From the IMG/VR virus record IMGVR_UViG_3300044971_001793, positions 1-49,782 of that record: a stretch of 49,782 bases of DNA, one strand, 5' to 3'. How positions within the stretch are numbered: the first letter of the stretch is position 1; each line of letters starts with the position of its first letter. The notes beneath the pieces are model-generated. The model was given only the letters and a program-made list of their open reading frames with translations, had not been told where the DNA came from and did no database searches. Shown here piece by piece: positions 1-49,782 of this stretch. This DNA is from a virus. Made by a program: the position numbers and the translations under genes.

Positions 1-54
1 AAAAGAAAAAAGGATTCCGATAAATTTTGTTCTTCTTGTGGGAACAAATTCTAA
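1..54 (+). CDS. 3' end of a zinc-ribbon protein (truncated by window start)
   Basis: An open frame runs from base 1 to a TAA at 52-54 and encodes only the tail of a protein. Its last residues include FCSSCGNKF, a CxxC knuckle typical of the C-terminal half of a zinc ribbon, followed directly by the stop. The rest lies outside the window, so no function can be given beyond probable zinc binding. A terminator hairpin follows 30 nt later, which fits this being the last gene of an upstream operon. Confidence 0.6.
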   Translation, partial: KRKKDSDKFCSSCGNKF

Positions 55-83
55 AAAATAAACAAATAACAAGGTTTCAAATT

Positions 84-117
84 AAATCCATCATTTTTTC
101 GTGATGGATTTTTTTAT
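84..117 (+). terminator. Rho-independent terminator
   Basis: AAATCCATCA and TGATGGATTT form a 10-bp stem around an 8-nt T-rich loop, followed by a T run. It closes the operon of the zinc-ribbon gene. Confidence 0.85.
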
Positions 118-131
118 ATTAAAAATTTGAC

Positions 132-139
132 TATCTTTG
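132..139 (+). promoter_or_regulatory. Bacteroidota-type promoter, -7 box TATCTTTG
   Basis: TATCTTTG matches the Bacteroidota sigma-A -7 consensus TAnnTTTG. It lies 19 nt ahead of the ATG at 158, just after a terminator, and would drive the operon 158-3151. The -33 element is only a T-rich stretch near 109-115. Confidence 0.7.
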
Positions 140-157
140 TAAAAAAATATATAAAGT

Positions 158-631
158 ATGAAAAGAATTTTTATTGATATGGATGGTGTGTTGGTCGATT
201 TAGGTGCAGAATTCGATAAATGGTTCGATGAACATCCAAATTTAGTCCACAAGTATAAACATAGTCCAGACCATATTCCAGGTATTTTTAGAGACCCTAA
301 ACCATATGATGGTGCTATTGAAGCAATCAATAAGTTGGTTGAGAGTGGTAAGTATGAATTATTAATTGCGACAGCCGCTCCATGGGGAAACCCATATGCT
401 TCAACAGATAAGAGGTATTGGATTGAAAAATATTTTGGTAGGTTGTTTCACAAGAAAATGGTAATAACTCACCGAAAAGATTTATTACTTGGTGATTATT
501 TAATTGATGATAGAACGGCAAACGGTGCCGGAGAGTTCACCGGTGAATTAATTCATTTCGGTTGGAATTATGAGAAAAAAGTTTGGAATGAATATCCTGA
601 TTGGGATAGTGTATTAAAAAAATTATTATAA
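158..631 (+). CDS. 5'(3')-deoxyribonucleotidase-like HAD phosphatase (NT5C type)
   Basis: This 157-residue protein is a HAD-superfamily phosphatase. Motif I is DMDGVLVD at residues 7-14, with nucleophile D7 and general acid D9. Motif II is the threonine in IATAAP (residue 72), motif III the lysine near K107, and motif IV GDYLIDD at 112-118. This arrangement and size match the NT5C family of deoxyribonucleotidases, which remove phosphate from (d)NMPs and are common in large phages. A role in nucleotide pool balance is therefore likely, but the RNA-repair genes downstream leave end-phosphatase activity possible. It is the first gene of an operon and ends 1 nt before the next start codon. Confidence 0.8.
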   Translation: MKRIFIDMDGVLVDLGAEFDKWFDEHPNLVHKYKHSPDHIPGIFRDPKPYDGAIEAINKLVESGKYELLIATAAPWGNPYASTDKRYWIEKYFGRLFHKKMVITHRKDLLLGDYLIDDRTANGAGEFTGELIHFGWNYEKKVWNEYPDWDSVLKKLL

Positions 632-632
632 A

Positions 633-1103
633 ATGGAAAATAATGTAAAACCACCTTACCGTATCTATTTAGATGACGTAAGAACTCCAACGGGAGATAA
701 TTGGATTGTTGTAAGAAATTACGATGAATTTGTTAGTGAAGTAAATAAAGTTGGGTTAGAAAATATTGATATAATATCTTTGGACCACGATTTGGGAGAT
801 ACTGCAATGAATGAGTATTTCAATAATGTTTCTCCAAATTATACTTTGGATTATAACAATATTGAAGAAAAAACGGGATATGATGCAGCTAAATTCTTGG
901 TTGCATTATTTCACAACACTAATGAAGCTCGTTTTAATATGAGTCGAAGTGAAAGAAAGGCAAACAAATTTGTGTTTCCAATTGTGTATGTTCATTCAGC
1001 AAACCCTATCGGGAGTGCGAACATTATGGGATATTTGAACAATTTTTATATGAACGAGGGTCAAGCACAAACTTGTGTTAGAGTCCAAATACCACACGTA
1101 TAA
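633..1103 (+). CDS. Cyclic-phosphate-processing receiver-domain (cREC) protein
   Basis: The 156-residue product has a receiver-like fold signature: YLDDVRTP at residues 12-19 (acidic pair D14 D15), then ISLDHDLGD at 49-56, GYDAAKFLV near 92-100, and VHSANPIGSANI near 125-136. This pattern, with a conserved histidine in VHSANP, fits the cREC family, a receiver derivative found with RNA-processing genes and proposed to act on cyclic phosphate ends. The family assignment is from memory of the motif layout. Its stop codon overlaps the next start (TAATG), and an RNA ligase and P-loop kinase follow in the same gene block, which supports a role in RNA end processing. Confidence 0.65.
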   Translation: MENNVKPPYRIYLDDVRTPTGDNWIVVRNYDEFVSEVNKVGLENIDIISLDHDLGDTAMNEYFNNVSPNYTLDYNNIEEKTGYDAAKFLVALFHNTNEARFNMSRSERKANKFVFPIVYVHSANPIGSANIMGYLNNFYMNEGQAQTCVRVQIPHV

Positions 1104-1600
1104 TGAATATATTTTTCTTGGATGAAAATCCTACATTGTCGGCTCAATACCACGTAGACAAACACGTAGTAAAAATGATATTGGAAACTGCTCAGTTACT
1201 ATGTTCGGTTCATCACGTAACCGAACAAGTAACCGAACAAGTACCGTACAAGTTGTCACATAAAAATCACCCTTGTGCTGTTTGGGCTCGTCAGAGTTTA
1301 TCAAATTATTTGTACTTGTGTGAGTTGGGATTGGAGTTAGGAAAAGAATATACTCACAGGTATGGTAAGAAACATAAATCAATTCAGGTTATTGAATGGT
1401 GTATTATAAATAAACCAAACATCCCGGACATTGGTTTTACTACTCCGGCTATGGCAATGCCGGATGAGTTTAAAGTGGATTCTGTTGTAGAATCTTACAG
1501 AAATTATTATATGGGTGCTAAAATTAGTTTAGCGTCTTGGAAAAATAGAGAAAAACCTTTTTGGTTTGGAAAAAAAGAATTACATTTGCAGTATGATTAA
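1103..1600 (+). CDS. Conserved phage protein, possible pyrimidine-dimer glycosylase-like fold
   Basis: This 165-residue protein belongs to a family I recognise from many T4-like and marine phages: an N-terminal MNIFFLDENP, then QYHVDKHVVKMILETAQLL (residues 15-33), KNHPCAVWARQS in the middle, and a C-terminal MPDEFKV...YRNYY...W.NREKPFWF. Histidines at 17 and 21 and the conserved tryptophans suggest a nucleic-acid enzyme, and homologues are sometimes labelled pyrimidine-dimer DNA glycosylase. That name is weakly supported. Its end overlaps the start of the metallophosphoesterase by 8 nt. A short direct repeat encodes VTEQVTEQV near residues 39-47. Confidence 0.5.
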   Translation: MNIFFLDENPTLSAQYHVDKHVVKMILETAQLLCSVHHVTEQVTEQVPYKLSHKNHPCAVWARQSLSNYLYLCELGLELGKEYTHRYGKKHKSIQVIEWCIINKPNIPDIGFTTPAMAMPDEFKVDSVVESYRNYYMGAKISLASWKNREKPFWFGKKELHLQYD

Positions 1601-2255
1601 GATAGAGAAAGATAGAAAAGTTTTTATTACGTCCGATACACATTACGGACATAAAAACATTTGCCGTGGAGTAACGGCTTGGAGATTACCGGATGGTAGC
1701 ATTCCTGAATCACAGACAAGAAATTTTGAAACAATTGATGAAATGAATGATGTAATCATCAACAACATCAATTCAGTTGTTGGTCAAGATGATGTATTAA
1801 TTCACTTGGGTGACTGGTCTTTTGGAGGATTTGAAAATATTCAAAAATTCAGAGATAGAATTTTGTGTAAAGAGATTCACCTTATATTGGGTAACCACGA
1901 CCACCACATTGAAAACAACCGAGAGGATTGTCAGGAAATGTTTGCAAGTGTTAATCACTACACAAAATTAATGTATAAGTTTGAGACATTGGTTTTAATG
2001 CACTATCCAATTGATTCTTGGGATGGGTTAAACAAAGGACACATCCACTTACACGGACACTGTCACTTACCTCAAACAAAAATTTTTGGTAAAGGCCGTA
2101 GAATGGATGTAGGAATGGATGGTAGTTTGTTCTTTTCACCATACGATTTAAGTAACGTAATTAAGATTGTTAAGGAAAGAGAGATTCGTTCAAATATGGA
2201 TGGTGACCACCACACAGATGAGGTAATAACTGAAGATGGTAAAAAAAGAAAGTGA
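1593..2255 (+). CDS. Calcineurin-like metallophosphoesterase
   Basis: A 220-residue phosphoesterase with the full set of metal-binding motifs: SDTHYGH at residues 14-20, HLGDWSFGG, LILGNHDHH and HGHCHLP. These correspond to the D-x-H, GD, GNHD and GHxH blocks of the calcineurin-like superfamily, so it should be a dinuclear-metal enzyme acting on phosphoesters. The substrate is unknown; nucleic acid 2',3'-cyclic phosphate is one option given the cREC neighbour. I chose the ATG at 1593 over 1566 because the conserved core starts 10 residues later and the resulting 8-nt overlap with the upstream gene is typical of this operon. Confidence 0.85.
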   Translation: MIKIEKDRKVFITSDTHYGHKNICRGVTAWRLPDGSIPESQTRNFETIDEMNDVIINNINSVVGQDDVLIHLGDWSFGGFENIQKFRDRILCKEIHLILGNHDHHIENNREDCQEMFASVNHYTKLMYKFETLVLMHYPIDSWDGLNKGHIHLHGHCHLPQTKIFGKGRRMDVGMDGSLFFSPYDLSNVIKIVKEREIRSNMDGDHHTDEVITEDGKKRK

Positions 2256-2256
2256 T

Positions 2257-2547
2257 ATGAGAGTTAAAGAAACAAAAACAGATTTATTCATATGTTCCTG
2301 TCATAGTACAGAACATCAAATGGTTGTATTATATTCTGAAGACGAAATTGATGGTATGACATATCCTATGGTTTATATTCACACACATCTTAATAAAAGA
2401 CCATTTTGGCAAAGAGTTGGTTATGGATTAAGATATATTTTTGGGAGACAATGTAGATATGGTGCCTTTGATGAATTCATAATTAAATCGGAGGATGTTA
2501 AAGGTCTTGAAAAAATTATTAAACATTTAAAAGAATGTGAGGTATGA
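2257..2547 (+). CDS. Hypothetical protein, unknown function
   Basis: I do not recognise this 96-residue protein. It has a beta-rich look: TDLFICSCHSTEHQMVVLYS, then MVYIHTHL, an aromatic stretch FWQRVGYGLRYIFG, and a C-terminal helix ending KHLKECEV. Two cysteines and two histidines in the first 20 residues could bind metal. Start 2257 was preferred over the in-frame ATG at 2236 because it follows the upstream stop by 1 nt. The end overlaps the lipoprotein start by 4 nt (ATGA type). Confidence 0.6.
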   Translation: MRVKETKTDLFICSCHSTEHQMVVLYSEDEIDGMTYPMVYIHTHLNKRPFWQRVGYGLRYIFGRQCRYGAFDEFIIKSEDVKGLEKIIKHLKECEV

Positions 2548-2753
2548 TAAAAAATTTAATAATATTATTTTTATTTTTCACTTTGGTGTCTTGTGAAGCT
2601 GAAAAAAGAATTTATGAACATTCATATACTGATGAATGGTATTATATTGACACGATGAGATTTCAGGTTTACAAAACCAAATCAGGTAAAAGATATATCC
2701 TTGTGTTAAATGAACAACAAACAAAATATAAACGACAATACATAAAATTATGA
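2544..2753 (+). CDS. Small phage lipoprotein
   Basis: A 69-residue protein with a classic lipoprotein signal: lysine at position 3, a hydrophobic stretch IILFLFFTL, then the lipobox LVSC with C17 as the lipidated residue. The mature part (about 52 residues) is charged and tyrosine-rich with no recognised domain. Phage lipoproteins of this size often act in superinfection exclusion or host surface change, but nothing here shows which. It overlaps its neighbours by 4 nt on both sides, so it is translated within the operon. Confidence 0.7.
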   Translation: MIKNLIILFLFFTLVSCEAEKRIYEHSYTDEWYYIDTMRFQVYKTKSGKRYILVLNEQQTKYKRQYIKL

Positions 2754-3151
2754 AAGAATTATTTTTATTAAGAGGATTACCGGGAAGTGGTAAATCAACA
2801 TTGGCAAAATCAATCGGTGGTATTCATATTGAAGCTGATATGTTTTTTATGAAAGATGGTGAATATCAATTTGATTTTACAAAATTAAAAGACGCTCACG
2901 CTTGGTGTCAAGAAAGTACTGAAAAAAGTATGAGAGCACTTGATAATCCTAAAATTGGGACTAAGAGAATTATTGTATCAAACACATTCACACAAGAGTG
3001 GGAAATGACACCTTATTTTGAATTAGCGGAAAAATATGGATACAGAGTTCATTCACTTATCGTAGAAAACAGACACGGAGGAGTTAATCAACACGGGGTT
3101 CCGGAAGATAAGTTGGAAATAATGAAAAATCGTTTTGAAGTTAAACTTTAA
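2750..3151 (+). CDS. P-loop kinase (polynucleotide kinase / zeta-toxin-like AAA_33)
   Basis: A 133-residue P-loop NTPase. The Walker A motif GLPGSGKS sits at residues 9-16 with K15 as the phosphate-binding lysine, followed by a short core containing IEADMFF, in which the aspartate resembles the substrate-binding acid of the Pnk and zeta-toxin families. An RIIVSNT segment fits the strand before the lid. The size matches a kinase domain alone, without the T4 Pnk phosphatase domain. The Rnl1-type ligase lies two genes downstream, so 5'-end phosphorylation of RNA is the most attractive role; an NMP kinase-like activity is not excluded. Confidence 0.7.
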   Translation: MKELFLLRGLPGSGKSTLAKSIGGIHIEADMFFMKDGEYQFDFTKLKDAHAWCQESTEKSMRALDNPKIGTKRIIVSNTFTQEWEMTPYFELAEKYGYRVHSLIVENRHGGVNQHGVPEDKLEIMKNRFEVKL

Positions 3152-3164
3152 TTCCGTATCTTTG
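3133..3164 (+). promoter_or_regulatory. Bacteroidota-type promoter ahead of the RNA ligase pair
   Basis: TTTTG at 3133-3137 and TATCTTTG at 3157-3164 are separated by 19 bp. It overlaps the end of the kinase gene and lies 20 nt before the ATG at 3185, giving the ligase block its own transcription start. Confidence 0.75.
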
Positions 3165-3184
3165 ACCCACAAAATTATTTAATT

Positions 3185-3514
3185 ATGAGCGGAGGAGCAT
3201 TTGATTACAACCAATATAAAATTGGTTATATCGCAGACCAAATAGAAGAGGTTATTGTGAAGAATGGTGTTAAGAAAACACCGGAAGAAATTAAAGATGA
3301 AGGTTGGAGAGACGATTCTTGGTATGAAAAATATCCCGAAGATAAATTCCATTACAAATATCCGGATGAGGTTATTGAGAAGATGAAAGAGGCGGTTAAG
3401 TCTCTTAAAATTGCTCAAGAATATGCTCAACGAGTGGATTGGTTATTATCGGGTGATGACAGTGAAGAATCATTCTTAAGTAGATTAGAAGAGAATTTAA
3501 AAAAAATAGAATAA
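3185..3514 (+). CDS. Conserved hypothetical protein (MSGGAFDY family)
   Basis: This 109-residue acidic protein begins MSGGAFDYNQYKIG, an N-terminus I recognise from small uncharacterised proteins in Bacteroidota phages and genomes. It is mostly helical, rich in Glu, Lys and Asp, with WYEKYPEDKF in the middle and a helical C-terminus. No catalytic motif is visible. It is the first gene after an internal promoter and precedes the RNA ligase by 1 nt, so the two are probably co-expressed. Confidence 0.65.
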   Translation: MSGGAFDYNQYKIGYIADQIEEVIVKNGVKKTPEEIKDEGWRDDSWYEKYPEDKFHYKYPDEVIEKMKEAVKSLKIAQEYAQRVDWLLSGDDSEESFLSRLEENLKKIE

Positions 3515-3515
3515 A

Positions 3516-4541
3516 ATGTTAGAAAAACTAAACAAATATTACGAAGACGGATTACTTTACAAACAAGTACATCCATCACTTCCATTAACCATATGGAATT
3601 ATACTGAAAAAGTTCAGTACGAGAACCTATGGGATGAGGTGACCCTGATGTGTAGAGGTTTAGTTACCGATAACGAAGGGAATATGGTTGCAATACCATT
3701 TCAAAAGTTCTTCAATATAGAAGAAGGTAAATTTACACCAACTGAAAATTTTGAAGTTTATGAAAAGATGGATGGTTCATTAGGGATTGTGTTTTGGTAT
3801 CAAGGTCAATGGGTGGTAGCCACTCGTGGTTCATTCACTTCTGACCAAGCAATCAAGGCGACAGAAATCCTTAAAAAATATAACAAAGATATTATGTTCA
3901 GACATTTAACTTTCTGTTTTGAAATTATCTATCCGGAGAACAGAATTGTTTTGGATTATGGTAATGATGAGAAACTAGTTCTATTAGGGACATTTGATAA
4001 GAACGGAAAAGAAACTGATTCTGAAATTTGGTCACAATGGGGGTTTGATGTGGTTAAAAAATATGACGGTATCACCGACTACAAACAACTAAAAGAAATG
4101 GTTAAAAACGACCAAGAAGGTTTTGTGGTAAAGTTCTCCAATGGAGATAGAATCAAAGTTAAAGGGGTTGAATATCTACGTCTTCACAAAATTATGACCA
4201 ACGTTACCACAACCGGTATTTGGGAGTATTTGAAAAATGGTGAGGATGTGATGGAGTTATTAAAAGATGTTCCGGATGAATTCTATAAAAAAATTCAAAA
4301 CTATGTTAAAGATTTGAGATATTCTTACTTCCAAATATCTGAAGATGCAGGTAAAAAGTTTGATTATATGATGTATGGGAAATATAACGACAAAGAACCT
4401 ATCACAGATAGAAAAGAGTTTGCTGAGTGGGTATCAACCCAACCAAAACATTTGTCAGGGATTCTATTTAGAATGTTAGATAAAAAAGATTACTCTGAAA
4501 TCATATGGAACCTAATCAGACCGGAATTTAAAAAATTGTAA
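3516..4541 (+). CDS. T4 Rnl1-type RNA ligase
   Basis: A 341-residue nucleotidyltransferase-fold ligase. Motif I is EKMDGS at residues 83-88 with K84 as the AMP-accepting lysine. CRGLV near 46-50 precedes it, TRGSF lies near 109, and a motif IV/V region reads EGFVVKFSNGDRIKVK near 200-216, ending in the expected K-x-K pair. The layout and length fit the Rnl1 family (T4 Rnl1 has 374 residues), which seals 5'-phosphate and 3'-OH RNA ends and repairs tRNAs cut by host anticodon nucleases. A strong terminator directly follows. Its position 2 kb before an island of abnormal tRNA genes is notable. Confidence 0.88.
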   Translation: MLEKLNKYYEDGLLYKQVHPSLPLTIWNYTEKVQYENLWDEVTLMCRGLVTDNEGNMVAIPFQKFFNIEEGKFTPTENFEVYEKMDGSLGIVFWYQGQWVVATRGSFTSDQAIKATEILKKYNKDIMFRHLTFCFEIIYPENRIVLDYGNDEKLVLLGTFDKNGKETDSEIWSQWGFDVVKKYDGITDYKQLKEMVKNDQEGFVVKFSNGDRIKVKGVEYLRLHKIMTNVTTTGIWEYLKNGEDVMELLKDVPDEFYKKIQNYVKDLRYSYFQISEDAGKKFDYMMYGKYNDKEPITDRKEFAEWVSTQPKHLSGILFRMLDKKDYSEIIWNLIRPEFKKL

Positions 4542-4570
4542 AAAAGTGGGGCGTTAGTTCCACTTTTTTT
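4541..4570 (+). terminator. Rho-independent terminator after RNA ligase
   Basis: AAAAAGTGG pairs with CCACTTTTT around a 10-nt loop, followed by a T run; it begins at the ligase stop codon. Confidence 0.9.
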
Positions 4571-4580
4571 ATTTAATTAC

Positions 4581-4588
4581 TATTTATA
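4581..4588 (+). promoter_or_regulatory. Candidate late box TATTTATA
   Basis: TATTTATA lies 27 nt before the ATG at 4616, directly after a terminator. It is one of about 16 such boxes, always in this orientation relative to the gene; the case for a late promoter is set out in the findings. Confidence 0.5.
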
Positions 4589-4615
4589 AGTTATATAAAA
4601 CATTAAGTTAAAATT

Positions 4616-5221
4616 ATGAGTGTATCTATAATAGTAGCGTTTATCACGGGGGTTTTAGGTCCTATTCTATTATTATTCATTAAGAATAAATTAGAAAAAA
4701 AAGCAGAAAAGCCGGATATGGTATTGGAAACGTTAAAAGTCAGTGAGCTTGTAATGACCAAATTAGACCATATAAAGGAAGAATATAAAGGAGATAGAGT
4801 ATGGGTTGCACAATTCCACAATGGAGGTAATTTCTATCCAACCGGAAAATCAATGGCAAAGTTCAGTATTATATATGAATCTGTTGCTCCGTCAGTATCA
4901 TCAATACAAGGAAATTTTCACAATATACCTGTTAATTTATTTAGCCGTTCAATTAATCAATTATTAGAACATGATACAATTGAAATTCCTGATTTTAAAG
5001 ATGATACAGTAGCGACTTTTGGTTTAAAATATATTGCAGAAGATACCGGATGTAAATCAGGATATCTTTTTGCGATAAAATGTATTGAAGGTAGATTTAT
5101 TGGAATGTTAGGAATTGATTATACCAAGAAAAAAACAAAATTAAACGAAGAAACTGTAACTCAATTATTGGTTCAGTCAACATCAATTGGTGGTGTGTTA
5201 ATGAACCACTTACAACAATAA
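4616..5221 (+). CDS. Membrane-anchored GAF-like domain protein
   Basis: This 201-residue protein starts with one transmembrane helix (about residues 3-22, ending LLLFIKNKLEKK), then a soluble domain. The core reads DRVWVAQFHNGGNFYPTGKSMAKFSIIYE, with later strands SGYLFAIKC and RFIGMLGIDY, as in small-molecule-binding GAF folds. The anchor is N-terminal, so the domain should face the cytoplasm of the infected cell. The ligand is unknown. It is read from the first box of the late type and is followed after 1 nt by a peptidase gene, which suggests a shared late role at the envelope. Confidence 0.6.
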   Translation: MSVSIIVAFITGVLGPILLLFIKNKLEKKAEKPDMVLETLKVSELVMTKLDHIKEEYKGDRVWVAQFHNGGNFYPTGKSMAKFSIIYESVAPSVSSIQGNFHNIPVNLFSRSINQLLEHDTIEIPDFKDDTVATFGLKYIAEDTGCKSGYLFAIKCIEGRFIGMLGIDYTKKKTKLNEETVTQLLVQSTSIGGVLMNHLQQ

Positions 5222-5222
5222 T

Positions 5223-5837
5223 ATGAAAAAATTAATACAATTATTAGAAGCGAATATTCAGATATCATCTTTGAGTTGTGGAAACGTTAAAGTAGATAAT
5301 GATAGTTCAAGTGATAAAGTTAATGAAAATTTATTGAAGGATATTTGTAAAGCGGCTAAAAATGCTAATGTTAGGGTTACTATAACTACAGCAATTTCAG
5401 GTCATAGTGCGGAAACAGCATCAGGAAACACAAGTAGACATCCATCAGGTAATGCTGTCGATATTAGTTTAGTTAATGAAACTCCGGTTAAAACTCCGTC
5501 AAATAGAGGTAATGTTGATAATTTTGTTAATCAATTAGAAATACTGGGATATACTAAAAATTCTGAACCTGATTCTTCAGTTCCTAAATCAGTTTTAACT
5601 TTTGGTTTTCCGGGTCATGATAATCATGTTCATGTCTCAAATATTGAACAAAGTTCCACAACATCATCTAGTGGTACAACATCATCTAGTGGGACTGCAG
5701 CGGCAAAGGATAGTCCTGAATCTATAAGTACAAATATTTTAAATAGTTTTATTGGAGATACGTTTGGTAAGGCTTTAGGGTTAAGAGAACAAAGAGTAAA
5801 TAAAGAAATAAGTAAAATTAAAAACTTACTTAAATAA
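5223..5837 (+). CDS. M15-type peptidase / VanY-like endolysin candidate
   Basis: A 204-residue protein whose centre matches the M15 zinc peptidases: SRHPSGNAVDIS gives H73 and D80, and GHDNHVHV gives H135 and H137. These are the SxHxxGxAxD and HxH zinc and catalytic signatures of D-Ala-D-Ala carboxypeptidases and phage endolysins, so it probably cleaves peptidoglycan cross-peptides. There is no signal peptide. The N-terminus KKLIQLLEANI contains LLE followed by A, a good prohead-protease cleavage site, so it may be carried in the virion. A Ser/Thr-Gly linker with a repeated TTSSSG unit (near residues 144-158) precedes a helical tail. Confidence 0.7.
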   Translation: MKKLIQLLEANIQISSLSCGNVKVDNDSSSDKVNENLLKDICKAAKNANVRVTITTAISGHSAETASGNTSRHPSGNAVDISLVNETPVKTPSNRGNVDNFVNQLEILGYTKNSEPDSSVPKSVLTFGFPGHDNHVHVSNIEQSSTTSSSGTTSSSGTAAAKDSPESISTNILNSFIGDTFGKALGLREQRVNKEISKIKNLLK

Positions 5838-5866
5838 AAAAACCCCTCCGTTAAGAGGGGTTTTTT
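5837..5866 (+). terminator. Rho-independent terminator (probably bidirectional)
   Basis: AACCCCTC and GAGGGGTT pair around a 6-nt loop, with A and T runs on either side. It separates the peptidase gene from the convergent lipoprotein gene. Confidence 0.9.
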
Positions 5867-5874
5867 GTTTTAGA

Positions 5875-6048
5875 TTACTTCACTTGAGTAGTATCTACTT
5901 GTGTAGTGTCTACGGCTGTTGTATCTACTGATACTGAATCAACCGCTGTTGTATCAACAGATGTTGTTGATTCTTCTGTGTTTACTTGTTTACAAGATGT
6001 TAATGATAATGTTGCAATCACTGTAAGAGCTAATAATACTTTTTTCAT
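5875..6048 (-). CDS. Small Thr/Val-rich lipoprotein
   Basis: Reading the minus strand from the ATG at 6048 gives a 57-residue protein with signal MKKVLLALTVIATLSLTSC and C19 as the lipidated cysteine. The remainder is built of short VDTT-type repeats (VDTTAVDS, VDTTAVDTT, VDTTQVDTT), a flexible acidic tail. An open frame on the plus strand here is only its antisense shadow. Such surface lipoproteins in phages are often linked to exclusion or lysis, but no motif decides that. It lies alone between a terminator and a divergent promoter region. Confidence 0.8.
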   Translation of the reverse strand: MKKVLLALTVIATLSLTSCKQVNTEESTTSVDTTAVDSVSVDTTAVDTTQVDTTQVK

Positions 6049-6083
6049 AATACTTTGTTTTAAATTAATTTTTAAGTTCGTTA

Positions 6084-6091
6084 AATAAATA
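6084..6091 (-). promoter_or_regulatory. Candidate late box TATTTATT (minus)
   Basis: On the minus strand TATTTATT lies 35 nt ahead of the lipoprotein ATG. It is the weakest-placed member of the set. Confidence 0.3.
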
Positions 6092-6111
6092 GTTAATTAA
6101 AACGGGTAAGT

Positions 6112-6185
6112 CAAACATTATACCAAAAAAATTTACTTAATCGTTGTAATAAAAAATTTTTAAAAATATTTTTAGATAATGTTTG
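6112..6185. repeat. Inverted repeat in a divergent promoter region
   Basis: CAAACATTAT at 6112-6121 and ATAATGTTTG at 6176-6185 are perfect 10-bp inverted copies 54 bp apart. The right copy ends in the TTTG -33 element of the promoter of the gene at 6234, while the left copy faces the lipoprotein gene. They could be paired operator sites or simply two matched -33 regions. Confidence 0.55.
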
Positions 6186-6212
6186 GTGTAAAGAAAAAAA
6201 GTATTATCTTTG
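6182..6212 (+). promoter_or_regulatory. Bacteroidota-type promoter
   Basis: TTTG at 6182-6185 and TATCTTTG at 6205-6212 are 19 bp apart, 21 nt ahead of the ATG at 6234. The transcript may continue into the RNA island, since no terminator is seen before 6644. Confidence 0.85.
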
Positions 6213-6233
6213 TACTCACAAAACGGATAAGAT

Positions 6234-6488
6234 ATGGCTAAAGAGAAATTGTATAGAAGTGTTAATGGTGAATACCTATATTTGTTTAATTGGATTGGTG
6301 GTGGATTTAATGATGTGTGGGGTCCAAGTAAAAGAGAGGCGTATGCTCGTGTTATGAGAGAACAAAAGGAACACGAGAAGAAATATCCAACTCACGTTAA
6401 GTTGAGACCGGACTATAAGTCAATGAGAAAATGTACTTATTCTCAGTATCAAGAACAAAACCGAATGGGTTGGATGATGAGTTGTTAA
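6234..6488 (+). CDS. Small basic protein, unknown function
   Basis: An 84-residue basic protein that I do not recognise. It carries an aromatic and glycine-rich centre (LYLFNWIGGGFNDVWGPS) followed by a basic helix rich in Arg, Glu and Lys and a C-terminal SYQEQ/MGWMMSC-type end (written in part). The charge suggests RNA or ribosome binding, but this is a guess. It is the first gene of the transcript that leads into the structured-RNA island, with a strong promoter in front. Confidence 0.65.
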   Translation: MAKEKLYRSVNGEYLYLFNWIGGGFNDVWGPSKREAYARVMREQKEHEKKYPTHVKLRPDYKSMRKCTYSQYQEQNRMGWMMSC

Positions 6489-6495
6489 AAACTAC

Positions 6496-6645
6496 TTGAG
6501 TAAGTGGGAGTGGTCAATCAACAACCCAAAGAAGTTTCAGGTAAAACTATATTTAAAAGAGGACGGCCGAGCCTATAATAGAGTAAGTAGGAAGTTAGTG
6601 TTTTTTAGGAAGATTGAGTCAGTTTTTAACATTAACGAAACATAG
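6496..6645 (+). CDS. Very small basic protein (TTG start)
   Basis: A 49-codon frame starts at a TTG at 6496, 7 nt after the upstream stop, and ends at TAG 6643-6645. The product contains NPKKFQVKLYLKEDG and RKLVFFRKIESVF, which look like real protein (alternating hydrophobic strands with basic residues) rather than chance. No ATG is available in this frame, so the start is uncertain. Its stop codon overlaps the first base of the tRNA-like sequence at 6644, so the RNA must be cut from the same transcript. Confidence 0.5.
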   Translation: MSKWEWSINNPKKFQVKLYLKEDGRAYNRVSRKLVFFRKIESVFNINET

Positions 6646-6735
6646 TCGGGTGGCGCAATTGGTAGAGCAAGTAGATGACACAGATACTGATTCTGTAAAT
6701 TTTCCGCTATACAGGTTCGAATCCTGTCCTGACTA
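6644..6735 (+). tRNA. tRNA-like RNA 1 (possible anticodon CTG, abnormal)
   Basis: The ends fold as a tRNA: AGTCGGG pairs with CCTGACT (7 bp, one G-U), the D arm reads GCGCAATTGGTAGAGC with one mismatch, and the T arm is ACAGG-TTCGAAT-CCTGT. Between D and T arms the layout is not normal. The best anticodon arm is ACAGA-TACTGAT-TCTGT (about 6680-6696), giving CTG, but the base before the anticodon is A instead of the near-universal U33. There are 10-11 extra bases before the arm and a 14-nt variable region after it. CCA is not encoded. It may be a degenerate tRNA-Gln or a non-decoding tRNA mimic. Confidence 0.6.
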
Positions 6736-6736
6736 C

Positions 6737-6823
6737 AGAGTAACTTAATGCGGTAGTAACCGAGTAGTAAGACTCCCTCAAGTGATATACCCGGTGTGGT
6801 TGGTTAATTGAAGTATCACGTAG
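6737..6823 (+). other. Structured spacer between tRNA-like RNAs 1 and 2
   Basis: No gene. GTGATA and TATCAC (about 6781-6818) close a hairpin, and a GAGTAAC...GACTC segment lies at 6738-6776. The GAGTAAC motif recurs in the tRNA-like RNAs at 7178 and 7631. Confidence 0.4.
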
Positions 6824-6999
6824 AGTCAGGTGGCGGAAAGGTAGACGATTCCCATCAACACACATAGGGAGATTCAGATTGTTGTGTGTATCGATTGTAG
6901 CACGTATTATAGCGTAAGTGACTGAAACTAAGGTCGTAGTATAATCGTAGTGTATAGGTGAAGCAATCACTCGTACAGGTTCAAATCCTGTCCTGACTA
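6824..6999 (+). tRNA. tRNA-like RNA 2 with tRNA-Leu-like 5' end and a long insertion
   Basis: AGTCAGG (6824-6830) pairs perfectly with CCTGACT (6992-6998). The 5' part continues TGGCGGAAAGGTAGACG, which closely resembles a tRNA-Leu D arm, and the 3' part has a clean T arm ACAGG-TTCAAAT-CCTGT. In between lie about 130 nt instead of the usual 30-45. That insert has its own pairing, including ACACACA with TGTGTGT and ATTATA with TATAAT. It is too short for a group I intron and contains no open frame. The total is about 175 nt. I cannot assign an anticodon; the conserved ends suggest RNase P and elongation-factor-type recognition is retained. Confidence 0.55.
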
Positions 7000-7000
7000 C

Positions 7001-7148
7001 TTAGCAAGGTGTAAACGATTAGGAAAATTCGTCACAGGTTTACATTAAGTTGCAGACGAACCGAAATGCTTACGGTTAACAGGGCTTAACTCATAAAGTC
7101 CAGAGAGCATAATCTAACGAGTGACAGATTGGAAAGACAATCAAATTT
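7001..7148 (+). other. Structured spacer between tRNA-like RNAs 2 and 3
   Basis: No gene. TGTAAAC and GTTTACA (7 bp) enclose an ACGA/TCGT helix, and AACCG/CGGTT forms a second hairpin. It has no open frame and looks like processed or structured RNA. Confidence 0.4.
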
Positions 7149-7250
7149 AGTCAGGAGACCATTGGTTGGTGGCACCTCCCCAAGGTTGAGTAACGATAAG
7201 GTCGACTCTTTATGGCAAAGCTGAAGCGGGTTCGAATCCTGTCCTGACTA
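7149..7250 (+). tRNA. tRNA-like RNA 3, same acceptor and T arm
   Basis: AGTCAGG (7149-7155) pairs perfectly with CCTGACT (7243-7249). The T arm GCGGG-TTCGAAT-CCTGT has two G-U pairs but an ideal loop. The 5' half lacks a normal D arm: ACCATTGGTTGGT and GGTGGCACC can form small hairpins instead. GAGT...ACTC around GTAACGATAAGGTCG replaces the anticodon arm. At about 101 nt it is too long for a class I tRNA. Its last 24 bases, apart from the T-arm 5' strand, are identical to RNA 1, so the three RNAs are a family. Confidence 0.5.
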
Positions 7251-7272
7251 CAAATTTTAAAATAAATAAATT

Positions 7273-7431
7273 ATGGAAATAGTATTATTACAATTCGCAT
7301 TGACTGGTTTAAACCTATACGGAGCAAAAACTCAAAAAGATAATGGTAGGAATCCCGCATTCAGTTATTTCGTTGCCGGAATGTGTTTTGGTTTTGGTTT
7401 ATCCGGTTTGATAGAATTATTATTAAAATAA
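7273..7431 (+). CDS. Small two-segment membrane protein
   Basis: The ATG at 7273 opens a 52-codon gene whose product has two hydrophobic segments, IVLLQFALTGLNLYG and YFVAGMCFGFGLSGLIELLL, joined by a short charged loop (KTQKDNGRNP). This is a hairpin-like small inner-membrane protein. It is the only evident gene inside the RNA island. Holin-like or toxin-like activity is conceivable, but there is no direct sign. Its stop is directly followed by the -33 element of the next promoter. Confidence 0.7.
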   Translation: MEIVLLQFALTGLNLYGAKTQKDNGRNPAFSYFVAGMCFGFGLSGLIELLLK

Positions 7432-7463
7432 TTTGACAGATTAAAATAAAAGTATTATCTTTG
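7432..7463 (+). promoter_or_regulatory. Bacteroidota-type promoter of the permuted tRNA transcript
   Basis: TTTGACA at 7432-7438 and TATCTTTG at 7456-7463 (20 bp between TTTG and the -7 box). Transcription should start near 7470, about 30 nt before the permuted tRNA-like RNA. Confidence 0.85.
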
Positions 7464-7501
7464 TAGAAGAAATAAAGTTCTTAAAAATATTGAAAATATA
7501 G

Positions 7502-7574
7502 GTGGACGTTGTGTCGAGGTTTCAAATCCCTCCGGTTTTAACACCGTAGCTCAGATGGTAGAGCATACGTCCAC
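7502..7574 (+). tRNA. Circularly permuted tRNA-like gene
   Basis: The tRNA halves are in reverse order. First come the anticodon-stem 3' strand GTGGACGT (7502-7509), a 5-nt variable loop, a T arm (GAGGT-TTCAAAT-CCCTC, one mismatch) and acceptor 3' strand CGGTTTT (7533-7539). Directly after come acceptor 5' strand AACACCG (7540-7546), TA, a textbook D arm GCTCAGATGGTAGAGC (7549-7564), A, and the anticodon-stem 5' strand, ending in ACGTCCAC (7567-7574). The acceptor strands pair in 6 of 7 positions. GTGGACGT and ACGTCCAC are perfect 8-bp complements, so the anticodon side is the open end and no anticodon loop is encoded inside. Spacings (variable loop of 5, two bases between acceptor and D stem) are those of a real tRNA. 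Confidence 0.78.
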
Positions 7575-7585
7575 TAACTTATAAT

Positions 7586-7677
7586 GGTATTGTAGCTCAG
7601 TGGGAGATTCGTCTTCCTTTGGTAGAGCAGGAGTAACGAAAGACTCTGTGCCGTAGGTTCGAACCCTTCCGATACCA
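7586..7677 (+). tRNA. tRNA-like gene with a UUCG hairpin inserted in the D loop
   Basis: The acceptor GGTATTG (7586-7592) pairs with CGATACC (7670-7676). TA, then GCTCAG...TTGGTAGAGC is the usual D arm, but it is split by GGGAGATTCGTCTTCC (7602-7617), a perfect 6-bp stem (one G-U) capped by a UUCG tetraloop. The T arm is GTAGG-TTCGAAC-CCTTC with one mismatch. The apparent anticodon stem GGAGT/ACTCT closes an 8-nt loop, AACGAAAG, with no U33, so no normal anticodon can be read. It lies 11 nt after the permuted RNA on the same transcript. Confidence 0.65.
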
Positions 7678-7683
7678 CAAAAA

Positions 7684-7943
7684 TATAAACCATAATTTGG
7701 CGGAGGATGGAACTACGAATTTATTTGTAGTAAAGTATCGTCGGGTGAGAGACCCGGATGGATAGAAGGTAGACAAGTAATCCTAGACACGTCCGCAGAT
7801 TCCTTCTCTTGGGTTTATAGATTTATTCTGTGATAAGATAGCAGATAGACCTATTACAGCAGACTATCCCGTAGGGAGTGCGAGTTTTAGGTAGAATAGA
7901 ATGGGTGACCTACGAATGAGTAAATCTTAAGGTCTTATCACAG
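7684..7943 (+). ncRNA. Two-domain pseudoknotted RNA of unknown class
   Basis: No open frame, but strong long-range pairing. TATAAACC (7684-7691) pairs with GGTTTATA (7812-7819). Inside it, GCGGA (7700-7704) pairs with TCCGC (7792-7796) while AGAAGG (7764-7769) pairs with CCTTCT (7802-7807); these two helices cross, so they form a pseudoknot. CGGGT-GAGAG-ACCCG is a local hairpin. A second domain is closed by CTGTGATAAGA (7828-7838) with TCTTATCACAG (7933-7943), a perfect 11-bp helix. The A-rich stretch after it ends the structured part. I see no RNase P or other known-class signature. Confidence 0.6.
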
Positions 7944-7966
7944 ATTAAAAAAAAATAAAAAAAAAG

Positions 7967-7998
7967 TTTGACAATTCAAATAAGTTTACTTACCTTTG
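7967..7998 (+). promoter_or_regulatory. Bacteroidota-type promoter
   Basis: TTTGACA begins at 7967 and TACCTTTG ends at 7998, with 20 bp between TTTG and the -7 box. It drives the small RNA at 8003 and possibly the large RNA behind it. Confidence 0.85.
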
Positions 7999-8002
7999 TC
8001 AA

Positions 8003-8062
8003 ACATTTGAGAAACAGGTTGACCGGAGTCATAAAACGTTGTATAGTTTTCCTCTTCTCAAA
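8003..8062 (+). ncRNA. Small hairpin RNA or leader
   Basis: Directly after a promoter, TTTGAGAA (8006-8013) pairs with TTCTCAAA (8055-8062), enclosing about 40 nt with a small GGT/ACC hairpin. There is no ATG frame. An A run follows instead of a T run, so it is probably a leader or a processed RNA, not a terminated transcript. Confidence 0.45.
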
Positions 8063-8082
8063 AAAAAAGTTTTATAAAGTGC

Positions 8083-8112
8083 TTGACAAATGAAAAAAAT
8101 CACTTACCTTTG
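8083..8112 (+). promoter_or_regulatory. Bacteroidota-type promoter of the large RNA
   Basis: TTGACA at 8083-8088 and TACCTTTG at 8105-8112 with 19 bp between TTG and the -7 box. The first hairpin of the large RNA starts 9 nt later. Confidence 0.88.
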
Positions 8113-8116
8113 TAAA

Positions 8117-9060
8117 ACAAATTAGGGAAACCTAATACGTTCTTAGAAATTTTAGATTATCCATCAGGATGTTGATGATGAGACCCTCGGGTTGATTCTG
8201 AGATAACTGAAAAACGATAATGGGTGGTATATCATCCTTAAATAAACCGGGAAACCGGGATAAAGTGAATCTGTTGTGTTAACAGGTTTGCGGTCTCAGA
8301 AATGGGACTCGAGTATACAAGTCGGATATCGCCTAACCTTTAGTACTGAGGGAAACTCTGTAAGGAAAGTGGTTGGGTGACCGGGAGATGTGGGTCTTTC
8401 GGTTGAGATTGGAAAATCAATAAGAATAACCGATAGGAATCAAGTGAGAAATAGGGTCATCCAACCTTATAATTGCGGGTTCCAATATGAGAGAAATCTT
8501 AAAGTCGAAAGACAAGATAAGTAACAGGTGGTGCTGTCATTATCCTTATCAAATATCTACCAAGATTTTGATTCGAAGAATTCTTAAAATATGAGAGATG
8601 GGAATTTCTACCGGGTAGATTGGTATTTCGTCGTCCAAAAGATGATGAAGCCTAAGACAAACCTCTACTTGGACAAATCCACAACACAAACCAAACTTTT
8701 CAATAGGTGAAAAACTAACAGAAAAACGGAAAAGTGTTTGTCAGGTGATAACGAAAGTTGCTTCCATAGTCACGGGCTGTCCGTGGCACGAAAGAACCCC
8801 AAGTTCAATCGTATTTTTACCAAAAACCTCTACGGAGTCGAATCCGGAGTCAGGTCGCAAGCTTGAAGAGAGTAGAGTAGTAAGAGAGTAGTTATTATCT
8901 TAAGGAGTAATTGGTCTAACCAATTAGCAATGAGGATTACCACTCAAAAGGTGGTGGAAACGAAGGGAAACAATAATCCTTCTAAAGATTCTTACTAAGA
9001 CGAGTATTCTCATCGTATTAAGCCAAAAAGGTAACTCATTTATTTGTGTTACCTTTTTTT
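8117..9060 (+). ncRNA. Large structured RNA, about 940 nt (GOLLD/ROOL-like or new class)
   Basis: This stretch has its own promoter and terminator, no open frame worth calling, and visibly higher G+C (about 40-50 % per line) than its surroundings. Local helices are many and well formed: ATTAGG-GAAA-CCTAAT at 8121-8136, CCGG-GAAA-CCGG near 8250, GTC-GAAA-GAC near 8506, CACGG-GCTGT-CCGTG near 8773, TAATTGGT-CTA-ACCAATTA near 8908, and CCAC/GGTGG near 8942. GNRA tetraloops recur. Size, phage setting, tRNA-like neighbours and G+C contrast are what is known for the giant phage RNAs GOLLD and ROOL. I cannot confirm membership from memory, and a new class is possible. Confidence 0.75.
9025..9060 (+). 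terminator. Rho-independent terminator of the large RNA
   Basis: AAAAAGGTAAC and GTTACCTTTTTT form a strong stem with a 12-nt loop and a T run. It also ends 3 nt before the convergent HNH gene and may serve both directions. Confidence 0.92.
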
Positions 9061-9062
9061 GT

Positions 9063-9683
9063 TTATAATAGTTTATTTGATTTTTTTAGATTGTCTTCAG
9101 CCCATAATGGTTGAAGATTTGTATAATAACATAGATTATAAAGTTCTTTTTCCGTTTTTGCGGATGATAATGGGATTATATGGTCAATATGCCATCCGTA
9201 CACTCCATAATTATCCCAAGACATTCCTTCCGTAAATTTAGATTCCAAGTAATGAGATATTTCAATAGGTGTTAAACCAATAATTTCAAAAGTTTTATTT
9301 TTTTTTAATATGTTATTTTTTTTAATATACTCGGACATTCTTTTTCTTACTGAACACGAAATTAAAAATATCAAGTCAGTTTGTTTTCGTAATTTTCTTT
9401 TTTGATTAACTTTATCTTTGTTTTGTTCATACCATTCTTTTTGATATTTTTTTAACTCTTCACTATTTTTTTGATTATAACTTTTATGGTAATTATAAAC
9501 GTGTTCCGGATTAGATATTTTCCACTTTTTATTATATTCTAATAAATGTGTTTTATTATTTAATCTCCATTCTTTTCCACAACTTTTACATTCACTTCGA
9601 AGACCATCTTTAGAATCATTACGTTTTCCAAACTCGCAAACTTCTTTCTCTTCTTTACACTTACTACAAACTTTTTTTTCCAT
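9063..9683 (-). CDS. HNH homing-type endonuclease with N-terminal zinc ribbon
   Basis: The 206-residue product begins MEKKVCSKCKEEKEV and has a second CKSCG pair near residue 31, together a four-cysteine zinc ribbon. A basic lysine-rich middle (YQKEW-type repeats) leads to the nuclease domain near the C-terminus: GWHIDHIIPLSSAKT and later YYTNLQPLWAEDNLKKSN, the H-H...N...H/N signature of HNH enzymes. Such free-standing HNH genes in T4-like phages are usually mobile homing endonucleases. The ATG at 9683 is preferred over 9710 because the zinc ribbon starts there. It sits just outside the large-RNA gene, converging on it. Confidence 0.85.
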   Translation of the reverse strand: MEKKVCSKCKEEKEVCEFGKRNDSKDGLRSECKSCGKEWRLNNKTHLLEYNKKWKISNPEHVYNYHKSYNQKNSEELKKYQKEWYEQNKDKVNQKRKLRKQTDLIFLISCSVRKRMSEYIKKNNILKKNKTFEIIGLTPIEISHYLESKFTEGMSWDNYGVYGWHIDHIIPLSSAKTEKELYNLCYYTNLQPLWAEDNLKKSNKLL

Positions 9684-9693
9684 AATGTTTACT

Positions 9694-10086
9694 TTAAACC
9701 ATAACTCCATTGGAGGTTATTGTAAAATCTATTATTTTTACCGTATCATTCTCATCATTAAAATGAATTTTACCAAAAGTGTGACCATTTTTAGTTTCTA
9801 CGTCGAATACATTAGTTTCAAAATTTAAATTCAAGTTTAAACGCTCTTGTAATTTTTCATTTAATTCATCCACGGAATCGTATAAATGTTCTTGAAGGAA
9901 AGATTTGACGATAATTTCCACCAACATTCCTTTGTAACTTTTTTGTTTTCCATAATGTTCATTTAATAATGTTTCAATCAGTCGAGATTTATTAATCATC
10001 TCATCATCCATTTTTTTGTAAATTATTGGGTCAACACAGATTCCAAATTTTACTTTTTTATCTTCTTCTTTTTTTCTTGGGTTCAT
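9694..10086 (-). CDS. Ribbon-helix-helix DNA-binding protein (putative regulator)
   Basis: A 130-residue protein with a basic start (NPRKKEEDKK) followed by KFGICVDPIIYKKMDDEM and INKSRLIETLLNEHYG, about residues 13-46. This strand-helix-helix order matches ribbon-helix-helix repressors, with the KFGICVD strand contacting DNA. The C-terminal half is acidic, with beta strands (HTFGKIHF, TVKIIDFTI), possibly an oligomerisation or ligand domain. It is divergent from the smpB transcript and shares the intergenic region with its promoter, so it may control it. The gene ends 10 nt before the HNH start. Confidence 0.6.
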   Translation of the reverse strand: MNPRKKEEDKKVKFGICVDPIIYKKMDDEMINKSRLIETLLNEHYGKQKSYKGMLVEIIVKSFLQEHLYDSVDELNEKLQERLNLNLNFETNVFDVETKNGHTFGKIHFNDENDTVKIIDFTITSNGVMV

Positions 10087-10099
10087 AATATCTTTTTAT

Positions 10100-10107
10100 T
10101 ATAAATA
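10100..10107 (-). promoter_or_regulatory. Candidate late box TATTTATA (minus)
   Basis: Minus-strand TATTTATA followed by ATAAAAAG, 13 nt ahead of the RHH gene start at 10086. Confidence 0.45.
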
Positions 10108-10150
10108 TCTCAAAAAATCTAAAAAGTCATAATTTTTAGAAAAAAAGTAT

Positions 10151-10158
10151 TATCTTTG
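10151..10158 (+). promoter_or_regulatory. Bacteroidota-type promoter, near-leaderless
   Basis: TATCTTTG ends only 4 nt before the ATG at 10163, so transcription should begin at or next to the start codon and the mRNA would be leaderless or nearly so. It drives the smpB operon. Confidence 0.8.
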
Positions 10159-10162
10159 TCCT

Positions 10163-10438
10163 ATGAAAAAATTAATCACAGAAAATTGGGAAAGAAAATA
10201 TACCGGAGAATTACGGGTTAGGAAAGTATTGTCTATATTACCATTTATTATTGTCAATGGTGAAGATAGTGATTTTCATTGGACCGGTAAATGGTTCAAG
10301 TATGTTACAATTCAGGAACAAAAAGTGAAAGACCGTTATTTAGAGTTTGATGATGGATGGAATTACCAACATTATTGGGGAGAATGGGAGTTAAGTTGGG
10401 TATTAACCAAAATTATAGAAGATGAAAAAGTCAATTAA
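10163..10438 (+). CDS. Tryptophan-rich small protein, unknown function
   Basis: This 91-residue protein is not recognised. It is unusually rich in aromatic residues: WERKYTGE, FHWTGKWFKYV, DDGWNYQHYWGEWELSWVL. The pattern suggests a compact beta fold. It is read from a near-leaderless promoter and overlaps the smpB start by 17 nt, so the two are translationally coupled. It may therefore act with SmpB or tmRNA, but only position supports that. Confidence 0.6.
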   Translation: MKKLITENWERKYTGELRVRKVLSILPFIIVNGEDSDFHWTGKWFKYVTIQEQKVKDRYLEFDDGWNYQHYWGEWELSWVLTKIIEDEKVN

Positions 10439-10859
10439 TATTGTCAATAAGAAAGCCAAGTTTGAGTATTCATTCTTGGAAACTCTAATTGTGGGAATCA
10501 AATTAGTTGGTTCAGAGGTGAAGTCCATCCGTCAGGGGAAGGTGTCCATATCTGAAGGGTATTGTTATTTTAATGATGGGGAATTGTTTATAAAAGGGAT
10601 GAACATTTCCGATTATGGTTATGGGTCATTCCACGAGACCATTAAAGATAGAAAACTATTGGCCAAGAAAAAAGAACTAAATAAGTTGGAACGTGAGTTA
10701 ATCAACGGGACAACCATCATTCCTTATCGTGTCTTCATAAATGATACCGGATTGGTTAAGATGGAGATTGCTCTTGCCAAAGGGAAAAAACTCCACGATA
10801 AACGAGATAGTATAAAATCTCGTGATATTGAAAGAGATATGAAAAGGGACTTGAAATAG
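10422..10859 (+). CDS. smpB: SsrA-binding protein SmpB
   Basis: The 145-residue product matches SmpB along its whole length: NKKAKFEYSFLETLIVGIKLVGSEVKSIRQGK at the N-terminus, GEL(F/W)IKGMNI in the middle, RKLLAKKKELNKLE, then IPYRVFINDTGLVKMEIALAKGKKLHDKRDSIKSRD and a basic helical tail. SmpB binds the tRNA-like part of tmRNA and places it in the A site of stalled ribosomes; the basic C-terminal tail probes the empty mRNA channel and is present here. Length is close to bacterial SmpB (about 150-160). A matching tmRNA gene lies 1.5 kb downstream, so the phage carries both parts. A terminator overlaps the stop codon. Confidence 0.95.
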   Translation: MKKSINIVNKKAKFEYSFLETLIVGIKLVGSEVKSIRQGKVSISEGYCYFNDGELFIKGMNISDYGYGSFHETIKDRKLLAKKKELNKLERELINGTTIIPYRVFINDTGLVKMEIALAKGKKLHDKRDSIKSRDIERDMKRDLK

Positions 10860-10868
10860 TCCCTTTTT
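10842..10868 (+). terminator. Rho-independent terminator overlapping the smpB stop
   Basis: AAAAGGGACT and AGTCCCTTTT pair around TGAAAT, followed by T residues; the left arm lies inside the smpB coding sequence. Confidence 0.9.
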
Positions 10869-10884
10869 TTATTATAATTAAATT

Positions 10885-11265
10885 ATGAATTTATTAATAC
10901 CTACTAAAATAGAAATTAAACCCTCACCAGGAAAAGGTATGGGGGTCTTCGCTATTGACGTTATTCAAAAAGATGAGGTAATTGAAGAATGTCATTTAGT
11001 AAAATTACCCACAAAAAAATGGGAGAAATCAAAACTACTTGATGATTATAGATTTTGTTATCCTCAAGGACCAAATTGGGAAGAATATGTTATTCCATTA
11101 GGTTATGGGTGTATATATAATCATTCCGATACAAATAATGCTATGTGGAGAAATCATCCAACACAAAGAGCATTCCAATTCTACGCTTTACAAACAATCC
11201 AACCCGGTGAAGAAATTTGTACAAACTATGGTGAAGGTTACCTATGGGGTGGTGTCAAACAATAA
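10885..11265 (+). CDS. SET-domain protein (putative lysine methyltransferase)
   Basis: A 126-residue stand-alone SET domain. GKGMGVFA at residues 16-23 is the SAM-binding start, EECHLVKLP follows, NHSDTNNA at 79-86 is the conserved NHS motif, and GEEICTNYGEGY at 108-119 contains the catalytic tyrosine Y115. Small SET proteins of this kind occur in large phages and viruses, and in chlorella viruses one methylates host histone. Here the target is unknown; a host or phage protein lysine is expected. It follows the smpB terminator closely and has no obvious own promoter. Confidence 0.8.
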   Translation: MNLLIPTKIEIKPSPGKGMGVFAIDVIQKDEVIEECHLVKLPTKKWEKSKLLDDYRFCYPQGPNWEEYVIPLGYGCIYNHSDTNNAMWRNHPTQRAFQFYALQTIQPGEEICTNYGEGYLWGGVKQ

Positions 11266-11299
11266 ATTATCAGTTCAATATAAACAAATTAAAAAAAAA

Positions 11300-11641
11300 A
11301 TGGAAATTATGATTATAGGAATTTTTTTAGGTATGGTTATGGTTCTCGGGATACTGGGGGTTATAGTTGTGGTTAGGATGTATTCAAACATCAAAAAATT
11401 AAAAGGATTGGTTAGAACTCAACAAGAAATAATAAATAATATTTATTTAAGAATAGATGAGGTAGACCAAATGATTAACCGTCGTATTGATGGTGAGATT
11501 GATAGAACAAATAAATTAAATGAAACAACGAATAGACATATTACGACTAATATTGACGAAATATATAGATTTGTTGATTCAAGATTAGATAAATTAACAA
11601 ATAAATTAAATCCGAGTAAAAAGGATTTATTACAAGATTAA
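11300..11641 (+). CDS. Membrane-anchored coiled-coil protein
   Basis: A 113-residue protein with one N-terminal membrane helix (IMIIGIFLGMVMVLGILGVIVVVRMY) followed by a long helical coiled-coil region with repeated NNIYLRIDEVDQMINRRID-like heptads. The ATG at 11300 was chosen because the frame upstream only overlaps the SET gene in another phase. It starts 34 nt after the SET stop and ends before a terminator. A spanin- or scaffold-like membrane role is possible, but no family is recognised. Confidence 0.65.
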   Translation: MEIMIIGIFLGMVMVLGILGVIVVVRMYSNIKKLKGLVRTQQEIINNIYLRIDEVDQMINRRIDGEIDRTNKLNETTNRHITTNIDEIYRFVDSRLDKLTNKLNPSKKDLLQD

Positions 11642-11664
11642 AAAATAAACATTGAACTGATAAC

Positions 11665-11690
11665 AAACCACCTCCGGGTGGTTTTTTTTT
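11665..11690 (+). terminator. Rho-independent terminator
   Basis: AAACCACC-TCCG-GGTGGTTT followed by a T run; a very stable hairpin. Confidence 0.92.
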
Positions 11691-11699
11691 TATAATAGA

Positions 11700-11707
11700 T
11701 ATTTATA
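11700..11707 (+). promoter_or_regulatory. Candidate late box TATTTATA
   Basis: TATTTATA then TTAAAA, 13 nt ahead of the ATG at 11721, directly behind a terminator. Confidence 0.55.
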
Positions 11708-11720
11708 TTAAAAAAATATT

Positions 11721-12341
11721 ATGAAAAATAATTTTGAAGAAATTAATGAATTGATACGTACTAATAACAATAATCGTAAATATGATAGTTGGTTTGATTG
11801 GGAGATTAATAATAATATTGAGATTTCTAAATTTAAAGAAGTAATAAGTGGTGTAGATTCATCAAATTTTAATCCTGATTTTTTACCAAAATCTTTAATT
11901 GACCAACTTTCAAAAATTAAAACGGATACAATATTAGATTATGGTGCAGGATTAGGTAGAAATCTACCATTATTAAAAAAATATTCAAATAATGTTGATT
12001 ACATAGATTTAGAACACTATCAAAAAAATTATATTGATTATATTAATGATTTGGGTTACAATGAAACCTATTTTATAGAAATGATACCTGATTGTTTAAT
12101 CGGAAAAAAATATGATTTAATTTATTGTTCTGTAGTTTTACAACATATTATTGATGATGAGATATATGAAAAAATTGTAAAAATATTATATGACGCTTGT
12201 GATTATTTATTTTTAGTTCAAAATATGACACCAATAAAAGATGTGTTTTATGATTACTTTAAATTAGAACATTGTGAAATAAGTAATGTTTATTTTGGTA
12301 AACATAGATACTGTTTATTTAAAACAAAAAACCCATCGTAA
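11721..12341 (+). CDS. SAM-dependent methyltransferase
   Basis: The 206-residue product has the class I methyltransferase nucleotide-binding signature ILDYGAGLGRNLPLL at residues 71-85 (D73, G75, G77, G79), then an acidic residue in VDYIDLEHYQ at the end of strand 2, and DLIYCSVVLQHI as the post-motif region typical of Methyltransf_11/12 families. The target could be a small molecule, a sugar or a protein; nothing in the sequence decides. Its stop lies inside the bidirectional terminator shared with the convergent tmRNA gene. Confidence 0.75.
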   Translation: MKNNFEEINELIRTNNNNRKYDSWFDWEINNNIEISKFKEVISGVDSSNFNPDFLPKSLIDQLSKIKTDTILDYGAGLGRNLPLLKKYSNNVDYIDLEHYQKNYIDYINDLGYNETYFIEMIPDCLIGKKYDLIYCSVVLQHIIDDEIYEKIVKILYDACDYLFLVQNMTPIKDVFYDYFKLEHCEISNVYFGKHRYCLFKTKNPS

Positions 12342-12356
12342 TGATGGGTTTTCTTT
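12329..12356. terminator. Bidirectional terminator between methyltransferase and tmRNA
   Basis: AAACCCATC and GATGGGTTT pair around GTAAT. A T-rich run follows on the plus side and a longer T run on the minus side, directly after the tmRNA CCA end, so it ends both transcripts. Confidence 0.88.
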
Positions 12357-12752
12357 TGGTGGAAGTGCGGAGACTCGAACTCCGGTGTTACTTGTATTAC
12401 CTATTAAGGACTACACGTTTAGGTCATTGTTTAAGCTAACAATCCGAAATTTCACAATTCCCTTATTTTTTGAGTGGTTCGGTTTACTGAGAACTAATCT
12501 TCCACTTGTTTCTTTTCGGGTAGAAACCACACCTTTGTAGGGACTTCTGTTGCTAGGTTATATGTCCACCGACCCCGTGTTGTGTTTCCGCTTAGGCTAC
12601 TACAACTTCTTCAGCACGGATTAAACCGATAGCTGACATTTTGTCTAAAACGTTTCCGTTTACTTTTCGTACTCCATAGATTTAAGTGATAGGAAACTTC
12701 TCACTACGTGCCCCGAATAACTATTACGAATAGTCAATTCCATGTCACTCCC
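12357..12752 (-). ncRNA. ssrA: tmRNA with a non-canonical tag
   Basis: On the minus strand the RNA starts GGGAGTG (12752-12746) and ends CACTTCCACCA, with CCA encoded. The acceptor pairs 7 of 7, with the third pair G-U, the alanine identity mark. The T arm is CGGAG-TTCGAGT-CTCCG. Near the 5' end GGAATTGAC stands where tmRNAs carry their conserved GGnUUCGAC. The reading frame ends at TAA 12594-12592 and gives AIGLIRAEEVVVA if resumed at the GCT at 12633, or KMSAIGLIRAEEVVVA if resumed after UUAGAC, which resembles the UUAGUC before the E. coli resume codon. The tag ends VVVA, not ALAA. Downstream sequence contains paired segments expected of pseudoknots. The length of 396 nt is normal for tmRNA. 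Partner smpB is at 10422. Confidence 0.93.
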
Positions 12753-12766
12753 ATATTTTGATACCA

Positions 12767-12797
12767 CAAAGATAATACATTTTTGGATAAATCCAAA
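12767..12797 (-). promoter_or_regulatory. tmRNA promoter with palindromic operator candidate
   Basis: On the minus strand TTTGG (12797-12793) and TATCTTTG (12774-12767) form the promoter; mature tmRNA begins 14 nt after the -7 box, leaving a short leader for RNase P. TTTGGAT-AA-ATCCAAA at 12782-12797 is a perfect 7-bp palindrome covering the -33 element, a likely repressor site. Confidence 0.8.
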
Positions 12798-12805
12798 TAA
12801 AATTA

Positions 12806-12813
12806 TATTTATT
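12806..12813 (+). promoter_or_regulatory. Candidate late box TATTTATT
   Basis: TATTTATT then ATTAAAAT, 16 nt ahead of the ATG at 12830; it lies back to back with the tmRNA promoter. Confidence 0.5.
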
Positions 12814-12829
12814 ATTAAAATAAATATCA

Positions 12830-14197
12830 ATGCCTGACACAAAGGATTTTCACGGGATGAAAAATATATTATTAGATAATGAAGATTGGATGGTTGTAGA
12901 CCCATTGGACTACGATTCCTTTGTTTATTACGCACCGGAAAACTATAAAGACAGATGGAATCAATTTAAAGAGGGGGACACTTATTTTATTATAGATAAA
13001 AATAAGGAACCAATTCAAACATCAGTTATTCATAAAACACAAGATAATAAAATAGAATATTATGGTGGTGAAGCAACCAGACACAGAGAATTAAATAGAA
13101 GTGAATTTGAATCCGATTTACCGGATGAGGTTAAATCCGTTGTTGATAATATTGTGGGTCAATCAGATGTTTACAAATTACTATTGGATGTTAAAAACGG
13201 AGAAAAAGTAACGTCTAATCAAATGCAAAGAGCTGACGACCTTGTTTGGAAGTTCATATATAATGAGAAAAATCCAACTAAAAGTATGGTTAAACTTCAG
13301 TTTGATGATATGGAGGATTATTTAAAATTATTTGATATTGACGAATACGATATTCCTTTTGCGGAATCGGTTTATTCTTATTATGATGGAGCCAATTTTA
13401 TTGATTATGACCACGGATATAATGAATGGAATGAAGGATATCTTTTATATCAATTTTCAGATGACAATTTAACTAAATTAAAACAAATACTTCGACTTAT
13501 TAGTCCATCTACCGCTAAATTAGATACTGATGAAGACAAAGAACAATCTAGTAAATTATTAGAGAAAATGTTTCCAAATGAGGTTGATTACATTATTACT
13601 GATTGGACTGACGAAGAAAATGCTAGTAGAAATAATGGTGCCAAAGAATGGATTGAGGGTGACGTGTGTGATTATTTTTCTAATTATGGTTTAATTAGAC
13701 AAGATTGTTTTAGACAGTATTACACCACTGTGAGTATATTATTATCTTTATATAACAACGTTGGAGATAAAACATTATCTTTACGAGAAGTGTTAAAAAA
13801 TATTGGTCATAGAGATAGTAATATTGGCGGATGGGATGAGAATAGGTGGGAAATTGATAGTGTCAGCTTTGATGAAAAATCATTCAATGAATCTGTGGAA
13901 AGACAACTTGATAAAATTTTTGAAAAAATAGAAGATTCTGATGAATTTATTGATGTTTATGAATACTCTAATATATTCAATAGAATTACTAAAAATTATC
14001 ATCTTAACAACAGATATGAAACTAAATCAGGTAGAGAGTTTTTTATTAGAAAAATCGACCCGGCAACAAATAAAATTGTTGTTCAAGTGTTTAAAAAAGA
14101 TGGTGGTGGATTGGAAGATAGAAGTTACACCGAAGAAGAATTTAATAACTTTTTAGTTTCTCCCGAGTTATTTGAAGGGTTTATTAGAATAAACTAA
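12830..14197 (+). CDS. Large acidic protein, unknown function
   Basis: This 455-residue protein is strongly acidic and aromatic (many Asp, Glu, Tyr and Trp), with no motif I recognise. A region near residues 20-50 (DPLDYDSFVYYAPENYKD) and a stretch with YFIIDKNKEPIQTSVI look like small beta modules that bind or coat something. A C-terminal module again shows strand-rich KSGREFFIRKI and NKIVVQVFKKDGG. The start was placed at 12830, after the late-type box. Late expression suggests a virion or assembly protein. It could also be an inhibitor mimicking nucleic acid charge, but that is only a guess. Confidence 0.55.
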   Translation: MPDTKDFHGMKNILLDNEDWMVVDPLDYDSFVYYAPENYKDRWNQFKEGDTYFIIDKNKEPIQTSVIHKTQDNKIEYYGGEATRHRELNRSEFESDLPDEVKSVVDNIVGQSDVYKLLLDVKNGEKVTSNQMQRADDLVWKFIYNEKNPTKSMVKLQFDDMEDYLKLFDIDEYDIPFAESVYSYYDGANFIDYDHGYNEWNEGYLLYQFSDDNLTKLKQILRLISPSTAKLDTDEDKEQSSKLLEKMFPNEVDYIITDWTDEENASRNNGAKEWIEGDVCDYFSNYGLIRQDCFRQYYTTVSILLSLYNNVGDKTLSLREVLKNIGHRDSNIGGWDENRWEIDSVSFDEKSFNESVERQLDKIFEKIEDSDEFIDVYEYSNIFNRITKNYHLNNRYETKSGREFFIRKIDPATNKIVVQVFKKDGGGLEDRSYTEEEFNNFLVSPELFEGFIRIN

Positions 14198-14227
14198 TAA
14201 AATCTTTAATATTGTCATATTTTATAT

Positions 14228-14235
14228 TATCTTTG
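14228..14235 (+). promoter_or_regulatory. Bacteroidota-type -7 box, near-leaderless
   Basis: TATCTTTG ends 4 nt before the ATG at 14240, as at 10151. No clear -33 element is seen at the right spacing. Confidence 0.65.
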
Positions 14236-14239
14236 TTGA

Positions 14240-15061
14240 ATGGATAGAGATTATGAATTATTAAAAGAAGTTTTGTCAGTTCCGACAAAAACATATCAAG
14301 AAGACCTTATGGTGGAGTTTCTAATCAAATGGTTAGAAGAGAATGGAATTCCATTTAATGTGGATGAACATAAAAACATTTATGCCGTAAAACAAACGGA
14401 TGAATCTATTGAATATTTCCCTTGTGTTATTGCTCATACAGATACGGTTCACTCATTGGATAACATTATTATTCGTGAGGAAACATTACCTAACGAACAA
14501 AAAGTTTTAAAACCTTCCCTAAAAGCGTACAATAATTTTGGACACCCAACCGGAATTGGTGGTGATGATAAATGTGGAATCTTCGCTTGTTTGGAATTAT
14601 TAAAAGAGTTACCAAATTTAAAAGCAGCATTTTTTGTTTCTGAAGAAACCGGATGTCACGGTTCTAAAAAAGCCGACCCAACATTCTTTTCAAACGTAGG
14701 ATATGGGATTCAGTTTGATGCTCCGGGGAATGTAATGGTAAGTGAATATTGTATGGGGACACAATTGTTTGAAAGGGATAGTGAATTTTTTAAAATTTGT
14801 GATGTAGCATTAAACGAAGGGTTTAACGGTAGACATGACTATCAATCTCACCCATATACAGATGTTTACGCATTGAAGAATATCTTTGACTTCTCCTGTA
14901 TCAATTTTGCGATAGGTTATTACAACTATCACACACCAAATGAATATGTTGTTGTTGAAGATGTTTATAGCGGAATAGAGACCGGTAAAAAGATGATTGA
15001 GGGGTTAGGATATAAGAAGTATCCGTTTAAAGTTGACAGTAAATATTTTAGAATGTTTTAA
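14240..15061 (+). CDS. M20-family metallopeptidase (peptidase T-like)
   Basis: The 273-residue product has the zinc-peptidase signature of the M20/M42 clan: AHTDTVH at residues 65-71 (H66, D68), GIGGDDKCG at 106-113 (bridging aspartate), SEETGCHG at 134-141 (catalytic glutamate and metal-binding glutamate), QFDAPG near 159-164, and a late histidine in YNYHTPNEY. The family trims di- and tripeptides or deacylates small substrates. It is shorter than bacterial PepT (about 400) and seems to lack most of the dimerisation lid domain. Together with the Clp unfoldase next door, it could help recycle peptides. Confidence 0.75.
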   Translation: MDRDYELLKEVLSVPTKTYQEDLMVEFLIKWLEENGIPFNVDEHKNIYAVKQTDESIEYFPCVIAHTDTVHSLDNIIIREETLPNEQKVLKPSLKAYNNFGHPTGIGGDDKCGIFACLELLKELPNLKAAFFVSEETGCHGSKKADPTFFSNVGYGIQFDAPGNVMVSEYCMGTQLFERDSEFFKICDVALNEGFNGRHDYQSHPYTDVYALKNIFDFSCINFAIGYYNYHTPNEYVVVEDVYSGIETGKKMIEGLGYKKYPFKVDSKYFRMF

Positions 15062-15064
15062 TAA

Positions 15065-15093
15065 AAAAAAAGAGGACTAATTGTCCTCTTTTT
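15065..15093. terminator. Bidirectional terminator between M20 peptidase and Clp genes
   Basis: AAAGAGGAC and GTCCTCTTT pair around TAATT with A and T runs on both sides; the stop of the Clp gene lies inside. Confidence 0.9.
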
Positions 15094-17122
15094 TCTTTCT
15101 TGTCTTTTTGGTAGGTTCAGTTTTGACTACCACTTCTTTCTCTACGGATACAAGGGTGTATGGAACGCCCTCCACCATATTTCCATTGATAATCTCTTCA
15201 GATACAAAATCTTCAATCTTATCTTGGATTGCTCTTTTAATTGGTCTCGCTCCATAGGTCTCATCGAATCCAACCTCAGAGATTAGTTCTAAAATACTTT
15301 CATCAAATGTGATATCATATTTCAACCCAACCAATCTTTTAGATAGTTTGTTCAATTCCAATTTCACAATTTTCTTAACGTCTTCTTTAACCAAAGAGTT
15401 AAAGATAACAACCTCATCAATTCTGTTTAAGAATTCCGGTGTAAAGAATTTTTTAAGTTCTTTTTTAAGAATATCACGTTTGTACTCTTCTTCAGCGTAT
15501 GAAACATTTCCTGTTTTGAATCCAACACCCGAACCAAAGTCCTGTAATTTTTTAACCCCCACGTTTGATGTCATAATGATGACACAATTTTTGAAGTTAA
15601 TCTTTCTCCCCATACCATCGGTAAGGTGACCGTCGTCTAATACTTGAAGAAGTGTTGAGAAGATGTCTTTGTTTGCTTTCTCAATTTCATCAAATAGAAT
15701 TACAGAATAAGGTTTGTTTTTCACTTGTTCGGTTAATTGTCCACCTTCATCGTATCCAACGTATCCCGGAGGTGCTCCAATTAATCTTGAAATGGTGTGT
15801 TTTTCTTGGTATTCAGACATATCCACACGAATCATATTATCTTCGCTACCGAACATTTGTTTGGCTAGTTGTTTTGCCAAGTATGTTTTACCAACACCTG
15901 TTGAACCTAAAAAGATGAATGAACCGATTGGTTTGTTTGGGTCCTTGATACCAATTCTGTTTCTACGGATTGATTTTGCAATCTTTGAAACTGCTTCAGA
16001 TTGTCCGATAACTTTATCAGATAGATTTGTTTCCATCTCAGATAGTAGTTTGGTTTCATCCGCATTTAATTTGGTAACCGGGATTTTTGTCATATTGGAA
16101 ACTACCTCATAAACTAAATCCAAAGTGATTTCTTTTTTGTGTGTAAGAAGTTCTTCTTCAAACTTTTTCTTTTCAGTTTCAAGTTTGGTTAAGATACGTT
16201 TTTCTTTATCACGTAGATTTGCTGCCTCCTCGTATCTTTGTTGTTTTACGACATCAATTTTCTCTTGTTTAATGTTTGATGCTTGTAGTTTCAATTTTTC
16301 AATTGAATCCGGCATTTTTACATCTACCTGACTTCTTGCTCCAACCTCATCAATAATGTCGAATCCTTTGTCCGGGAATTCTCTATCGGTGATATAACGG
16401 TCTGCCAAATCAACACATACTGATAGTACTTCATCGGTATAAGTTACCTTATGGTAGTTTTCGTATTTGTCTTTTACATTTTTAAGGATGATTAATGTTT
16501 CTTCTTTGGTTGCTGCATCCACAACAACTTTTTGGAAACGTCTTTCTAACGCTCCGTCTTTCTCGAAGTTTTTTCTGTATTCATCCAAAGTGGTTGCTCC
16601 AACACATTGAATCTCTCCACGAGCAAGTGCTGGTTTAAAGATGTTTGATGCGTCCATTGAACCTGATGAATTTCCGGCTCCAACAATTGTGTGGATTTCG
16701 TCAATGAATACGATGATGTTTGGTTCGTTTTGAAGTTCTTCGATGATGACTTTCATTCTTTCTTCAAATTGTCCACGGTATTTTGTTCCCGCAACAATTG
16801 ATGTCATATCTAAGGATACAATACGTTTGTCCATTAAGTTTCTTGGACAATCCCCATTATAAATCATAATTGCAAGACCTTCAACGATTGCGGTTTTACC
16901 ACAACCAGGTTCACCAATAATGATTGGGTTATTTTTCTTTCTACGTGAAAGGATTTGTGCAATTCGAGTGATTTCTCTTTCTCTACCTACCACCGGGTCA
17001 AGTTTACCCTCTTCGGCAAGTTTAATCAAATCTCTACTAAAATTGTCTAATACGGGAGTTGATGAATCAGTTTTAACTGCTTTATTCCCACCGTTACTTC
17101 CACCATCCATAGATTCTGTCAT
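15077..17122 (-). CDS. clpC: ClpC-like AAA+ unfoldase without the N domain
   Basis: A 681-residue protein with two AAA+ modules. Module 1: Walker A GEPGCGKT (70-77), pore loop [11 protein letters not shown] (112-122), Walker B VFIDEIH (138-144). A short middle region holds a UVR motif, [17 protein letters not shown] (294-310), as in ClpC. Module 2: GSTGVGKT (406-413), pore loop GYVGYDEGG (453-461), Walker B ILFDEIEK (475-482), then the tripeptide VGF (533-535) in the loop that docks into ClpP in ClpA, C and X. The N-terminal Clp-N repeat domain (about 140 residues in bacteria) is missing, replaced by a Gly/Ser-rich leader, so adaptor use should differ. Probably an unfoldase feeding host ClpP; the phage tmRNA lies 2.3 kb away. 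Confidence 0.9.
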
Positions 17123-17178
17123 AATTAATTGTTTTATTTAAGTATAAGGATTATTTTCACTTTTTCAAATGATTGGGA

Positions 17179-17186
17179 CAAAAGTA
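17179..17186 (-). promoter_or_regulatory. Bacteroidota-type -7 box for the Clp gene
   Basis: Minus-strand TACTTTTG, 56 nt ahead of the ATG at 17122, matches TAnnTTTG. The upstream region is A/T-rich with several TTTG candidates. Confidence 0.55.
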
Positions 17187-17223
17187 ATACAAATATTTGA
17201 ATGGACAAAACAAATTTGAAATA

Positions 17224-17231
17224 TATTTATT
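17224..17231 (+). promoter_or_regulatory. Candidate late box TATTTATT
   Basis: The box ends 3 nt before the ATG at 17235. If it acts as a -10 element the true start may be the next ATG at 17256. Confidence 0.4.
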
Positions 17232-17234
17232 GAA

Positions 17235-17567
17235 ATGGAACATAAAAAACATTGGATGAAATATATTGATACGTTAGGTGTTGATAATGAGTTGGCTCAA
17301 ACGTATTACAATTTACGTAAGGCATTTAAACGTGAAGGGTGGACTGAAGAGGATTTAAAAAGTCCCCCATATTACCCGACTGATATAATGAGAAATTTTC
17401 AAAAATTTTCAGATTTAAGAAATGAAGTATTTTTTGAGATAAAAAGTTTTTTCGGTGATGTTGACCATAATGAGTTTAGTGATTATCTTATGGATAAACT
17501 AAAAATAATCGACTTAAAAACACCTTTAGACAATGGCGGTAAAAAAAGAAATAATAGACGGGACTAA
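17235..17567 (+). CDS. Hypothetical protein, unknown function
   Basis: A 110-residue, mostly helical protein that I do not recognise. It has a basic start (MEHKKHWMKYIDTLG), an aromatic and proline patch SPPYYPTDI in the middle, and a basic tail KKRNNRRD. The in-frame ATG at 17256 is an alternative start that would leave room for a leader after the late box. The end overlaps the KTSC gene by 35 nt in another frame, so the two are coupled. Confidence 0.5.
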   Translation: MEHKKHWMKYIDTLGVDNELAQTYYNLRKAFKREGWTEEDLKSPPYYPTDIMRNFQKFSDLRNEVFFEIKSFFGDVDHNEFSDYLMDKLKIIDLKTPLDNGGKKRNNRRD

Positions 17568-17775
17568 AATCATCAATGAGATTGAGTCAACAAACATCGT
17601 AAGAACTGAATACGATACTACTACAAAAAAAATGATTGCGGAATTTAAAAATGGTACTAGATACGAATATGAAGACGTACCTCATAATGTTTATACCAAA
17701 TTTAGAATGGCGGAATCTCAAGGGAAATACTTCACTACAGATATTTCTAAAAAATTCAAATACAAAAAAGTATAA
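17533..17775 (+). CDS. KTSC-domain protein
   Basis: An 80-residue protein fitting the KTSC family: STNIVRTEYD near residues 19-28, then a strand MIAEFKNGTRYEYEDVPHNVY, and the C-terminal KYFTTDISKKFKYKKV. The family is small (about 60 residues), beta-sheet, found in bacteria and phages, and sometimes fused to lysyl-tRNA synthetase, with unknown biochemical function. The first 18 residues are a lysine-rich extension. It sits at the head of the packaging and head gene cluster. Confidence 0.8.
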   Translation: MAVKKEIIDGTKIINEIESTNIVRTEYDTTTKKMIAEFKNGTRYEYEDVPHNVYTKFRMAESQGKYFTTDISKKFKYKKV

Positions 17776-17793
17776 CAATTATACTTATTTAAG

Positions 17794-17801
17794 TATTTAT
17801 T
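17794..17801 (+). promoter_or_regulatory. Candidate late box TATTTATT
   Basis: TATTTATT, 4 nt ahead of the ATG at 17806; transcription would start at the start codon if this is a -10 box. Confidence 0.45.
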
Positions 17802-17805
17802 GTTA

Positions 17806-18588
17806 ATGAGTAATTTAAAAAGTATATTATCAAGCTTTCATCTACAAGATGAGTTAAATTCTAAAATTTGGGAACTACCTAATGAAAGGTATATGTCCGA
17901 CCCTAAAGGTCAGGATGAAATCATGGTGCCAAAGGTTAGAGAACGTTTGTTACAAATTGCTTACGAATTCATTGACTTTATTGGTGTGGATATGGTTGTG
18001 GACGATGTTGTTATGACCGGGTCATTGGCAAACTACAACTGGTCAAAATATTCAGATATTGACTTACACATTCTTGTTGACTTCAAACAATTCTCGGAAA
18101 AAGAATTACCTCTATATCAAGAACTATTCAGATTAAAGAAAACATTATATAACGATAAACATAATATAACCATTTTTGGTTATGATGTTGAATTATATGT
18201 TCAGGATACAAGTGAACCTCACACTAGTAGTGGTGAGTATTCTGTATTGATGGATGAGTGGATAAGTAAGCCAAAAAAAGAGGATGTTGATATTGACACA
18301 ACGTTAATCAAAACTAAATCTGAAGAATGGATGAAAATGATTGATGATGTAATCAATGATGCTGAAGATGAAGATTCATTAGAAACTTCTAAAGAAATCA
18401 TAAATAAATTCAAAGATAAACTTAAAAAATACAGAACACGAGGTTTAGAAGATGGGGGTGAATTCTCAAATGAGAACTTGGTTTTTAAAGTTTTAAGACG
18501 AAATGGTTATATTCAAAAACTATTTGATTTTCAAACAAAACACACAGATAAAAATCTTTCACTGAAAGAATTATCATATAATCAATAA
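17806..18588 (+). CDS. Nucleotidyltransferase-fold protein
   Basis: A 260-residue protein with a pol-beta-type nucleotidyltransferase signature: TGSLANYNWSKYSDIDLHILVD near residues 70-91, that is G-S, nine residues on, then D-I-D as the metal-binding pair. A third acidic residue lies in DVELYVQD. The C-terminal half is helical and charged. The family includes enzymes that add nucleotides to RNA, proteins or small molecules. I recall homologues next to head genes in Bacteroidota T4-like phages, so it may have a structural or early-infection role. The ATG at 17806 was preferred over the TTG at 17800. Confidence 0.7.
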   Translation: MSNLKSILSSFHLQDELNSKIWELPNERYMSDPKGQDEIMVPKVRERLLQIAYEFIDFIGVDMVVDDVVMTGSLANYNWSKYSDIDLHILVDFKQFSEKELPLYQELFRLKKTLYNDKHNITIFGYDVELYVQDTSEPHTSSGEYSVLMDEWISKPKKEDVDIDTTLIKTKSEEWMKMIDDVINDAEDEDSLETSKEIINKFKDKLKKYRTRGLEDGGEFSNENLVFKVLRRNGYIQKLFDFQTKHTDKNLSLKELSYNQ

Positions 18589-18625
18589 AAATAAGACAGA
18601 ATTTCAACATTTTTAATTCTGAATA

Positions 18626-18633
18626 TATTTATA
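18626..18633 (+). promoter_or_regulatory. Candidate late box TATTTATA
   Basis: TATTTATA then TATAAAAT, 29 nt ahead of the ATG at 18663, at the head of a run of five tightly packed genes ending with the terminase. Confidence 0.55.
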
Positions 18634-18662
18634 TATAAAATAATTTTATAAAAAATTAACAA

Positions 18663-20009
18663 ATGGGAAATAATTTAAGACCGATTGGTAGCGAAAAATT
18701 ACAAGGTATGGAGAAAATTCAACGTATCATGGAAATCGCAAAATATAATGAAAACATACCTACACCGATAAATGAGAACACATCAGTTGACTATAATAGA
18801 ACATTAGCCGATGGTAGAAATTATCAAATTATCAAAGAAAAAAACGGATATGTTATTAAAAGAAGTTTAACCGAATCTGCTGGTGATGTAGATTATTTAG
18901 AGCCAATGAAAAATAGAAAGTATTATTCTTCTTATTCACAAGCGTTCAAAAGGCTTAATTTAATTGCTAAAGAAGTTAATGTTAATGAAGGTCAAGAGGC
19001 TAACGTTAATTTATTTTACGAGAATGACGCAACAAAATATATTTTAAAAATGAAAGGTGGTGAAACTGAAGAACAAGCTGCTCCGGCACCTGCTCCAGCT
19101 CCAGCTCCAGCTCCCGCACCTGCTCCGGCACCTGCTCCTGCTCCGGCACCTGCACCCGCTCCGGCACCTGAAGACGAATTTGATATTGATGATACAGAAG
19201 AACTTGATTTAGGTGATGACGAAATGGACGCTGAAGATGACGAAATTGTTACATTAAAAGTTATCCAAAAGTTAACAGGTAAATTAGCTCAAAAATTAAG
19301 AGCGTTTGAAGATGCTCAAGAAGACGAACCAATGACTTCTAAAGACATTAAATACGTTATCAACTCAATCTTATCGGCTTTAGATTTAGAATCTTTAGAT
19401 GAAGAAGATAAGGAGGAGATAATGAATAAATTTGAAGGTATTGAAGCTGACGATTATTTAGGTGGTGACGATATGGATGGTGAAGATTTAACAGATGATA
19501 GTGAAGTTGAAGATATCCAAGCAGATATGGATGTAGAACCTGAAATGGCCGAAGGATTTATGTATGATGATGTTGACGAAGATAATCCTGATGATTTTGA
19601 ATTTGATTTTGAAGAAGAGGACGAATTACCTTCTCACCCAAGACATAGAAGATTAAGACCACATTCAATGAAAGACAGCCACGCTGACCGTTTAGAAGGT
19701 ATGTTTGAAGGTATGTTCACAGAATCAAAAGTTGATGAAGTATTAAGAGGTTATTTTAAAATAGACCAAAAAGAAAAACAATTAATTGAAAATAAAAAAC
19801 AAAAAGTTAATTTAATTAAAGAAGATAGAAAAAATAAGATTTCTAAAATCAAACAAATTTCAGAAAGTATTTCTCAAGAAGTTGCTTCTACTAAATTAAT
19901 AACAAAATATCCGGGAGCGAAATTAGTTGGTAAAACTAACAAACATAACTTGGTATTTGAAATGGATAATAAACAGCTTAGAGTAAACACTAAAGGTGAG
20001 ATACTATGA
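18663..20009 (+). CDS. Acidic head-region protein with a Pro-Ala repeat
   Basis: This 448-residue protein has three parts: a mixed N-terminal domain (about 1-135), a Pro-Ala linker of repeated AP units (about 139-169), and a strongly acidic part rich in Asp and Glu (DDTEELDLGDDEMDAEDDE), followed by a basic helical C-terminus. It lies directly upstream of the terminase block. Candidate prohead-protease sites include IME followed by I near residue 24. A role as an internal head or scaffold-associated protein is inferred from position, acidity and likely late expression; I recognise no family. Confidence 0.55.
   Translation: MGNNLRPIGSEKLQGMEKIQRIMEIAKYNENIPTPINENTSVDYNRTLADGRNYQIIKEKNGYVIKRSLTESAGDVDYLEPMKNRKYYSSYSQAFKRLNLIAKEVNVNEGQEANVNLFYENDATKYILKMKGGETEEQAAPAPAPAPAPAPAPAPAPAPAPAPAPAPAPEDEFDIDDTEELDLGDDEMDAEDDEIVTLKVIQKLTGKLAQKLRAFEDAQEDEPMTSKDIKYVINSILSALDLESLDEEDKEEIMNKFEGIEADDYLGGDDMDGEDLTDDSEVEDIQADMDVEPEMAEGFMYDDVDEDNPDDFEFDFEEEDELPSHPRHRRLRPHSMKDSHADRLEGMFEGMFTESKVDEVLRGYFKIDQKEKQLIENKKQKVNLIKEDRKNKISKIKQISESISQEVASTKLITKYPGAKLVGKTNKHNLVFEMDNKQLRVNTKGEIL
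19078..19169 (+). repeat. Pro-Ala coding repeat
   Basis: About 15 tandem 6-bp units encoding Ala-Pro with varied codons (GCTCCA, GCACCT, GCTCCG), so the peptide, not the DNA, is conserved. It forms a rigid linker inside the acidic head protein. Confidence 0.85.
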
Positions 20010-20416
20010 GTTATTTAATATATGTTAACGAATTAGGTCCAAATTATAAAGGGGATAACATATATGAATTTATTTTCTCGGATAGTTTGGAAAACATTTG
20101 GGGTGAAAACTGGGATGCTAAACCATCCAACAGATACCCACTCCCACCTGATTTAGAACACATAAAAAAAGTAGGAGTTTTGAAGAATGATATGATAACC
20201 ATGTCAGTAATTCAAAACTCTGATTATTTTTCGATGATTGATTCTATGGATGGGATAATTGCTTTAGGGTATGAAAATGAAAGTGATGACGTTGATTTTG
20301 ATAGACAAACTAGATTAGTTTTCTCGTTTGGTGAAACTGAAGAATCGGTAAAAAATAAATTATATGAACGAGACATCGTTTTAGAATTTGAAAAAAAAGT
20401 AACATATGAACACTAA
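20006..20416 (+). CDS. Hypothetical protein in the head cluster
   Basis: A 136-residue acidic protein that I do not recognise. It starts SYLIYVNELGPNYKGDNIYEFIFSD and contains a well-formed beta pattern: VGVLKNDMITMSVIQNS, DGIIALGYE, RLVFSFGETEE. This looks like a small compact domain. It overlaps its neighbours by 4 and 11 nt, so it is translated with the flanking head genes. Its place between two acidic proteins and the terminase suggests a head-assembly role. Confidence 0.55.
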   Translation: MSYLIYVNELGPNYKGDNIYEFIFSDSLENIWGENWDAKPSNRYPLPPDLEHIKKVGVLKNDMITMSVIQNSDYFSMIDSMDGIIALGYENESDDVDFDRQTRLVFSFGETEESVKNKLYERDIVLEFEKKVTYEH

Positions 20417-21407
20417 TCAAAAAAAATTAAAACTTGTTAAAGAAGGATTTAGAGTATCAACTCTTCAGTACTTATCTGATAAACAAGTTAACGCGTTATA
20501 TACACGTTTATTAGAGAGTAAAAAAGAACCTAACGAAGTTCAAACAGTTACTTCTACAAAAATTATTGCAACACCTGATGAGGTTAAAAAAGGTGTTTCA
20601 ACTCAAGGAAAAAGTATGGCTAAAATGTTACCTGATGGTAAAATAGAATTTACTGAAGATACTCCTGTAGATAAAGATGACGAAGATAAAGGTGAGGTAA
20701 GTCAAGACCCTGTACAAGTACAAGGGCCTGATGGAATGGATGATGATTCGGATAACCAACTTCAAGAAAAATTTGAATCTAAAAGTCAACAAAAATATTT
20801 CTTTGCAAGATGTAATGATAAAACACAATCTAAAAAAATTAGAGATAAGTGGTGTAGAATGGCTGATGAGTTTGCTCAAGATACTAAATTTAATAAATTA
20901 CCTGAAAAGAAAAAAGAACCAAAAGAAAATTTTAGTTTCGATGATTATACTAAAAAAGTAGGTGCTGCATTGACGGGTGGAATGAAAAATAATTTGACTA
21001 AAATATCTCCAAGTGTTACTATTGGTGAAAACGAAATAGAAAAACAAATTATGAGATTAGTTGAAAAACATATAACACCTAAAATGTCTAAAAAAGATTT
21101 TTTAAGTTTAATTGGTGAGGACACAAAAACTGCTCCGGCAAAACCAAAAGTTAAACCGGGAACAAAACCGGGAACAGATTCACCATACAAACCTAAACCG
21201 GGTGTTAAACCAGCTCCTAAAGCAAAAAAAGAAATTGATGAGGATACTAAAACGGCTCCTGTAAAACCAAAAGTTAAACCAGGGACAAGACCGGGAACTG
21301 ATTCTCCATACAAACCTAAACCGGGTGCTAAACCGGCACCTAAAGCTACTAAAAAAGAATTACCTACTTGGTTATCGTTTGATAGTATAGGTCTTAAAAT
21401 TGATTAA
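20406..21407 (+). CDS. Head-cluster protein with a tandem 41-residue repeat
   Basis: This 333-residue protein has an N-terminal basic helix (QKKLKLVKEGFRVSTLQ) with YTRLLESKKE near residue 37, an LLE site suited to prohead-protease cleavage. The middle (KFESKSQQKYFFARCND...WCRMADEFAQ) is a small conserved module with two cysteines. The C-terminal third carries two nearly identical 41-residue units rich in KPKVKPGT and PYKPKPG, a lysine-proline segment likely to bind DNA. The end ELPTWLSFDSIGLKID looks like a short docking peptide. An internal head protein packaged with DNA is a reasonable guess. Confidence 0.5.
   Translation: MNTNQKKLKLVKEGFRVSTLQYLSDKQVNALYTRLLESKKEPNEVQTVTSTKIIATPDEVKKGVSTQGKSMAKMLPDGKIEFTEDTPVDKDDEDKGEVSQDPVQVQGPDGMDDDSDNQLQEKFESKSQQKYFFARCNDKTQSKKIRDKWCRMADEFAQDTKFNKLPEKKKEPKENFSFDDYTKKVGAALTGGMKNNLTKISPSVTIGENEIEKQIMRLVEKHITPKMSKKDFLSLIGEDTKTAPAKPKVKPGTKPGTDSPYKPKPGVKPAPKAKKEIDEDTKTAPVKPKVKPGTRPGTDSPYKPKPGAKPAPKATKKELPTWLSFDSIGLKID
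21119..21358 (+). repeat. Two tandem 123-bp coding repeats
   Basis: Copies start near 21119 and 21242 and encode the Lys-Pro units DTKTAPxKPKVKPGT...PYKPKPG. They differ mainly at third codon positions, which points to an old duplication under protein-level selection. Confidence 0.75.
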
Positions 21408-21409
21408 TC

Positions 21410-22768
21410 ATGAGTTTAAATATAAAAATGGAAGAGATTTTAAAAGCTAAAACAAAATTAGAAAAAAAATTATCTGAAGGTACTATCACTAAAAATGAAC
21501 GTTCATTACTTAAAGAAATTAAAAGTGGTTTAGTTGAGGCACCAATTGATTATGAAGGTCCTGAAAGAATGGAGCCGGGTATTGAAAGAAAAATTACTTC
21601 AAAACAAACACCATTTAATCAAAATCCTGCTTTACCAAAAGACGGTGATAAAGATTATATTGAAGTAATCTCGTCTAAACGTTTTAAAGATTCTGTAGAC
21701 AAAGTAAGAAGATATTTGGGAGATACTACCGCAATCCAAGGAAACAATCCAATGATGGGGTTAATGTCGACTGTAATGAGTGGTTTACAAAGAATTATAC
21801 AAGTTGAATCTCAAAATAAAGAATATTTAGAAAGATTAGCAGTTAATTTAGTTGTTAAAGAACTTGGAATTCCTGAAGGGTCTTTACAGTTTGACGCTAA
21901 ATTAGTTCACGGACCTATGGCCGCTGCTCAAGGAATGCAAACAGAACCTCAACAACCTAGTGATGAAGAAGTTAAAGACGCATTTAAAAAGGCAGAAGAC
22001 CATCCTGAAGAATTAGAAGATTTTGCTGATGAGTTTGAAAAATTCAATTTAGAAAAGGCGAAACGAAGATTAATTAATTCATTAATACAAGGAGCGGCTT
22101 TTAAAGGTGGTCATATGTATGTGTTAGTTAGTGATGAATTAAATAATTTAGACCCTAACTTACTTAATCATTATGGTGTTACACAATCCCTTATGGAACA
22201 TTTATACTGGTTATACCCGGATATGGAAGGTATGGCAGGTTCAGGTGGAGGACAAATGGGACAAAGTGAAGTTGATGATGAAACAGACCCACCAACAGTT
22301 AAAGCAAGAGCTATGACGTTTCCATTATTGGTTCACGAATTAGTAAAAGGTGTATATGAAGTATTTGGTACTCATGGTTTACCGGATGACCCAAAACAAG
22401 CTGAAATGGTTTTAGGGGCTGAAGATACATTACCTGCCGAAATATGGGATTCTAGATTAGGTCCAATATTTTGGGAAAAATTTTTAGAGGCGTATCCTGA
22501 TAAATTGTTTGATGATGATATGAAACACATCCAACATTATTTATTTGTGAGATTCTCGAAACTATCAGCACAAGAGTTTTTAAGAGTAGCTAAACTAATA
22601 TTAGAAGGAAACCCACAAGGTGCTCAATTTATTCAAAGAATGGTTGACGAAATCGTTAATGATTTGAAAAAAGATGAGTATGAAGATAAAATGGGTGACG
22701 ATAATGATGATGATGACTACGGTGACGACGACTTGGATGATTTTGATTTGTCGGCACTTGGGTTCTAA
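21410..22768 (+). CDS. Head-cluster protein preceding the terminase, unknown function
   Basis: A 452-residue protein that I do not recognise. It opens with a helical KMEEILKAKTKLEKKLSEGT segment; LVE followed by A near residue 42 is a candidate prohead-protease site. A central part reads RRLINSLIQGAAFKGGHMYVLVSDEL and a later part MTFPLLVHELVKGVYEVFGTHG. The second half is helical, and the tail is highly acidic (DDNDDDDYGDDDLDDFDLSALGF, in part). It lies 15 nt before the large terminase. A head-completion or packaging-accessory role is inferred from position. Confidence 0.55.
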   Translation: MSLNIKMEEILKAKTKLEKKLSEGTITKNERSLLKEIKSGLVEAPIDYEGPERMEPGIERKITSKQTPFNQNPALPKDGDKDYIEVISSKRFKDSVDKVRRYLGDTTAIQGNNPMMGLMSTVMSGLQRIIQVESQNKEYLERLAVNLVVKELGIPEGSLQFDAKLVHGPMAAAQGMQTEPQQPSDEEVKDAFKKAEDHPEELEDFADEFEKFNLEKAKRRLINSLIQGAAFKGGHMYVLVSDELNNLDPNLLNHYGVTQSLMEHLYWLYPDMEGMAGSGGGQMGQSEVDDETDPPTVKARAMTFPLLVHELVKGVYEVFGTHGLPDDPKQAEMVLGAEDTLPAEIWDSRLGPIFWEKFLEAYPDKLFDDDMKHIQHYLFVRFSKLSAQEFLRVAKLILEGNPQGAQFIQRMVDEIVNDLKKDEYEDKMGDDNDDDDYGDDDLDDFDLSALGF

Positions 22769-22783
22769 AAACCAATCCGACTT

Positions 22784-24553
22784 ATGTCAAATTTAACAAA
22801 AGAACAAGTATTAATTGAATACGTAAAATGTAATAGAGATGTTGAATACGCACTTAGAACGTATTTAGAAACATATGATAATACGGTTAAAAAATATGTT
22901 CCATTAGAACTTTTCCCGGACCAATTATCATTATTAGAAGATTACGAGGAATACAATGAGAATATAGCATTAAAGTACAGACAGGCCGGGGTATCAACAG
23001 TTACCGCGGCTTGGATGTCTCGTAAACTTGTATTCGCAAGAAAAGAAACCCCCGAGAAAATATTGATTATTGCCAATAAGTTGGATACTTCATTGGAGAT
23101 GGCAAATAAAATAAAAGCGTTCGTTGCTCAATGGCCGTCTTGGACCGGTGTGGATTTTGATAAAGCAAAAAATTCCCAAAAACATTATAAATTAACAAAT
23201 GGTTGTGAGGTTAAAGCCGTTGCGACATCTAAGGATGCCTTGCGTGGATTTACACCTACAATACTTGTATTTGACGAGGCGGCGTTTATCGAAGCCGACA
23301 GTGACTTTTGGGCTGCTTGTATGGCGTCCCTATCTACGGGGGGTAAAGTAATTGTTGTTTCAACACCTAACGGATACGACCCAATTTACTATGAAATATA
23401 CGACCAAGCGTTACGTAATATGAATGATTTCAAAATTACTGAGATGTTTTGGTATCGTGACCCACGTTATACTAAAGATTTATTTTTAGTTAAAACTGAT
23501 GATATAATTCATTTCCTATTAAATAAAGAAGATTATAATCCGGATGAATTTCTTGATTGGGCTAAAATACCTTATGAACATAGAAATTATAAAGAATTAA
23601 GAGTTCTAATGGATGCCGGTTACAAACCTTGTTCAAGTTGGTTTGAGGCGATGGTTAAGAAATTAAAATATGATAAACGTAAAGTATCTCAGGAGTTAGA
23701 ATGTAACTTCTTAGGTTCGGGGGATAACGTATTTGATTCACTTATGATGCAAAAAATTCGTGAGAATATGATTCTTGAACCTATATCAAAATTAATGGGT
23801 AATGCTCTTTGGATTTGGAAAGAACCTGTGATTGGTCATAAATATATTATGGGTGTCGACGTTTCTCGTGGGGATTCTGAAGATTTTAGTTCATTCCAAA
23901 TTGTAGATTTTGACACTCAAGAACAAGTTGCTGAGTACGTGGGTAAATTACCTCCCGACACTATGGCGGAAATTTGTCATAAATGGGCGACAAACTATTC
24001 TTGTTTTGTGGTAATTGATATCACGGGAGGTATGGGTGTTTCAACATCAAGAAAACTCCAAGAAATGAATTATAAAGATTTATATGTTGATGGTGTTGAC
24101 ACGGCAAACAAATGGAAATACGACCCAAAAGCTGCGGAGAAAATTCCGGGAATAAACTTTAATAATAAAAGGGTTCAAATCATTGCTTCGTTTGAAGAAG
24201 TAATGAGACATGGATTTAGAATTTATAGTTCCCGTTTATATAATGAAATGAATACTTTTATTTATATGAATGGTAGACCTGACCACCAAAAAGGTCATCA
24301 TGACGATTTAATTATGTCTATTGCGATGGCAACCTACGTTGCGGAATCGTCTTTTAGTAAATTGACTAAAGTTACTGAACATACTAAAGCAATGATTGAT
24401 TCTTGGGCGGTTACTAATAATGACAATGTAAGTGAATCATTAGCGTTTAATCCTGTTATACCAAATACTCGAGAAAGAATTGGTCAATTTAGTAATGGTA
24501 ATATAAGTATGGACGATTATATGAGATACGGCTGGTTATTTGGTGCAAGATAA
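22784..24553 (+). CDS. terL: Terminase large subunit (T4 gp17-like)
   Basis: The 589-residue product has both terminase domains. ATPase: Walker A YRQAGVST at residues 65-72 (the K/R-x-x-G-x-S/T variant form of T4-like terminases), Walker B TILVFDEAAFIE at 159-170, and the coupling motif VVSTPNGYD at 191-199. Nuclease: GVDVSRGDSEDFSSFQI at 357-373 with D359 as first metal ligand, VVIDITGG as the second acidic site, and HHDDLIMSIAMA near 505 as the third. It packages DNA into proheads by a headful mechanism. The small terminase is not recognised in the window. Confidence 0.95.
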   Translation: MSNLTKEQVLIEYVKCNRDVEYALRTYLETYDNTVKKYVPLELFPDQLSLLEDYEEYNENIALKYRQAGVSTVTAAWMSRKLVFARKETPEKILIIANKLDTSLEMANKIKAFVAQWPSWTGVDFDKAKNSQKHYKLTNGCEVKAVATSKDALRGFTPTILVFDEAAFIEADSDFWAACMASLSTGGKVIVVSTPNGYDPIYYEIYDQALRNMNDFKITEMFWYRDPRYTKDLFLVKTDDIIHFLLNKEDYNPDEFLDWAKIPYEHRNYKELRVLMDAGYKPCSSWFEAMVKKLKYDKRKVSQELECNFLGSGDNVFDSLMMQKIRENMILEPISKLMGNALWIWKEPVIGHKYIMGVDVSRGDSEDFSSFQIVDFDTQEQVAEYVGKLPPDTMAEICHKWATNYSCFVVIDITGGMGVSTSRKLQEMNYKDLYVDGVDTANKWKYDPKAAEKIPGINFNNKRVQIIASFEEVMRHGFRIYSSRLYNEMNTFIYMNGRPDHQKGHHDDLIMSIAMATYVAESSFSKLTKVTEHTKAMIDSWAVTNNDNVSESLAFNPVIPNTRERIGQFSNGNISMDDYMRYGWLFGAR

Positions 24554-24561
24554 TATTTATC
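24554..24561 (+). promoter_or_regulatory. Candidate late box TATTTATC
   Basis: TATTTATC then AAATAAAC, 12 nt ahead of the ATG at 24574. Confidence 0.45.
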
Positions 24562-24573
24562 AAATAAACATAA

Positions 24574-25077
24574 ATGGGTATTACCGATAGAAAAACATCT
24601 ACATTAAATAATAGTATAACATTTGACGCAAATGCGGATTTGTATGCAAATGCAACTCTTAATTTGGGTGTCGGTAAATCAGGTGGTTTTGTAAATCGAA
24701 AAAAATCAGGTAAAATTTTCGCAGGTTCTAGAATGGTTGTTCCGGGACAAGATATTTTAAGTGTTAAAGTGTTTGAACCTGATTTTAATAGACCTAGAAC
24801 TGTTGATACATTTAGTGGGGCTCTTCCACCAACACCAACCCCTGAACCAACACCGACTCCAACACCAACACCACCACCAACTAGTACACCAACACCTACA
24901 CCAACACCTACAATGACTCCGTCACCAATTGTTGAGATTTGTTACTTAGCAACTGAGGACTTTATCCGTATTATTGCTGAAAATGGTGATAACTTAATTG
25001 TTGATTGTGACCCATTCCCAATACCTGTACCACCGGTTAATTATCCAACGCCAACCCCCACACCAACAATCCCATGA
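24574..25077 (+). CDS. Small structural protein with a Pro-Thr repeat
   Basis: A 167-residue protein in two parts. The first 90 residues are strand-rich (NADLYANATLNLGVGKSGGF, GSRMVVPGQDILSVKVFEPDF). Then a Pro-Thr linker of repeated PTPTP units runs from about residue 87 to 122 and joins a short C-terminal piece (VEICYLATEDFIRIIAENG). A second short PTPTP run ends the protein. It lies between terminase and portal and should be late. Pro-Thr stalks are typical of virion surface or decoration proteins, but I recognise no family. Confidence 0.55.
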   Translation: MGITDRKTSTLNNSITFDANADLYANATLNLGVGKSGGFVNRKKSGKIFAGSRMVVPGQDILSVKVFEPDFNRPRTVDTFSGALPPTPTPEPTPTPTPTPPPTSTPTPTPTPTMTPSPIVEICYLATEDFIRIIAENGDNLIVDCDPFPIPVPPVNYPTPTPTPTIP

Positions 25078-25098
25078 TGATATTTGGTTAATCTAAAC

Positions 25099-25106
25099 TA
25101 TTTATT
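25099..25106 (+). promoter_or_regulatory. Candidate late box TATTTATT
   Basis: TATTTATT then AAAATAAA, 28 nt ahead of the portal ATG at 25135. Confidence 0.5.
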
Positions 25107-25134
25107 AAAATAAAAAAATATTTAAATTTTTCAT

Positions 25135-27003
25135 ATGGAAAACAATCAAAATAATGATTTAACGGTTTGGCAAAGGTTATCCAAAGCATTTGGACCAAAT
25201 TCGTTATTGAATCAAGATTATCCCGTATATCAGTTAGATAAGAAGGAATTATTAAAAACCACTTCTAAAGATGAATACGAGAGAGAAAAATTACAGGCAC
25301 AACAAACTTATTATCTAGCCAATCAATGGACTAAAATTGAAAGTAATTTATATACTCAAGCGGTATATTATGAACCAACTCGTTTAGCCTCATTTTATGA
25401 TTATGAATCGATGGAGTATACTCCTGAAATTTCTGCCGCTTTGGATATCTATGGTGAAGAATCAACAACTGTTGACCAGAATGGTTATATGTTACAGATT
25501 TATTCTGAATCAAAAAGAATTAAAGGAATCTTAACCGACTTATTTAACAACGTATTAGATTTAAATACTAATTTACCTATGTGGACAAGAAATACTTGTA
25601 AATATGGGGATAACTTCGTGTATCTAAAATTGGATGCTGAAAAAGGTATTGTTGGGTGTATGCAATTACCAAACATTGAAATAGAACGTTTGGAAAGAGG
25701 TATGGCAGCAAAATCAGCAAATGTTGAAGAACCGGCGGAAAACAAAGGTTTACGTTTCAAATGGAAAATTAAAGACATGGAATTTAACTCATGGGAGATT
25801 GCTCACTTTAGATTATTAGGTGATGACAGAAAACTTCCTTACGGTACTTCTATGTTAGAAAAAGCAAGACGTATTTGGAAACAATTATTACTTTCAGAAG
25901 ATGCGATGTTAATTTATAGAACTTCAAGAGCACCTGAAAGACGTGTATTTAAAGTTTATGTTGGTAATATGGACGATAAAGATGTTGAACCATATGTACA
26001 ACGTGTTGCTAACAAATTTAAAAGAAGTCAAGTAGTGGATAATAAAACAGGTAATGTTGATATGAGATTTAATCAAATGGCTGTTGACCAAGATTACTTT
26101 ATCCCTGTTCGTGACCCTGCGGCACCAAGTCCAATTGACACATTACCGGGAGCACAAAATTTGGCGGAGATTGCCGATATTGAATATATCCAAAAGAAAC
26201 TATTAACCGCACTTCGTGTCCCTAAAGCATTTTTAGGTTTTGAGGAAGTAACGGGTGAGGGTAAAAATTTATCTTTAATGGATATTCGTTTTGCAAGAAC
26301 AATTAATAGAATTCAAAAATCAATGATTGCTGAATTGAATAAAATAGCGATTATTCATTTATTTTTATTAGGGTTTGAGGATGAATTGTCAAACTTTACT
26401 TTGGCACTTACAAACCCATCATCACAAGCTGATTTATTAAAAATTGATATTTGGAAAGAGAAAATTTTATTATATAAAGATGCTGTTGCGGCTATTGAAG
26501 GTATCGCTCCGGTATCTGTTACATGGGCTAAGAAACACGTGTTAGGATTCTCTGATGAAGAAATTAAATTAGATTTACAACAACAACGTATTGAAAAAGC
26601 AGTTGGTGCGGAATTAACTAATACCGCAACAATCATTACTCATACGGGTGTGTTTGATACTATTGATAAATTATACGCAACTAAATCCGGAACTACTGCT
26701 GTTGGTGCTACGGCACCTGCCCCACCACCTGGTGGAGGAGGTGGAGGAGGTCTTGAATCTGACTTAGGAGGAGGTCCTGAATTAGGTGGTGCACCTGAAT
26801 TAGGTGGCGAGGCTGACTTAGGTGGAGCACCTGAACCGGGTGGTGAAGCTGAAATAACTCCCGAATCTGTCAAACGGGATAATCTAAATATATTATTGGA
26901 AAGTGGTAATCTAACTGAAGACGATTCTTATATTGATTTATCTCGAGCAAGAAATTCTTTAGGTGATATGGAAAAAGAATTGGATAAAATCTTAAATGAT
27001 TGA
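25135..27003 (+). CDS. Portal vertex protein (T4 gp20-like)
   Basis: This 622-residue protein fits the T4-type portal: an N-terminal clip and wing region (SFYDYESMEYTPEISAALDIYGEEST, near 80-105), then the core GTSMLEKARRIWKQLLLSEDAMLIYRTSRAPERRVFKVYVGNM, and IEYIQKKLLTALRVPKAFLGFEE, all hallmarks of gp20. It forms the dodecameric ring for DNA entry. Unlike T4 gp20 (524 residues), it has a long C-terminal extension from about 530, rich in glycine with repeated GGAPELGG-type units, then LLESGNLTEDD, an LLE-S candidate for the prohead protease. The extension could be cleaved during maturation. Confidence 0.92.
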   Translation: MENNQNNDLTVWQRLSKAFGPNSLLNQDYPVYQLDKKELLKTTSKDEYEREKLQAQQTYYLANQWTKIESNLYTQAVYYEPTRLASFYDYESMEYTPEISAALDIYGEESTTVDQNGYMLQIYSESKRIKGILTDLFNNVLDLNTNLPMWTRNTCKYGDNFVYLKLDAEKGIVGCMQLPNIEIERLERGMAAKSANVEEPAENKGLRFKWKIKDMEFNSWEIAHFRLLGDDRKLPYGTSMLEKARRIWKQLLLSEDAMLIYRTSRAPERRVFKVYVGNMDDKDVEPYVQRVANKFKRSQVVDNKTGNVDMRFNQMAVDQDYFIPVRDPAAPSPIDTLPGAQNLAEIADIEYIQKKLLTALRVPKAFLGFEEVTGEGKNLSLMDIRFARTINRIQKSMIAELNKIAIIHLFLLGFEDELSNFTLALTNPSSQADLLKIDIWKEKILLYKDAVAAIEGIAPVSVTWAKKHVLGFSDEEIKLDLQQQRIEKAVGAELTNTATIITHTGVFDTIDKLYATKSGTTAVGATAPAPPPGGGGGGGLESDLGGGPELGGAPELGGEADLGGAPEPGGEAEITPESVKRDNLNILLESGNLTEDDSYIDLSRARNSLGDMEKELDKILND

Positions 27004-27011
27004 TATTTATA
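27004..27011 (+). promoter_or_regulatory. Candidate late box TATTTATA
   Basis: TATTTATA then ATTAAAAA, starting at the portal stop codon and 13 nt ahead of the ATG at 27025. Confidence 0.55.
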
Positions 27012-27024
27012 ATTAAAAAAGAAA

Positions 27025-27744
27025 ATGACAAAGTTTGGTATATTAAAATCGAAGATAGAAAACGTATTACTTGAGTCGTATAAAAACGACACATTTAAAG
27101 AAGAATTAAAAACATTTAAAAAACTTGTATTAGAGAATAAAAATGTTAGTAAAATTTTCTATATGTATGATGAGTTAAACTCTAAAAAAGGTTTAAGTGA
27201 ATCATATTCAAGGGAATACATCCACGAATGTGTAACTCTATATGAAAATGCTGTGAATAAAATTTTACCAGCAGATTTAAAAAAATTAAATATGTGGGTT
27301 AGAAATACTAACTCTAATAACTCATACGAAAATATTGATAACTTATTTTCAACAGATGTTTTAACTATCGAATCAAGAATTAAAAGTAAAAATTTAATTA
27401 TTGAGAATTTAAGAAAACTTCCAATTACAGAATCTAAAGGAATTGAACTTCCATTATCAACTATGGTTAGTGTGGCTAATAAAACTATTAAAAACTATAT
27501 AGACACTTTAAGTGAATCTGACAAAGCTGAAATAGTTAAATTGTTATCTGAAGATGATGGTGAATTGTCAGTGAAATATAACACCCTTAAAGAAAATGTT
27601 GTTGATAAATTAACAGCAATGAAGAATTCGTCCGAAGATAATTCAGTGAAAACTAGAATTGATGAAACACTTACAAAAGTGTTATCAGAGAAGTACGACA
27701 AATTAACGTATTTTAAACTTAAAAGTTTAAACGAGAATCTTTAA
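27025..27744 (+). CDS. Helical head-assembly protein (possible prohead core)
   Basis: A 239-residue, highly charged, almost entirely helical protein. It begins TKFGILKSKIENVLLESYKND, with LLE followed by S at about 14-16, again a possible gp21-type cleavage site. No enzyme motif is visible. Its place between portal and prohead protease is where T4 keeps its small prohead core genes (67 and 68), so a core-scaffold role is likely. It converges with the bS21 gene and their stop codons overlap. Confidence 0.55.
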   Translation: MTKFGILKSKIENVLLESYKNDTFKEELKTFKKLVLENKNVSKIFYMYDELNSKKGLSESYSREYIHECVTLYENAVNKILPADLKKLNMWVRNTNSNNSYENIDNLFSTDVLTIESRIKSKNLIIENLRKLPITESKGIELPLSTMVSVANKTIKNYIDTLSESDKAEIVKLLSEDDGELSVKYNTLKENVVDKLTAMKNSSEDNSVKTRIDETLTKVLSEKYDKLTYFKLKSLNENL

Positions 27745-27935
27745 TCGTTATCCGAATAATATTTTAATTGAACGTGTTTAGCCTTCGCTAACACGTTTCT
27801 TTTTTTTACGGAAGGTTTGATAAATTCTTTTCGCTTATTAAGTTCAGAACTTTGACGTGTCTTGATAACTTTACTTTTATAGAGTTTCAGTGCTTTCTCT
27901 ATTGGCGTATTTTTATCTAATTTAACTATTAACAT
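27741..27935 (-). CDS. rpsU: Phage-encoded ribosomal protein bS21
   Basis: The 64-residue product matches bS21 of the Bacteroidota type: MLIVKLDKNTPIEKALKLYK at 1-20, then FIKPSVKKRNVLAKAKHVQL at 38-57. The hallmark FIKPSVxKR and the helical basic C-terminus are intact. bS21 sits by the 3' end of 16S rRNA on the small subunit, and in Bacteroidota it takes part in hiding the anti-Shine-Dalgarno sequence. Aligned by length with the Flavobacterium protein as I remember it, the key tyrosine near position 54 is a histidine here. The ATG at 27935 was chosen over upstream in-frame codons because bS21 starts there. The gene lies alone, antisense within head genes. Confidence 0.88.
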   Translation of the reverse strand: MLIVKLDKNTPIEKALKLYKSKVIKTRQSSELNKRKEFIKPSVKKRNVLAKAKHVQLKYYSDND

Positions 27936-27965
27936 ATATAACATATATATCAAAATAACAAAAAA

Positions 27966-27997
27966 TTTGACCTGACCCCTTATTTTACCTATCTTTT
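27966..27997 (+). promoter_or_regulatory. Near-consensus Bacteroidota-type promoter
   Basis: TTTG at 27966-27969 and TATCTTTT at 27990-27997 with 20 bp between. The last base differs from consensus. It would serve the gene at 28028. Confidence 0.5.
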
Positions 27998-28027
27998 TTA
28001 AAAATAAAAGGAAAAATATGAAAATTA

Positions 28028-28498
28028 ATGAAAAAGGGGAAAACCTCTCAACTAACAGGTTTCAAAACCGCGAAAGTTGTTTATGGAACAGTTGATTCTG
28101 TAAACTTGAAATCACTTTACTTAAACATACAAACATGGGTCGAACCAATCAATGAATCTGATAATTGGTCGAGGACTGTTTTAAATTTAAGTAGAGGCGT
28201 TAAACACTCGGTTTACGAGTCGTTAAATAATAAAATTTTTGATACAAAATTTATTGTAGATTTAGATTTAAGGTCAAGTGGATTAAATTTGGGTAAAAAA
28301 TCATTTATGAATTTAGAAGTCAATTTCTATGTTATAGAAGAAAACCTCGATTTTAAATCAAAACAAATTAAAGATACATTATTAAAAATTACAAATAAAA
28401 TCTACAATGATAACTTTTATGACAACAATTATTTTAAGTTTTATCTAACTAAAAAAATCAAATCCGTTAAAGATACGTTACAAATCGATAATGTTTAA
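28028..28498 (+). CDS. Hypothetical protein in head region
   Basis: A 156-residue protein that I do not recognise. It begins with basic KKGKTSQLTGFKTAKVVYG and then shows a strand pattern: SLYLNIQTWVEP, KFIVDLDLRSSGLNLG, SFMNLEVNFYVIEE. The C-terminus is a basic helix. An ATG at 28018 opens another frame that closes early, so the start at 28028 is used. The promoter in front is of the host type, not the late type, unlike its neighbours, which suggests earlier expression. Confidence 0.5.
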   Translation: MKKGKTSQLTGFKTAKVVYGTVDSVNLKSLYLNIQTWVEPINESDNWSRTVLNLSRGVKHSVYESLNNKIFDTKFIVDLDLRSSGLNLGKKSFMNLEVNFYVIEENLDFKSKQIKDTLLKITNKIYNDNFYDNNYFKFYLTKKIKSVKDTLQIDNV

Positions 28499-28506
28499 TA
28501 TTTATT
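28499..28506 (+). promoter_or_regulatory. Candidate late box TATTTATT
   Basis: TATTTATT then ATTAAAAC, 15 nt ahead of the prohead protease ATG. Confidence 0.55.
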
Positions 28507-28521
28507 ATTAAAACATTTAAA

Positions 28522-29247
28522 ATGAGTTTAAGAATATTACAACCGAACGAATCAGGAAAAGGTATATTAGTTGAATACGATGCCGGATATATTAATCCAA
28601 AGGATAATCGTAACGAAACATTAATAAGAGAATCTAATGAAATGTTAGACCACTCAAAACCATTTGAATTTTATGCTGTATTACAAAAATATGATACACC
28701 AAATAGAAATGGTCGACTATACCCTGAACGTATATTAAAAAGAGAAGCTGATAATTATAAAAAAATGATTAAAAAGGGGACGGCTCTTTCAGAGTTAAAT
28801 CACCCGGAATCATCTTTAATTGATTTAGATAGAGTTTCTCACGCAATCACCGAAGTATGGTGGGAAGGTAATGTCCTAATGGGAAAGATTAAATTATTGA
28901 CATCACCGGGATATCACGAAAGTGGTATTTGCTCAACTAAAGGAGATTTGGCGGCAAATTATTTAAGACAAGGGGTTACATTAGGTATATCATCAAGAGG
29001 TGTAGGTTCTCTTAAAAAGATTGGTGAACAAAATGAAGTACAAGACGATTTTGAATTAATTTGTTTTGACTTGGTGTCCTCACCTTCAACTCCGGGGGCA
29101 TATCTATTCTTGAATAAAGATGATAAACATCTATACGATGAGAACTTAGAAGAAGAGAAAAAAATGAGTGTTGAAAGACATGTTGGTGATTCAGGAAACA
29201 AATCACTTGACTTAATGAAAAAATTAAACGATTATTTAGGATATTAA
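28522..29247 (+). CDS. Prohead maturation protease (T4 gp21-like)
   Basis: A 241-residue serine protease of the T4 gp21 family. NRNGRLYPERILKRE near residues 61-74 and SELNHPESS at 90-98 give the catalytic histidine H94. GISSRGVGS at 155-163 holds the catalytic serine (S157 or S158). DFELICFDLVSSPSTPGAY near 176-194 completes the fold. The enzyme matures the prohead by cutting scaffold, capsid and internal proteins after (L/I)-x-E. Matching sites occur in several neighbours, including LINE-A in the major capsid protein. The length is close to T4 gp21 (212). Confidence 0.9.
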   Translation: MSLRILQPNESGKGILVEYDAGYINPKDNRNETLIRESNEMLDHSKPFEFYAVLQKYDTPNRNGRLYPERILKREADNYKKMIKKGTALSELNHPESSLIDLDRVSHAITEVWWEGNVLMGKIKLLTSPGYHESGICSTKGDLAANYLRQGVTLGISSRGVGSLKKIGEQNEVQDDFELICFDLVSSPSTPGAYLFLNKDDKHLYDENLEEEKKMSVERHVGDSGNKSLDLMKKLNDYLGY

Positions 29248-29264
29248 ACTAAATAGAAAAAATT

Positions 29265-29474
29265 ATGGACGAAAAGTATTTCATTGCAAAAATCACATTG
29301 GACTCAGTTGATAACGAGTCGGGAAAGATTAAAAAATTAAGAGAAGAAAAATTAGTGAGTGGTTATAACCCAACTGATGTAGAGGCAAAAGTAACAAAAG
29401 TATTTGAGCATTATACTATGGAATGGAGAATCACCGCAATTGTTGAAAGTAAAATTGATGAAGTGATAGAATAA
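29265..29474 (+). CDS. Small conserved protein, DUF4494-like
   Basis: This 69-residue protein has alternating strands: KYFIAKITLDSVDNESGK, then LREEKLVSGYNPTDVEAKV, then MEWRITAIVESKIDEVIE. The order (an enzyme-free beta-alpha-beta unit with a helix starting TDVEAKV) resembles DUF4494, a family common in Bacteroidota and their phages with no known function. The match is from memory and not strong. It follows the protease by 17 nt and is the last gene before a terminator. Confidence 0.55.
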   Translation: MDEKYFIAKITLDSVDNESGKIKKLREEKLVSGYNPTDVEAKVTKVFEHYTMEWRITAIVESKIDEVIE

Positions 29475-29497
29475 TAATTTATATTCAATAATTAATT

Positions 29498-29526
29498 AAG
29501 GAGACAGAAATGTCTCCTTTTTTTAT
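29498..29526 (+). terminator. Rho-independent terminator
   Basis: AAGGAGACA-GAAA-TGTCTCCTT, a perfect 9-bp stem with a GNRA loop, followed by a T run. Confidence 0.93.
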
Positions 29527-29566
29527 GCTTTTATTTTTTTTGTAATATTTATTGTTATAAAAAACT

Positions 29567-29605
29567 CATTATCAAATTAGTAAAATTAATACTTTTTTGA
29601 TAATG
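29567..29605. repeat. Inverted repeat ahead of the scaffold gene
   Basis: CATTATCAAA (29567-29576) and TTTGATAATG (29596-29605) are perfect 10-bp inverted copies 19 bp apart. They lie between two TATTTAT boxes (29546 and 29611) and end 6 bp before the second, so they could be a regulatory site for scaffold and capsid expression. Confidence 0.6.
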
Positions 29606-29610
29606 GGAGA

Positions 29611-29618
29611 TATTTATA
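29611..29618 (+). promoter_or_regulatory. Candidate late box TATTTATA of scaffold and capsid genes
   Basis: TATTTATA then TATTAAAATAAC, 22 nt ahead of the ATG at 29641. A second copy, TATTTATT, lies at 29546-29553. The capsid gene has no box of its own, so this one should drive both. Confidence 0.6.
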
Positions 29619-29640
29619 TATTAAAATAACTTAAACACAA

Positions 29641-31134
29641 ATGGCAAAAGAAAAATCTTTAGTTGAAGAAGCTATCATCCAAATGAAAAATTTGGAAGAG
29701 GCGGTAGCGGAAAATGCAAAAGGAATACTTGCTTCGACAATGTCGCAAGAAATCAAAGAACTAGTAAAAGAATCTCTTACAGAACAAGATGATGAGGAGA
29801 TTGACACTGAGGTTGACATGGATGACATGGATATGGATACTGATATGGACGATACAGAAATGGACGACATAGATGTTGATATGGATATGGAAGATGACAT
29901 GGATACTGATAATATGGATATGGATATGGATGATGAAGACACCATAGACCTTACTGACATAGAAGATGATGAAGAAATCTTACGTGTATTCCAATTGATG
30001 GGACCTGAAGACAATATTGTTGTTACTAAAGATGATTCTGGTAACATCAGTTTAAAAGACGAAGAGAACGACAAAGAATATATGATTGTTGGTGAAGGTG
30101 AAGATGAATTAGATATGTTCGAAGAATTTGACGAAGAAGACGATATGGACTTCGAGGACGAAGAAGAGGACATGGATTCTGAAGGTATCGAAGATATTAT
30201 CTCTAAAGTATTTGATAACGACGACGAAGATTCTGAATTTGGAGAAAGTGATGAAATGATGTTTGACGAAGAAGAAGAAATAGACGATGAAGAAATCGTT
30301 TATGAAATTTCTTTTGATGACGAAGATGATTCAGAGTTAGAAGAACAAGACGACATGGGCATGGATGATGAAACAATGATGGAATCTAAAATGTCTGTAA
30401 AACCAAAAGGAACCGGAATGGGTAATCCAAGTAAATTTAAATATGATGCAAAACCTAATCAAAATGGTGGATTTAAAACTGTGAAAAAATCAGTTAATCC
30501 AACAATGGGAACAGGTAAAGCTAAATTTGAATATAAAGAAGGTGAAAATCTTGAAGGAAAAATGAAATCTGTTAAAAAAACAGAAACAAAAGAGCAATCT
30601 ACTAAAATTGCTAATACAACTAAAAAAGTTGAACCTAAAGAGGCTTCTCGTACATTAGGTAGTGGAAGTAATTTCAGAAGAGGTGGGTTACCAAAACCAA
30701 GAGCACACTCATCTTTTAATACTGCAATCAAAGAGAACCAAAACACAAGTGAATTAAAAGTTTTAAGAGAAAAGAATGAAGAATACAGAAAAGCTCTTAA
30801 CGTATTTAGAAATAAATTAAATGAAGTTGCGGTGTTTAATTCAAACTTAGCTTATGCTACTCGTTTGTTTACTGAACATTCAACATCAAAACAAGAAAAA
30901 ATAAATATCTTAAGAAGATTTGACGGTGTGGAAAACATTAAAGAATCTAAAAACTTATACAAAGTCATTAAAGATGAACTTACAGGGACTACTTCTCAAC
31001 CTATGAATGAATCATTAGAAAGAACAATTGCTAAAGCACCTTCAACAGGTTCAGCAGTTAACTTAATTGAATCTAAAACATATGAGAATCCACAGTTCTT
31101 GAGAATGAAAGATTTAATGTCAAAATTAAAATAA
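29641..31134 (+). CDS. Acidic prohead scaffold protein (T4 gp22-like role)
   Basis: A 497-residue protein placed between the prohead protease and the major capsid gene, exactly where T4 has scaffold gene 22. Residues about 50-250 are extremely acidic, with many Asp-Met-Asp units (DMDDMDMDTDMDD). The remainder is basic and helical, with a coiled-coil stretch near 365-400 (LREKNEEYRKALNVFRNKLNEV). Scaffolds build the prohead core and are then cut up by the protease. The acid charge may keep space for DNA. I assign the role from position and composition, since gp22-type proteins share little sequence. Confidence 0.75.
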   Translation: MAKEKSLVEEAIIQMKNLEEAVAENAKGILASTMSQEIKELVKESLTEQDDEEIDTEVDMDDMDMDTDMDDTEMDDIDVDMDMEDDMDTDNMDMDMDDEDTIDLTDIEDDEEILRVFQLMGPEDNIVVTKDDSGNISLKDEENDKEYMIVGEGEDELDMFEEFDEEDDMDFEDEEEDMDSEGIEDIISKVFDNDDEDSEFGESDEMMFDEEEEIDDEEIVYEISFDDEDDSELEEQDDMGMDDETMMESKMSVKPKGTGMGNPSKFKYDAKPNQNGGFKTVKKSVNPTMGTGKAKFEYKEGENLEGKMKSVKKTETKEQSTKIANTTKKVEPKEASRTLGSGSNFRRGGLPKPRAHSSFNTAIKENQNTSELKVLREKNEEYRKALNVFRNKLNEVAVFNSNLAYATRLFTEHSTSKQEKINILRRFDGVENIKESKNLYKVIKDELTGTTSQPMNESLERTIAKAPSTGSAVNLIESKTYENPQFLRMKDLMSKLK

Positions 31135-31167
31135 AAATAAACTAAAAAATTAATAAAAACCAAAAAA

Positions 31168-33084
31168 ATGGGAGCATTATTAGAATCAGGTCTAGTTGGT
31201 AACATCGGGTTAAAACACCTTAAAGTTATTAAAGAGGACACAATTAATAAATGGGACAAATTAGGATTTCTTGAAGGTCTTAAAGGTCACTTAAGAGAAA
31301 ACGTAGCTCAATTATATGAGAACCAAGCGTCTTTCTTAATAAACGAAGCAACTTCTGACGGGTCTTCAGGTTCATTTGAAACTGTTGTATTCCCAATCGT
31401 AAGAAGAGTATTCTCTAAATTATTAGCGAATGACATCGTTTCTGTACAAGCTATGAACTTACCAATCGGTAAATTATTCTACTTTGTACCAAAAATCCAA
31501 GGATATAAAGATGGTATTGCTGGTCAATACTCAGGTGAACACTACGCACCAATAGGGGCTCCGGGTAACTACAGTGATGGTACAATGCCTTCTCCAAATG
31601 GAACGGCTGGTAATCCAAACGCAGGTTATACTACAGGTTCAGGAACTTATAATCCTGTATATGAAAAAAATCTTTATGATTTATTCTATGAAGGTAATGA
31701 AGCTCAATTAGACCCTCCGGGATTATTTGACTACTCTAAAGGTCGTTGGTCAGCAATCACTGCTACTACAACTATCCAAAAATGGACAGGTGGAGTTTTA
31801 GTTGATGCTACAATTTCTGGAACAACTGACGGAGCAACAGTAATTGCTTCAGGTAACACAAGAAAAGTTATCGTTAAAATGTGTGGTTTTGCTGACACAG
31901 GTGCTGGTAAATTAATTGGTCCTGATGGTAACGAAATGGATACAGAATCTTTCTTATCTGATTTAATTATCTATACAGGTTCTGGTTTAACAGTTGCTGC
32001 AGGTTCTCCATGTACAGTTTCAACAGGAGCATTATTGTTCAGAGTTGTAACTCAAATCTATGGTAGAGGTATTGTAAAATATGGTAACACAACACAAACT
32101 TACTTCCCAAGTGGTAATCCAGCAGGTACTGCATCTAATACAGGTAACGGTGGTACATTCAAAAACGTATGTGACGCTGATGGTTGTATTTGGTTAGAAG
32201 TAGATTTATCTTGTCCAGTATGTGCTGATTGTGATTCTACATCATTAGATGGTTACACAGGAACTACAATTTCTCAAGGTTTACCAACTACTTCATTCGC
32301 AGCGGCTTTCAGACGTTACGAAGAGTTAGAATTTGAAGATAAAATCGGTGAGGTTTCTTTCGACTTAGATTCAGTTACTGTATCTGTTACAGAAAGAAAA
32401 TTAAGAGCACAATGGTCTCCTGAGTTAGCTCAAGACGTTGCGGCTTTCCACAACATCGATGCTGAAGCTGAATTAACAGCTTTATTATCTGAACAAGTTG
32501 CGGCTGAAATCGACCGTGAAATCTTAAGAGATTTACGTAAAGGTGCAGCATGGAACTTACGTTGGGATTATAATGGTTGGAGAAGAATTTCTCAAACAAC
32601 TTCTTATACTCAAAAAGATTGGAATCAAACATTAATTACAGCAATCAACCAATTGTCTGCACAAATCCACAAATCTACATTGAGAGGTGGAGCAAACTGG
32701 ATTGTTGTTTCTTCTGAAGTTTCTGCTATCTTTGATGATTTAGAGTACTTCCACGTATCTAATGCGTCTCCTGAGCAAGACCAATACAACATGGGTATTG
32801 AAAGAGTAGGTACATTAGCAGGTCGTTACCAAGTTTACCGTGACCCTTACTTCCCAGCTAACCAAGTGTTAATTGGACACAAAGGAACATCATTGTTAGA
32901 CACAGGTTACATCTACGCACCATACGTACCGTTACAATTAACTCCAACAATGTACAACCCATTCAACTTTACACCTATTAAAGGTATTATGACTCGTTAC
33001 GCTAAGAAAATGGTTAACAACCGTTTCTACGGACGTATCACAGTTGATGGTGTTAGAACATTCGATTTAAGAGAATTGAGATAA
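31168..33084 (+). CDS. Major capsid protein (T4 gp23-like)
   Basis: A 638-residue HK97-fold capsid protein of the gp23 group. ETVVFPIVRRVFSKLLANDIVSVQAMNLPIGKLFYF near 71-106 and ERKLRAQWSPELAQDVAAFHNIDAEAELTALL near 408-440 (written in part) are the classic gp23 blocks. FLINE followed by ATSDG at 57-64 is a good gp21-type cleavage site, after E60; T4 cuts after E65. It is longer than T4 gp23 (521), and residues about 115-390 hold a large Gly/Thr/Ser-rich insertion with paired cysteines (CPVCADC), probably an extra surface domain. Confidence 0.95.
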   Translation: MGALLESGLVGNIGLKHLKVIKEDTINKWDKLGFLEGLKGHLRENVAQLYENQASFLINEATSDGSSGSFETVVFPIVRRVFSKLLANDIVSVQAMNLPIGKLFYFVPKIQGYKDGIAGQYSGEHYAPIGAPGNYSDGTMPSPNGTAGNPNAGYTTGSGTYNPVYEKNLYDLFYEGNEAQLDPPGLFDYSKGRWSAITATTTIQKWTGGVLVDATISGTTDGATVIASGNTRKVIVKMCGFADTGAGKLIGPDGNEMDTESFLSDLIIYTGSGLTVAAGSPCTVSTGALLFRVVTQIYGRGIVKYGNTTQTYFPSGNPAGTASNTGNGGTFKNVCDADGCIWLEVDLSCPVCADCDSTSLDGYTGTTISQGLPTTSFAAAFRRYEELEFEDKIGEVSFDLDSVTVSVTERKLRAQWSPELAQDVAAFHNIDAEAELTALLSEQVAAEIDREILRDLRKGAAWNLRWDYNGWRRISQTTSYTQKDWNQTLITAINQLSAQIHKSTLRGGANWIVVSSEVSAIFDDLEYFHVSNASPEQDQYNMGIERVGTLAGRYQVYRDPYFPANQVLIGHKGTSLLDTGYIYAPYVPLQLTPTMYNPFNFTPIKGIMTRYAKKMVNNRFYGRITVDGVRTFDLRELR

Positions 33085-33106
33085 TCAAAATCTTAAAATA
33101 TTTAAG

Positions 33107-33135
33107 AAAAAGGGACTATATGTCCCTTTTTTTTT
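33107..33135 (+). terminator. Rho-independent terminator after the capsid gene
   Basis: AAAAGGGAC and GTCCCTTTT pair around TATAT with a long T run. Confidence 0.92.
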
Positions 33136-33167
33136 TGGAAAAAAACGAAATTTAATTAATAACAAAG

Positions 33168-33175
33168 TATTTATA
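33168..33175 (+). promoter_or_regulatory. Candidate late box TATTTATA
   Basis: TATTTATA then TTAAAAGA, 13 nt ahead of the ATG at 33189, directly behind the capsid terminator. Confidence 0.6.
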
Positions 33176-33188
33176 TTAAAAGAAAATT

Positions 33189-34340
33189 ATGAAAAATTTA
33201 TTTGAAATATCGAGTGAAGAGAAAAATAGAATCTTAAATCTTCACGAGAATGCAACAAAAAAACAATACTTGATGTCGGAACAATCGTTTAACGAGATAG
33301 GTGGGGTTTCATCAACACAATCAACTTCAAAAACATCATTTCCAAAACAAAATATAGGAAACCAATTTAAATTTGGTGAATATCAATCAAATACAGTTAA
33401 AAATGCGATTGCGTCATTAAAACCAAAAATAGAAGAATTTATTAAAAATAGTGGTGGTAAAAATTTTGTAGTTAACATTAGTGCTGGAGAATCAAATGTT
33501 ACAAATCCAAAGGGGTTTGAAGAGAAAGGAAGTTTAGCCTTAGCGAGAGCAAATTCAGTTAAACAATATTTCCAAGAATTATTTCCTGAATTAATTAAAA
33601 ATGGGACTTTAGTTATTAAAAACCCTGTAAATGTTAGTGAGGTTGTCATAGGTAAAACACCATACGACAAAACAAAAGGTGATAATAAAAATCCGGAAAA
33701 AATTAAACAATATAAAAAAGAACAATTTGTGACTTTTGATGTTCAAGGTTCTGGAGAAGTGGGAAATGTTAAAAGTATATGTGATTGGTCGGCAAGTATT
33801 ACAGGTAAAACAGGGGATGCCGCAAAAAATTATATAACAGCAAACGATAAATTACAAGGTAAAGGTTTATTAACATTTGATACTGGTAGTATTCCGGATA
33901 GAATGATTGTTAAAAACAAAAAAGGTGTTATTGTTCAAGATACCGGGTATGTCGCAACCGCACCTCATCAATATGGTGATTTTAAATATGTCCCATTATA
34001 TGTTGCTGAATTAACTAAATTATATAAAACAGTCGCAGTTAGTGGTAATAAAATAGTTACTATCCAAGTTAAAAGTTTTGATGATTTAATGAAACAAATA
34101 CTTAATTCGGGTGTAGCAATACCTGAAACACAACAACTTATAGATATGAGTCAATCTGAGGTTTATAATGGTGTTCAACAATTACAAAAATTATATAGTA
34201 GAGGTGTTAGAGAATTTGTGATTTATAATATAAGTCCTTCATCAGTTATAACCCCGTTCGATAATAAAACGGGGGATTCTGATGTTATTGTTTATTCTCC
34301 GGTTGGTAAAACGGGTTATACATTAACGGGTAAATGTTAA
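33189..34340 (+). CDS. Virion-associated protein with an OmpA-like domain
   Basis: A 383-residue protein. The N-terminus FEISSEEKNRILNLHENATKK is a helical leader of a type seen on several proteins of this phage, ending near YLMSEQ, which may be a targeting and cleavage signal for the prohead protease. Residues about 80-140 hold an OmpA-like pattern (FVVNISAGES, then LALARANSVKQYFQEL), the peptidoglycan-binding fold in outer-membrane proteins. The C-terminal half is strand-rich (GYVATAPHQYGDFKYVPLYVAEL) and unknown. It may be an internal virion protein acting on or near peptidoglycan during entry. Confidence 0.55.
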   Translation: MKNLFEISSEEKNRILNLHENATKKQYLMSEQSFNEIGGVSSTQSTSKTSFPKQNIGNQFKFGEYQSNTVKNAIASLKPKIEEFIKNSGGKNFVVNISAGESNVTNPKGFEEKGSLALARANSVKQYFQELFPELIKNGTLVIKNPVNVSEVVIGKTPYDKTKGDNKNPEKIKQYKKEQFVTFDVQGSGEVGNVKSICDWSASITGKTGDAAKNYITANDKLQGKGLLTFDTGSIPDRMIVKNKKGVIVQDTGYVATAPHQYGDFKYVPLYVAELTKLYKTVAVSGNKIVTIQVKSFDDLMKQILNSGVAIPETQQLIDMSQSEVYNGVQQLQKLYSRGVREFVIYNISPSSVITPFDNKTGDSDVIVYSPVGKTGYTLTGKC

Positions 34341-34591
34341 TCTTTTTTAACTTTTTCTTGTTTAATAATTTTATAAACTAAGTCACCATTTTTATCGGAG
34401 TAACCGATTGATGTTGTTATTACACCATTTAATCTTACCTCTTTAATTGAACAGATTTTTACTTTATGAACTTTAGATAGTGAATCTAAATAGACGTTGG
34501 CTTCTTTGTCAACGTCTTTTGTTTTTGGTTTTGTTTGACCAAATGATAATGTTCCAATAAATAATACGGATAGTAATAATAATTTTTTCAT
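34337..34591 (-). CDS. Small secreted protein
   Basis: An 84-residue product with a clear Sec signal peptide (MKKLLLLSVLFIGTLSFGQ), cut probably after the first 18-19 residues. There is no lipobox. The mature part of 65 residues is charged, ends with a short strand pattern (KICSIKEVRLNGVITTSIGY) and has one cysteine. It has the look of a host-like periplasmic protein and may be a moron gene. Its stop overlaps that of the convergent OmpA-like gene by 4 nt. Confidence 0.65.
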   Translation of the reverse strand: MKKLLLLSVLFIGTLSFGQTKPKTKDVDKEANVYLDSLSKVHKVKICSIKEVRLNGVITTSIGYSDKNGDLVYKIIKQEKVKKD

Positions 34592-34631
34592 AGTGTTTAT
34601 GTTTTAGATTACAAATGTAATACTTTTTTAT

Positions 34632-34862
34632 TTATTCCACAACATTTTTTTCAACTTTATTTAAAGTTCTTATTGATTTTGAAATAATTTCAGATTCGCC
34701 CAATGAAAAGATTCCTGAATGGAATGCAAAACTAACTGCTTGTGTTAGGATATAGATTGATTGTTCTTTATCCATTGTTGATAGTAGGACATCTAAATGG
34801 TCTTCGTTATACAATGGGATTGTGTTAAATAGTTTTCCGAATAGTTCTTGTTGTTGTTCCAT
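34632..34862 (-). CDS. Small helical protein, unknown function
   Basis: A 76-residue protein that I do not recognise, mostly helical: QQELFGKLFNTIPLYNEDHLDVLLSTMD, then a second helix SIYILTQAVSFAFHSGIF and a last helix ESEIISKSIRTLNKVEK. It has two GxFS-like turns and no charged catalytic site. It lies divergent from the late gene at 34891, with only 28 bp between start codons. No terminator separates it from the secreted-protein gene, so the two are probably one transcript. Confidence 0.6.
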   Translation of the reverse strand: MEQQQELFGKLFNTIPLYNEDHLDVLLSTMDKEQSIYILTQAVSFAFHSGIFSLGESEIISKSIRTLNKVEKNVVE

Positions 34863-34877
34863 AATTAAAATTTTGTA

Positions 34878-34885
34878 TATTTATA
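34878..34885 (+). promoter_or_regulatory. Candidate late box TATTTATA
   Basis: TATTTATA then AGTATATG, 5 nt ahead of the ATG at 34891. Confidence 0.5.
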
Positions 34886-34890
34886 AGTAT

Positions 34891-35592
34891 ATGGATAAAA
34901 ATAACAAAAAACAAATTAAAGAGGCGACTAGTCATCGTGGGTCAGGACAAGTTAGAGTTCCTTTAAGTCCGGGTGTTAGGTTGTTCAATAAAGAACAACT
35001 ACAACCTTTTGTTGTTCCTACTTCAAAATATGATAGTGCGGAATTATCGTTTGATAGTTATGATGGTGAAATGAGTACACCAAAATCTAAAATATCTAAA
35101 ATAGAGAGAGAGTCAAGAAAAATGGCCAAATACGTAAAAAAACATCCTGAACAAAATGATGAGGAAGGTGGGGTATTAAATCAAACTCCCGGTAAAGGTA
35201 AGAAAATTGTTCCTATTGATGAAAACACCACTTCTGTTAGTGCCGGAGAATACAATGGTCCTATTGAATTAGGATTAAGAAAATGGATTAAATCTGAATT
35301 AGACCCATTTGTTAATACCCTTGAATCTGAATTTAATAATAAAAGTAAAAGTAAAACATTAAAAGGTAATAGGGACACCGTTGTTGGTATGTGGGAAAAA
35401 GGTGTTGATGGTACATATCACATTGATACATACGATGTTAATACGGTTAATGAATGGATTGAGATAACCAAAGACACCCTTATAGAAGATGTTGTCCCAA
35501 ATGAACTAAAAATCCCCTCAAAAAATGAATCATTAAGAAATATAATTAAAAAAGTATTAAAAGAAGAATTTAAAAAAACCCTTACTCGATAG
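34891..35592 (+). CDS. Probable internal virion protein, unknown function
   Basis: This 233-residue protein starts DKNNKKQIKEATSHRGSGQVRVPLSPGVRLFNKEQLQPFVVP, a basic flexible head, followed by an acidic middle and a helical module (LRKWIKSELDPFVNTLESEF). The C-terminus ESLRNIIKKVLKEEFKK is a basic amphipathic helix like the RIVKLSESKL-type helices on other virion proteins here (for example 36134). The ATG at 34891 was chosen over one at 34822, which would overlap the divergent gene. A terminator overlaps the stop. Confidence 0.55.
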   Translation: MDKNNKKQIKEATSHRGSGQVRVPLSPGVRLFNKEQLQPFVVPTSKYDSAELSFDSYDGEMSTPKSKISKIERESRKMAKYVKKHPEQNDEEGGVLNQTPGKGKKIVPIDENTTSVSAGEYNGPIELGLRKWIKSELDPFVNTLESEFNNKSKSKTLKGNRDTVVGMWEKGVDGTYHIDTYDVNTVNEWIEITKDTLIEDVVPNELKIPSKNESLRNIIKKVLKEEFKKTLTR

Positions 35593-35604
35593 TAGGGGTT
35601 TTTG
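35572..35604. terminator. Bidirectional terminator
   Basis: AACCCTTACT and AGTAGGGGTT pair (one T-G) around CGAT, with A and T runs outside; it lies between convergent genes. Confidence 0.85.
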
Positions 35605-36025
35605 ATTTAAGTAAAATTTTATTCTTTAATTTTGATAATGAATGTTCAACTTGTGATTTCATTTGGTCAATTCTTCTCATACGATTTTCTTGTACCCTAT
35701 TATCGAACATTCTAACCATTTTCTTCCAATCTCTATCGGTCATGGAAATGTTACTATAATAACAAACGTGATTAATGATTGTTATTTTTTTATCATCTAA
35801 TACTACAAACACTCCCAATTTTTTATTTTCAATAATTCTGTGTGAAGATAGTGGTGCAATTTCATAGATAGAACTTGGATGTTTTAATGTATTACGAAAA
35901 ATAAACATACAATCTTTCATATCCGCTAACTTACCAGGGTCAACAACATCATAAATTATTTGGAACTCCAATAATTTTTTTCTAACGGCTCTACGTTTTA
36001 ATTTTCGTTTTATGTATTTTATCAT
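35582..36025 (-). CDS. Basic hypothetical protein
   Basis: A 147-residue basic protein that I do not recognise. It begins MIKYIKRKLKRRAVRKKLLEF, a strongly positive helix, then a strand-rich centre (KLGVFVVLDDKKITIINHVCYYS) and a basic helical tail (MRRIDQMKSQVEHSLSKLKNKI). This charge suggests nucleic-acid binding. Upstream A/T-rich sequence includes CTTTGTCGTG on the minus strand, a weak promoter-like site. It converges on a late gene and shares its terminator. Confidence 0.55.
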   Translation of the reverse strand: MIKYIKRKLKRRAVRKKLLEFQIIYDVVDPGKLADMKDCMFIFRNTLKHPSSIYEIAPLSSHRIIENKKLGVFVVLDDKKITIINHVCYYSNISMTDRDWKKMVRMFDNRVQENRMRRIDQMKSQVEHSLSKLKNKILLKSKTPTIE

Positions 36026-36103
36026 CTTAATAATTTTAACACGACAAAGATACGCAAATTTTTTAAATAACCAAAAATAATAAGAAATATTATCTATAAA
36101 ATA

Positions 36104-36129
36104 AAACCCCCAATTAATGGGGGTTTTTT
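36104..36129 (-). terminator. Rho-independent terminator
   Basis: AACCCCC and GGGGGTT with a 7-nt loop, and T runs on both strands. It lies just downstream of the minus-strand gene 36134. Confidence 0.88.
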
Positions 36130-36133
36130 ATTT

Positions 36134-36811
36134 TTAACAATATGGTGATGAACACCTTTTATTTCCGTCTAATCCGGGTTTAGTTCCTTTACACACTTGT
36201 ACAGCGTACCCGTTTGCGTAAGCTGAAGGGTAAACTTTAAATTTTGATTTAGCGGCCGCTTTACCACGAGCACATAATTTAGTACCGGGTTTCTTTTTAC
36301 CTTCAGAAACTACCTCATCATTACTTTGACGTTTTGCTTTATCTAAATAATCATAAACTTTGTCTCCGTACATTTGATAAATTTTCTTAATGAACTGAGC
36401 AGGGCTCTTTCTAATATATCTAATAACATCGTTAGGAATATACTGTCCGTATTTATCACCAAACAATGACTTTACTTGACGTTCTCTGTCACTTGTAGGT
36501 CTTTCAGTGTCTGAAGAATAATCTTGTTCTAAAACAGTTATATTGTCTTCATTTTTAGTTTCATTCATCATAAAATCAAAAACTTGGTCAAGGCTTTCTT
36601 TTGCGGTCGATACGTGGTCTTGAGCCCAATCGTGCCCACCATCTAAAACACTTTCAACAGTGTTTTTATTTAATTCTAATAACAAACCTGTTTGTCTATG
36701 AATTTGTTCTAAATTACTAAAAAACATATATCTTTCACTATCTTGTTCAGACATAATTCGTTTAACTAATTCAGTTAATTTAGATTCTGATAATTTAACC
36801 ACTCTTTTCAT
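36134..36811 (-). CDS. Virion DNA-binding protein candidate with a KLCARGKAAAK tail
   Basis: A 225-residue protein. Its start, MKRVVKLSESKLTELVKRI followed by MSEQ, is an amphipathic helix of the kind repeated on several proteins of this phage. The middle is acidic and helical. The basic C-terminal 60 residues contain GTKLCARGKAAAKSKFKVYPSAYANGYAVQVCKG, a motif I recall from many large marine phages and giant viruses (the DUF5872 group, unsure), with paired cysteines (C182, C213 approximately) and a final CSSPYC. Packaging with DNA is likely. A terminator follows. Confidence 0.6.
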   Translation of the reverse strand: MKRVVKLSESKLTELVKRIMSEQDSERYMFFSNLEQIHRQTGLLLELNKNTVESVLDGGHDWAQDHVSTAKESLDQVFDFMMNETKNEDNITVLEQDYSSDTERPTSDRERQVKSLFGDKYGQYIPNDVIRYIRKSPAQFIKKIYQMYGDKVYDYLDKAKRQSNDEVVSEGKKKPGTKLCARGKAAAKSKFKVYPSAYANGYAVQVCKGTKPGLDGNKRCSSPYC

Positions 36812-36815
36812 ATTA

Positions 36816-37193
36816 TTATGCGTTTAATCCATTACCACCAATTGTGATGGCGTTTAATTGTACGATAGCTTGATTTTGTCCATTTGTGTAAACCGGATGT
36901 GGTGGGACAATAGTAAACGTTCCTCCACTACAATTGTCTTCACATACTAATCCTCCATTACCACCATTATTAGCAATAATTGGTTCAGCACATTCATCAC
37001 AAGTGTCAAATGGTCCGGCAAGTATCATTGAATTTGCGTAAAATGATACGGTATCACCTGAAGTTAATGATACACATTCACCTGTTGGTAATTGATAAAA
37101 TTTACTTTCGTCAAATCCTACATTACCTGGTAAAATAATTAATTGTGAATCTCCTCCACAAGTTGTTGCTGTTACGTTAACATTATATGCCAT
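36816..37193 (-). CDS. Small cysteine-rich structural protein
   Basis: A 125-residue protein with a beta-rich pattern (NVNVTATTCGGDSQLIILPGNVG, FYQLPTGECVSLTSGDTVSFYANS) and seven cysteines, some in CDECAEP and CEDNCSGG clusters. It ends with strands VQLNAITIGGNGLNA. This is typical of a small tail, neck or decoration subunit that is stabilised by metal or disulfides. It starts 13 nt after a late-type box and lies 4 nt from the following minus-strand gene. Confidence 0.6.
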   Translation of the reverse strand: MAYNVNVTATTCGGDSQLIILPGNVGFDESKFYQLPTGECVSLTSGDTVSFYANSMILAGPFDTCDECAEPIIANNGGNGGLVCEDNCSGGTFTIVPPHPVYTNGQNQAIVQLNAITIGGNGLNA

Positions 37194-37205
37194 AGTTTTT
37201 TTATT

Positions 37206-37213
37206 TATAAATA
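37206..37213 (-). promoter_or_regulatory. Candidate late box TATTTATA (minus)
   Basis: Minus-strand TATTTATA then AATAAAAA, 12 nt ahead of the ATG at 37193. Confidence 0.55.
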
Positions 37214-37215
37214 TC

Positions 37216-38694
37216 TTATAATTGCAAATACTTTGTATTTACAACTTGAAATTTAATTTGTCGTTTATATGTATTTATTTCACCACTACTTATTACTTGT
37301 ATATCTATAAAATATTCATTTGGTATTTTGTCTCTACTATCAAATATAAAGTAGTATTCGTTAGGTGTTCTATTAATTTTTGTCCATCCTTGAACTTGTA
37401 CTTCTGTTGTCCCCTCCTTAACATAAATTCTATATGAAGCGTCCACGTTTAATAATAAATTTTGAGTGGTGTAAGCTTGTTTAATAATCACACCTACTTT
37501 ACGAGTATCCGTATTTACAATTTGTTCGTCTTGTTTTAATCCGTAAAAATCAAATCCGTATAATAATGGGTTTGCCGATACAACCCCCATTTGGATTGCG
37601 TTTTTAAATGGTTGTAATGTAAAATCATTTAATACCTGTGGAAGTGGGAAGTTATTATAACTTATGTTGTACCATCTATCAGAGAATGTACAAGGGGTTT
37701 GATACCCCATAAGAGGTGGTATAACAACCTCATAAACTCCTCGTGTTCTTTGACACGTTGTTAATCCGGATAGTCCCGGAATTACATCACCCATCATATC
37801 TAATATATCTACATTTGGTGGGTAATCTAAATTTATTGGGTTACCGTTATCAAATAGGTATAAATATAATTTGTTAACTTTACCTAAAGTAAATTGATTT
37901 CTATCGTCTTCAATTAAATCATTGTAACTTGTTTCAAGATATGGTTCGTAGAATGTTTGTGTATGACGAGTAAAAAATTGTACTTCGTAATTATCAGTAA
38001 GACCTGTAAGATTTTCAACTTGAGGTTTGTAAGCAATTCCCCATCCAGATACATTAGGTATTGTACCATTTAGAACACCATTAATTTCTGCCGTCATATC
38101 GAAAGCAATATTTTCATTACCAAATTCAAAATGTTGTGTATCCACAATGGTAATTCCACTAAAAGGAATTGGTCCTAAATTTCTATTATCATAAATCCCC
38201 GGTTGTTGCCAAACACCAATTGTGGTTGTTTGAAACCAATTTGACGGTCTATTTGAAAAGTTTTTATCTGATTCACTATATTGATAAATTAAATCCGCAA
38301 AATCATATCCAACACCTTCATCCCAAAGTTGAGGTGTTGATGGATTATTATTTAAATAAGGAATTCTAAATAAGATTAAATCAAATGAAGTGGCTCTCAT
38401 TCTCATTTGAGATGTTAGAGTGTTTAATAGTTCAGCATCAAAAGTAGACGTATTTGTCATTCTTAAAGTATGCGTCATATTGTCTGTACACCCTGTAGTT
38501 ATAGTTCCATTAAAAATTAGTTGTTTTAATAAAGTTAAATCTAAATCAAAAATAAAACGACTATAGTTATTTGGGTATTGAGTAGTTGCAACATTACCAT
38601 AGAATAGTTCCATTACAGGGTTTCTACCTGTATTAGTGAAGCTATTTGATATTAGGGTATTGTTCTTGCTGAAATATGAATTAATTATTGACAT
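37216..38694 (-). CDS. Tail or baseplate structural protein
   Basis: A 492-residue, almost entirely beta-type protein rich in Asn, Thr and aromatic residues (NYSRFIFDLDLTLLKQLIFNG, GWGIAYKPQVENLTG, HTQTFYEPYLETSYND). C-terminal strands include YRIYVKEGTTEVQVQGWTKI and YFIDIQVISSGEINTYKRQIKF. The composition fits a large virion surface, baseplate or fibre protein. I recall similar genes in Bacteroidota myophages but cannot name a family. It starts 14 nt after a late-type box and is the second of a run of minus-strand tail genes. Confidence 0.6.
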   Translation of the reverse strand: MSIINSYFSKNNTLISNSFTNTGRNPVMELFYGNVATTQYPNNYSRFIFDLDLTLLKQLIFNGTITTGCTDNMTHTLRMTNTSTFDAELLNTLTSQMRMRATSFDLILFRIPYLNNNPSTPQLWDEGVGYDFADLIYQYSESDKNFSNRPSNWFQTTTIGVWQQPGIYDNRNLGPIPFSGITIVDTQHFEFGNENIAFDMTAEINGVLNGTIPNVSGWGIAYKPQVENLTGLTDNYEVQFFTRHTQTFYEPYLETSYNDLIEDDRNQFTLGKVNKLYLYLFDNGNPINLDYPPNVDILDMMGDVIPGLSGLTTCQRTRGVYEVVIPPLMGYQTPCTFSDRWYNISYNNFPLPQVLNDFTLQPFKNAIQMGVVSANPLLYGFDFYGLKQDEQIVNTDTRKVGVIIKQAYTTQNLLLNVDASYRIYVKEGTTEVQVQGWTKINRTPNEYYFIFDSRDKIPNEYFIDIQVISSGEINTYKRQIKFQVVNTKYLQL

Positions 38695-38708
38695 GAATAT
38701 GTTTTACA

Positions 38709-38716
38709 TATAAATA
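38709..38716 (-). promoter_or_regulatory. Candidate late box TATTTATA (minus)
   Basis: Minus-strand TATTTATA then TGTAAAAC, 14 nt ahead of the ATG at 38694, located inside the 22-bp gap between two tail genes. Confidence 0.55.
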
Positions 38717-40282
38717 TCAATTAATTCTAATATTTTGATTTAAGATGGTATTTTCTGCATCTGCAAGGATTGCGTTGATTTCTGCGGATGTTTGTCCGTT
38801 ACCTGCAGCGACCGGAACAGGTGCCATTGTGGCCACCGGATGAACGTGTCCGGTAACAAATGAAAATATTTTTCTAAGCAACGCCATTAACTCATCTCCT
38901 CTAACAACAGGGTATGTTTGATTAAGAATACTATTTTCATCCCCAATAAATTTATCTTGAGGTATTCCGTATAAAGTTTGACTTAATGATATTTTACCTT
39001 TAGGACCTGCCGAATCTTGAGATAAGAAATACATACGTTGAGAACCCATAATACTATAAGTAATATCTGCTGGAATAAACTCTGTCGGTATAACTATTTC
39101 TTCTTTTAAATCGGCTTGTGGACCAAGAATTGGTTTACCTGATTTATTTTCCCAAACTAAAAACCATCCTTTGTATTTTTTACTTGCAGGGTCTAATGTT
39201 ATCTTATCATAAAATCTTACATAATTAACGTATTCAGCAACTTCACTAACAAGGTCGTTAGGTGAAAACTTATTACCTGTTGTATATGTTAATTTTGATG
39301 GTGTAACAACCAATGGGAATGTTACGTTTGGTGCAAAATTTTGGGGGTTATTAACTGTGTAACCTGATATATTAATGAATCCACTAAACACACCTTGTAC
39401 AAAATTATTAATAATACTTGATGCTTCATCAAAGGTTTTACTATTAAATTTTATTTCCTCTAATGGTGAACCATAATTTGTTCCAACGGATAATTGTGTG
39501 ATAGTATCTGATTTAAAATTTGTACTATTTACACTAACACTTGGAATTACATTATATAAACCAACAGAACCATTGAATGCACCTTGAAGATTTTCTAAAT
39601 TATCAATGTTCCATATAATCATTTTTTTAACAACTTTTACCTGTTCAACTAATCTTGTAATACCTTCAGGGTCTTTAGTTACTTTCTGTTGTGTAAAATT
39701 AGATAACTGAAGGAACGCTCTATTAACATTACCTAAAGGTAGTTGGTCTTTTACTAATCGTTTAGTTTTACCGGCTCTAATTAATACTTCATTTTCTTTA
39801 ACCACCACATCGGCACTTCCTCTACCTAACAAAGCGTTATCACCTGGTTCAGGAAATACTCCAACACTACCTTGATTTCTATAAGCCCCTACTTGGTTTT
39901 TAATTGAGATACCTTGAGCGATTCTATCACCTGATGCTAAGAATTTTTTAGCACCTTGATAATTCTCAAACGGACTTATCATTGGGGATGAAAAAGGTCC
40001 TTGAACATAAAATTGATTAGTAAACGGAAAATCTTTATTAGAATAAATTATATGAACATATTCATCTTTAAGAGGTACTTGACTAACGTAAAACGGTAAT
40101 AATGATAAACAAATTAAAGGGTCTCTTGATGTCCAAGGGTCAGTTTCTTCATTCCAATTTGGGATTGACGCTATTATATCTTGATAATTTTTAGTTTCAG
40201 GTATAACACGAAGCCTCCCTAACATCATAGGGTCTTGATTATTAAGTACTATTCCGGGAAAAATTATTTGATTACTGACCAT
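38717..40282 (-). CDS. Baseplate hub/spike protein with gp5-like OB fold
   Basis: The 521-residue protein begins [25 protein letters not shown], an OB-fold start like the N-terminal domain of T4 gp5 (FIGRVVDNQDPLKLGRVKV-type). It continues with [25 protein letters not shown], the second half of this fold. The middle is unknown and beta-rich. The end, [23 protein letters not shown], resembles PAAR- or spike-type tips with histidines that could bind metal. No lysozyme domain like that of T4 gp5 is seen. It should form the central baseplate. Confidence 0.7.
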
Positions 40283-40493
40283 TTTTCTTTGTTCTTGATT
40301 GATATTCTTTTAAAATAGTATTATACGTTAATTCTAATTTATCTAAATGATGAGTTAATTTTATTAACGATTCTTTAGTTAACGTAAAATCTTCTTGAAT
40401 AAAATCCATAGCAAATGATAAATCTTTGTTTGATGAATTTTTATAATCTTTAATTATATTTTTTGTTTTTTCGGATTTTTCAATATTAGTCAT
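40272..40493 (-). CDS. Small coiled-coil protein in baseplate cluster
   Basis: A 73-residue, highly charged helical protein ([53 protein letters not shown]), which forms an obvious coiled coil. It overlaps the downstream baseplate gene by 11 nt and starts 2 nt after the upstream one, so it is translated with them. A small assembly or chaperone role for the baseplate is inferred. I recognise no family. Confidence 0.6.
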
Positions 40494-40495
40494 AA

Positions 40496-42412
40496 TTATA
40501 ATTTTTTACCAAAAGCACTTGATGGTACTGTTAAACCAGCTGGGGTTATGGTTAATGGACCAATGGCCATTTGAACCTTATTATTGTCAGAATCTTCTCT
40601 CGCCATAGCTTTCATTTGTCCAAATTTACCTAAAACATCTAAATTAGGACTACCATCAGGTAATGCTCCCGTTGGAACACCTATTTTTTGTAACTCTTCA
40701 ATTGCTCCAACAAACGCTCTTGATTCTGAATACCCATCTAATAGTTGTGATGCGAATAATAATGGTAAAGGGATTTGACCACCAAAACCTAAACTACTAG
40801 TTATTAAATCTAACAGAGCTAATAATTCATCCACAACACTTTTACACTTCCTCCAATCACTTATAAAAGACGCAACAATTAACAATAACTGAATAAGTTT
40901 TAGAATCATTGAAATTCTTTTATCAATTTTTTCCCTAACAATATCACTAATCACTCTTTGAATTAATAATAAGATATCTCTTTTAATTAATTCAAATAAT
41001 TCTTGAACAAATAATGCACCTATTTTTGAAATAAAATTTATTGCGAATCTTTTAAATTGTTTTGCAAAATCAACCAACCCTTTTATTGCATCTGTCGTTT
41101 CTTGACCTATTGCTTTTAACATTACGTATATTGGTAATAATACTTTAGGTGTCAAAAACGCTCCGGCAATACCTTGAGCAATTAATTTAATAAAATTTAA
41201 ATTTAACGCGGCTTGAGCGTTGGTTTGAATACCCGCACCCCATTGAGGATTATCTGCGAGTACTTGCGTTAAATTATCTGCAGCATTTATGAAATCGCTA
41301 TTATTGTCAATTAAATTTAAATTATTAATTTGAGCAATAACTGCGGGAAAATCAACCGGTAATAATATATTATCACACTCTTCTAATTCTATTACTTTAT
41401 TTTTAATATTAGTAACTCTTTGGTCTACCTTTCTTAAATCAATGTCGGTAAATTCAAAAAATGTTTCATCTACACCATCAAGTTCAGGTACTTTGGCAAT
41501 ACCACTAACATCTATTTCACTTCTATTATCAAAGCATAATCCAAGAATTCGTTGAATTAAAATATCAAATTTACTTTGGTCTTCAACTTGTCCTACACCA
41601 GCACTGGCGTTCATTGATACTACACCACTTAATGATTCCATAATTGATGCCATCATATTAGTTGGTTCAGTAATTCTAACTGTTTTGTAATAATCAACTA
41701 AAAATGTGCCAACTTTATTAACACCATTAACTCTGTTAGATAAATCAACTTTAAACCAAGGACCGGTTTCACCGGTATCTGGTCTTGATTCAAGGTATTG
41801 AATATCAAATAAATCTTGACCTGATTGTCCTATATAATTTTGACCATTATCCGCGGAATATGGTTGACCCGTTTGAATTAACCTATATAATTCTTTATTC
41901 ATAGAAAATGGATAATCTTGAACTAATATTGGGTCTTTTTCATATAAAGGTTTACCTTCAGTTTTTGGGTCTAAAGTTAGAATGTTTAATAAATCTATCG
42001 ATTTAACTTTAATATAATAAGTAGAGCCTCCGTTATATGCCTGTTGCTGGTCACAACCTACAGCATTTATAGATTCTTCTAACGCTATTTGAGAAAGTTT
42101 AGGTTCAATATTTTTAAGAGCGGTGATTAATAATCTTTTAATATAACTTGGAGAACCACTCCCTACTCCTCCGGTAGTGTTTGCTAAATCTAAAAGTTGT
42201 TCAAATTGATTTTTTATTTCTTTTTGATAACGTTTAGTTTGTTCCTTGATTTTACCAAGTTGACCTGTTACAGCAGCTTTTTTTTGTTCAAAAGTTTCGC
42301 CCGCTTGTCTTCTAGTATCATCATATTGAGTTTTTAACTCATTATAATTTCTGGTAGCAGTAACCTTGTCTTGTATTTTTTTATAATCAACACCTAAATC
42401 TAATGACGCCAT
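40496..42412 (-). CDS. Large baseplate-region structural protein
   Basis: A 638-residue protein. An N-terminal coiled coil (about 1-75) is followed by a domain ending near residue 290 (DQSKFDILIQRILGLCFDNRSEIDV), and a long helical hydrophobic region, about 400-550, with several amphipathic or membrane-like helices (FIKLIAQGIAGAFLTPKVLLPIYVMLKAIG, LLLIQRVISDIV). The end SSAFGKKL is a short tail. Hydrophobic helices in a tail protein recall tape measure or membrane-penetrating baseplate proteins. The assignment is by position between hub and late sigma genes. Confidence 0.55.
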   Translation of the reverse strand: MASLDLGVDYKKIQDKVTATRNYNELKTQYDDTRRQAGETFEQKKAAVTGQLGKIKEQTKRYQKEIKNQFEQLLDLANTTGGVGSGSPSYIKRLLITALKNIEPKLSQIALEESINAVGCDQQQAYNGGSTYYIKVKSIDLLNILTLDPKTEGKPLYEKDPILVQDYPFSMNKELYRLIQTGQPYSADNGQNYIGQSGQDLFDIQYLESRPDTGETGPWFKVDLSNRVNGVNKVGTFLVDYYKTVRITEPTNMMASIMESLSGVVSMNASAGVGQVEDQSKFDILIQRILGLCFDNRSEIDVSGIAKVPELDGVDETFFEFTDIDLRKVDQRVTNIKNKVIELEECDNILLPVDFPAVIAQINNLNLIDNNSDFINAADNLTQVLADNPQWGAGIQTNAQAALNLNFIKLIAQGIAGAFLTPKVLLPIYVMLKAIGQETTDAIKGLVDFAKQFKRFAINFISKIGALFVQELFELIKRDILLLIQRVISDIVREKIDKRISMILKLIQLLLIVASFISDWRKCKSVVDELLALLDLITSSLGFGGQIPLPLLFASQLLDGYSESRAFVGAIEELQKIGVPTGALPDGSPNLDVLGKFGQMKAMAREDSDNNKVQMAIGPLTITPAGLTVPSSAFGKKL

Positions 42413-42418
42413 AACAAA

Positions 42419-42799
42419 TTATTTTTTCATTTTATAAGAACCCTCTGATTTAGATGCGTCTTTTTCGATTAGAGTTTTTAACATTGCGTCGTCAACACCT
42501 AAATCAGTAATAGAAAATCCTCCACCATCATCATTGTTGTTTGTTTTTTCCCACATACTTGATTGTAATTTAGATAGGGTTAATTTTTTTTCAACACAAT
42601 CATTAATAATTTTTTGTTGTTTTTCAATAACCGGACCAATTAAAGTCATGTCTTCAGGTTCTTTCATCATTGTTAACATTTTGTTTTGAATTCTAATAGC
42701 CGTACTTCTTTGTTCCACAAGTTCATTGTAGATTTCCTGCATCAATGATAACATTGATTCTTTACTTAAATTAATTTCTTTTTTTGTCGGTCTTGCCAT
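42419..42799 (-). CDS. Helical baseplate-cluster protein
   Basis: A 126-residue protein, helical and charged: KESMLSLMQEIYNELVEQRSTAIRIQNKMLTMMKE, then a second helix (VIEKQQKIINDCVEKKLTLSKLQSSMWEK), an acidic glycine turn (NNDDGGGF) and a short C-terminal helix. It begins RPTKKEINLSK, a basic start. It looks like a helical-hairpin assembly factor; no family is recognised. It follows a late-type box and precedes the large structural gene by 6 nt. Confidence 0.55.
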   Translation of the reverse strand: MARPTKKEINLSKESMLSLMQEIYNELVEQRSTAIRIQNKMLTMMKEPEDMTLIGPVIEKQQKIINDCVEKKLTLSKLQSSMWEKTNNNDDGGGFSITDLGVDDAMLKTLIEKDASKSEGSYKMKK

Positions 42800-42802
42800 A
42801 AT

Positions 42803-42810
42803 TATAAATA
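42803..42810 (-). promoter_or_regulatory. Candidate late box TATTTATA (minus)
   Basis: Minus-strand TATTTATA, only 3 nt ahead of the ATG at 42799, the tightest spacing in the set and hard to reconcile with a simple -10 box. Confidence 0.4.
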
Positions 42811-42826
42811 TTTAATTTATTATTTT

Positions 42827-43576
42827 TTAGTTAACCATCTGTTGAATTAATGTGTAATACATATTTTTGTATTTTCTCATTGAACCCCTAATTTCTTTAG
42901 TTGAAAGATTGGTCATTTCTCTTAAAGACAATAAAATAATATTTTTATTAAACTTGTTATTATCGTTACCAATAAATATTGAGTCATAATTTTCAAAAAT
43001 GTCGTAAAGAGCGTGACCTAACTTTATTTCATTTTCTGATAGATTTTCTTCTTTGATAAATCTGTCTAATTCAATTAAAAAGTGTTTAATTACTTTTTCA
43101 GAATCTAGTCCGTCATTTTCTATGTAATAGGCAAAGTTTTCATTATTTTCCAAATTAGTTGAAATATCTTCATAAGATATTTTTCTATTTGTTTCTTTTT
43201 GGTCTTTAATTATTTGACCCATCAAATAGTTTTTACATATTGTACCAAAATAAGAATAAGCCTTCTTTTCACGAGAAGGTTTAAACTTATCTATTTTAGT
43301 CATTAAAAACGAGTGAGTGTCTACATGTATCTCCGTAAAGTCCATGTCTTTTCTATATAATTTGTATCTTCGTATGATTGAAGATATCATTTTGTCTAAA
43401 GGTTTTTTTAAAAACTCATTGTATATTTTATTTTTTTCTTCGTAAGACGTGGACTCTAAAAATCGTATTACAGCCATTTCTTCTCGAACATCAAAATAAT
43501 TTAATTGGGTTGGTTTTCTACCTTTCTTTTTTAACTCAACATTTGTATCCCCTGTTAAATTAATATTTTCAGTCAT
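42827..43576 (-). CDS. Late-transcription sigma factor (T4 gp55-like)
   Basis: The 249-residue protein contains the sigma region 2 signature: HSFLMTKIDKFKPSREKKAYSYFGTICKNYLMGQIIKD near residues 88-124. The order (core-binding helix, then an aromatic helix that melts and reads the -10 region) and the KAYSYFGTICKNYL string match the small late sigma factors of T4-like phages (gp55, 185 residues). The C-terminal part NLSTKEIRGSMRKYKNMYYTLIQQM is helix-turn-helix-like and may act as a region 4 substitute or as the clamp-binding part. It should direct host polymerase to late promoters, with TATTTAT as the candidate box. Confidence 0.85.
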   Translation of the reverse strand: MTENINLTGDTNVELKKKGRKPTQLNYFDVREEMAVIRFLESTSYEEKNKIYNEFLKKPLDKMISSIIRRYKLYRKDMDFTEIHVDTHSFLMTKIDKFKPSREKKAYSYFGTICKNYLMGQIIKDQKETNRKISYEDISTNLENNENFAYYIENDGLDSEKVIKHFLIELDRFIKEENLSENEIKLGHALYDIFENYDSIFIGNDNNKFNKNIILLSLREMTNLSTKEIRGSMRKYKNMYYTLIQQMVN

Positions 43577-44382
43577 TAAACTTCTTGAGATTCAAATTTT
43601 ATCGCTCTGTCATTAATGAAAAAATATTCTTTTTTAGCCGATTCAATCCAAAATTTAACTTCTTCCGGAGTTAAGACATCTCTACCATTTTTGTAATTCC
43701 AAAAGATTGAGCCATCTCTTAAATTAGTGTGTTTATAACCAATTCTTGGGATAGACATGATGTTAATTGAATTATGTGTTAATCGTAAAAATAACTCATA
43801 TCCAAACGTTAATTTAAACGATGGTTTAATTAATCCGTAATCAACAAATTTTGATTTTTTGATTACCATTCCTGATGATTGGAAGTTTTGATAATCTAAT
43901 AAAGTTTCATGAGTTAATATACCCATTTCCGGAGTAAAGTTTGCCGCGAAAGTTGCTTCATTAGTAAACCCGGCAAATTTACCTTGTTGGTCTGTATCAA
44001 CAACGATTGGTAAAAACGCATCCATATTAGGATATGCTTTTGCGTAGATGTCAACATTCTTAAACCATATGTTAGAATATTCATCATCAAATTCAAATAA
44101 TGAAACCCATTCAGATTTTGAATTTCTAACACCGTGATTAACTTGTGCCGCGTAATTAGGTTCTTTTTCCCATTCTAATTTAACAACATTTAAGTCACCA
44201 AAATCGTAATCTTTTAAAAGTTCAACTAAAGGTATTTCATTTGTGTGAACAATAACTAATTCATTAATTTTTAATTTTTGATTATTTAATGATTCAATAC
44301 ATTTCTTAAAGTAATCTTCAAAAAATGGTGCGGTCGCCGATTTAATCGGTAATATAACTGATACGTCAAAGTAATTTTCCAT
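43576..44382 (-). CDS. Family 2 glycosyltransferase
   Basis: A 268-residue GT-A enzyme. DVSVILPIKSATAPFFEDYFKKCIESL starts the nucleotide-binding fold, then NELVIVHTNE, then NYAAQVNHGVRNSKSEWVSLFEFDDEYSNIWF, in which EFDDE (about 97-101) is the metal-binding DxD-type motif. Later LKPSFKLTFGYELFLRLTH is the acceptor region. It should add a sugar to DNA, protein or a surface glycan. Its stop-start junction with the sigma gene overlaps by 1 nt, so it is expressed with late genes, and glycosylation of virion proteins is a plausible job. Confidence 0.8.
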   Translation of the reverse strand: MENYFDVSVILPIKSATAPFFEDYFKKCIESLNNQKLKINELVIVHTNEIPLVELLKDYDFGDLNVVKLEWEKEPNYAAQVNHGVRNSKSEWVSLFEFDDEYSNIWFKNVDIYAKAYPNMDAFLPIVVDTDQQGKFAGFTNEATFAANFTPEMGILTHETLLDYQNFQSSGMVIKKSKFVDYGLIKPSFKLTFGYELFLRLTHNSINIMSIPRIGYKHTNLRDGSIFWNYKNGRDVLTPEEVKFWIESAKKEYFFINDRAIKFESQEV

Positions 44383-44383
44383 A

Positions 44384-45445
44384 TTATTCTTCTATTGTTT
44401 GTAGTTTATTTAATTGTTCTTCAAATGATTCCAATCTTTTATTTAGGTATCCTTCAAATAAGTTCACTGAAATTTTTTCAAAATCTTCTTTAGTACTTAA
44501 ATTTTCTGCAGTTTTAATGATTTCTGTTTCTAAATTTTCATTAATACTGTCTTCCAACCAATTTTGTAAAAAGTCCGCAACAAAATCAACCATTTGAATT
44601 TTATTGTTAACCCAAACACCATTGTCTTCATTCATCCATTCAGGAACTAAATTTGGCACTAAACCAACCACAGGAATTTTACACTTCATAGATTCTAATG
44701 GGAAAGTTCCAAATGAACTTGTTTCGTCAATCCAAACTGATAAGAAACAATCTTTCATCGCATTTGCAAATTCACTCACAGACAATCCTCTCATATCTCT
44801 AAATGTTATCCATCTATATTGAGGAAACTTAATGTAGAAACTTTTAATCATATTAAGAGCCTCTCTTTGTTCTCTAGCGTGAATAGCGACGATAGGTTTT
44901 GCTGGTAATGTATTTGGTTTAAATTTATCAGAAATGAATGGTTTTAAAACATCAATTGAAATACCTCTCATAAGATTCTCAATATATTCTTTTTGTGCTT
45001 CAGAGGTTGTTATACATTTATAAAACCCTAATTGTGACCATGTCTGACCTGGTTGTAATGTTTCCAAGATATGGTCATGAGCCTGAGACAATACAATTTT
45101 ACCACAAGGTAATTTTGAGATTTGACTCATTACAAACCCGTATAATTCAGGAATAACAATTAAATCTTCAGGTGCAATTTCTAAATTTTGACCTTCAATT
45201 GTTTTATGAGGTAATGTCATATATTCCTCACCTAACCATTCTTCCACACCAGTATAATCAGGTGTTTCATGTAAGATAATTGGGTTATATCCATTTTTTA
45301 ATAATGCCATACCTAATTCGTATATGTAAGCGACTGAAGCTTTTGCATTACCTTTAGTGTCTTGAACTAAAAGATAAATTCTTGACTTTTTATCTTTCAT
45401 GTTTTGAATCGACTGTTCTAATTTTGTAATTTGTTCTTGTGTCAT
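44384..45445 (-). CDS. GT-B type glycosyltransferase
   Basis: A 353-residue protein with a GT-B layout: N-terminal Rossmann part (KKSRIYLLVQDTKGNAKASVAYIYELGMALLKNGYNPIILHE), a centre EDLIVIPELYGFVMSQISKLPCGKIVLSQAHD, and a C-terminal donor half where CFLSVWIDETSSFGTFPLESMKCKIPVVGL is the E-x7-E-like donor motif of GT4-type enzymes. The end is a coiled-coil helix. It precedes the family 2 enzyme by 1 nt. The two may act in sequence to build one glycan on the virion or host. Confidence 0.75.
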   Translation of the reverse strand: MTQEQITKLEQSIQNMKDKKSRIYLLVQDTKGNAKASVAYIYELGMALLKNGYNPIILHETPDYTGVEEWLGEEYMTLPHKTIEGQNLEIAPEDLIVIPELYGFVMSQISKLPCGKIVLSQAHDHILETLQPGQTWSQLGFYKCITTSEAQKEYIENLMRGISIDVLKPFISDKFKPNTLPAKPIVAIHAREQREALNMIKSFYIKFPQYRWITFRDMRGLSVSEFANAMKDCFLSVWIDETSSFGTFPLESMKCKIPVVGLVPNLVPEWMNEDNGVWVNNKIQMVDFVADFLQNWLEDSINENLETEIIKTAENLSTKEDFEKISVNLFEGYLNKRLESFEEQLNKLQTIEE

Positions 45446-45450
45446 GTTTA

Positions 45451-45729
45451 TTATATTTTATTTATTAATTTTTTATACAATAGAGTATTAAATGCTAGTC
45501 TAAATGGGATTGATAAGTTGTTAGTACCTTTAGCCCCTAATTGTTCATCAATTTCTTCAGGTTCATCCATAACTATTTCTAACATTAATTTAATTGTTTC
45601 GTATTTAATTATACTTATGGTAGTCCCTTCAGTGTCACCTGATGTGACGGTTTTTTTTGCTTTTATTTGAACATAATCATCAATTTTATCCAAATCAATA
45701 TAATAGTTTTCTCCTAATACTTTTAACAT
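45451..45729 (-). CDS. Hypothetical protein
   Basis: A 92-residue protein of unknown family with a beta start (MLKVLGENYYIDLDKIDDYVQIK), a threonine-rich turn (VTSGDTEGTT) and two helices, acidic then hydrophobic (IKYETIKLMLEIVMDEPEEIDEQL, PFRLAFNTLLYKKLINKI). It overlaps its upstream neighbour by 7 nt and lies 6 nt before the glycosyltransferase gene. Nothing shows its function. Confidence 0.55.
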   Translation of the reverse strand: MLKVLGENYYIDLDKIDDYVQIKAKKTVTSGDTEGTTISIIKYETIKLMLEIVMDEPEEIDEQLGAKGTNNLSIPFRLAFNTLLYKKLINKI

Positions 45730-46325
45730 TCTAAAATTTGTTTTAATTTATCGTCCAATTCTTTTATTGATTTTATAGAATGGATTGTGGTAATATTCTC
45801 ATTATAATCCGTCTCATATTTTATTAATATTTTATCTGACGGATAATCCAATAATAAGGCGGGATTTGATGTAAGTAAAATATCTAATTCATCCCACATT
45901 GAATTAATTGTTGAATTACTGTAAAATTTTACTTTTTCTAATTGACACCCAAATTTAGATAAAAAGAATAAGGATGCGGGTTTTGATTTACCTATCTCAT
46001 CAGAAACAATTAATAAATCGTGGTTATCTCTTAACGATATGTAAATTTCGTTTAAATCAATAAATGTGTTATATTCTGAAGATTGTGCATGACCAAAAAT
46101 TTCCATGGCAAATTCTTCATATAAAAATGAATATAACTCATCATCATCCGGAAATGAAAAATGTTCATTTAAAGTTAAACTATTTATTGGATAAGTCATT
46201 TTATATTCAAATGACTCATCGTCTTCAATACCATCAGTTTTATCGATTAAAAATTTCTGATAAGTTTGTTCAATTTTTCCTAAAGTATCTCTCAACACTC
46301 CATTAATTTCTATACCAATTCTCAT
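45723..46325 (-). CDS. Degenerate HAD-like protein
   Basis: This 200-residue protein opens RIGIEINGVLRDT, which is the HAD motif I layout (hhhhDxDGVL) with both catalytic aspartates replaced: E6 for the nucleophile and N8 for the acid. A later strand LLIVSDEIGKSKPASLFFLSKFG resembles the motif II and III part. The end NPALLLDYPSDKILIKYETDYN looks like the motif IV region. Loss of the nucleophile should abolish phosphatase activity. It may be a structural or regulatory HAD relic, unlike the intact HAD enzyme at 158. Confidence 0.6.
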   Translation of the reverse strand: MRIGIEINGVLRDTLGKIEQTYQKFLIDKTDGIEDDESFEYKMTYPINSLTLNEHFSFPDDDELYSFLYEEFAMEIFGHAQSSEYNTFIDLNEIYISLRDNHDLLIVSDEIGKSKPASLFFLSKFGCQLEKVKFYSNSTINSMWDELDILLTSNPALLLDYPSDKILIKYETDYNENITTIHSIKSIKELDDKLKQILEC

Positions 46326-46346
46326 ATCAACAAAAGTTATATAAAA

Positions 46347-46386
46347 AAAAAGATAAGTAAACTAAATTGTGTTTACCTATCTTTTA
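46347..46386 (-). terminator. Rho-independent terminator
   Basis: AAAGATAAGTAAAC and GTTTACCTATCTTT pair with a single A-C mismatch around an 8-nt loop and with T and A runs outside. It lies just downstream of phoH on the minus strand. Confidence 0.85.
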
Positions 46387-46405
46387 TAATGAAAGTATGT
46401 TAAAA

Positions 46406-47152
46406 TTAATTTTCTTCGTACTTGTCTAATATTCTACTAATCAATGGATTTCTAACAATATCTTTTTTATCTTTAAACTCAAAAATTGATATTGTGTCAT
46501 CGTCTCTAAATTTTTCGATAGCATCCCATAATCCACTATGAGTTTTATTTTTAAATTTATCTGATTGTTCAACATCTCCTGATATAAAGAATTTACTATT
46601 AAAACCAATTCTAGTAAGAAGTAATTTCATTTGACTTGGTGTAGCGTTTTGACCTTCTTCAAAAATCAAAATTGAGTTATCTATATTCATACCTCTCATA
46701 AATGCTAACGCAAAAACTTCAATAATGTCGGCATCTTTTAATTTTTCTCTAGATTCTTTACCAATAATTTTATTCATTAAATAATAAGAGGGAAAAATAT
46801 ATGGGTCTAATTTTTCTTCCACATTACCCGGTAACGAACCTAATTTTTCTTCGGCTTCAACCGCAGGTCTTACAATTATGATTTTTTCATAAGGAGTTTC
46901 AGGGTCGACTAATAAATCAAGAGCCGCTTTCATTGTTATATAACTCTTCCCAACACCAGCCGGTCCGGAACAAACAGTAATCTCACTTTCAATTAAAGTG
47001 TCGTAATATTTCTTTTGATTAGTTGTTAAAAATTTGTCTTTAGTTTTTCTTTTAATAACACTGGAAATAAAATCTTTTTTATTAATAGGTTTGTGTGTTG
47101 TTTCAGGTGTGGGTGTTGGTTTAGTGTTTTTTGATTTGCTGTACGTAGCCAT
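46406..47152 (-). CDS. phoH: PhoH-family ATPase
   Basis: A 248-residue PhoH protein. Walker A is SGPAGVGKS at residues 62-70, then VRPAVEAEEKLGSLPGNVEEKLDPYI at about 94-119 (the hallmark PhoH string), Walker B SILIFEEGQNATPSQMKLLLTRIG at about 160-183, and FISGDVEQSD. The second acid of the usual DEAQN is present as EEGQN. PhoH proteins are RNA-linked ATPases common in phages, with an uncertain role. The N-terminal 40 residues are a Lys-Thr-Pro-rich extension. A terminator follows. Confidence 0.9.
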   Translation of the reverse strand: MATYSKSKNTKPTPTPETTHKPINKKDFISSVIKRKTKDKFLTTNQKKYYDTLIESEITVCSGPAGVGKSYITMKAALDLLVDPETPYEKIIIVRPAVEAEEKLGSLPGNVEEKLDPYIFPSYYLMNKIIGKESREKLKDADIIEVFALAFMRGMNIDNSILIFEEGQNATPSQMKLLLTRIGFNSKFFISGDVEQSDKFKNKTHSGLWDAIEKFRDDDTISIFEFKDKKDIVRNPLISRILDKYEEN

Positions 47153-47170
47153 TTAAATTATTTTAGTTGT

Positions 47171-47926
47171 TTAGTTGTAAATCTCAACAAATTTTTTTAT
47201 TTCAGATTCAATATTATCACATTTTAAAACCTCATATGTGATTATTTTATCATATCCTAATTTTTTAAGTTCATTTGAGAAATTTATATGTGTTTCAGAA
47301 GTTATAATAGGTGTCAATTTTATTTCTGAAATATGTATATGGTTAATATAGTCATAATATTTACATAGTTCAGTAATTGGGTCATAACCTTCTAATTTTA
47401 AATTATGTGTATCAATCATTGTTTTAATGTTAACAAATTTATTATTTTTTATAAAATCAACAATTTCGTTTAAGTTATGAAAATAATTACCCCCATAAAT
47501 TTTTGAATTAGGTTCAATAACTAAAGTAATGTTTGTGTTATTAAGTAAGTTATCAATTTTTTTAAATATTAATGACAATGAATCATCGATTACTCCGTTT
47601 CTCATTGTTGGAGACCCAAAAACCATAACATTAATATCTAATATTTTACATATTTCGATTAATCTTTTTATATGGTTATAAACAATTTTTTCATCTGTGA
47701 TACCATCACATTTTATATTATAAAAGATTGATTGGATGGAGGGGGTCTTTATGTTGTAAGAATCTAACTGTTTTTTGTATTTAAATAAAACATCATTAGT
47801 TAATTCGTCCCAATTACCAATTTTAGTTAAAACTCCTTCAATGTTAATATTATGGTTTTTTAATATTGATAACATTTGGTCGTTATCCTCATTATCCCAA
47901 GCTAAGTTACTTAATGATAGTTTCAT
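47171..47926 (-). CDS. Xylose-isomerase-like TIM barrel protein
   Basis: A 251-residue TIM-barrel protein like the AP-endonuclease-2 / sugar isomerase family. Strand-end metal-site residues are visible: INIEGV near 27-32, CKILDINVMVFGSP (the barrel strand near 100), TLVIEPNSKIYGG with a conserved E (near 138), IKTMIDTHNLKLEG with D and H (near 170), HIHISEIKLTPI (near 195), and a last ITYEVLK with E (near 230). These are typical of enzymes isomerising or epimerising sugars. Placed between PhoH and exostosin-like genes, it may make a sugar for glycosylation. Confidence 0.7.
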   Translation of the reverse strand: MKLSLSNLAWDNEDNDQMLSILKNHNINIEGVLTKIGNWDELTNDVLFKYKKQLDSYNIKTPSIQSIFYNIKCDGITDEKIVYNHIKRLIEICKILDINVMVFGSPTMRNGVIDDSLSLIFKKIDNLLNNTNITLVIEPNSKIYGGNYFHNLNEIVDFIKNNKFVNIKTMIDTHNLKLEGYDPITELCKYYDYINHIHISEIKLTPIITSETHINFSNELKKLGYDKIITYEVLKCDNIESEIKKFVEIYN

Positions 47927-47948
47927 GTCTTTTATATATTTGTATTAC

Positions 47949-48959
47949 TTAAAATTTAATTTTATTTATAATAAAATCAACTATTGATAAATCACTCTCA
48001 TCATAAAGTAATAAATTCTTTATTTTATTAATATTTTCTATTTTAGAATCAATATTCAATAACTCTTTTTGCAATACGTCCTCAAAATTTTTTTCATTTT
48101 TATTTAAAATTATTGCAATGTCTTCAAGATTAATAATTTCCTTGAATACTTTTTCATATATTTCATAATTGTCATCAAATACAACCGGAATACATCCGAG
48201 TAATAAACTATGATAAAATCCTTTTCTTGATTTTTTATCTCCATGTGGATGTAATGAAAAATGGCTATTCAAATAAAGTTCATCTATTTCGTCGTAAGTT
48301 GTTTCATTATTAATACTAATCCATTTGTCATCAATAATTTTATTTGTGTTTAACACCTCTATGTTGTCAAAATATTCAATCTCTTCACGATATCTACCGG
48401 CATAACTTATCAAGTACTTTTTATTAATACTTTTAGGTATAATATAATCTTTTGGGTTTTGTTTAATATGGGTACAATAAGGGACGGGAATTTGATTGTT
48501 ATGACTTAAGATATCTTCATAACAAACAAAATAAACATTTTCGTGAAAGTTAAAATAATTTAAGAAACATCTGTTATCTTCCCACATAACATCTGAATAT
48601 ACGAAAATCACTTTTTTACCATCATTAATACATTGGTTGATTAAAGGTAAGATTAAATTTATTTTATTAATAATTTGATTAACATCGTAAAAATATTTTT
48701 TTACCCAAGCAGAACAAAATAAATAAACCGGTGTAAAAACAATATCAGAAGTTTTGTAATCTTGAGTTAAATTTGGATGTAACCCAAACATATTGTGTAA
48801 AACAAGTTCTAAAGAATATTGAGACCTTAAAAATTTATAATCGTCAAATTTAATTACGTCGTTATTAATTATTTCATTATCATTTATATAGATTGGTAAT
48901 AATCCCGAATTTAATTCGGTATCAATATTTAATATGTAGAAAGATTTATTATTGGACAT
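47949..48959 (-). CDS. Exostosin-family (GT47-like) glycosyltransferase
   Basis: A 336-residue protein whose C-terminal part has the exostosin signature: SHFSLHPHGDKKSRKGFYHSLLLGCIPVVFDD near residues 230-262, corresponding to the F-x-L-x-P-x-G-x(n)-R...GC-I-P-V block that binds the sugar nucleotide. The N-terminal half contains SDIVFTPVYLFCSAWV, also seen in this family. Bacterial and phage members add sugars to surface polysaccharides. The gene is divergent from another exostosin-like gene with 21 bp between start codons. Confidence 0.75.
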   Translation of the reverse strand: MSNNKSFYILNIDTELNSGLLPIYINDNEIINNDVIKFDDYKFLRSQYSLELVLHNMFGLHPNLTQDYKTSDIVFTPVYLFCSAWVKKYFYDVNQIINKINLILPLINQCINDGKKVIFVYSDVMWEDNRCFLNYFNFHENVYFVCYEDILSHNNQIPVPYCTHIKQNPKDYIIPKSINKKYLISYAGRYREEIEYFDNIEVLNTNKIIDDKWISINNETTYDEIDELYLNSHFSLHPHGDKKSRKGFYHSLLLGCIPVVFDDNYEIYEKVFKEIINLEDIAIILNKNEKNFEDVLQKELLNIDSKIENINKIKNLLLYDESDLSIVDFIINKIKF

Positions 48960-48980
48960 ATAAACTTATATTTAATAAGT

Positions 48981-49782
48981 ATGAAGATTTTTATTTATAA
49001 TATCAAAGAATTGGAAAAAATTATGTCATTTTATGAATCCGTTCCACCTGAAATGGATTTGTACGATATATTTTTGAGTAAGTTAAAATTAAATTATGAG
49101 GTGGTTGACGATATAAACGAATCCGATATTGCTTTTATACCAATTGATTTTATTAAATTAATTTTCGGAACTATAAGTCCAATTAATCATCACAAACTTT
49201 TTACTTTTTTAAAAAAACATGAAATATATTCTGACTTAATTCCAACTGTACAACCACCAACATTTGGTGTTGGGTATAAAGATAATTTTATTAAATTTTT
49301 TTGGAACAATTTTGTTAAAAACAATATTAATTCTGACTTAAAAATCCCACATTTTATTTTATACAGTTACGTATTATTTGAGACATCTTTTGAATCAATA
49401 GATAAAGATATATTTATTTTAAGTTATGAGGATGAAGTATCTTTATTTAACACTACCACAACCTTTAAATTAGGTACTCATAATAGAATGATTACAATTC
49501 CATATGTATTGAATGAAAACAATTCAATGTCAGTACCCTCAATGGGAAAAATAATTAATAGTGAAAAAACACGTGACTTAACCTTTATAGGTTCATTGTT
49601 TTCAGAACACAGACCATTAATTTACAGAGTTAGAAAATTTATAGTATTGTTAAATTATGAAGTTCACATTGGTGATATGTCAAAAATTGAAGAGGATTTG
49701 ATTAAAACTAAATATTTGTTTGTATTAAGGGGTGATACACCTACTCGAATATGTTTTTATCAGTGTTTTGTCTATAACATAG
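48981..49782 (+). CDS. Second exostosin-like protein (truncated by window end)
   Basis: The frame from ATG at 48981 stays open to the window end (about 267 codons). It begins MKIFIYNIKELEK and contains ESDIAFIPIDFIKLIFG, matching the SDIVFTPVY block of the divergent neighbour, then KTRDLTFIGSLFSEHRPL and TKYLFVLRGDTPTRICFYQCFVYN, the start of the exostosin F-x-L-R-G-D-x-P-x-R motif. The GC-I-P-V part lies outside. The two divergent genes are probably diverged paralogues. Confidence 0.7.
   Translation, partial: MKIFIYNIKELEKIMSFYESVPPEMDLYDIFLSKLKLNYEVVDDINESDIAFIPIDFIKLIFGTISPINHHKLFTFLKKHEIYSDLIPTVQPPTFGVGYKDNFIKFFWNNFVKNNINSDLKIPHFILYSYVLFETSFESIDKDIFILSYEDEVSLFNTTTTFKLGTHNRMITIPYVLNENNSMSVPSMGKIINSEKTRDLTFIGSLFSEHRPLIYRVRKFIVLLNYEVHIGDMSKIEEDLIKTKYLFVLRGDTPTRICFYQCFVYNI

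Follow-up and report, generated by a model that had tools for sequence, protein, structure and literature searches.

The window analysed here is an IMG/VR virus record of 49,782 bases that encodes a terminase, a portal protein, a head protease and a major head protein. Its plus strand also carries genes for a T4 Rnl1-type RNA ligase (3516-4541; PF09511, E 1e-18; phrog_562, E 3e-67), a P-loop kinase with an AAA_33 domain that may be polynucleotide-kinase-like (2750-3151; PF13671, E 1e-10) and a cREC cyclic-phosphate processing receiver domain protein (633-1103; PF20274, E 4.5e-19). The ligase gene lies about 3 kb upstream of the tRNA-like element described below, and the P-loop kinase, a calcineurin-like phosphoesterase and the cREC protein are encoded farther upstream. 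An RNA-repair gene set of this kind has been reported for jumbo phages (PMC7824862). The phage also encodes a tmRNA (12357-12752, minus strand) and SmpB (10422-10859, plus strand).

ARAGORN, and Rfam at its gathering score, called tRNA-like genes at 6644-6736 and 7586-7678 and none at 7502-7574. It is this last interval, on the plus strand, that the sequence-only reading had described as a permuted tRNA gene. The element consists of an 8-bp outer stem around a T-arm, a capped acceptor-like hairpin and a D-arm, an arrangement resembling the tRNA-mimic module of YrlA-type (Y-RNA-like) RNAs. The outer stem pairs GTGGACGT (7502-7509) with ACGTCCAC (7567-7574) in a plain helix without bulges. In the T-arm (7516-7532), a 4-bp stem (GAGG/CCTC) that is invariant among seven distinct homologs closes a 9-nt loop (TTTCAAATC). 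The acceptor-like hairpin (7533-7546) reads CGGT-TTTAAC-ACCG and has a length of 12, 14 or 16 nt in homologs, and the D-arm (7549-7564; GCTC-AGATGGTA-GAGC), with G18 and G19 for elbow docking, is near-invariant in sequence. The predicted RNA fold has the same form (−23.6 kcal/mol, z −2.9), and 2 of 200 shuffled sequences gave an equally good fold.

The coordinates, the sequence, the 8-bp outer stem and the abutting acceptor-like strands (CGGTTTT at 7533-7539 and AACACCG at 7540-7546) given in the sequence-only reading were exact on re-checking, and its account of a tRNA-like element in a phage, with the T-arm half ahead of the D-arm half, is borne out by sequence and fold. Two of its statements held in part. 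The arms and their order are present, but 'canonical' is not quite accurate for the loops: the T-stem has four good pairs only, the 53-61 pair being U-C in the window and A-C in others, and G53-C61 is absent. Similarly, the strands proposed as a 7-bp acceptor do abut and pair at six of seven positions in the window, but the remaining one is a C-U mismatch and there is no space for a discriminator base.

Conservation and neighbouring tRNA-like RNAs

We collected relatives through the RNA ligase gene and DNA patterns and obtained further copies with a covariance model. Both halves of the element, whose lack of conservation in relatives would have counted against the sequence-only reading, were found in about 20 related phage contigs, with seven distinct sequences in the first set. 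In these seven, 98.6% of cells were paired, compared with 31-61% when the 3' partners were slid. The outer stem exists in two versions, GTGGACGT/ACGTCCAC in the window and GTGGGTGT/ACACCCAC in the other subgroup, and two of its pairs change on both sides; such independent changes are few, yet they fit pairing only. Because of these compensatory pairs and the pairing statistics, we regard the element as a real structured RNA with apparent selection on its outer stem. Taken by itself the stem is modest evidence, a 9-bp helix in free register being found also at a few tandem-tRNA junctions. The module was not found in more distant relatives, namely those with homologs of the gene at 4616-5221 at 67-76% identity.

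Tandem tRNAs also bear on the explanation that the element arose by chance where two tRNA genes meet, or is what remains of a decaying tRNA. At tandem tRNAs one does see YrlA-like matches, of 20-32 bits, and matches to the module. However, neither ARAGORN nor Rfam gives a tRNA that includes either half of the element, the outer stem shows compensatory changes, and the element is retained across the contigs although the lengths around it vary, so that we consider this explanation exceedingly improbable.

Upstream of the module by about 40 nt is a Bacteroidota-type promoter-like site, TTTGACA-N-TATCTTTG (7432-7463, plus strand), and the sequence at this place is similar in most relatives. The pattern used, TTTG-N17-22-TANNTTTG, has 10 matches in the window where 4.5 are expected by chance. 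From this site, one presumed transcript would include both the module and the tRNA-like element that starts at 7586. The latter (7586-7678, plus strand; RF00005, 37.7 bits) was called tRNA-Thr by ARAGORN. It has an extra hairpin in the D-loop, kept by compensatory changes in 13 homologs, and an 8-nt loop at the anticodon position (AACGAAAG). In the 13 homologs, this loop contains a conserved GAAA (for example AACGAAAG and TCTGAAAA) and mostly lacks U33, and the RNA is, judging from these features, probably not an ordinary decoding tRNA. Three more tRNA-like elements lie at 6644-6736, ~6825-7000 and ~7148-7250; they share a near-identical acceptor (AGTC[AG]GG/CCTGACT) and T-arm and have abnormal middles, one with a large insertion.

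Several relatives carry a second, diverged permuted module downstream of the tRNA-like element (L009:14996-15080, L068:1695-1779, L007:20867-20951, L028:14730-14815 and L011:14864-14949), which is absent from the window. Its outer stem is 11 bp long, its T-arm is canonical and its acceptor-like stem, of 4 bp, carries a long loop; the L009 copy has a change on both sides of the first D-stem pair, from G-C to A-U. These copies, the usual position of the module some 10-13 nt ahead of the tRNA-like element and the single promoter before both are consistent with a tRNA-derived leader or processing domain that evolved separately in this clade and would stabilise or process the neighbouring tRNA-like RNAs in cis. 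We think this quite unlikely. L009/L012 and L020 keep both RNAs despite about 150 nt between them, in L062 the module neighbours a tRNA-like element of another kind, and the YrlA-like layout would be mere coincidence.

Comparison with circularly permuted tRNA genes

Circularly permuted tRNA genes of red and green algae and of Thermofilum depend on BHB motifs and the tRNA-splicing endonuclease (PMC3978253). Their 3' half stands before the 5' half, as in the phage element. They differ from it in having full acceptor strands, an intervening sequence, BHB junctions and a charged tRNA as product, whereas the phage element has a short capped hairpin. In a true permuted gene of this phage, the phage RNA ligase would circularise the transcript at the outer stem, and RNase P and a 3' nuclease would open it between the acceptor strands. 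The order of the halves, the six of seven acceptor pairs in the window's own copy and the T4-type RNA ligase and kinase about 3-4 kb upstream are in keeping with such a gene.

The homologs argue otherwise. The hairpin of contigs L002, L054 and L061 is CGGATTTATCCG (CGGA-TTTA-TCCG), with 4 bp and a 4-nt loop; because this segment is 12 nt long, it cannot hold two 7-nt acceptor strands. Only CGG/CCG pairs in L009 and L011, and the distal bases of the 14-nt versions are unpaired. Covariation of the outer stem extends over positions where an anticodon loop would be expected, and no BHB-like junction is evident, the stem being a plain helix. We also un-permuted five homologs, applying all trims of 0-5 nt on each side with CCA optional. 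ARAGORN accepted none of the 216 versions of each homolog (0/1,080 in total), while all four ordinary phage tRNAs used as a control were recognised. With a hairpin that is too short, no G53-C61 in the T-stem, negative ARAGORN results and the same layout as YrlA, we rejected the permuted tRNA gene, a reading that is strongly disfavoured and in our view highly improbable. The proposed maturation, in which the RNA would be cut at the acceptor and rejoined at its outer ends, is thus not supported, given the short capped hairpin and the unrecognised un-permuted versions.

Relation to YrlA and to Ro-linked modules

The tRNA-like domain of YrlA, composed of D, T and acceptor arms, sits on a basal stem. 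The stem binds Rsr; the tRNA-like domain binds PNPase and is modified by DusA and TruB (PMC8394870, whose text refers to PDB 6CU1 for the structure of Salmonella YrlA). Mycobacteriophages and other phages are also reported to have Y RNAs (PMC12282133 and PMC7765460, which cite Chen 2014 and Sim & Wolin 2018). Given this layout of YrlA and these phage Y RNAs, the permuted order marks the element as belonging to an established class that phages are already known to carry, and searches for permuted tRNAs in bacteria and phages need to have Y RNAs excluded first.

At a relaxed threshold, the Rfam YrlA model (RF02553) matched 7489-7588 with 38.9 bits (E 2e-6), short of its gathering score of 69, and relatives gave at most 41.5 bits, also under that score. 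With E up to 1 allowed, the model also hit 12 of 14 control genomes, scoring 20-32 bits at tandem tRNAs. Since weak YrlA matches arise at tandem tRNAs, we carried the testing beyond the RF02553 score. A covariance model built from this phage RNA family (R1) scored the bacterial YrlA loci L264, L278 and L206, all of which pass the Rfam cut-off, at 39-49 bits; Ro-linked phage modules reached 54.8 bits and tandem-tRNA junctions at most 30.5 bits. With a module-only model of Ro-linked Y RNAs (R2), the window scored 55.6 bits and some tandem-tRNA junctions 56-64 bits, and we did not use R2 as evidence because these junctions score as high as the window.

The phage element and YrlA have in common the order of T-arm, acceptor-like hairpin and D-arm on a basal stem, the lack of an anticodon, mimicry of the tRNA elbow and reciprocal covariance-model matches. 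In contrast to YrlA, the phage element has a plain 8-bp outer stem, a shorter hairpin (3-4 bp), a 4-bp T-stem with a 9-nt loop, no GAATGC/ACTAC Ro-side motif and no Ro gene that we could find, and it stays below the Rfam gathering cut-off. We conclude with good confidence that the element is a Y-RNA-type tRNA mimic and not a tRNA gene. Common descent with YrlA is, from the sequence comparison, likely. Because R2 cannot separate Y RNAs from tandem-tRNA junctions, the resemblance could instead have come about by convergence from tRNA.

To place the element among other modules, we used a general pattern of a T-loop followed, after 10-18 nt, by a D-arm. Viral contigs gave 92 matching stretches and bacterial genomes at least 119, the gap being mostly a capped hairpin of 4-7 bp. 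In 22 aligned viral modules, mostly from the 32 other viral records with a module, the hairpin was paired in 100% of cells, a percentage partly due to the choice of capped modules, and showed many compensatory changes. Ro/TROVE is encoded in 26 of those 32 records, and the Ro gene adjoins the module in L146, L102 and L141. TROVE proteins are known in jumbo phages (PMC7824862). Module and TROVE also occur together in Bacteroidota genomes (L195 Chitinophaga, L256 Tannerella).

Several records that contain TROVE (L102, L146, L141, L175, L195, L256 and L281) have a widespread form of the module with a GTTACTTC-type 5' side and often an extra hairpin. RF02553 at its gathering score made no call in the tested loci with this 5' side, and the Rfam YrlA model at its cut-off therefore misses the tested Ro-linked phage and bacterial modules. 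Modules with this 5' side are possibly an unregistered Y RNA family. Such modules of phages and bacteria (L146, L102, L141 and L195 among them) share with the phage element the order of the module and the capped hairpin, and they too occur in phages, but they differ from it in the TROVE/Ro gene in the record, the longer 5' side and the frequent extra hairpin.

By comparison, Pfam TROVE had no match in 16 records from the clade or related to it. A phage-Ro profile, which as a control recovers the Ro of Pseudomonas (8.7e-67) and that of Sphingomonas (1.4e-64), had none in 19 clade records, three of them of 308-322 kb, although these records are fragments and Ro could lie elsewhere. A putative Ro-side 5' motif (ACTNC or GAATGC), as read from the loci collected here, stands upstream of 71% of capped modules and 10% of tandem-tRNA junctions; none of the 12 clade members has it. 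The long Ro-binding stem of the 5' and 3' sides is absent as well; there is an 8-bp stem only, with no long conserved basal stem below. The RNA of this clade appears, from these comparisons, to have lost, or never to have had, the Ro-binding side and the Ro gene, unlike most Y RNAs. We consider it probable that YrlA-type identity and Ro-less status hold jointly.

A Y RNA of this kind might still work with a host partner, Ro or PNPase; the module would then tether host PNPase or Rsr and so redirect RNA decay. The binding of PNPase by the tRNA-like domain of YrlA (PMC8394870), the link of most other phage modules to Ro and the Bacteroidota genomes that hold both module and TROVE (the Chitinophaga and Tannerella genomes above) would fit this. 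The missing Ro-side motif in the clade members and the lack of a long conserved basal stem under the 8 bp speak against it; we judge a host-supplied partner to be unlikely.

Phage Y RNAs are already known, and it is the Ro-less form that is new. tRNA-mimic Y RNAs are common in phages, where they usually stand beside a Ro gene, and one clade of jumbo phages has the mimic apparently without Ro and near RNA-repair genes. This clade offers a natural setting in which to ask how the tRNA-like portion of such an RNA acts alone, and the claim of a permuted tRNA in a phage of bacteria gives way to a testable one, that a Y-RNA mimic is kept without Ro.

Proposed action and adjacent structured RNAs

Because its acceptor end is capped and it has no anticodon loop, the RNA can be neither charged nor used in decoding, and it therefore probably acts through proteins that recognise the tRNA elbow. 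Its T- and D-loops would dock as they do in tRNA and YrlA. Bound to such proteins, the RNA could serve as a decoy or competitor for enzymes that cut or modify tRNA, beside the RNA-repair genes of the phage. For Salmonella, it has been suggested that YrlA may act competitively against an anticodon nuclease (PMC7790460). The broader role of an elbow decoy or scaffold is probably the right one; decoy function in particular, suggested by analogy with YrlA and by the neighbouring genes, we put forward tentatively, as a possibility short of an even chance. More speculative, and in our estimate doubtful, is the idea that Bacteroidota jumbo phages have a lineage of Y-RNA-like tRNA mimics independent of Ro. 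These mimics would belong to a clustered set of tRNA-like RNAs that do not decode, comprising the permuted module, its second copy and the D-loop-hairpin RNA without a normal anticodon, and this set, alongside the RNA-repair genes, would act as decoys for tRNA-targeting defence enzymes.

Further structured RNAs lie close to the element. Between the tRNA-like element at 7586-7678 and a GOLLD RNA (8611-9016, plus strand; RF02032, 312 bits), the stretch at ~7690-7950 has a long stable fold (−69.5 kcal/mol), parts of which recur in relatives (TTCTGTGATAAGATAGCAGATAGACCTATTACAGCAGA). A blast of the region against named phages matched nothing except the GOLLD part. The GOLLD region (8220-9016) has blastn similarity to 640-kb uncultured phages. 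As this similarity reaches some 400 nt beyond the 5' end of the Rfam model, the GOLLD 5' domain is conserved too. Related phages also carry a freshwater-1 RNA (RF02979; L336:3937-3998 and L381:13830-13892).

Follow-up and report, generated by a model that had tools for sequence, protein, structure and literature searches.

tmRNA gene and RNA structure

The window analyzed here is the whole stretch of 49,782 nucleotides. It comes from a large virus that lives in fresh water and probably infects Bacteroidota. The nearest cellular relatives of its SmpB are mostly Bacteroidota, and the host phylum is likely to be Bacteroidota. The terminase is distantly T4-like. A complete tmRNA gene (ssrA) lies on the minus strand at 12752-12357. 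It is 396 nucleotides long with an encoded CCA end, and it is the single tmRNA that Rfam found in the window (RF00023; it scores 67.8 bits, and the gathering score is 47). ARAGORN missed the gene, and a blastn search with it gave no match in 50,697 phage records.

RNA anatomy, reading frame, conservation, gene linkage and the intactness of motifs were computed. Covariation among 34 diverse homologous phage tmRNAs backs the acceptor stem, helix 2, the pseudoknot PK1 and the T-arm. Paired cells made up 89.5% in this alignment and 75.6% in shuffles, and two-sided changes were present at 17 of 27 pairs. The 5' strand of the acceptor stem (12746-12752, minus; helix 95.3% paired) includes G3 of the G3-U70 alanine identity pair. 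The T-arm, the 3' strand of the acceptor stem with U70 at 12363, and the terminal ACCA occupy 12357-12384 (minus); the T-stem is 94.6% paired and has two-sided changes at all five pairs. The third pair is GU in 34/34 phage tmRNAs, and thus the alanine identity pair of the tRNA-like domain is kept. PK1 is 5' of the tag (12670-12704, minus). Its stem S1 is GTGA/TCAC (GTCA/TGAC in L149) and 95.5% paired, while S2 is weaker (66% paired, two-sided changes at 5/6 pairs).

Upstream of the gene, TATCTTTG (12767-12774, minus) fits TAnnTTTG, the promoter element of Bacteroidota. This motif is found 5' of 40/49 distinct tmRNA genes, compared with 6.4% of random 70-mers. On the other side, direct reading of the sequence gives a terminator-like hairpin, AACCCATC...GATGGGTT, followed by a T run (12326-12350, minus).

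Tag reading frame

A sequence-only reading of this DNA had claimed a minus-strand tag ending in RAEEVVVA before a stop codon, and we confirmed it. The minus strand reads ...AAGUAAAC GGA AAC GUU UUA GAC AAA AUG UCA GCU AUC GGU UUA AUC CGU GCU GAA GAA GUU GUA GUA GCC UAA. The tag GNVLDKMSAIGLIRAEEVVVA has 21 amino acids and its frame spans 12592-12657, with the stop TAA at 12594-12592. In E. coli tmRNA the frame is set by A86, four bases 5' of the resume codon (PMC2481249). The base at this distance from GGA or GGC in the phage RNAs (A92 of the window RNA, position 12661) and the GG itself are invariant in 34/34 diverse phage tmRNAs. Moreover, 22 Bacteroidota tmRNAs resume at the homologous site, and most of them use a Gly codon there (tags such as GENNYALAA and GESNYAMAA). 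GGA at 12655-12657 is therefore the resume codon. The sequence-only reading had hesitated between GCT at 12633 and AAA at 12642, and both are ruled out, since it is GGA at 12657 that lies four bases after the A and agrees with the relatives and with the hosts. Both rejected codons are in frame and internal, so the VVVA end is unaffected by this error. That reading had also considered that covariation might reveal a different frame. The invariant A at -4, the covarying PK1, the G3-U70 pair and the codon-position variation all support the frame given here.

A stop-free run of 21 codons is unremarkable by itself (chance about 36%). The test for selection was done on 14 distinct coding sequences of relatives that were found only through SmpB, with the tag unused. 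They had 20, 10 and 33 extra states at codon positions 1, 2 and 3 (permutation p = 5e-5), while the shifted frames gave p > 0.98. This bias indicates that the tag peptide is under selection, and the predicted tag is a coding frame with its stop codon. G1, K6, G11, L12, R14 and A21 were invariant in this set. The set includes GETIAKLSAVGLIRSEEVVTA, which starts like a Bacteroides-type tag and which the core pattern used later could not match. The frame is conserved in 37 distinct phage tag coding sequences, and what stays conserved in them is a core inside the peptide, K-M/L-x-x-[IVL]-G-L-[IVL]-R, together with the last Ala. In sampled bacterial tags the constant part is the C-terminus, whereas in the phage tags this core varies no more than the C-terminus does. 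The codon-position test on motif-selected sequences is biased by the search pattern, and we relied on the SmpB-found set and on codons outside the motif. Since the pattern also biases the conservation of the core, the claim that the core is conserved is taken from the SmpB-found set.

We considered an amphipathic helix for the core and ruled it out, as the hydrophobic moment was below that of most shuffles. The tag had no match among solved structures, and none of the ORFs in the window has a tag-like C-terminus or the core motif.

Distribution of the tag family

We scanned for the family at the DNA level, using a degenerate pattern built on the core. The C-terminus was left out of the pattern, and thus the tally of C-termini is unbiased by it. 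The pattern matched at least 120 stretches of IMG/VR viral contigs and gave zero matches in 84,980 bacterial and archaeal species genomes. All 120 viral matches listed fall in homologous tmRNA. Among the 118 complete tags in the matches listed, 107 end in VA, seven in VAA, three in VLA and one in VTA; the relatives' endings are TVA, VVA, NVA, AVA, VAA, VLA and VTA. The tags of the sampled Bacteroidota tmRNAs all end in AA (22/22). The window tag ends in -VVA before the stop (12592-12603, minus), and its VVVA is different from the canonical C-terminal (A)LAA or AMAA of ssrA degrons. The claim that this tag lacks the ALAA end therefore holds, and it is general across this phage family. A literature search gave no report of the tag family and no paper analyzing phage tmRNA tags by C-terminus. 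One survey counted phage tmRNAs in 402 of 18,146 genomes (PMC9004378).

Genes near the tmRNA

Divergent from the tmRNA is a gene for a conserved 455-residue protein, p455 (12830-14197, plus), which adjoins the tmRNA in most loci and has no match in Pfam or PHROG. We tried p455 as an adaptor and rejected it: the model was good (pLDDT 88.6) but had no convincing, informative fold match. It is followed by an M20-family peptidase-like protein (14240-15061, plus; Pfam PF01546, 24.7 bits, barely above the cut-off) between ClpC and the tmRNA. Across 58 homologues, its His/Asp/Glu metal-site motifs show little or no variation.

A ClpC-type double AAA+ unfoldase of 681 residues is encoded at 15077-17122 on the minus strand. 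It aligns to the solved S. aureus ClpC (E 4.7e-222), and the homology begins at residue 151 of S. aureus ClpC, so the N-domain is missing from the phage protein. The N-domain, which binds adaptors in cellular ClpC, is also missing in all 55 ClpC homologues (658-716 residues). The Walker A and B motifs and the pore loops of both AAA+ modules are conserved in 56 ClpC sequences. The ClpP-docking [VIL]GF loop is present as GVGF in the window ClpC and as GVGF or GIGF in the homologues listed; to our knowledge, this loop is absent from ClpB. Among the listed tag loci with at least 5 kb upstream, ClpC is 2-7 kb from the tmRNA in 59/59, and the M20 gene is present as consistently (59/59). ClpC is encoded on the tmRNA strand in the tag loci listed, and a search of 16 longer records with this tag found it in every one. 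Thus, the phage ClpC-like protein suspected from the sequence alone exists, and it is linked to the tmRNA in each of the listed loci where linkage could be tested.

Phage SmpB (145 residues) is encoded at 10422-10859 on the plus strand. It is a full-length family member (Pfam PF01668, E 3.5e-47, 160 bits, profile positions 2-142 of 143) and scores above the NCBIfam SmpB equivalog cut-offs. Among the tag loci listed, SmpB is directly downstream of the tmRNA in 13 of 75 testable loci. SmpB and ClpP are confined to some lineages of the tag family. In the nine records above 250 kb with this tag, ClpC is present in 9/9 and SmpB with ClpP in 5/9, and neither ClpP nor SmpB was detected in the other four (G048-G051, possibly incomplete). 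All five SmpB-positive records have a ClpP family match (PF00574), and the Ser-His-Asp triad of the relatives' ClpP is intact in an alignment to what we take to be the E. coli ClpP sequence. No ClpP is present in the window record, a 49.8-kb fragment. In G037, a relative with an -AYAA tag, ClpP and SmpB are neighbours about 40 bases apart. The huge phages LR745206 and LR756502 encode SmpB, ClpC and ClpP, but their tmRNA matches are weak and partial only.

Several other features are found nearby. A SET-domain protein gene (10885-11265, plus) adjoins SmpB. A GOLLD giant RNA (8611-9016, plus; Rfam RF02032, 312 bits) is 3.3 kb from the tmRNA and near two tRNA genes. Two tRNA-like genes of 93 nucleotides (6644-6736 and 7586-7678) have extra bases before the anticodon arm, and one of them was called tRNA-Cys with the odd anticodon aca.

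Comparison with other tmRNAs, tags and unfoldases

The phage tmRNA resembles the bacterial tmRNA/SmpB system with -ALAA tags (the Bacteroidota GENNYALAA type) in being one-piece, in the G3-U70 pair, PK1 and the A at -4, in having an SmpB partner, and usually in its Gly resume codon. The phage tags differ in length (21-22 residues compared with about nine), in the -VA end and in the conserved internal core, and the tmRNA is phage-encoded and linked to ClpC. Bacillus phage G is another giant phage with a tag ending in -VA (AKLNITNNELQVA, ending ELQVA). However, this is an unrelated tag of 13 residues, and phage G has no match to the window ClpC. Phage tags without the LAA end are thus already known, and the VVVA-type tag is not unprecedented.

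Prevotella Lak megaphages and other huge phages also encode tmRNA and SmpB, as described in a paper whose passages on them do not discuss the tags (PMC7162821), and our searches found ClpP in such phages too. The Lak tags are DDEIDFRMAA and DDEIEFRMAA. The two Lak megaphages searched (-FRMAA tags) have the ClpX zinc domain and no ClpC match, whereas the ClpC phages searched have no ClpX zinc domain. Three Lak records (L120-L122; MK250024, MK250029, MK250019) have two ClpP-family matches each. Outside the family, tags were read from Rfam matches by the rule of the A at -4. Two more distant ClpC phages have tags ending in AYAA (G046) and AVAA (LR756504), so ClpC is not strictly tied to -VA. Tags vary among phages, and the association of ClpC with -VA is confined to this family and is not universal.

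L125 and L126 (IMG/VR G037 and G046) have the tags GKKSVWDVINAFGTPVAEVELAYAA and GKKSVWDAINSFGTPVTEVEYAYAA, which form another phage tag family. For L126 (288-751, minus), ARAGORN gives a truncated tag, EVEYAYAA, while the tag is 25 residues long in the frame set by the A at -4; automated lists of phage tags may be unreliable. In the 735-kb phage LR756501 (L127, 160-732), a weak tmRNA match (21 bits) has a group I intron (96 bits) directly after it. These matches suggest an intron-form phage tmRNA with a putative tag of 33 residues ending in VEDLVLA.

The ssrA tag of Mesoplasma florum is also divergent and long, and it is paired with another protease (PMC8138137). Unlike the phage system, it is cellular, ClpXP is absent, and Lon is the reader, whereas the phage reader is a predicted one. 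Firmicutes ClpC (S. aureus, B. subtilis) resembles the phage ClpC in its two AAA+ modules, short middle domain, ClpP loop and pore loops, and differs in having the N-domain.

Possible function of the tag

The window tmRNA is structurally intact, its tag frame is under selection, the tag has a non-LAA end, and the gene is linked to ClpC. Since the tmRNA gene adjoins the virus's own unfoldase, the tag may be re-aimed at viral machinery. In our judgement these genes form a functional phage trans-translation module, and there is an even chance that its tag was re-aimed from host ClpXP to phage ClpC(P). For this module we infer that the RNA is charged and tags proteins, that ClpC recognizes the tag and that the tag escapes ClpXP, and we also infer what the M20 protein does. 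The phage tmRNA would be charged with alanine and, together with SmpB, would enter ribosomes that have stalled; this SmpB would be phage-encoded here and would come from the host in lineages that have none. An Ala followed by GNVLDKMSAIGLIRAEEVVVA would then be appended to the nascent chain. This tag has lost the signal for host ClpX (A-L/M-A-A) and carries the internal core and the -V-A end instead. The most likely reader is the N-domain-less phage ClpC, which retains the pore loops and the ClpP-docking loop and would feed substrates to phage ClpP where it is encoded, or else to host ClpP. Fragments tagged in this way would go to viral machinery, and the linked M20 peptidase would perhaps then break them down to amino acids. 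A switch of the reader protease can evolve, as Lon reads the divergent Mesoplasma tag (PMC8138137). The linkage between ClpC and the tmRNA may, however, be conserved phage gene order and not joint function, as M20 is equally linked. A more specific form, which we hold only tentatively, is an orthogonal tag-unfoldase pair, in which the internal K-M-x-x-[IVL]-G-L-[IVL]-R, and not a C-terminal degron, would be read by an adaptor-independent phage ClpC.

In E. coli, removal of ALAA stabilizes the tagged products (PMC3929946), so a changed end calls for a different reader unless stability itself serves a purpose. Such a purpose is conceivable, though we think it unlikely. The tag could be a deliberately poor degradation signal, by which ribosomes are rescued and the chains stay stable or are slowly degraded, uncoupled from host ClpXP, with ClpC being a general chaperone or disaggregase that is a neighbour by chance. 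The loss of the terminal LAA fits this explanation, as E. coli tagged products accumulate once ALAA is engineered away (PMC3929946), and so do the lineages that keep the tmRNA and in which ClpP was not found. However, a short tag would be enough for rescue, and an inert tag needs neither six invariant residues nor third-position-biased change over 21 codons. The ClpC homologues also retain the ClpP-docking loop.

It is improbable that the tag is still a normal host degron, with ClpXP, Lon or FtsH tolerating -VVVA or -TVA and with the length and the core coming from drift or phage ancestry. The terminal Ala is invariant, a minority of tags end in VAA (7/118 among the matches listed), and Lon, FtsH and ClpAP also accept ssrA tags (PMC8138137, PMC3929946). 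Nevertheless, 22/22 sampled Bacteroidota tags end in AA, and the phage core is different, more constrained, and in none of the 84,980 cellular species genomes. Finally, a decaying host-derived gene or an SmpB-titrating decoy with an untranslated frame is hardly credible: in phage DS6A only the tRNA-like domain of the tmRNA is left, and RNA of this form has been shown to inhibit tmRNA (PMC11915505, PMC4131195), but here the RNA is full-length with a covarying PK1, G3-U70 and the A86 equivalent are each kept in 34/34, the frame is conserved in 37 distinct coding sequences, and the promoter element is present in 40/49.

Phages of this family encode the tag and its likely reader themselves and, in some genomes, also the protease, so the re-aimed module can be tested with purified proteins. 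If the orthogonal pair is true, it would be a viral tag-and-destroy circuit separate from that of the host. Synthetic biology, which already has Mesoplasma Lon, would gain another degron-protease pair. The tag and the phage ClpC would then be a case of a virus re-wiring bacterial quality control.
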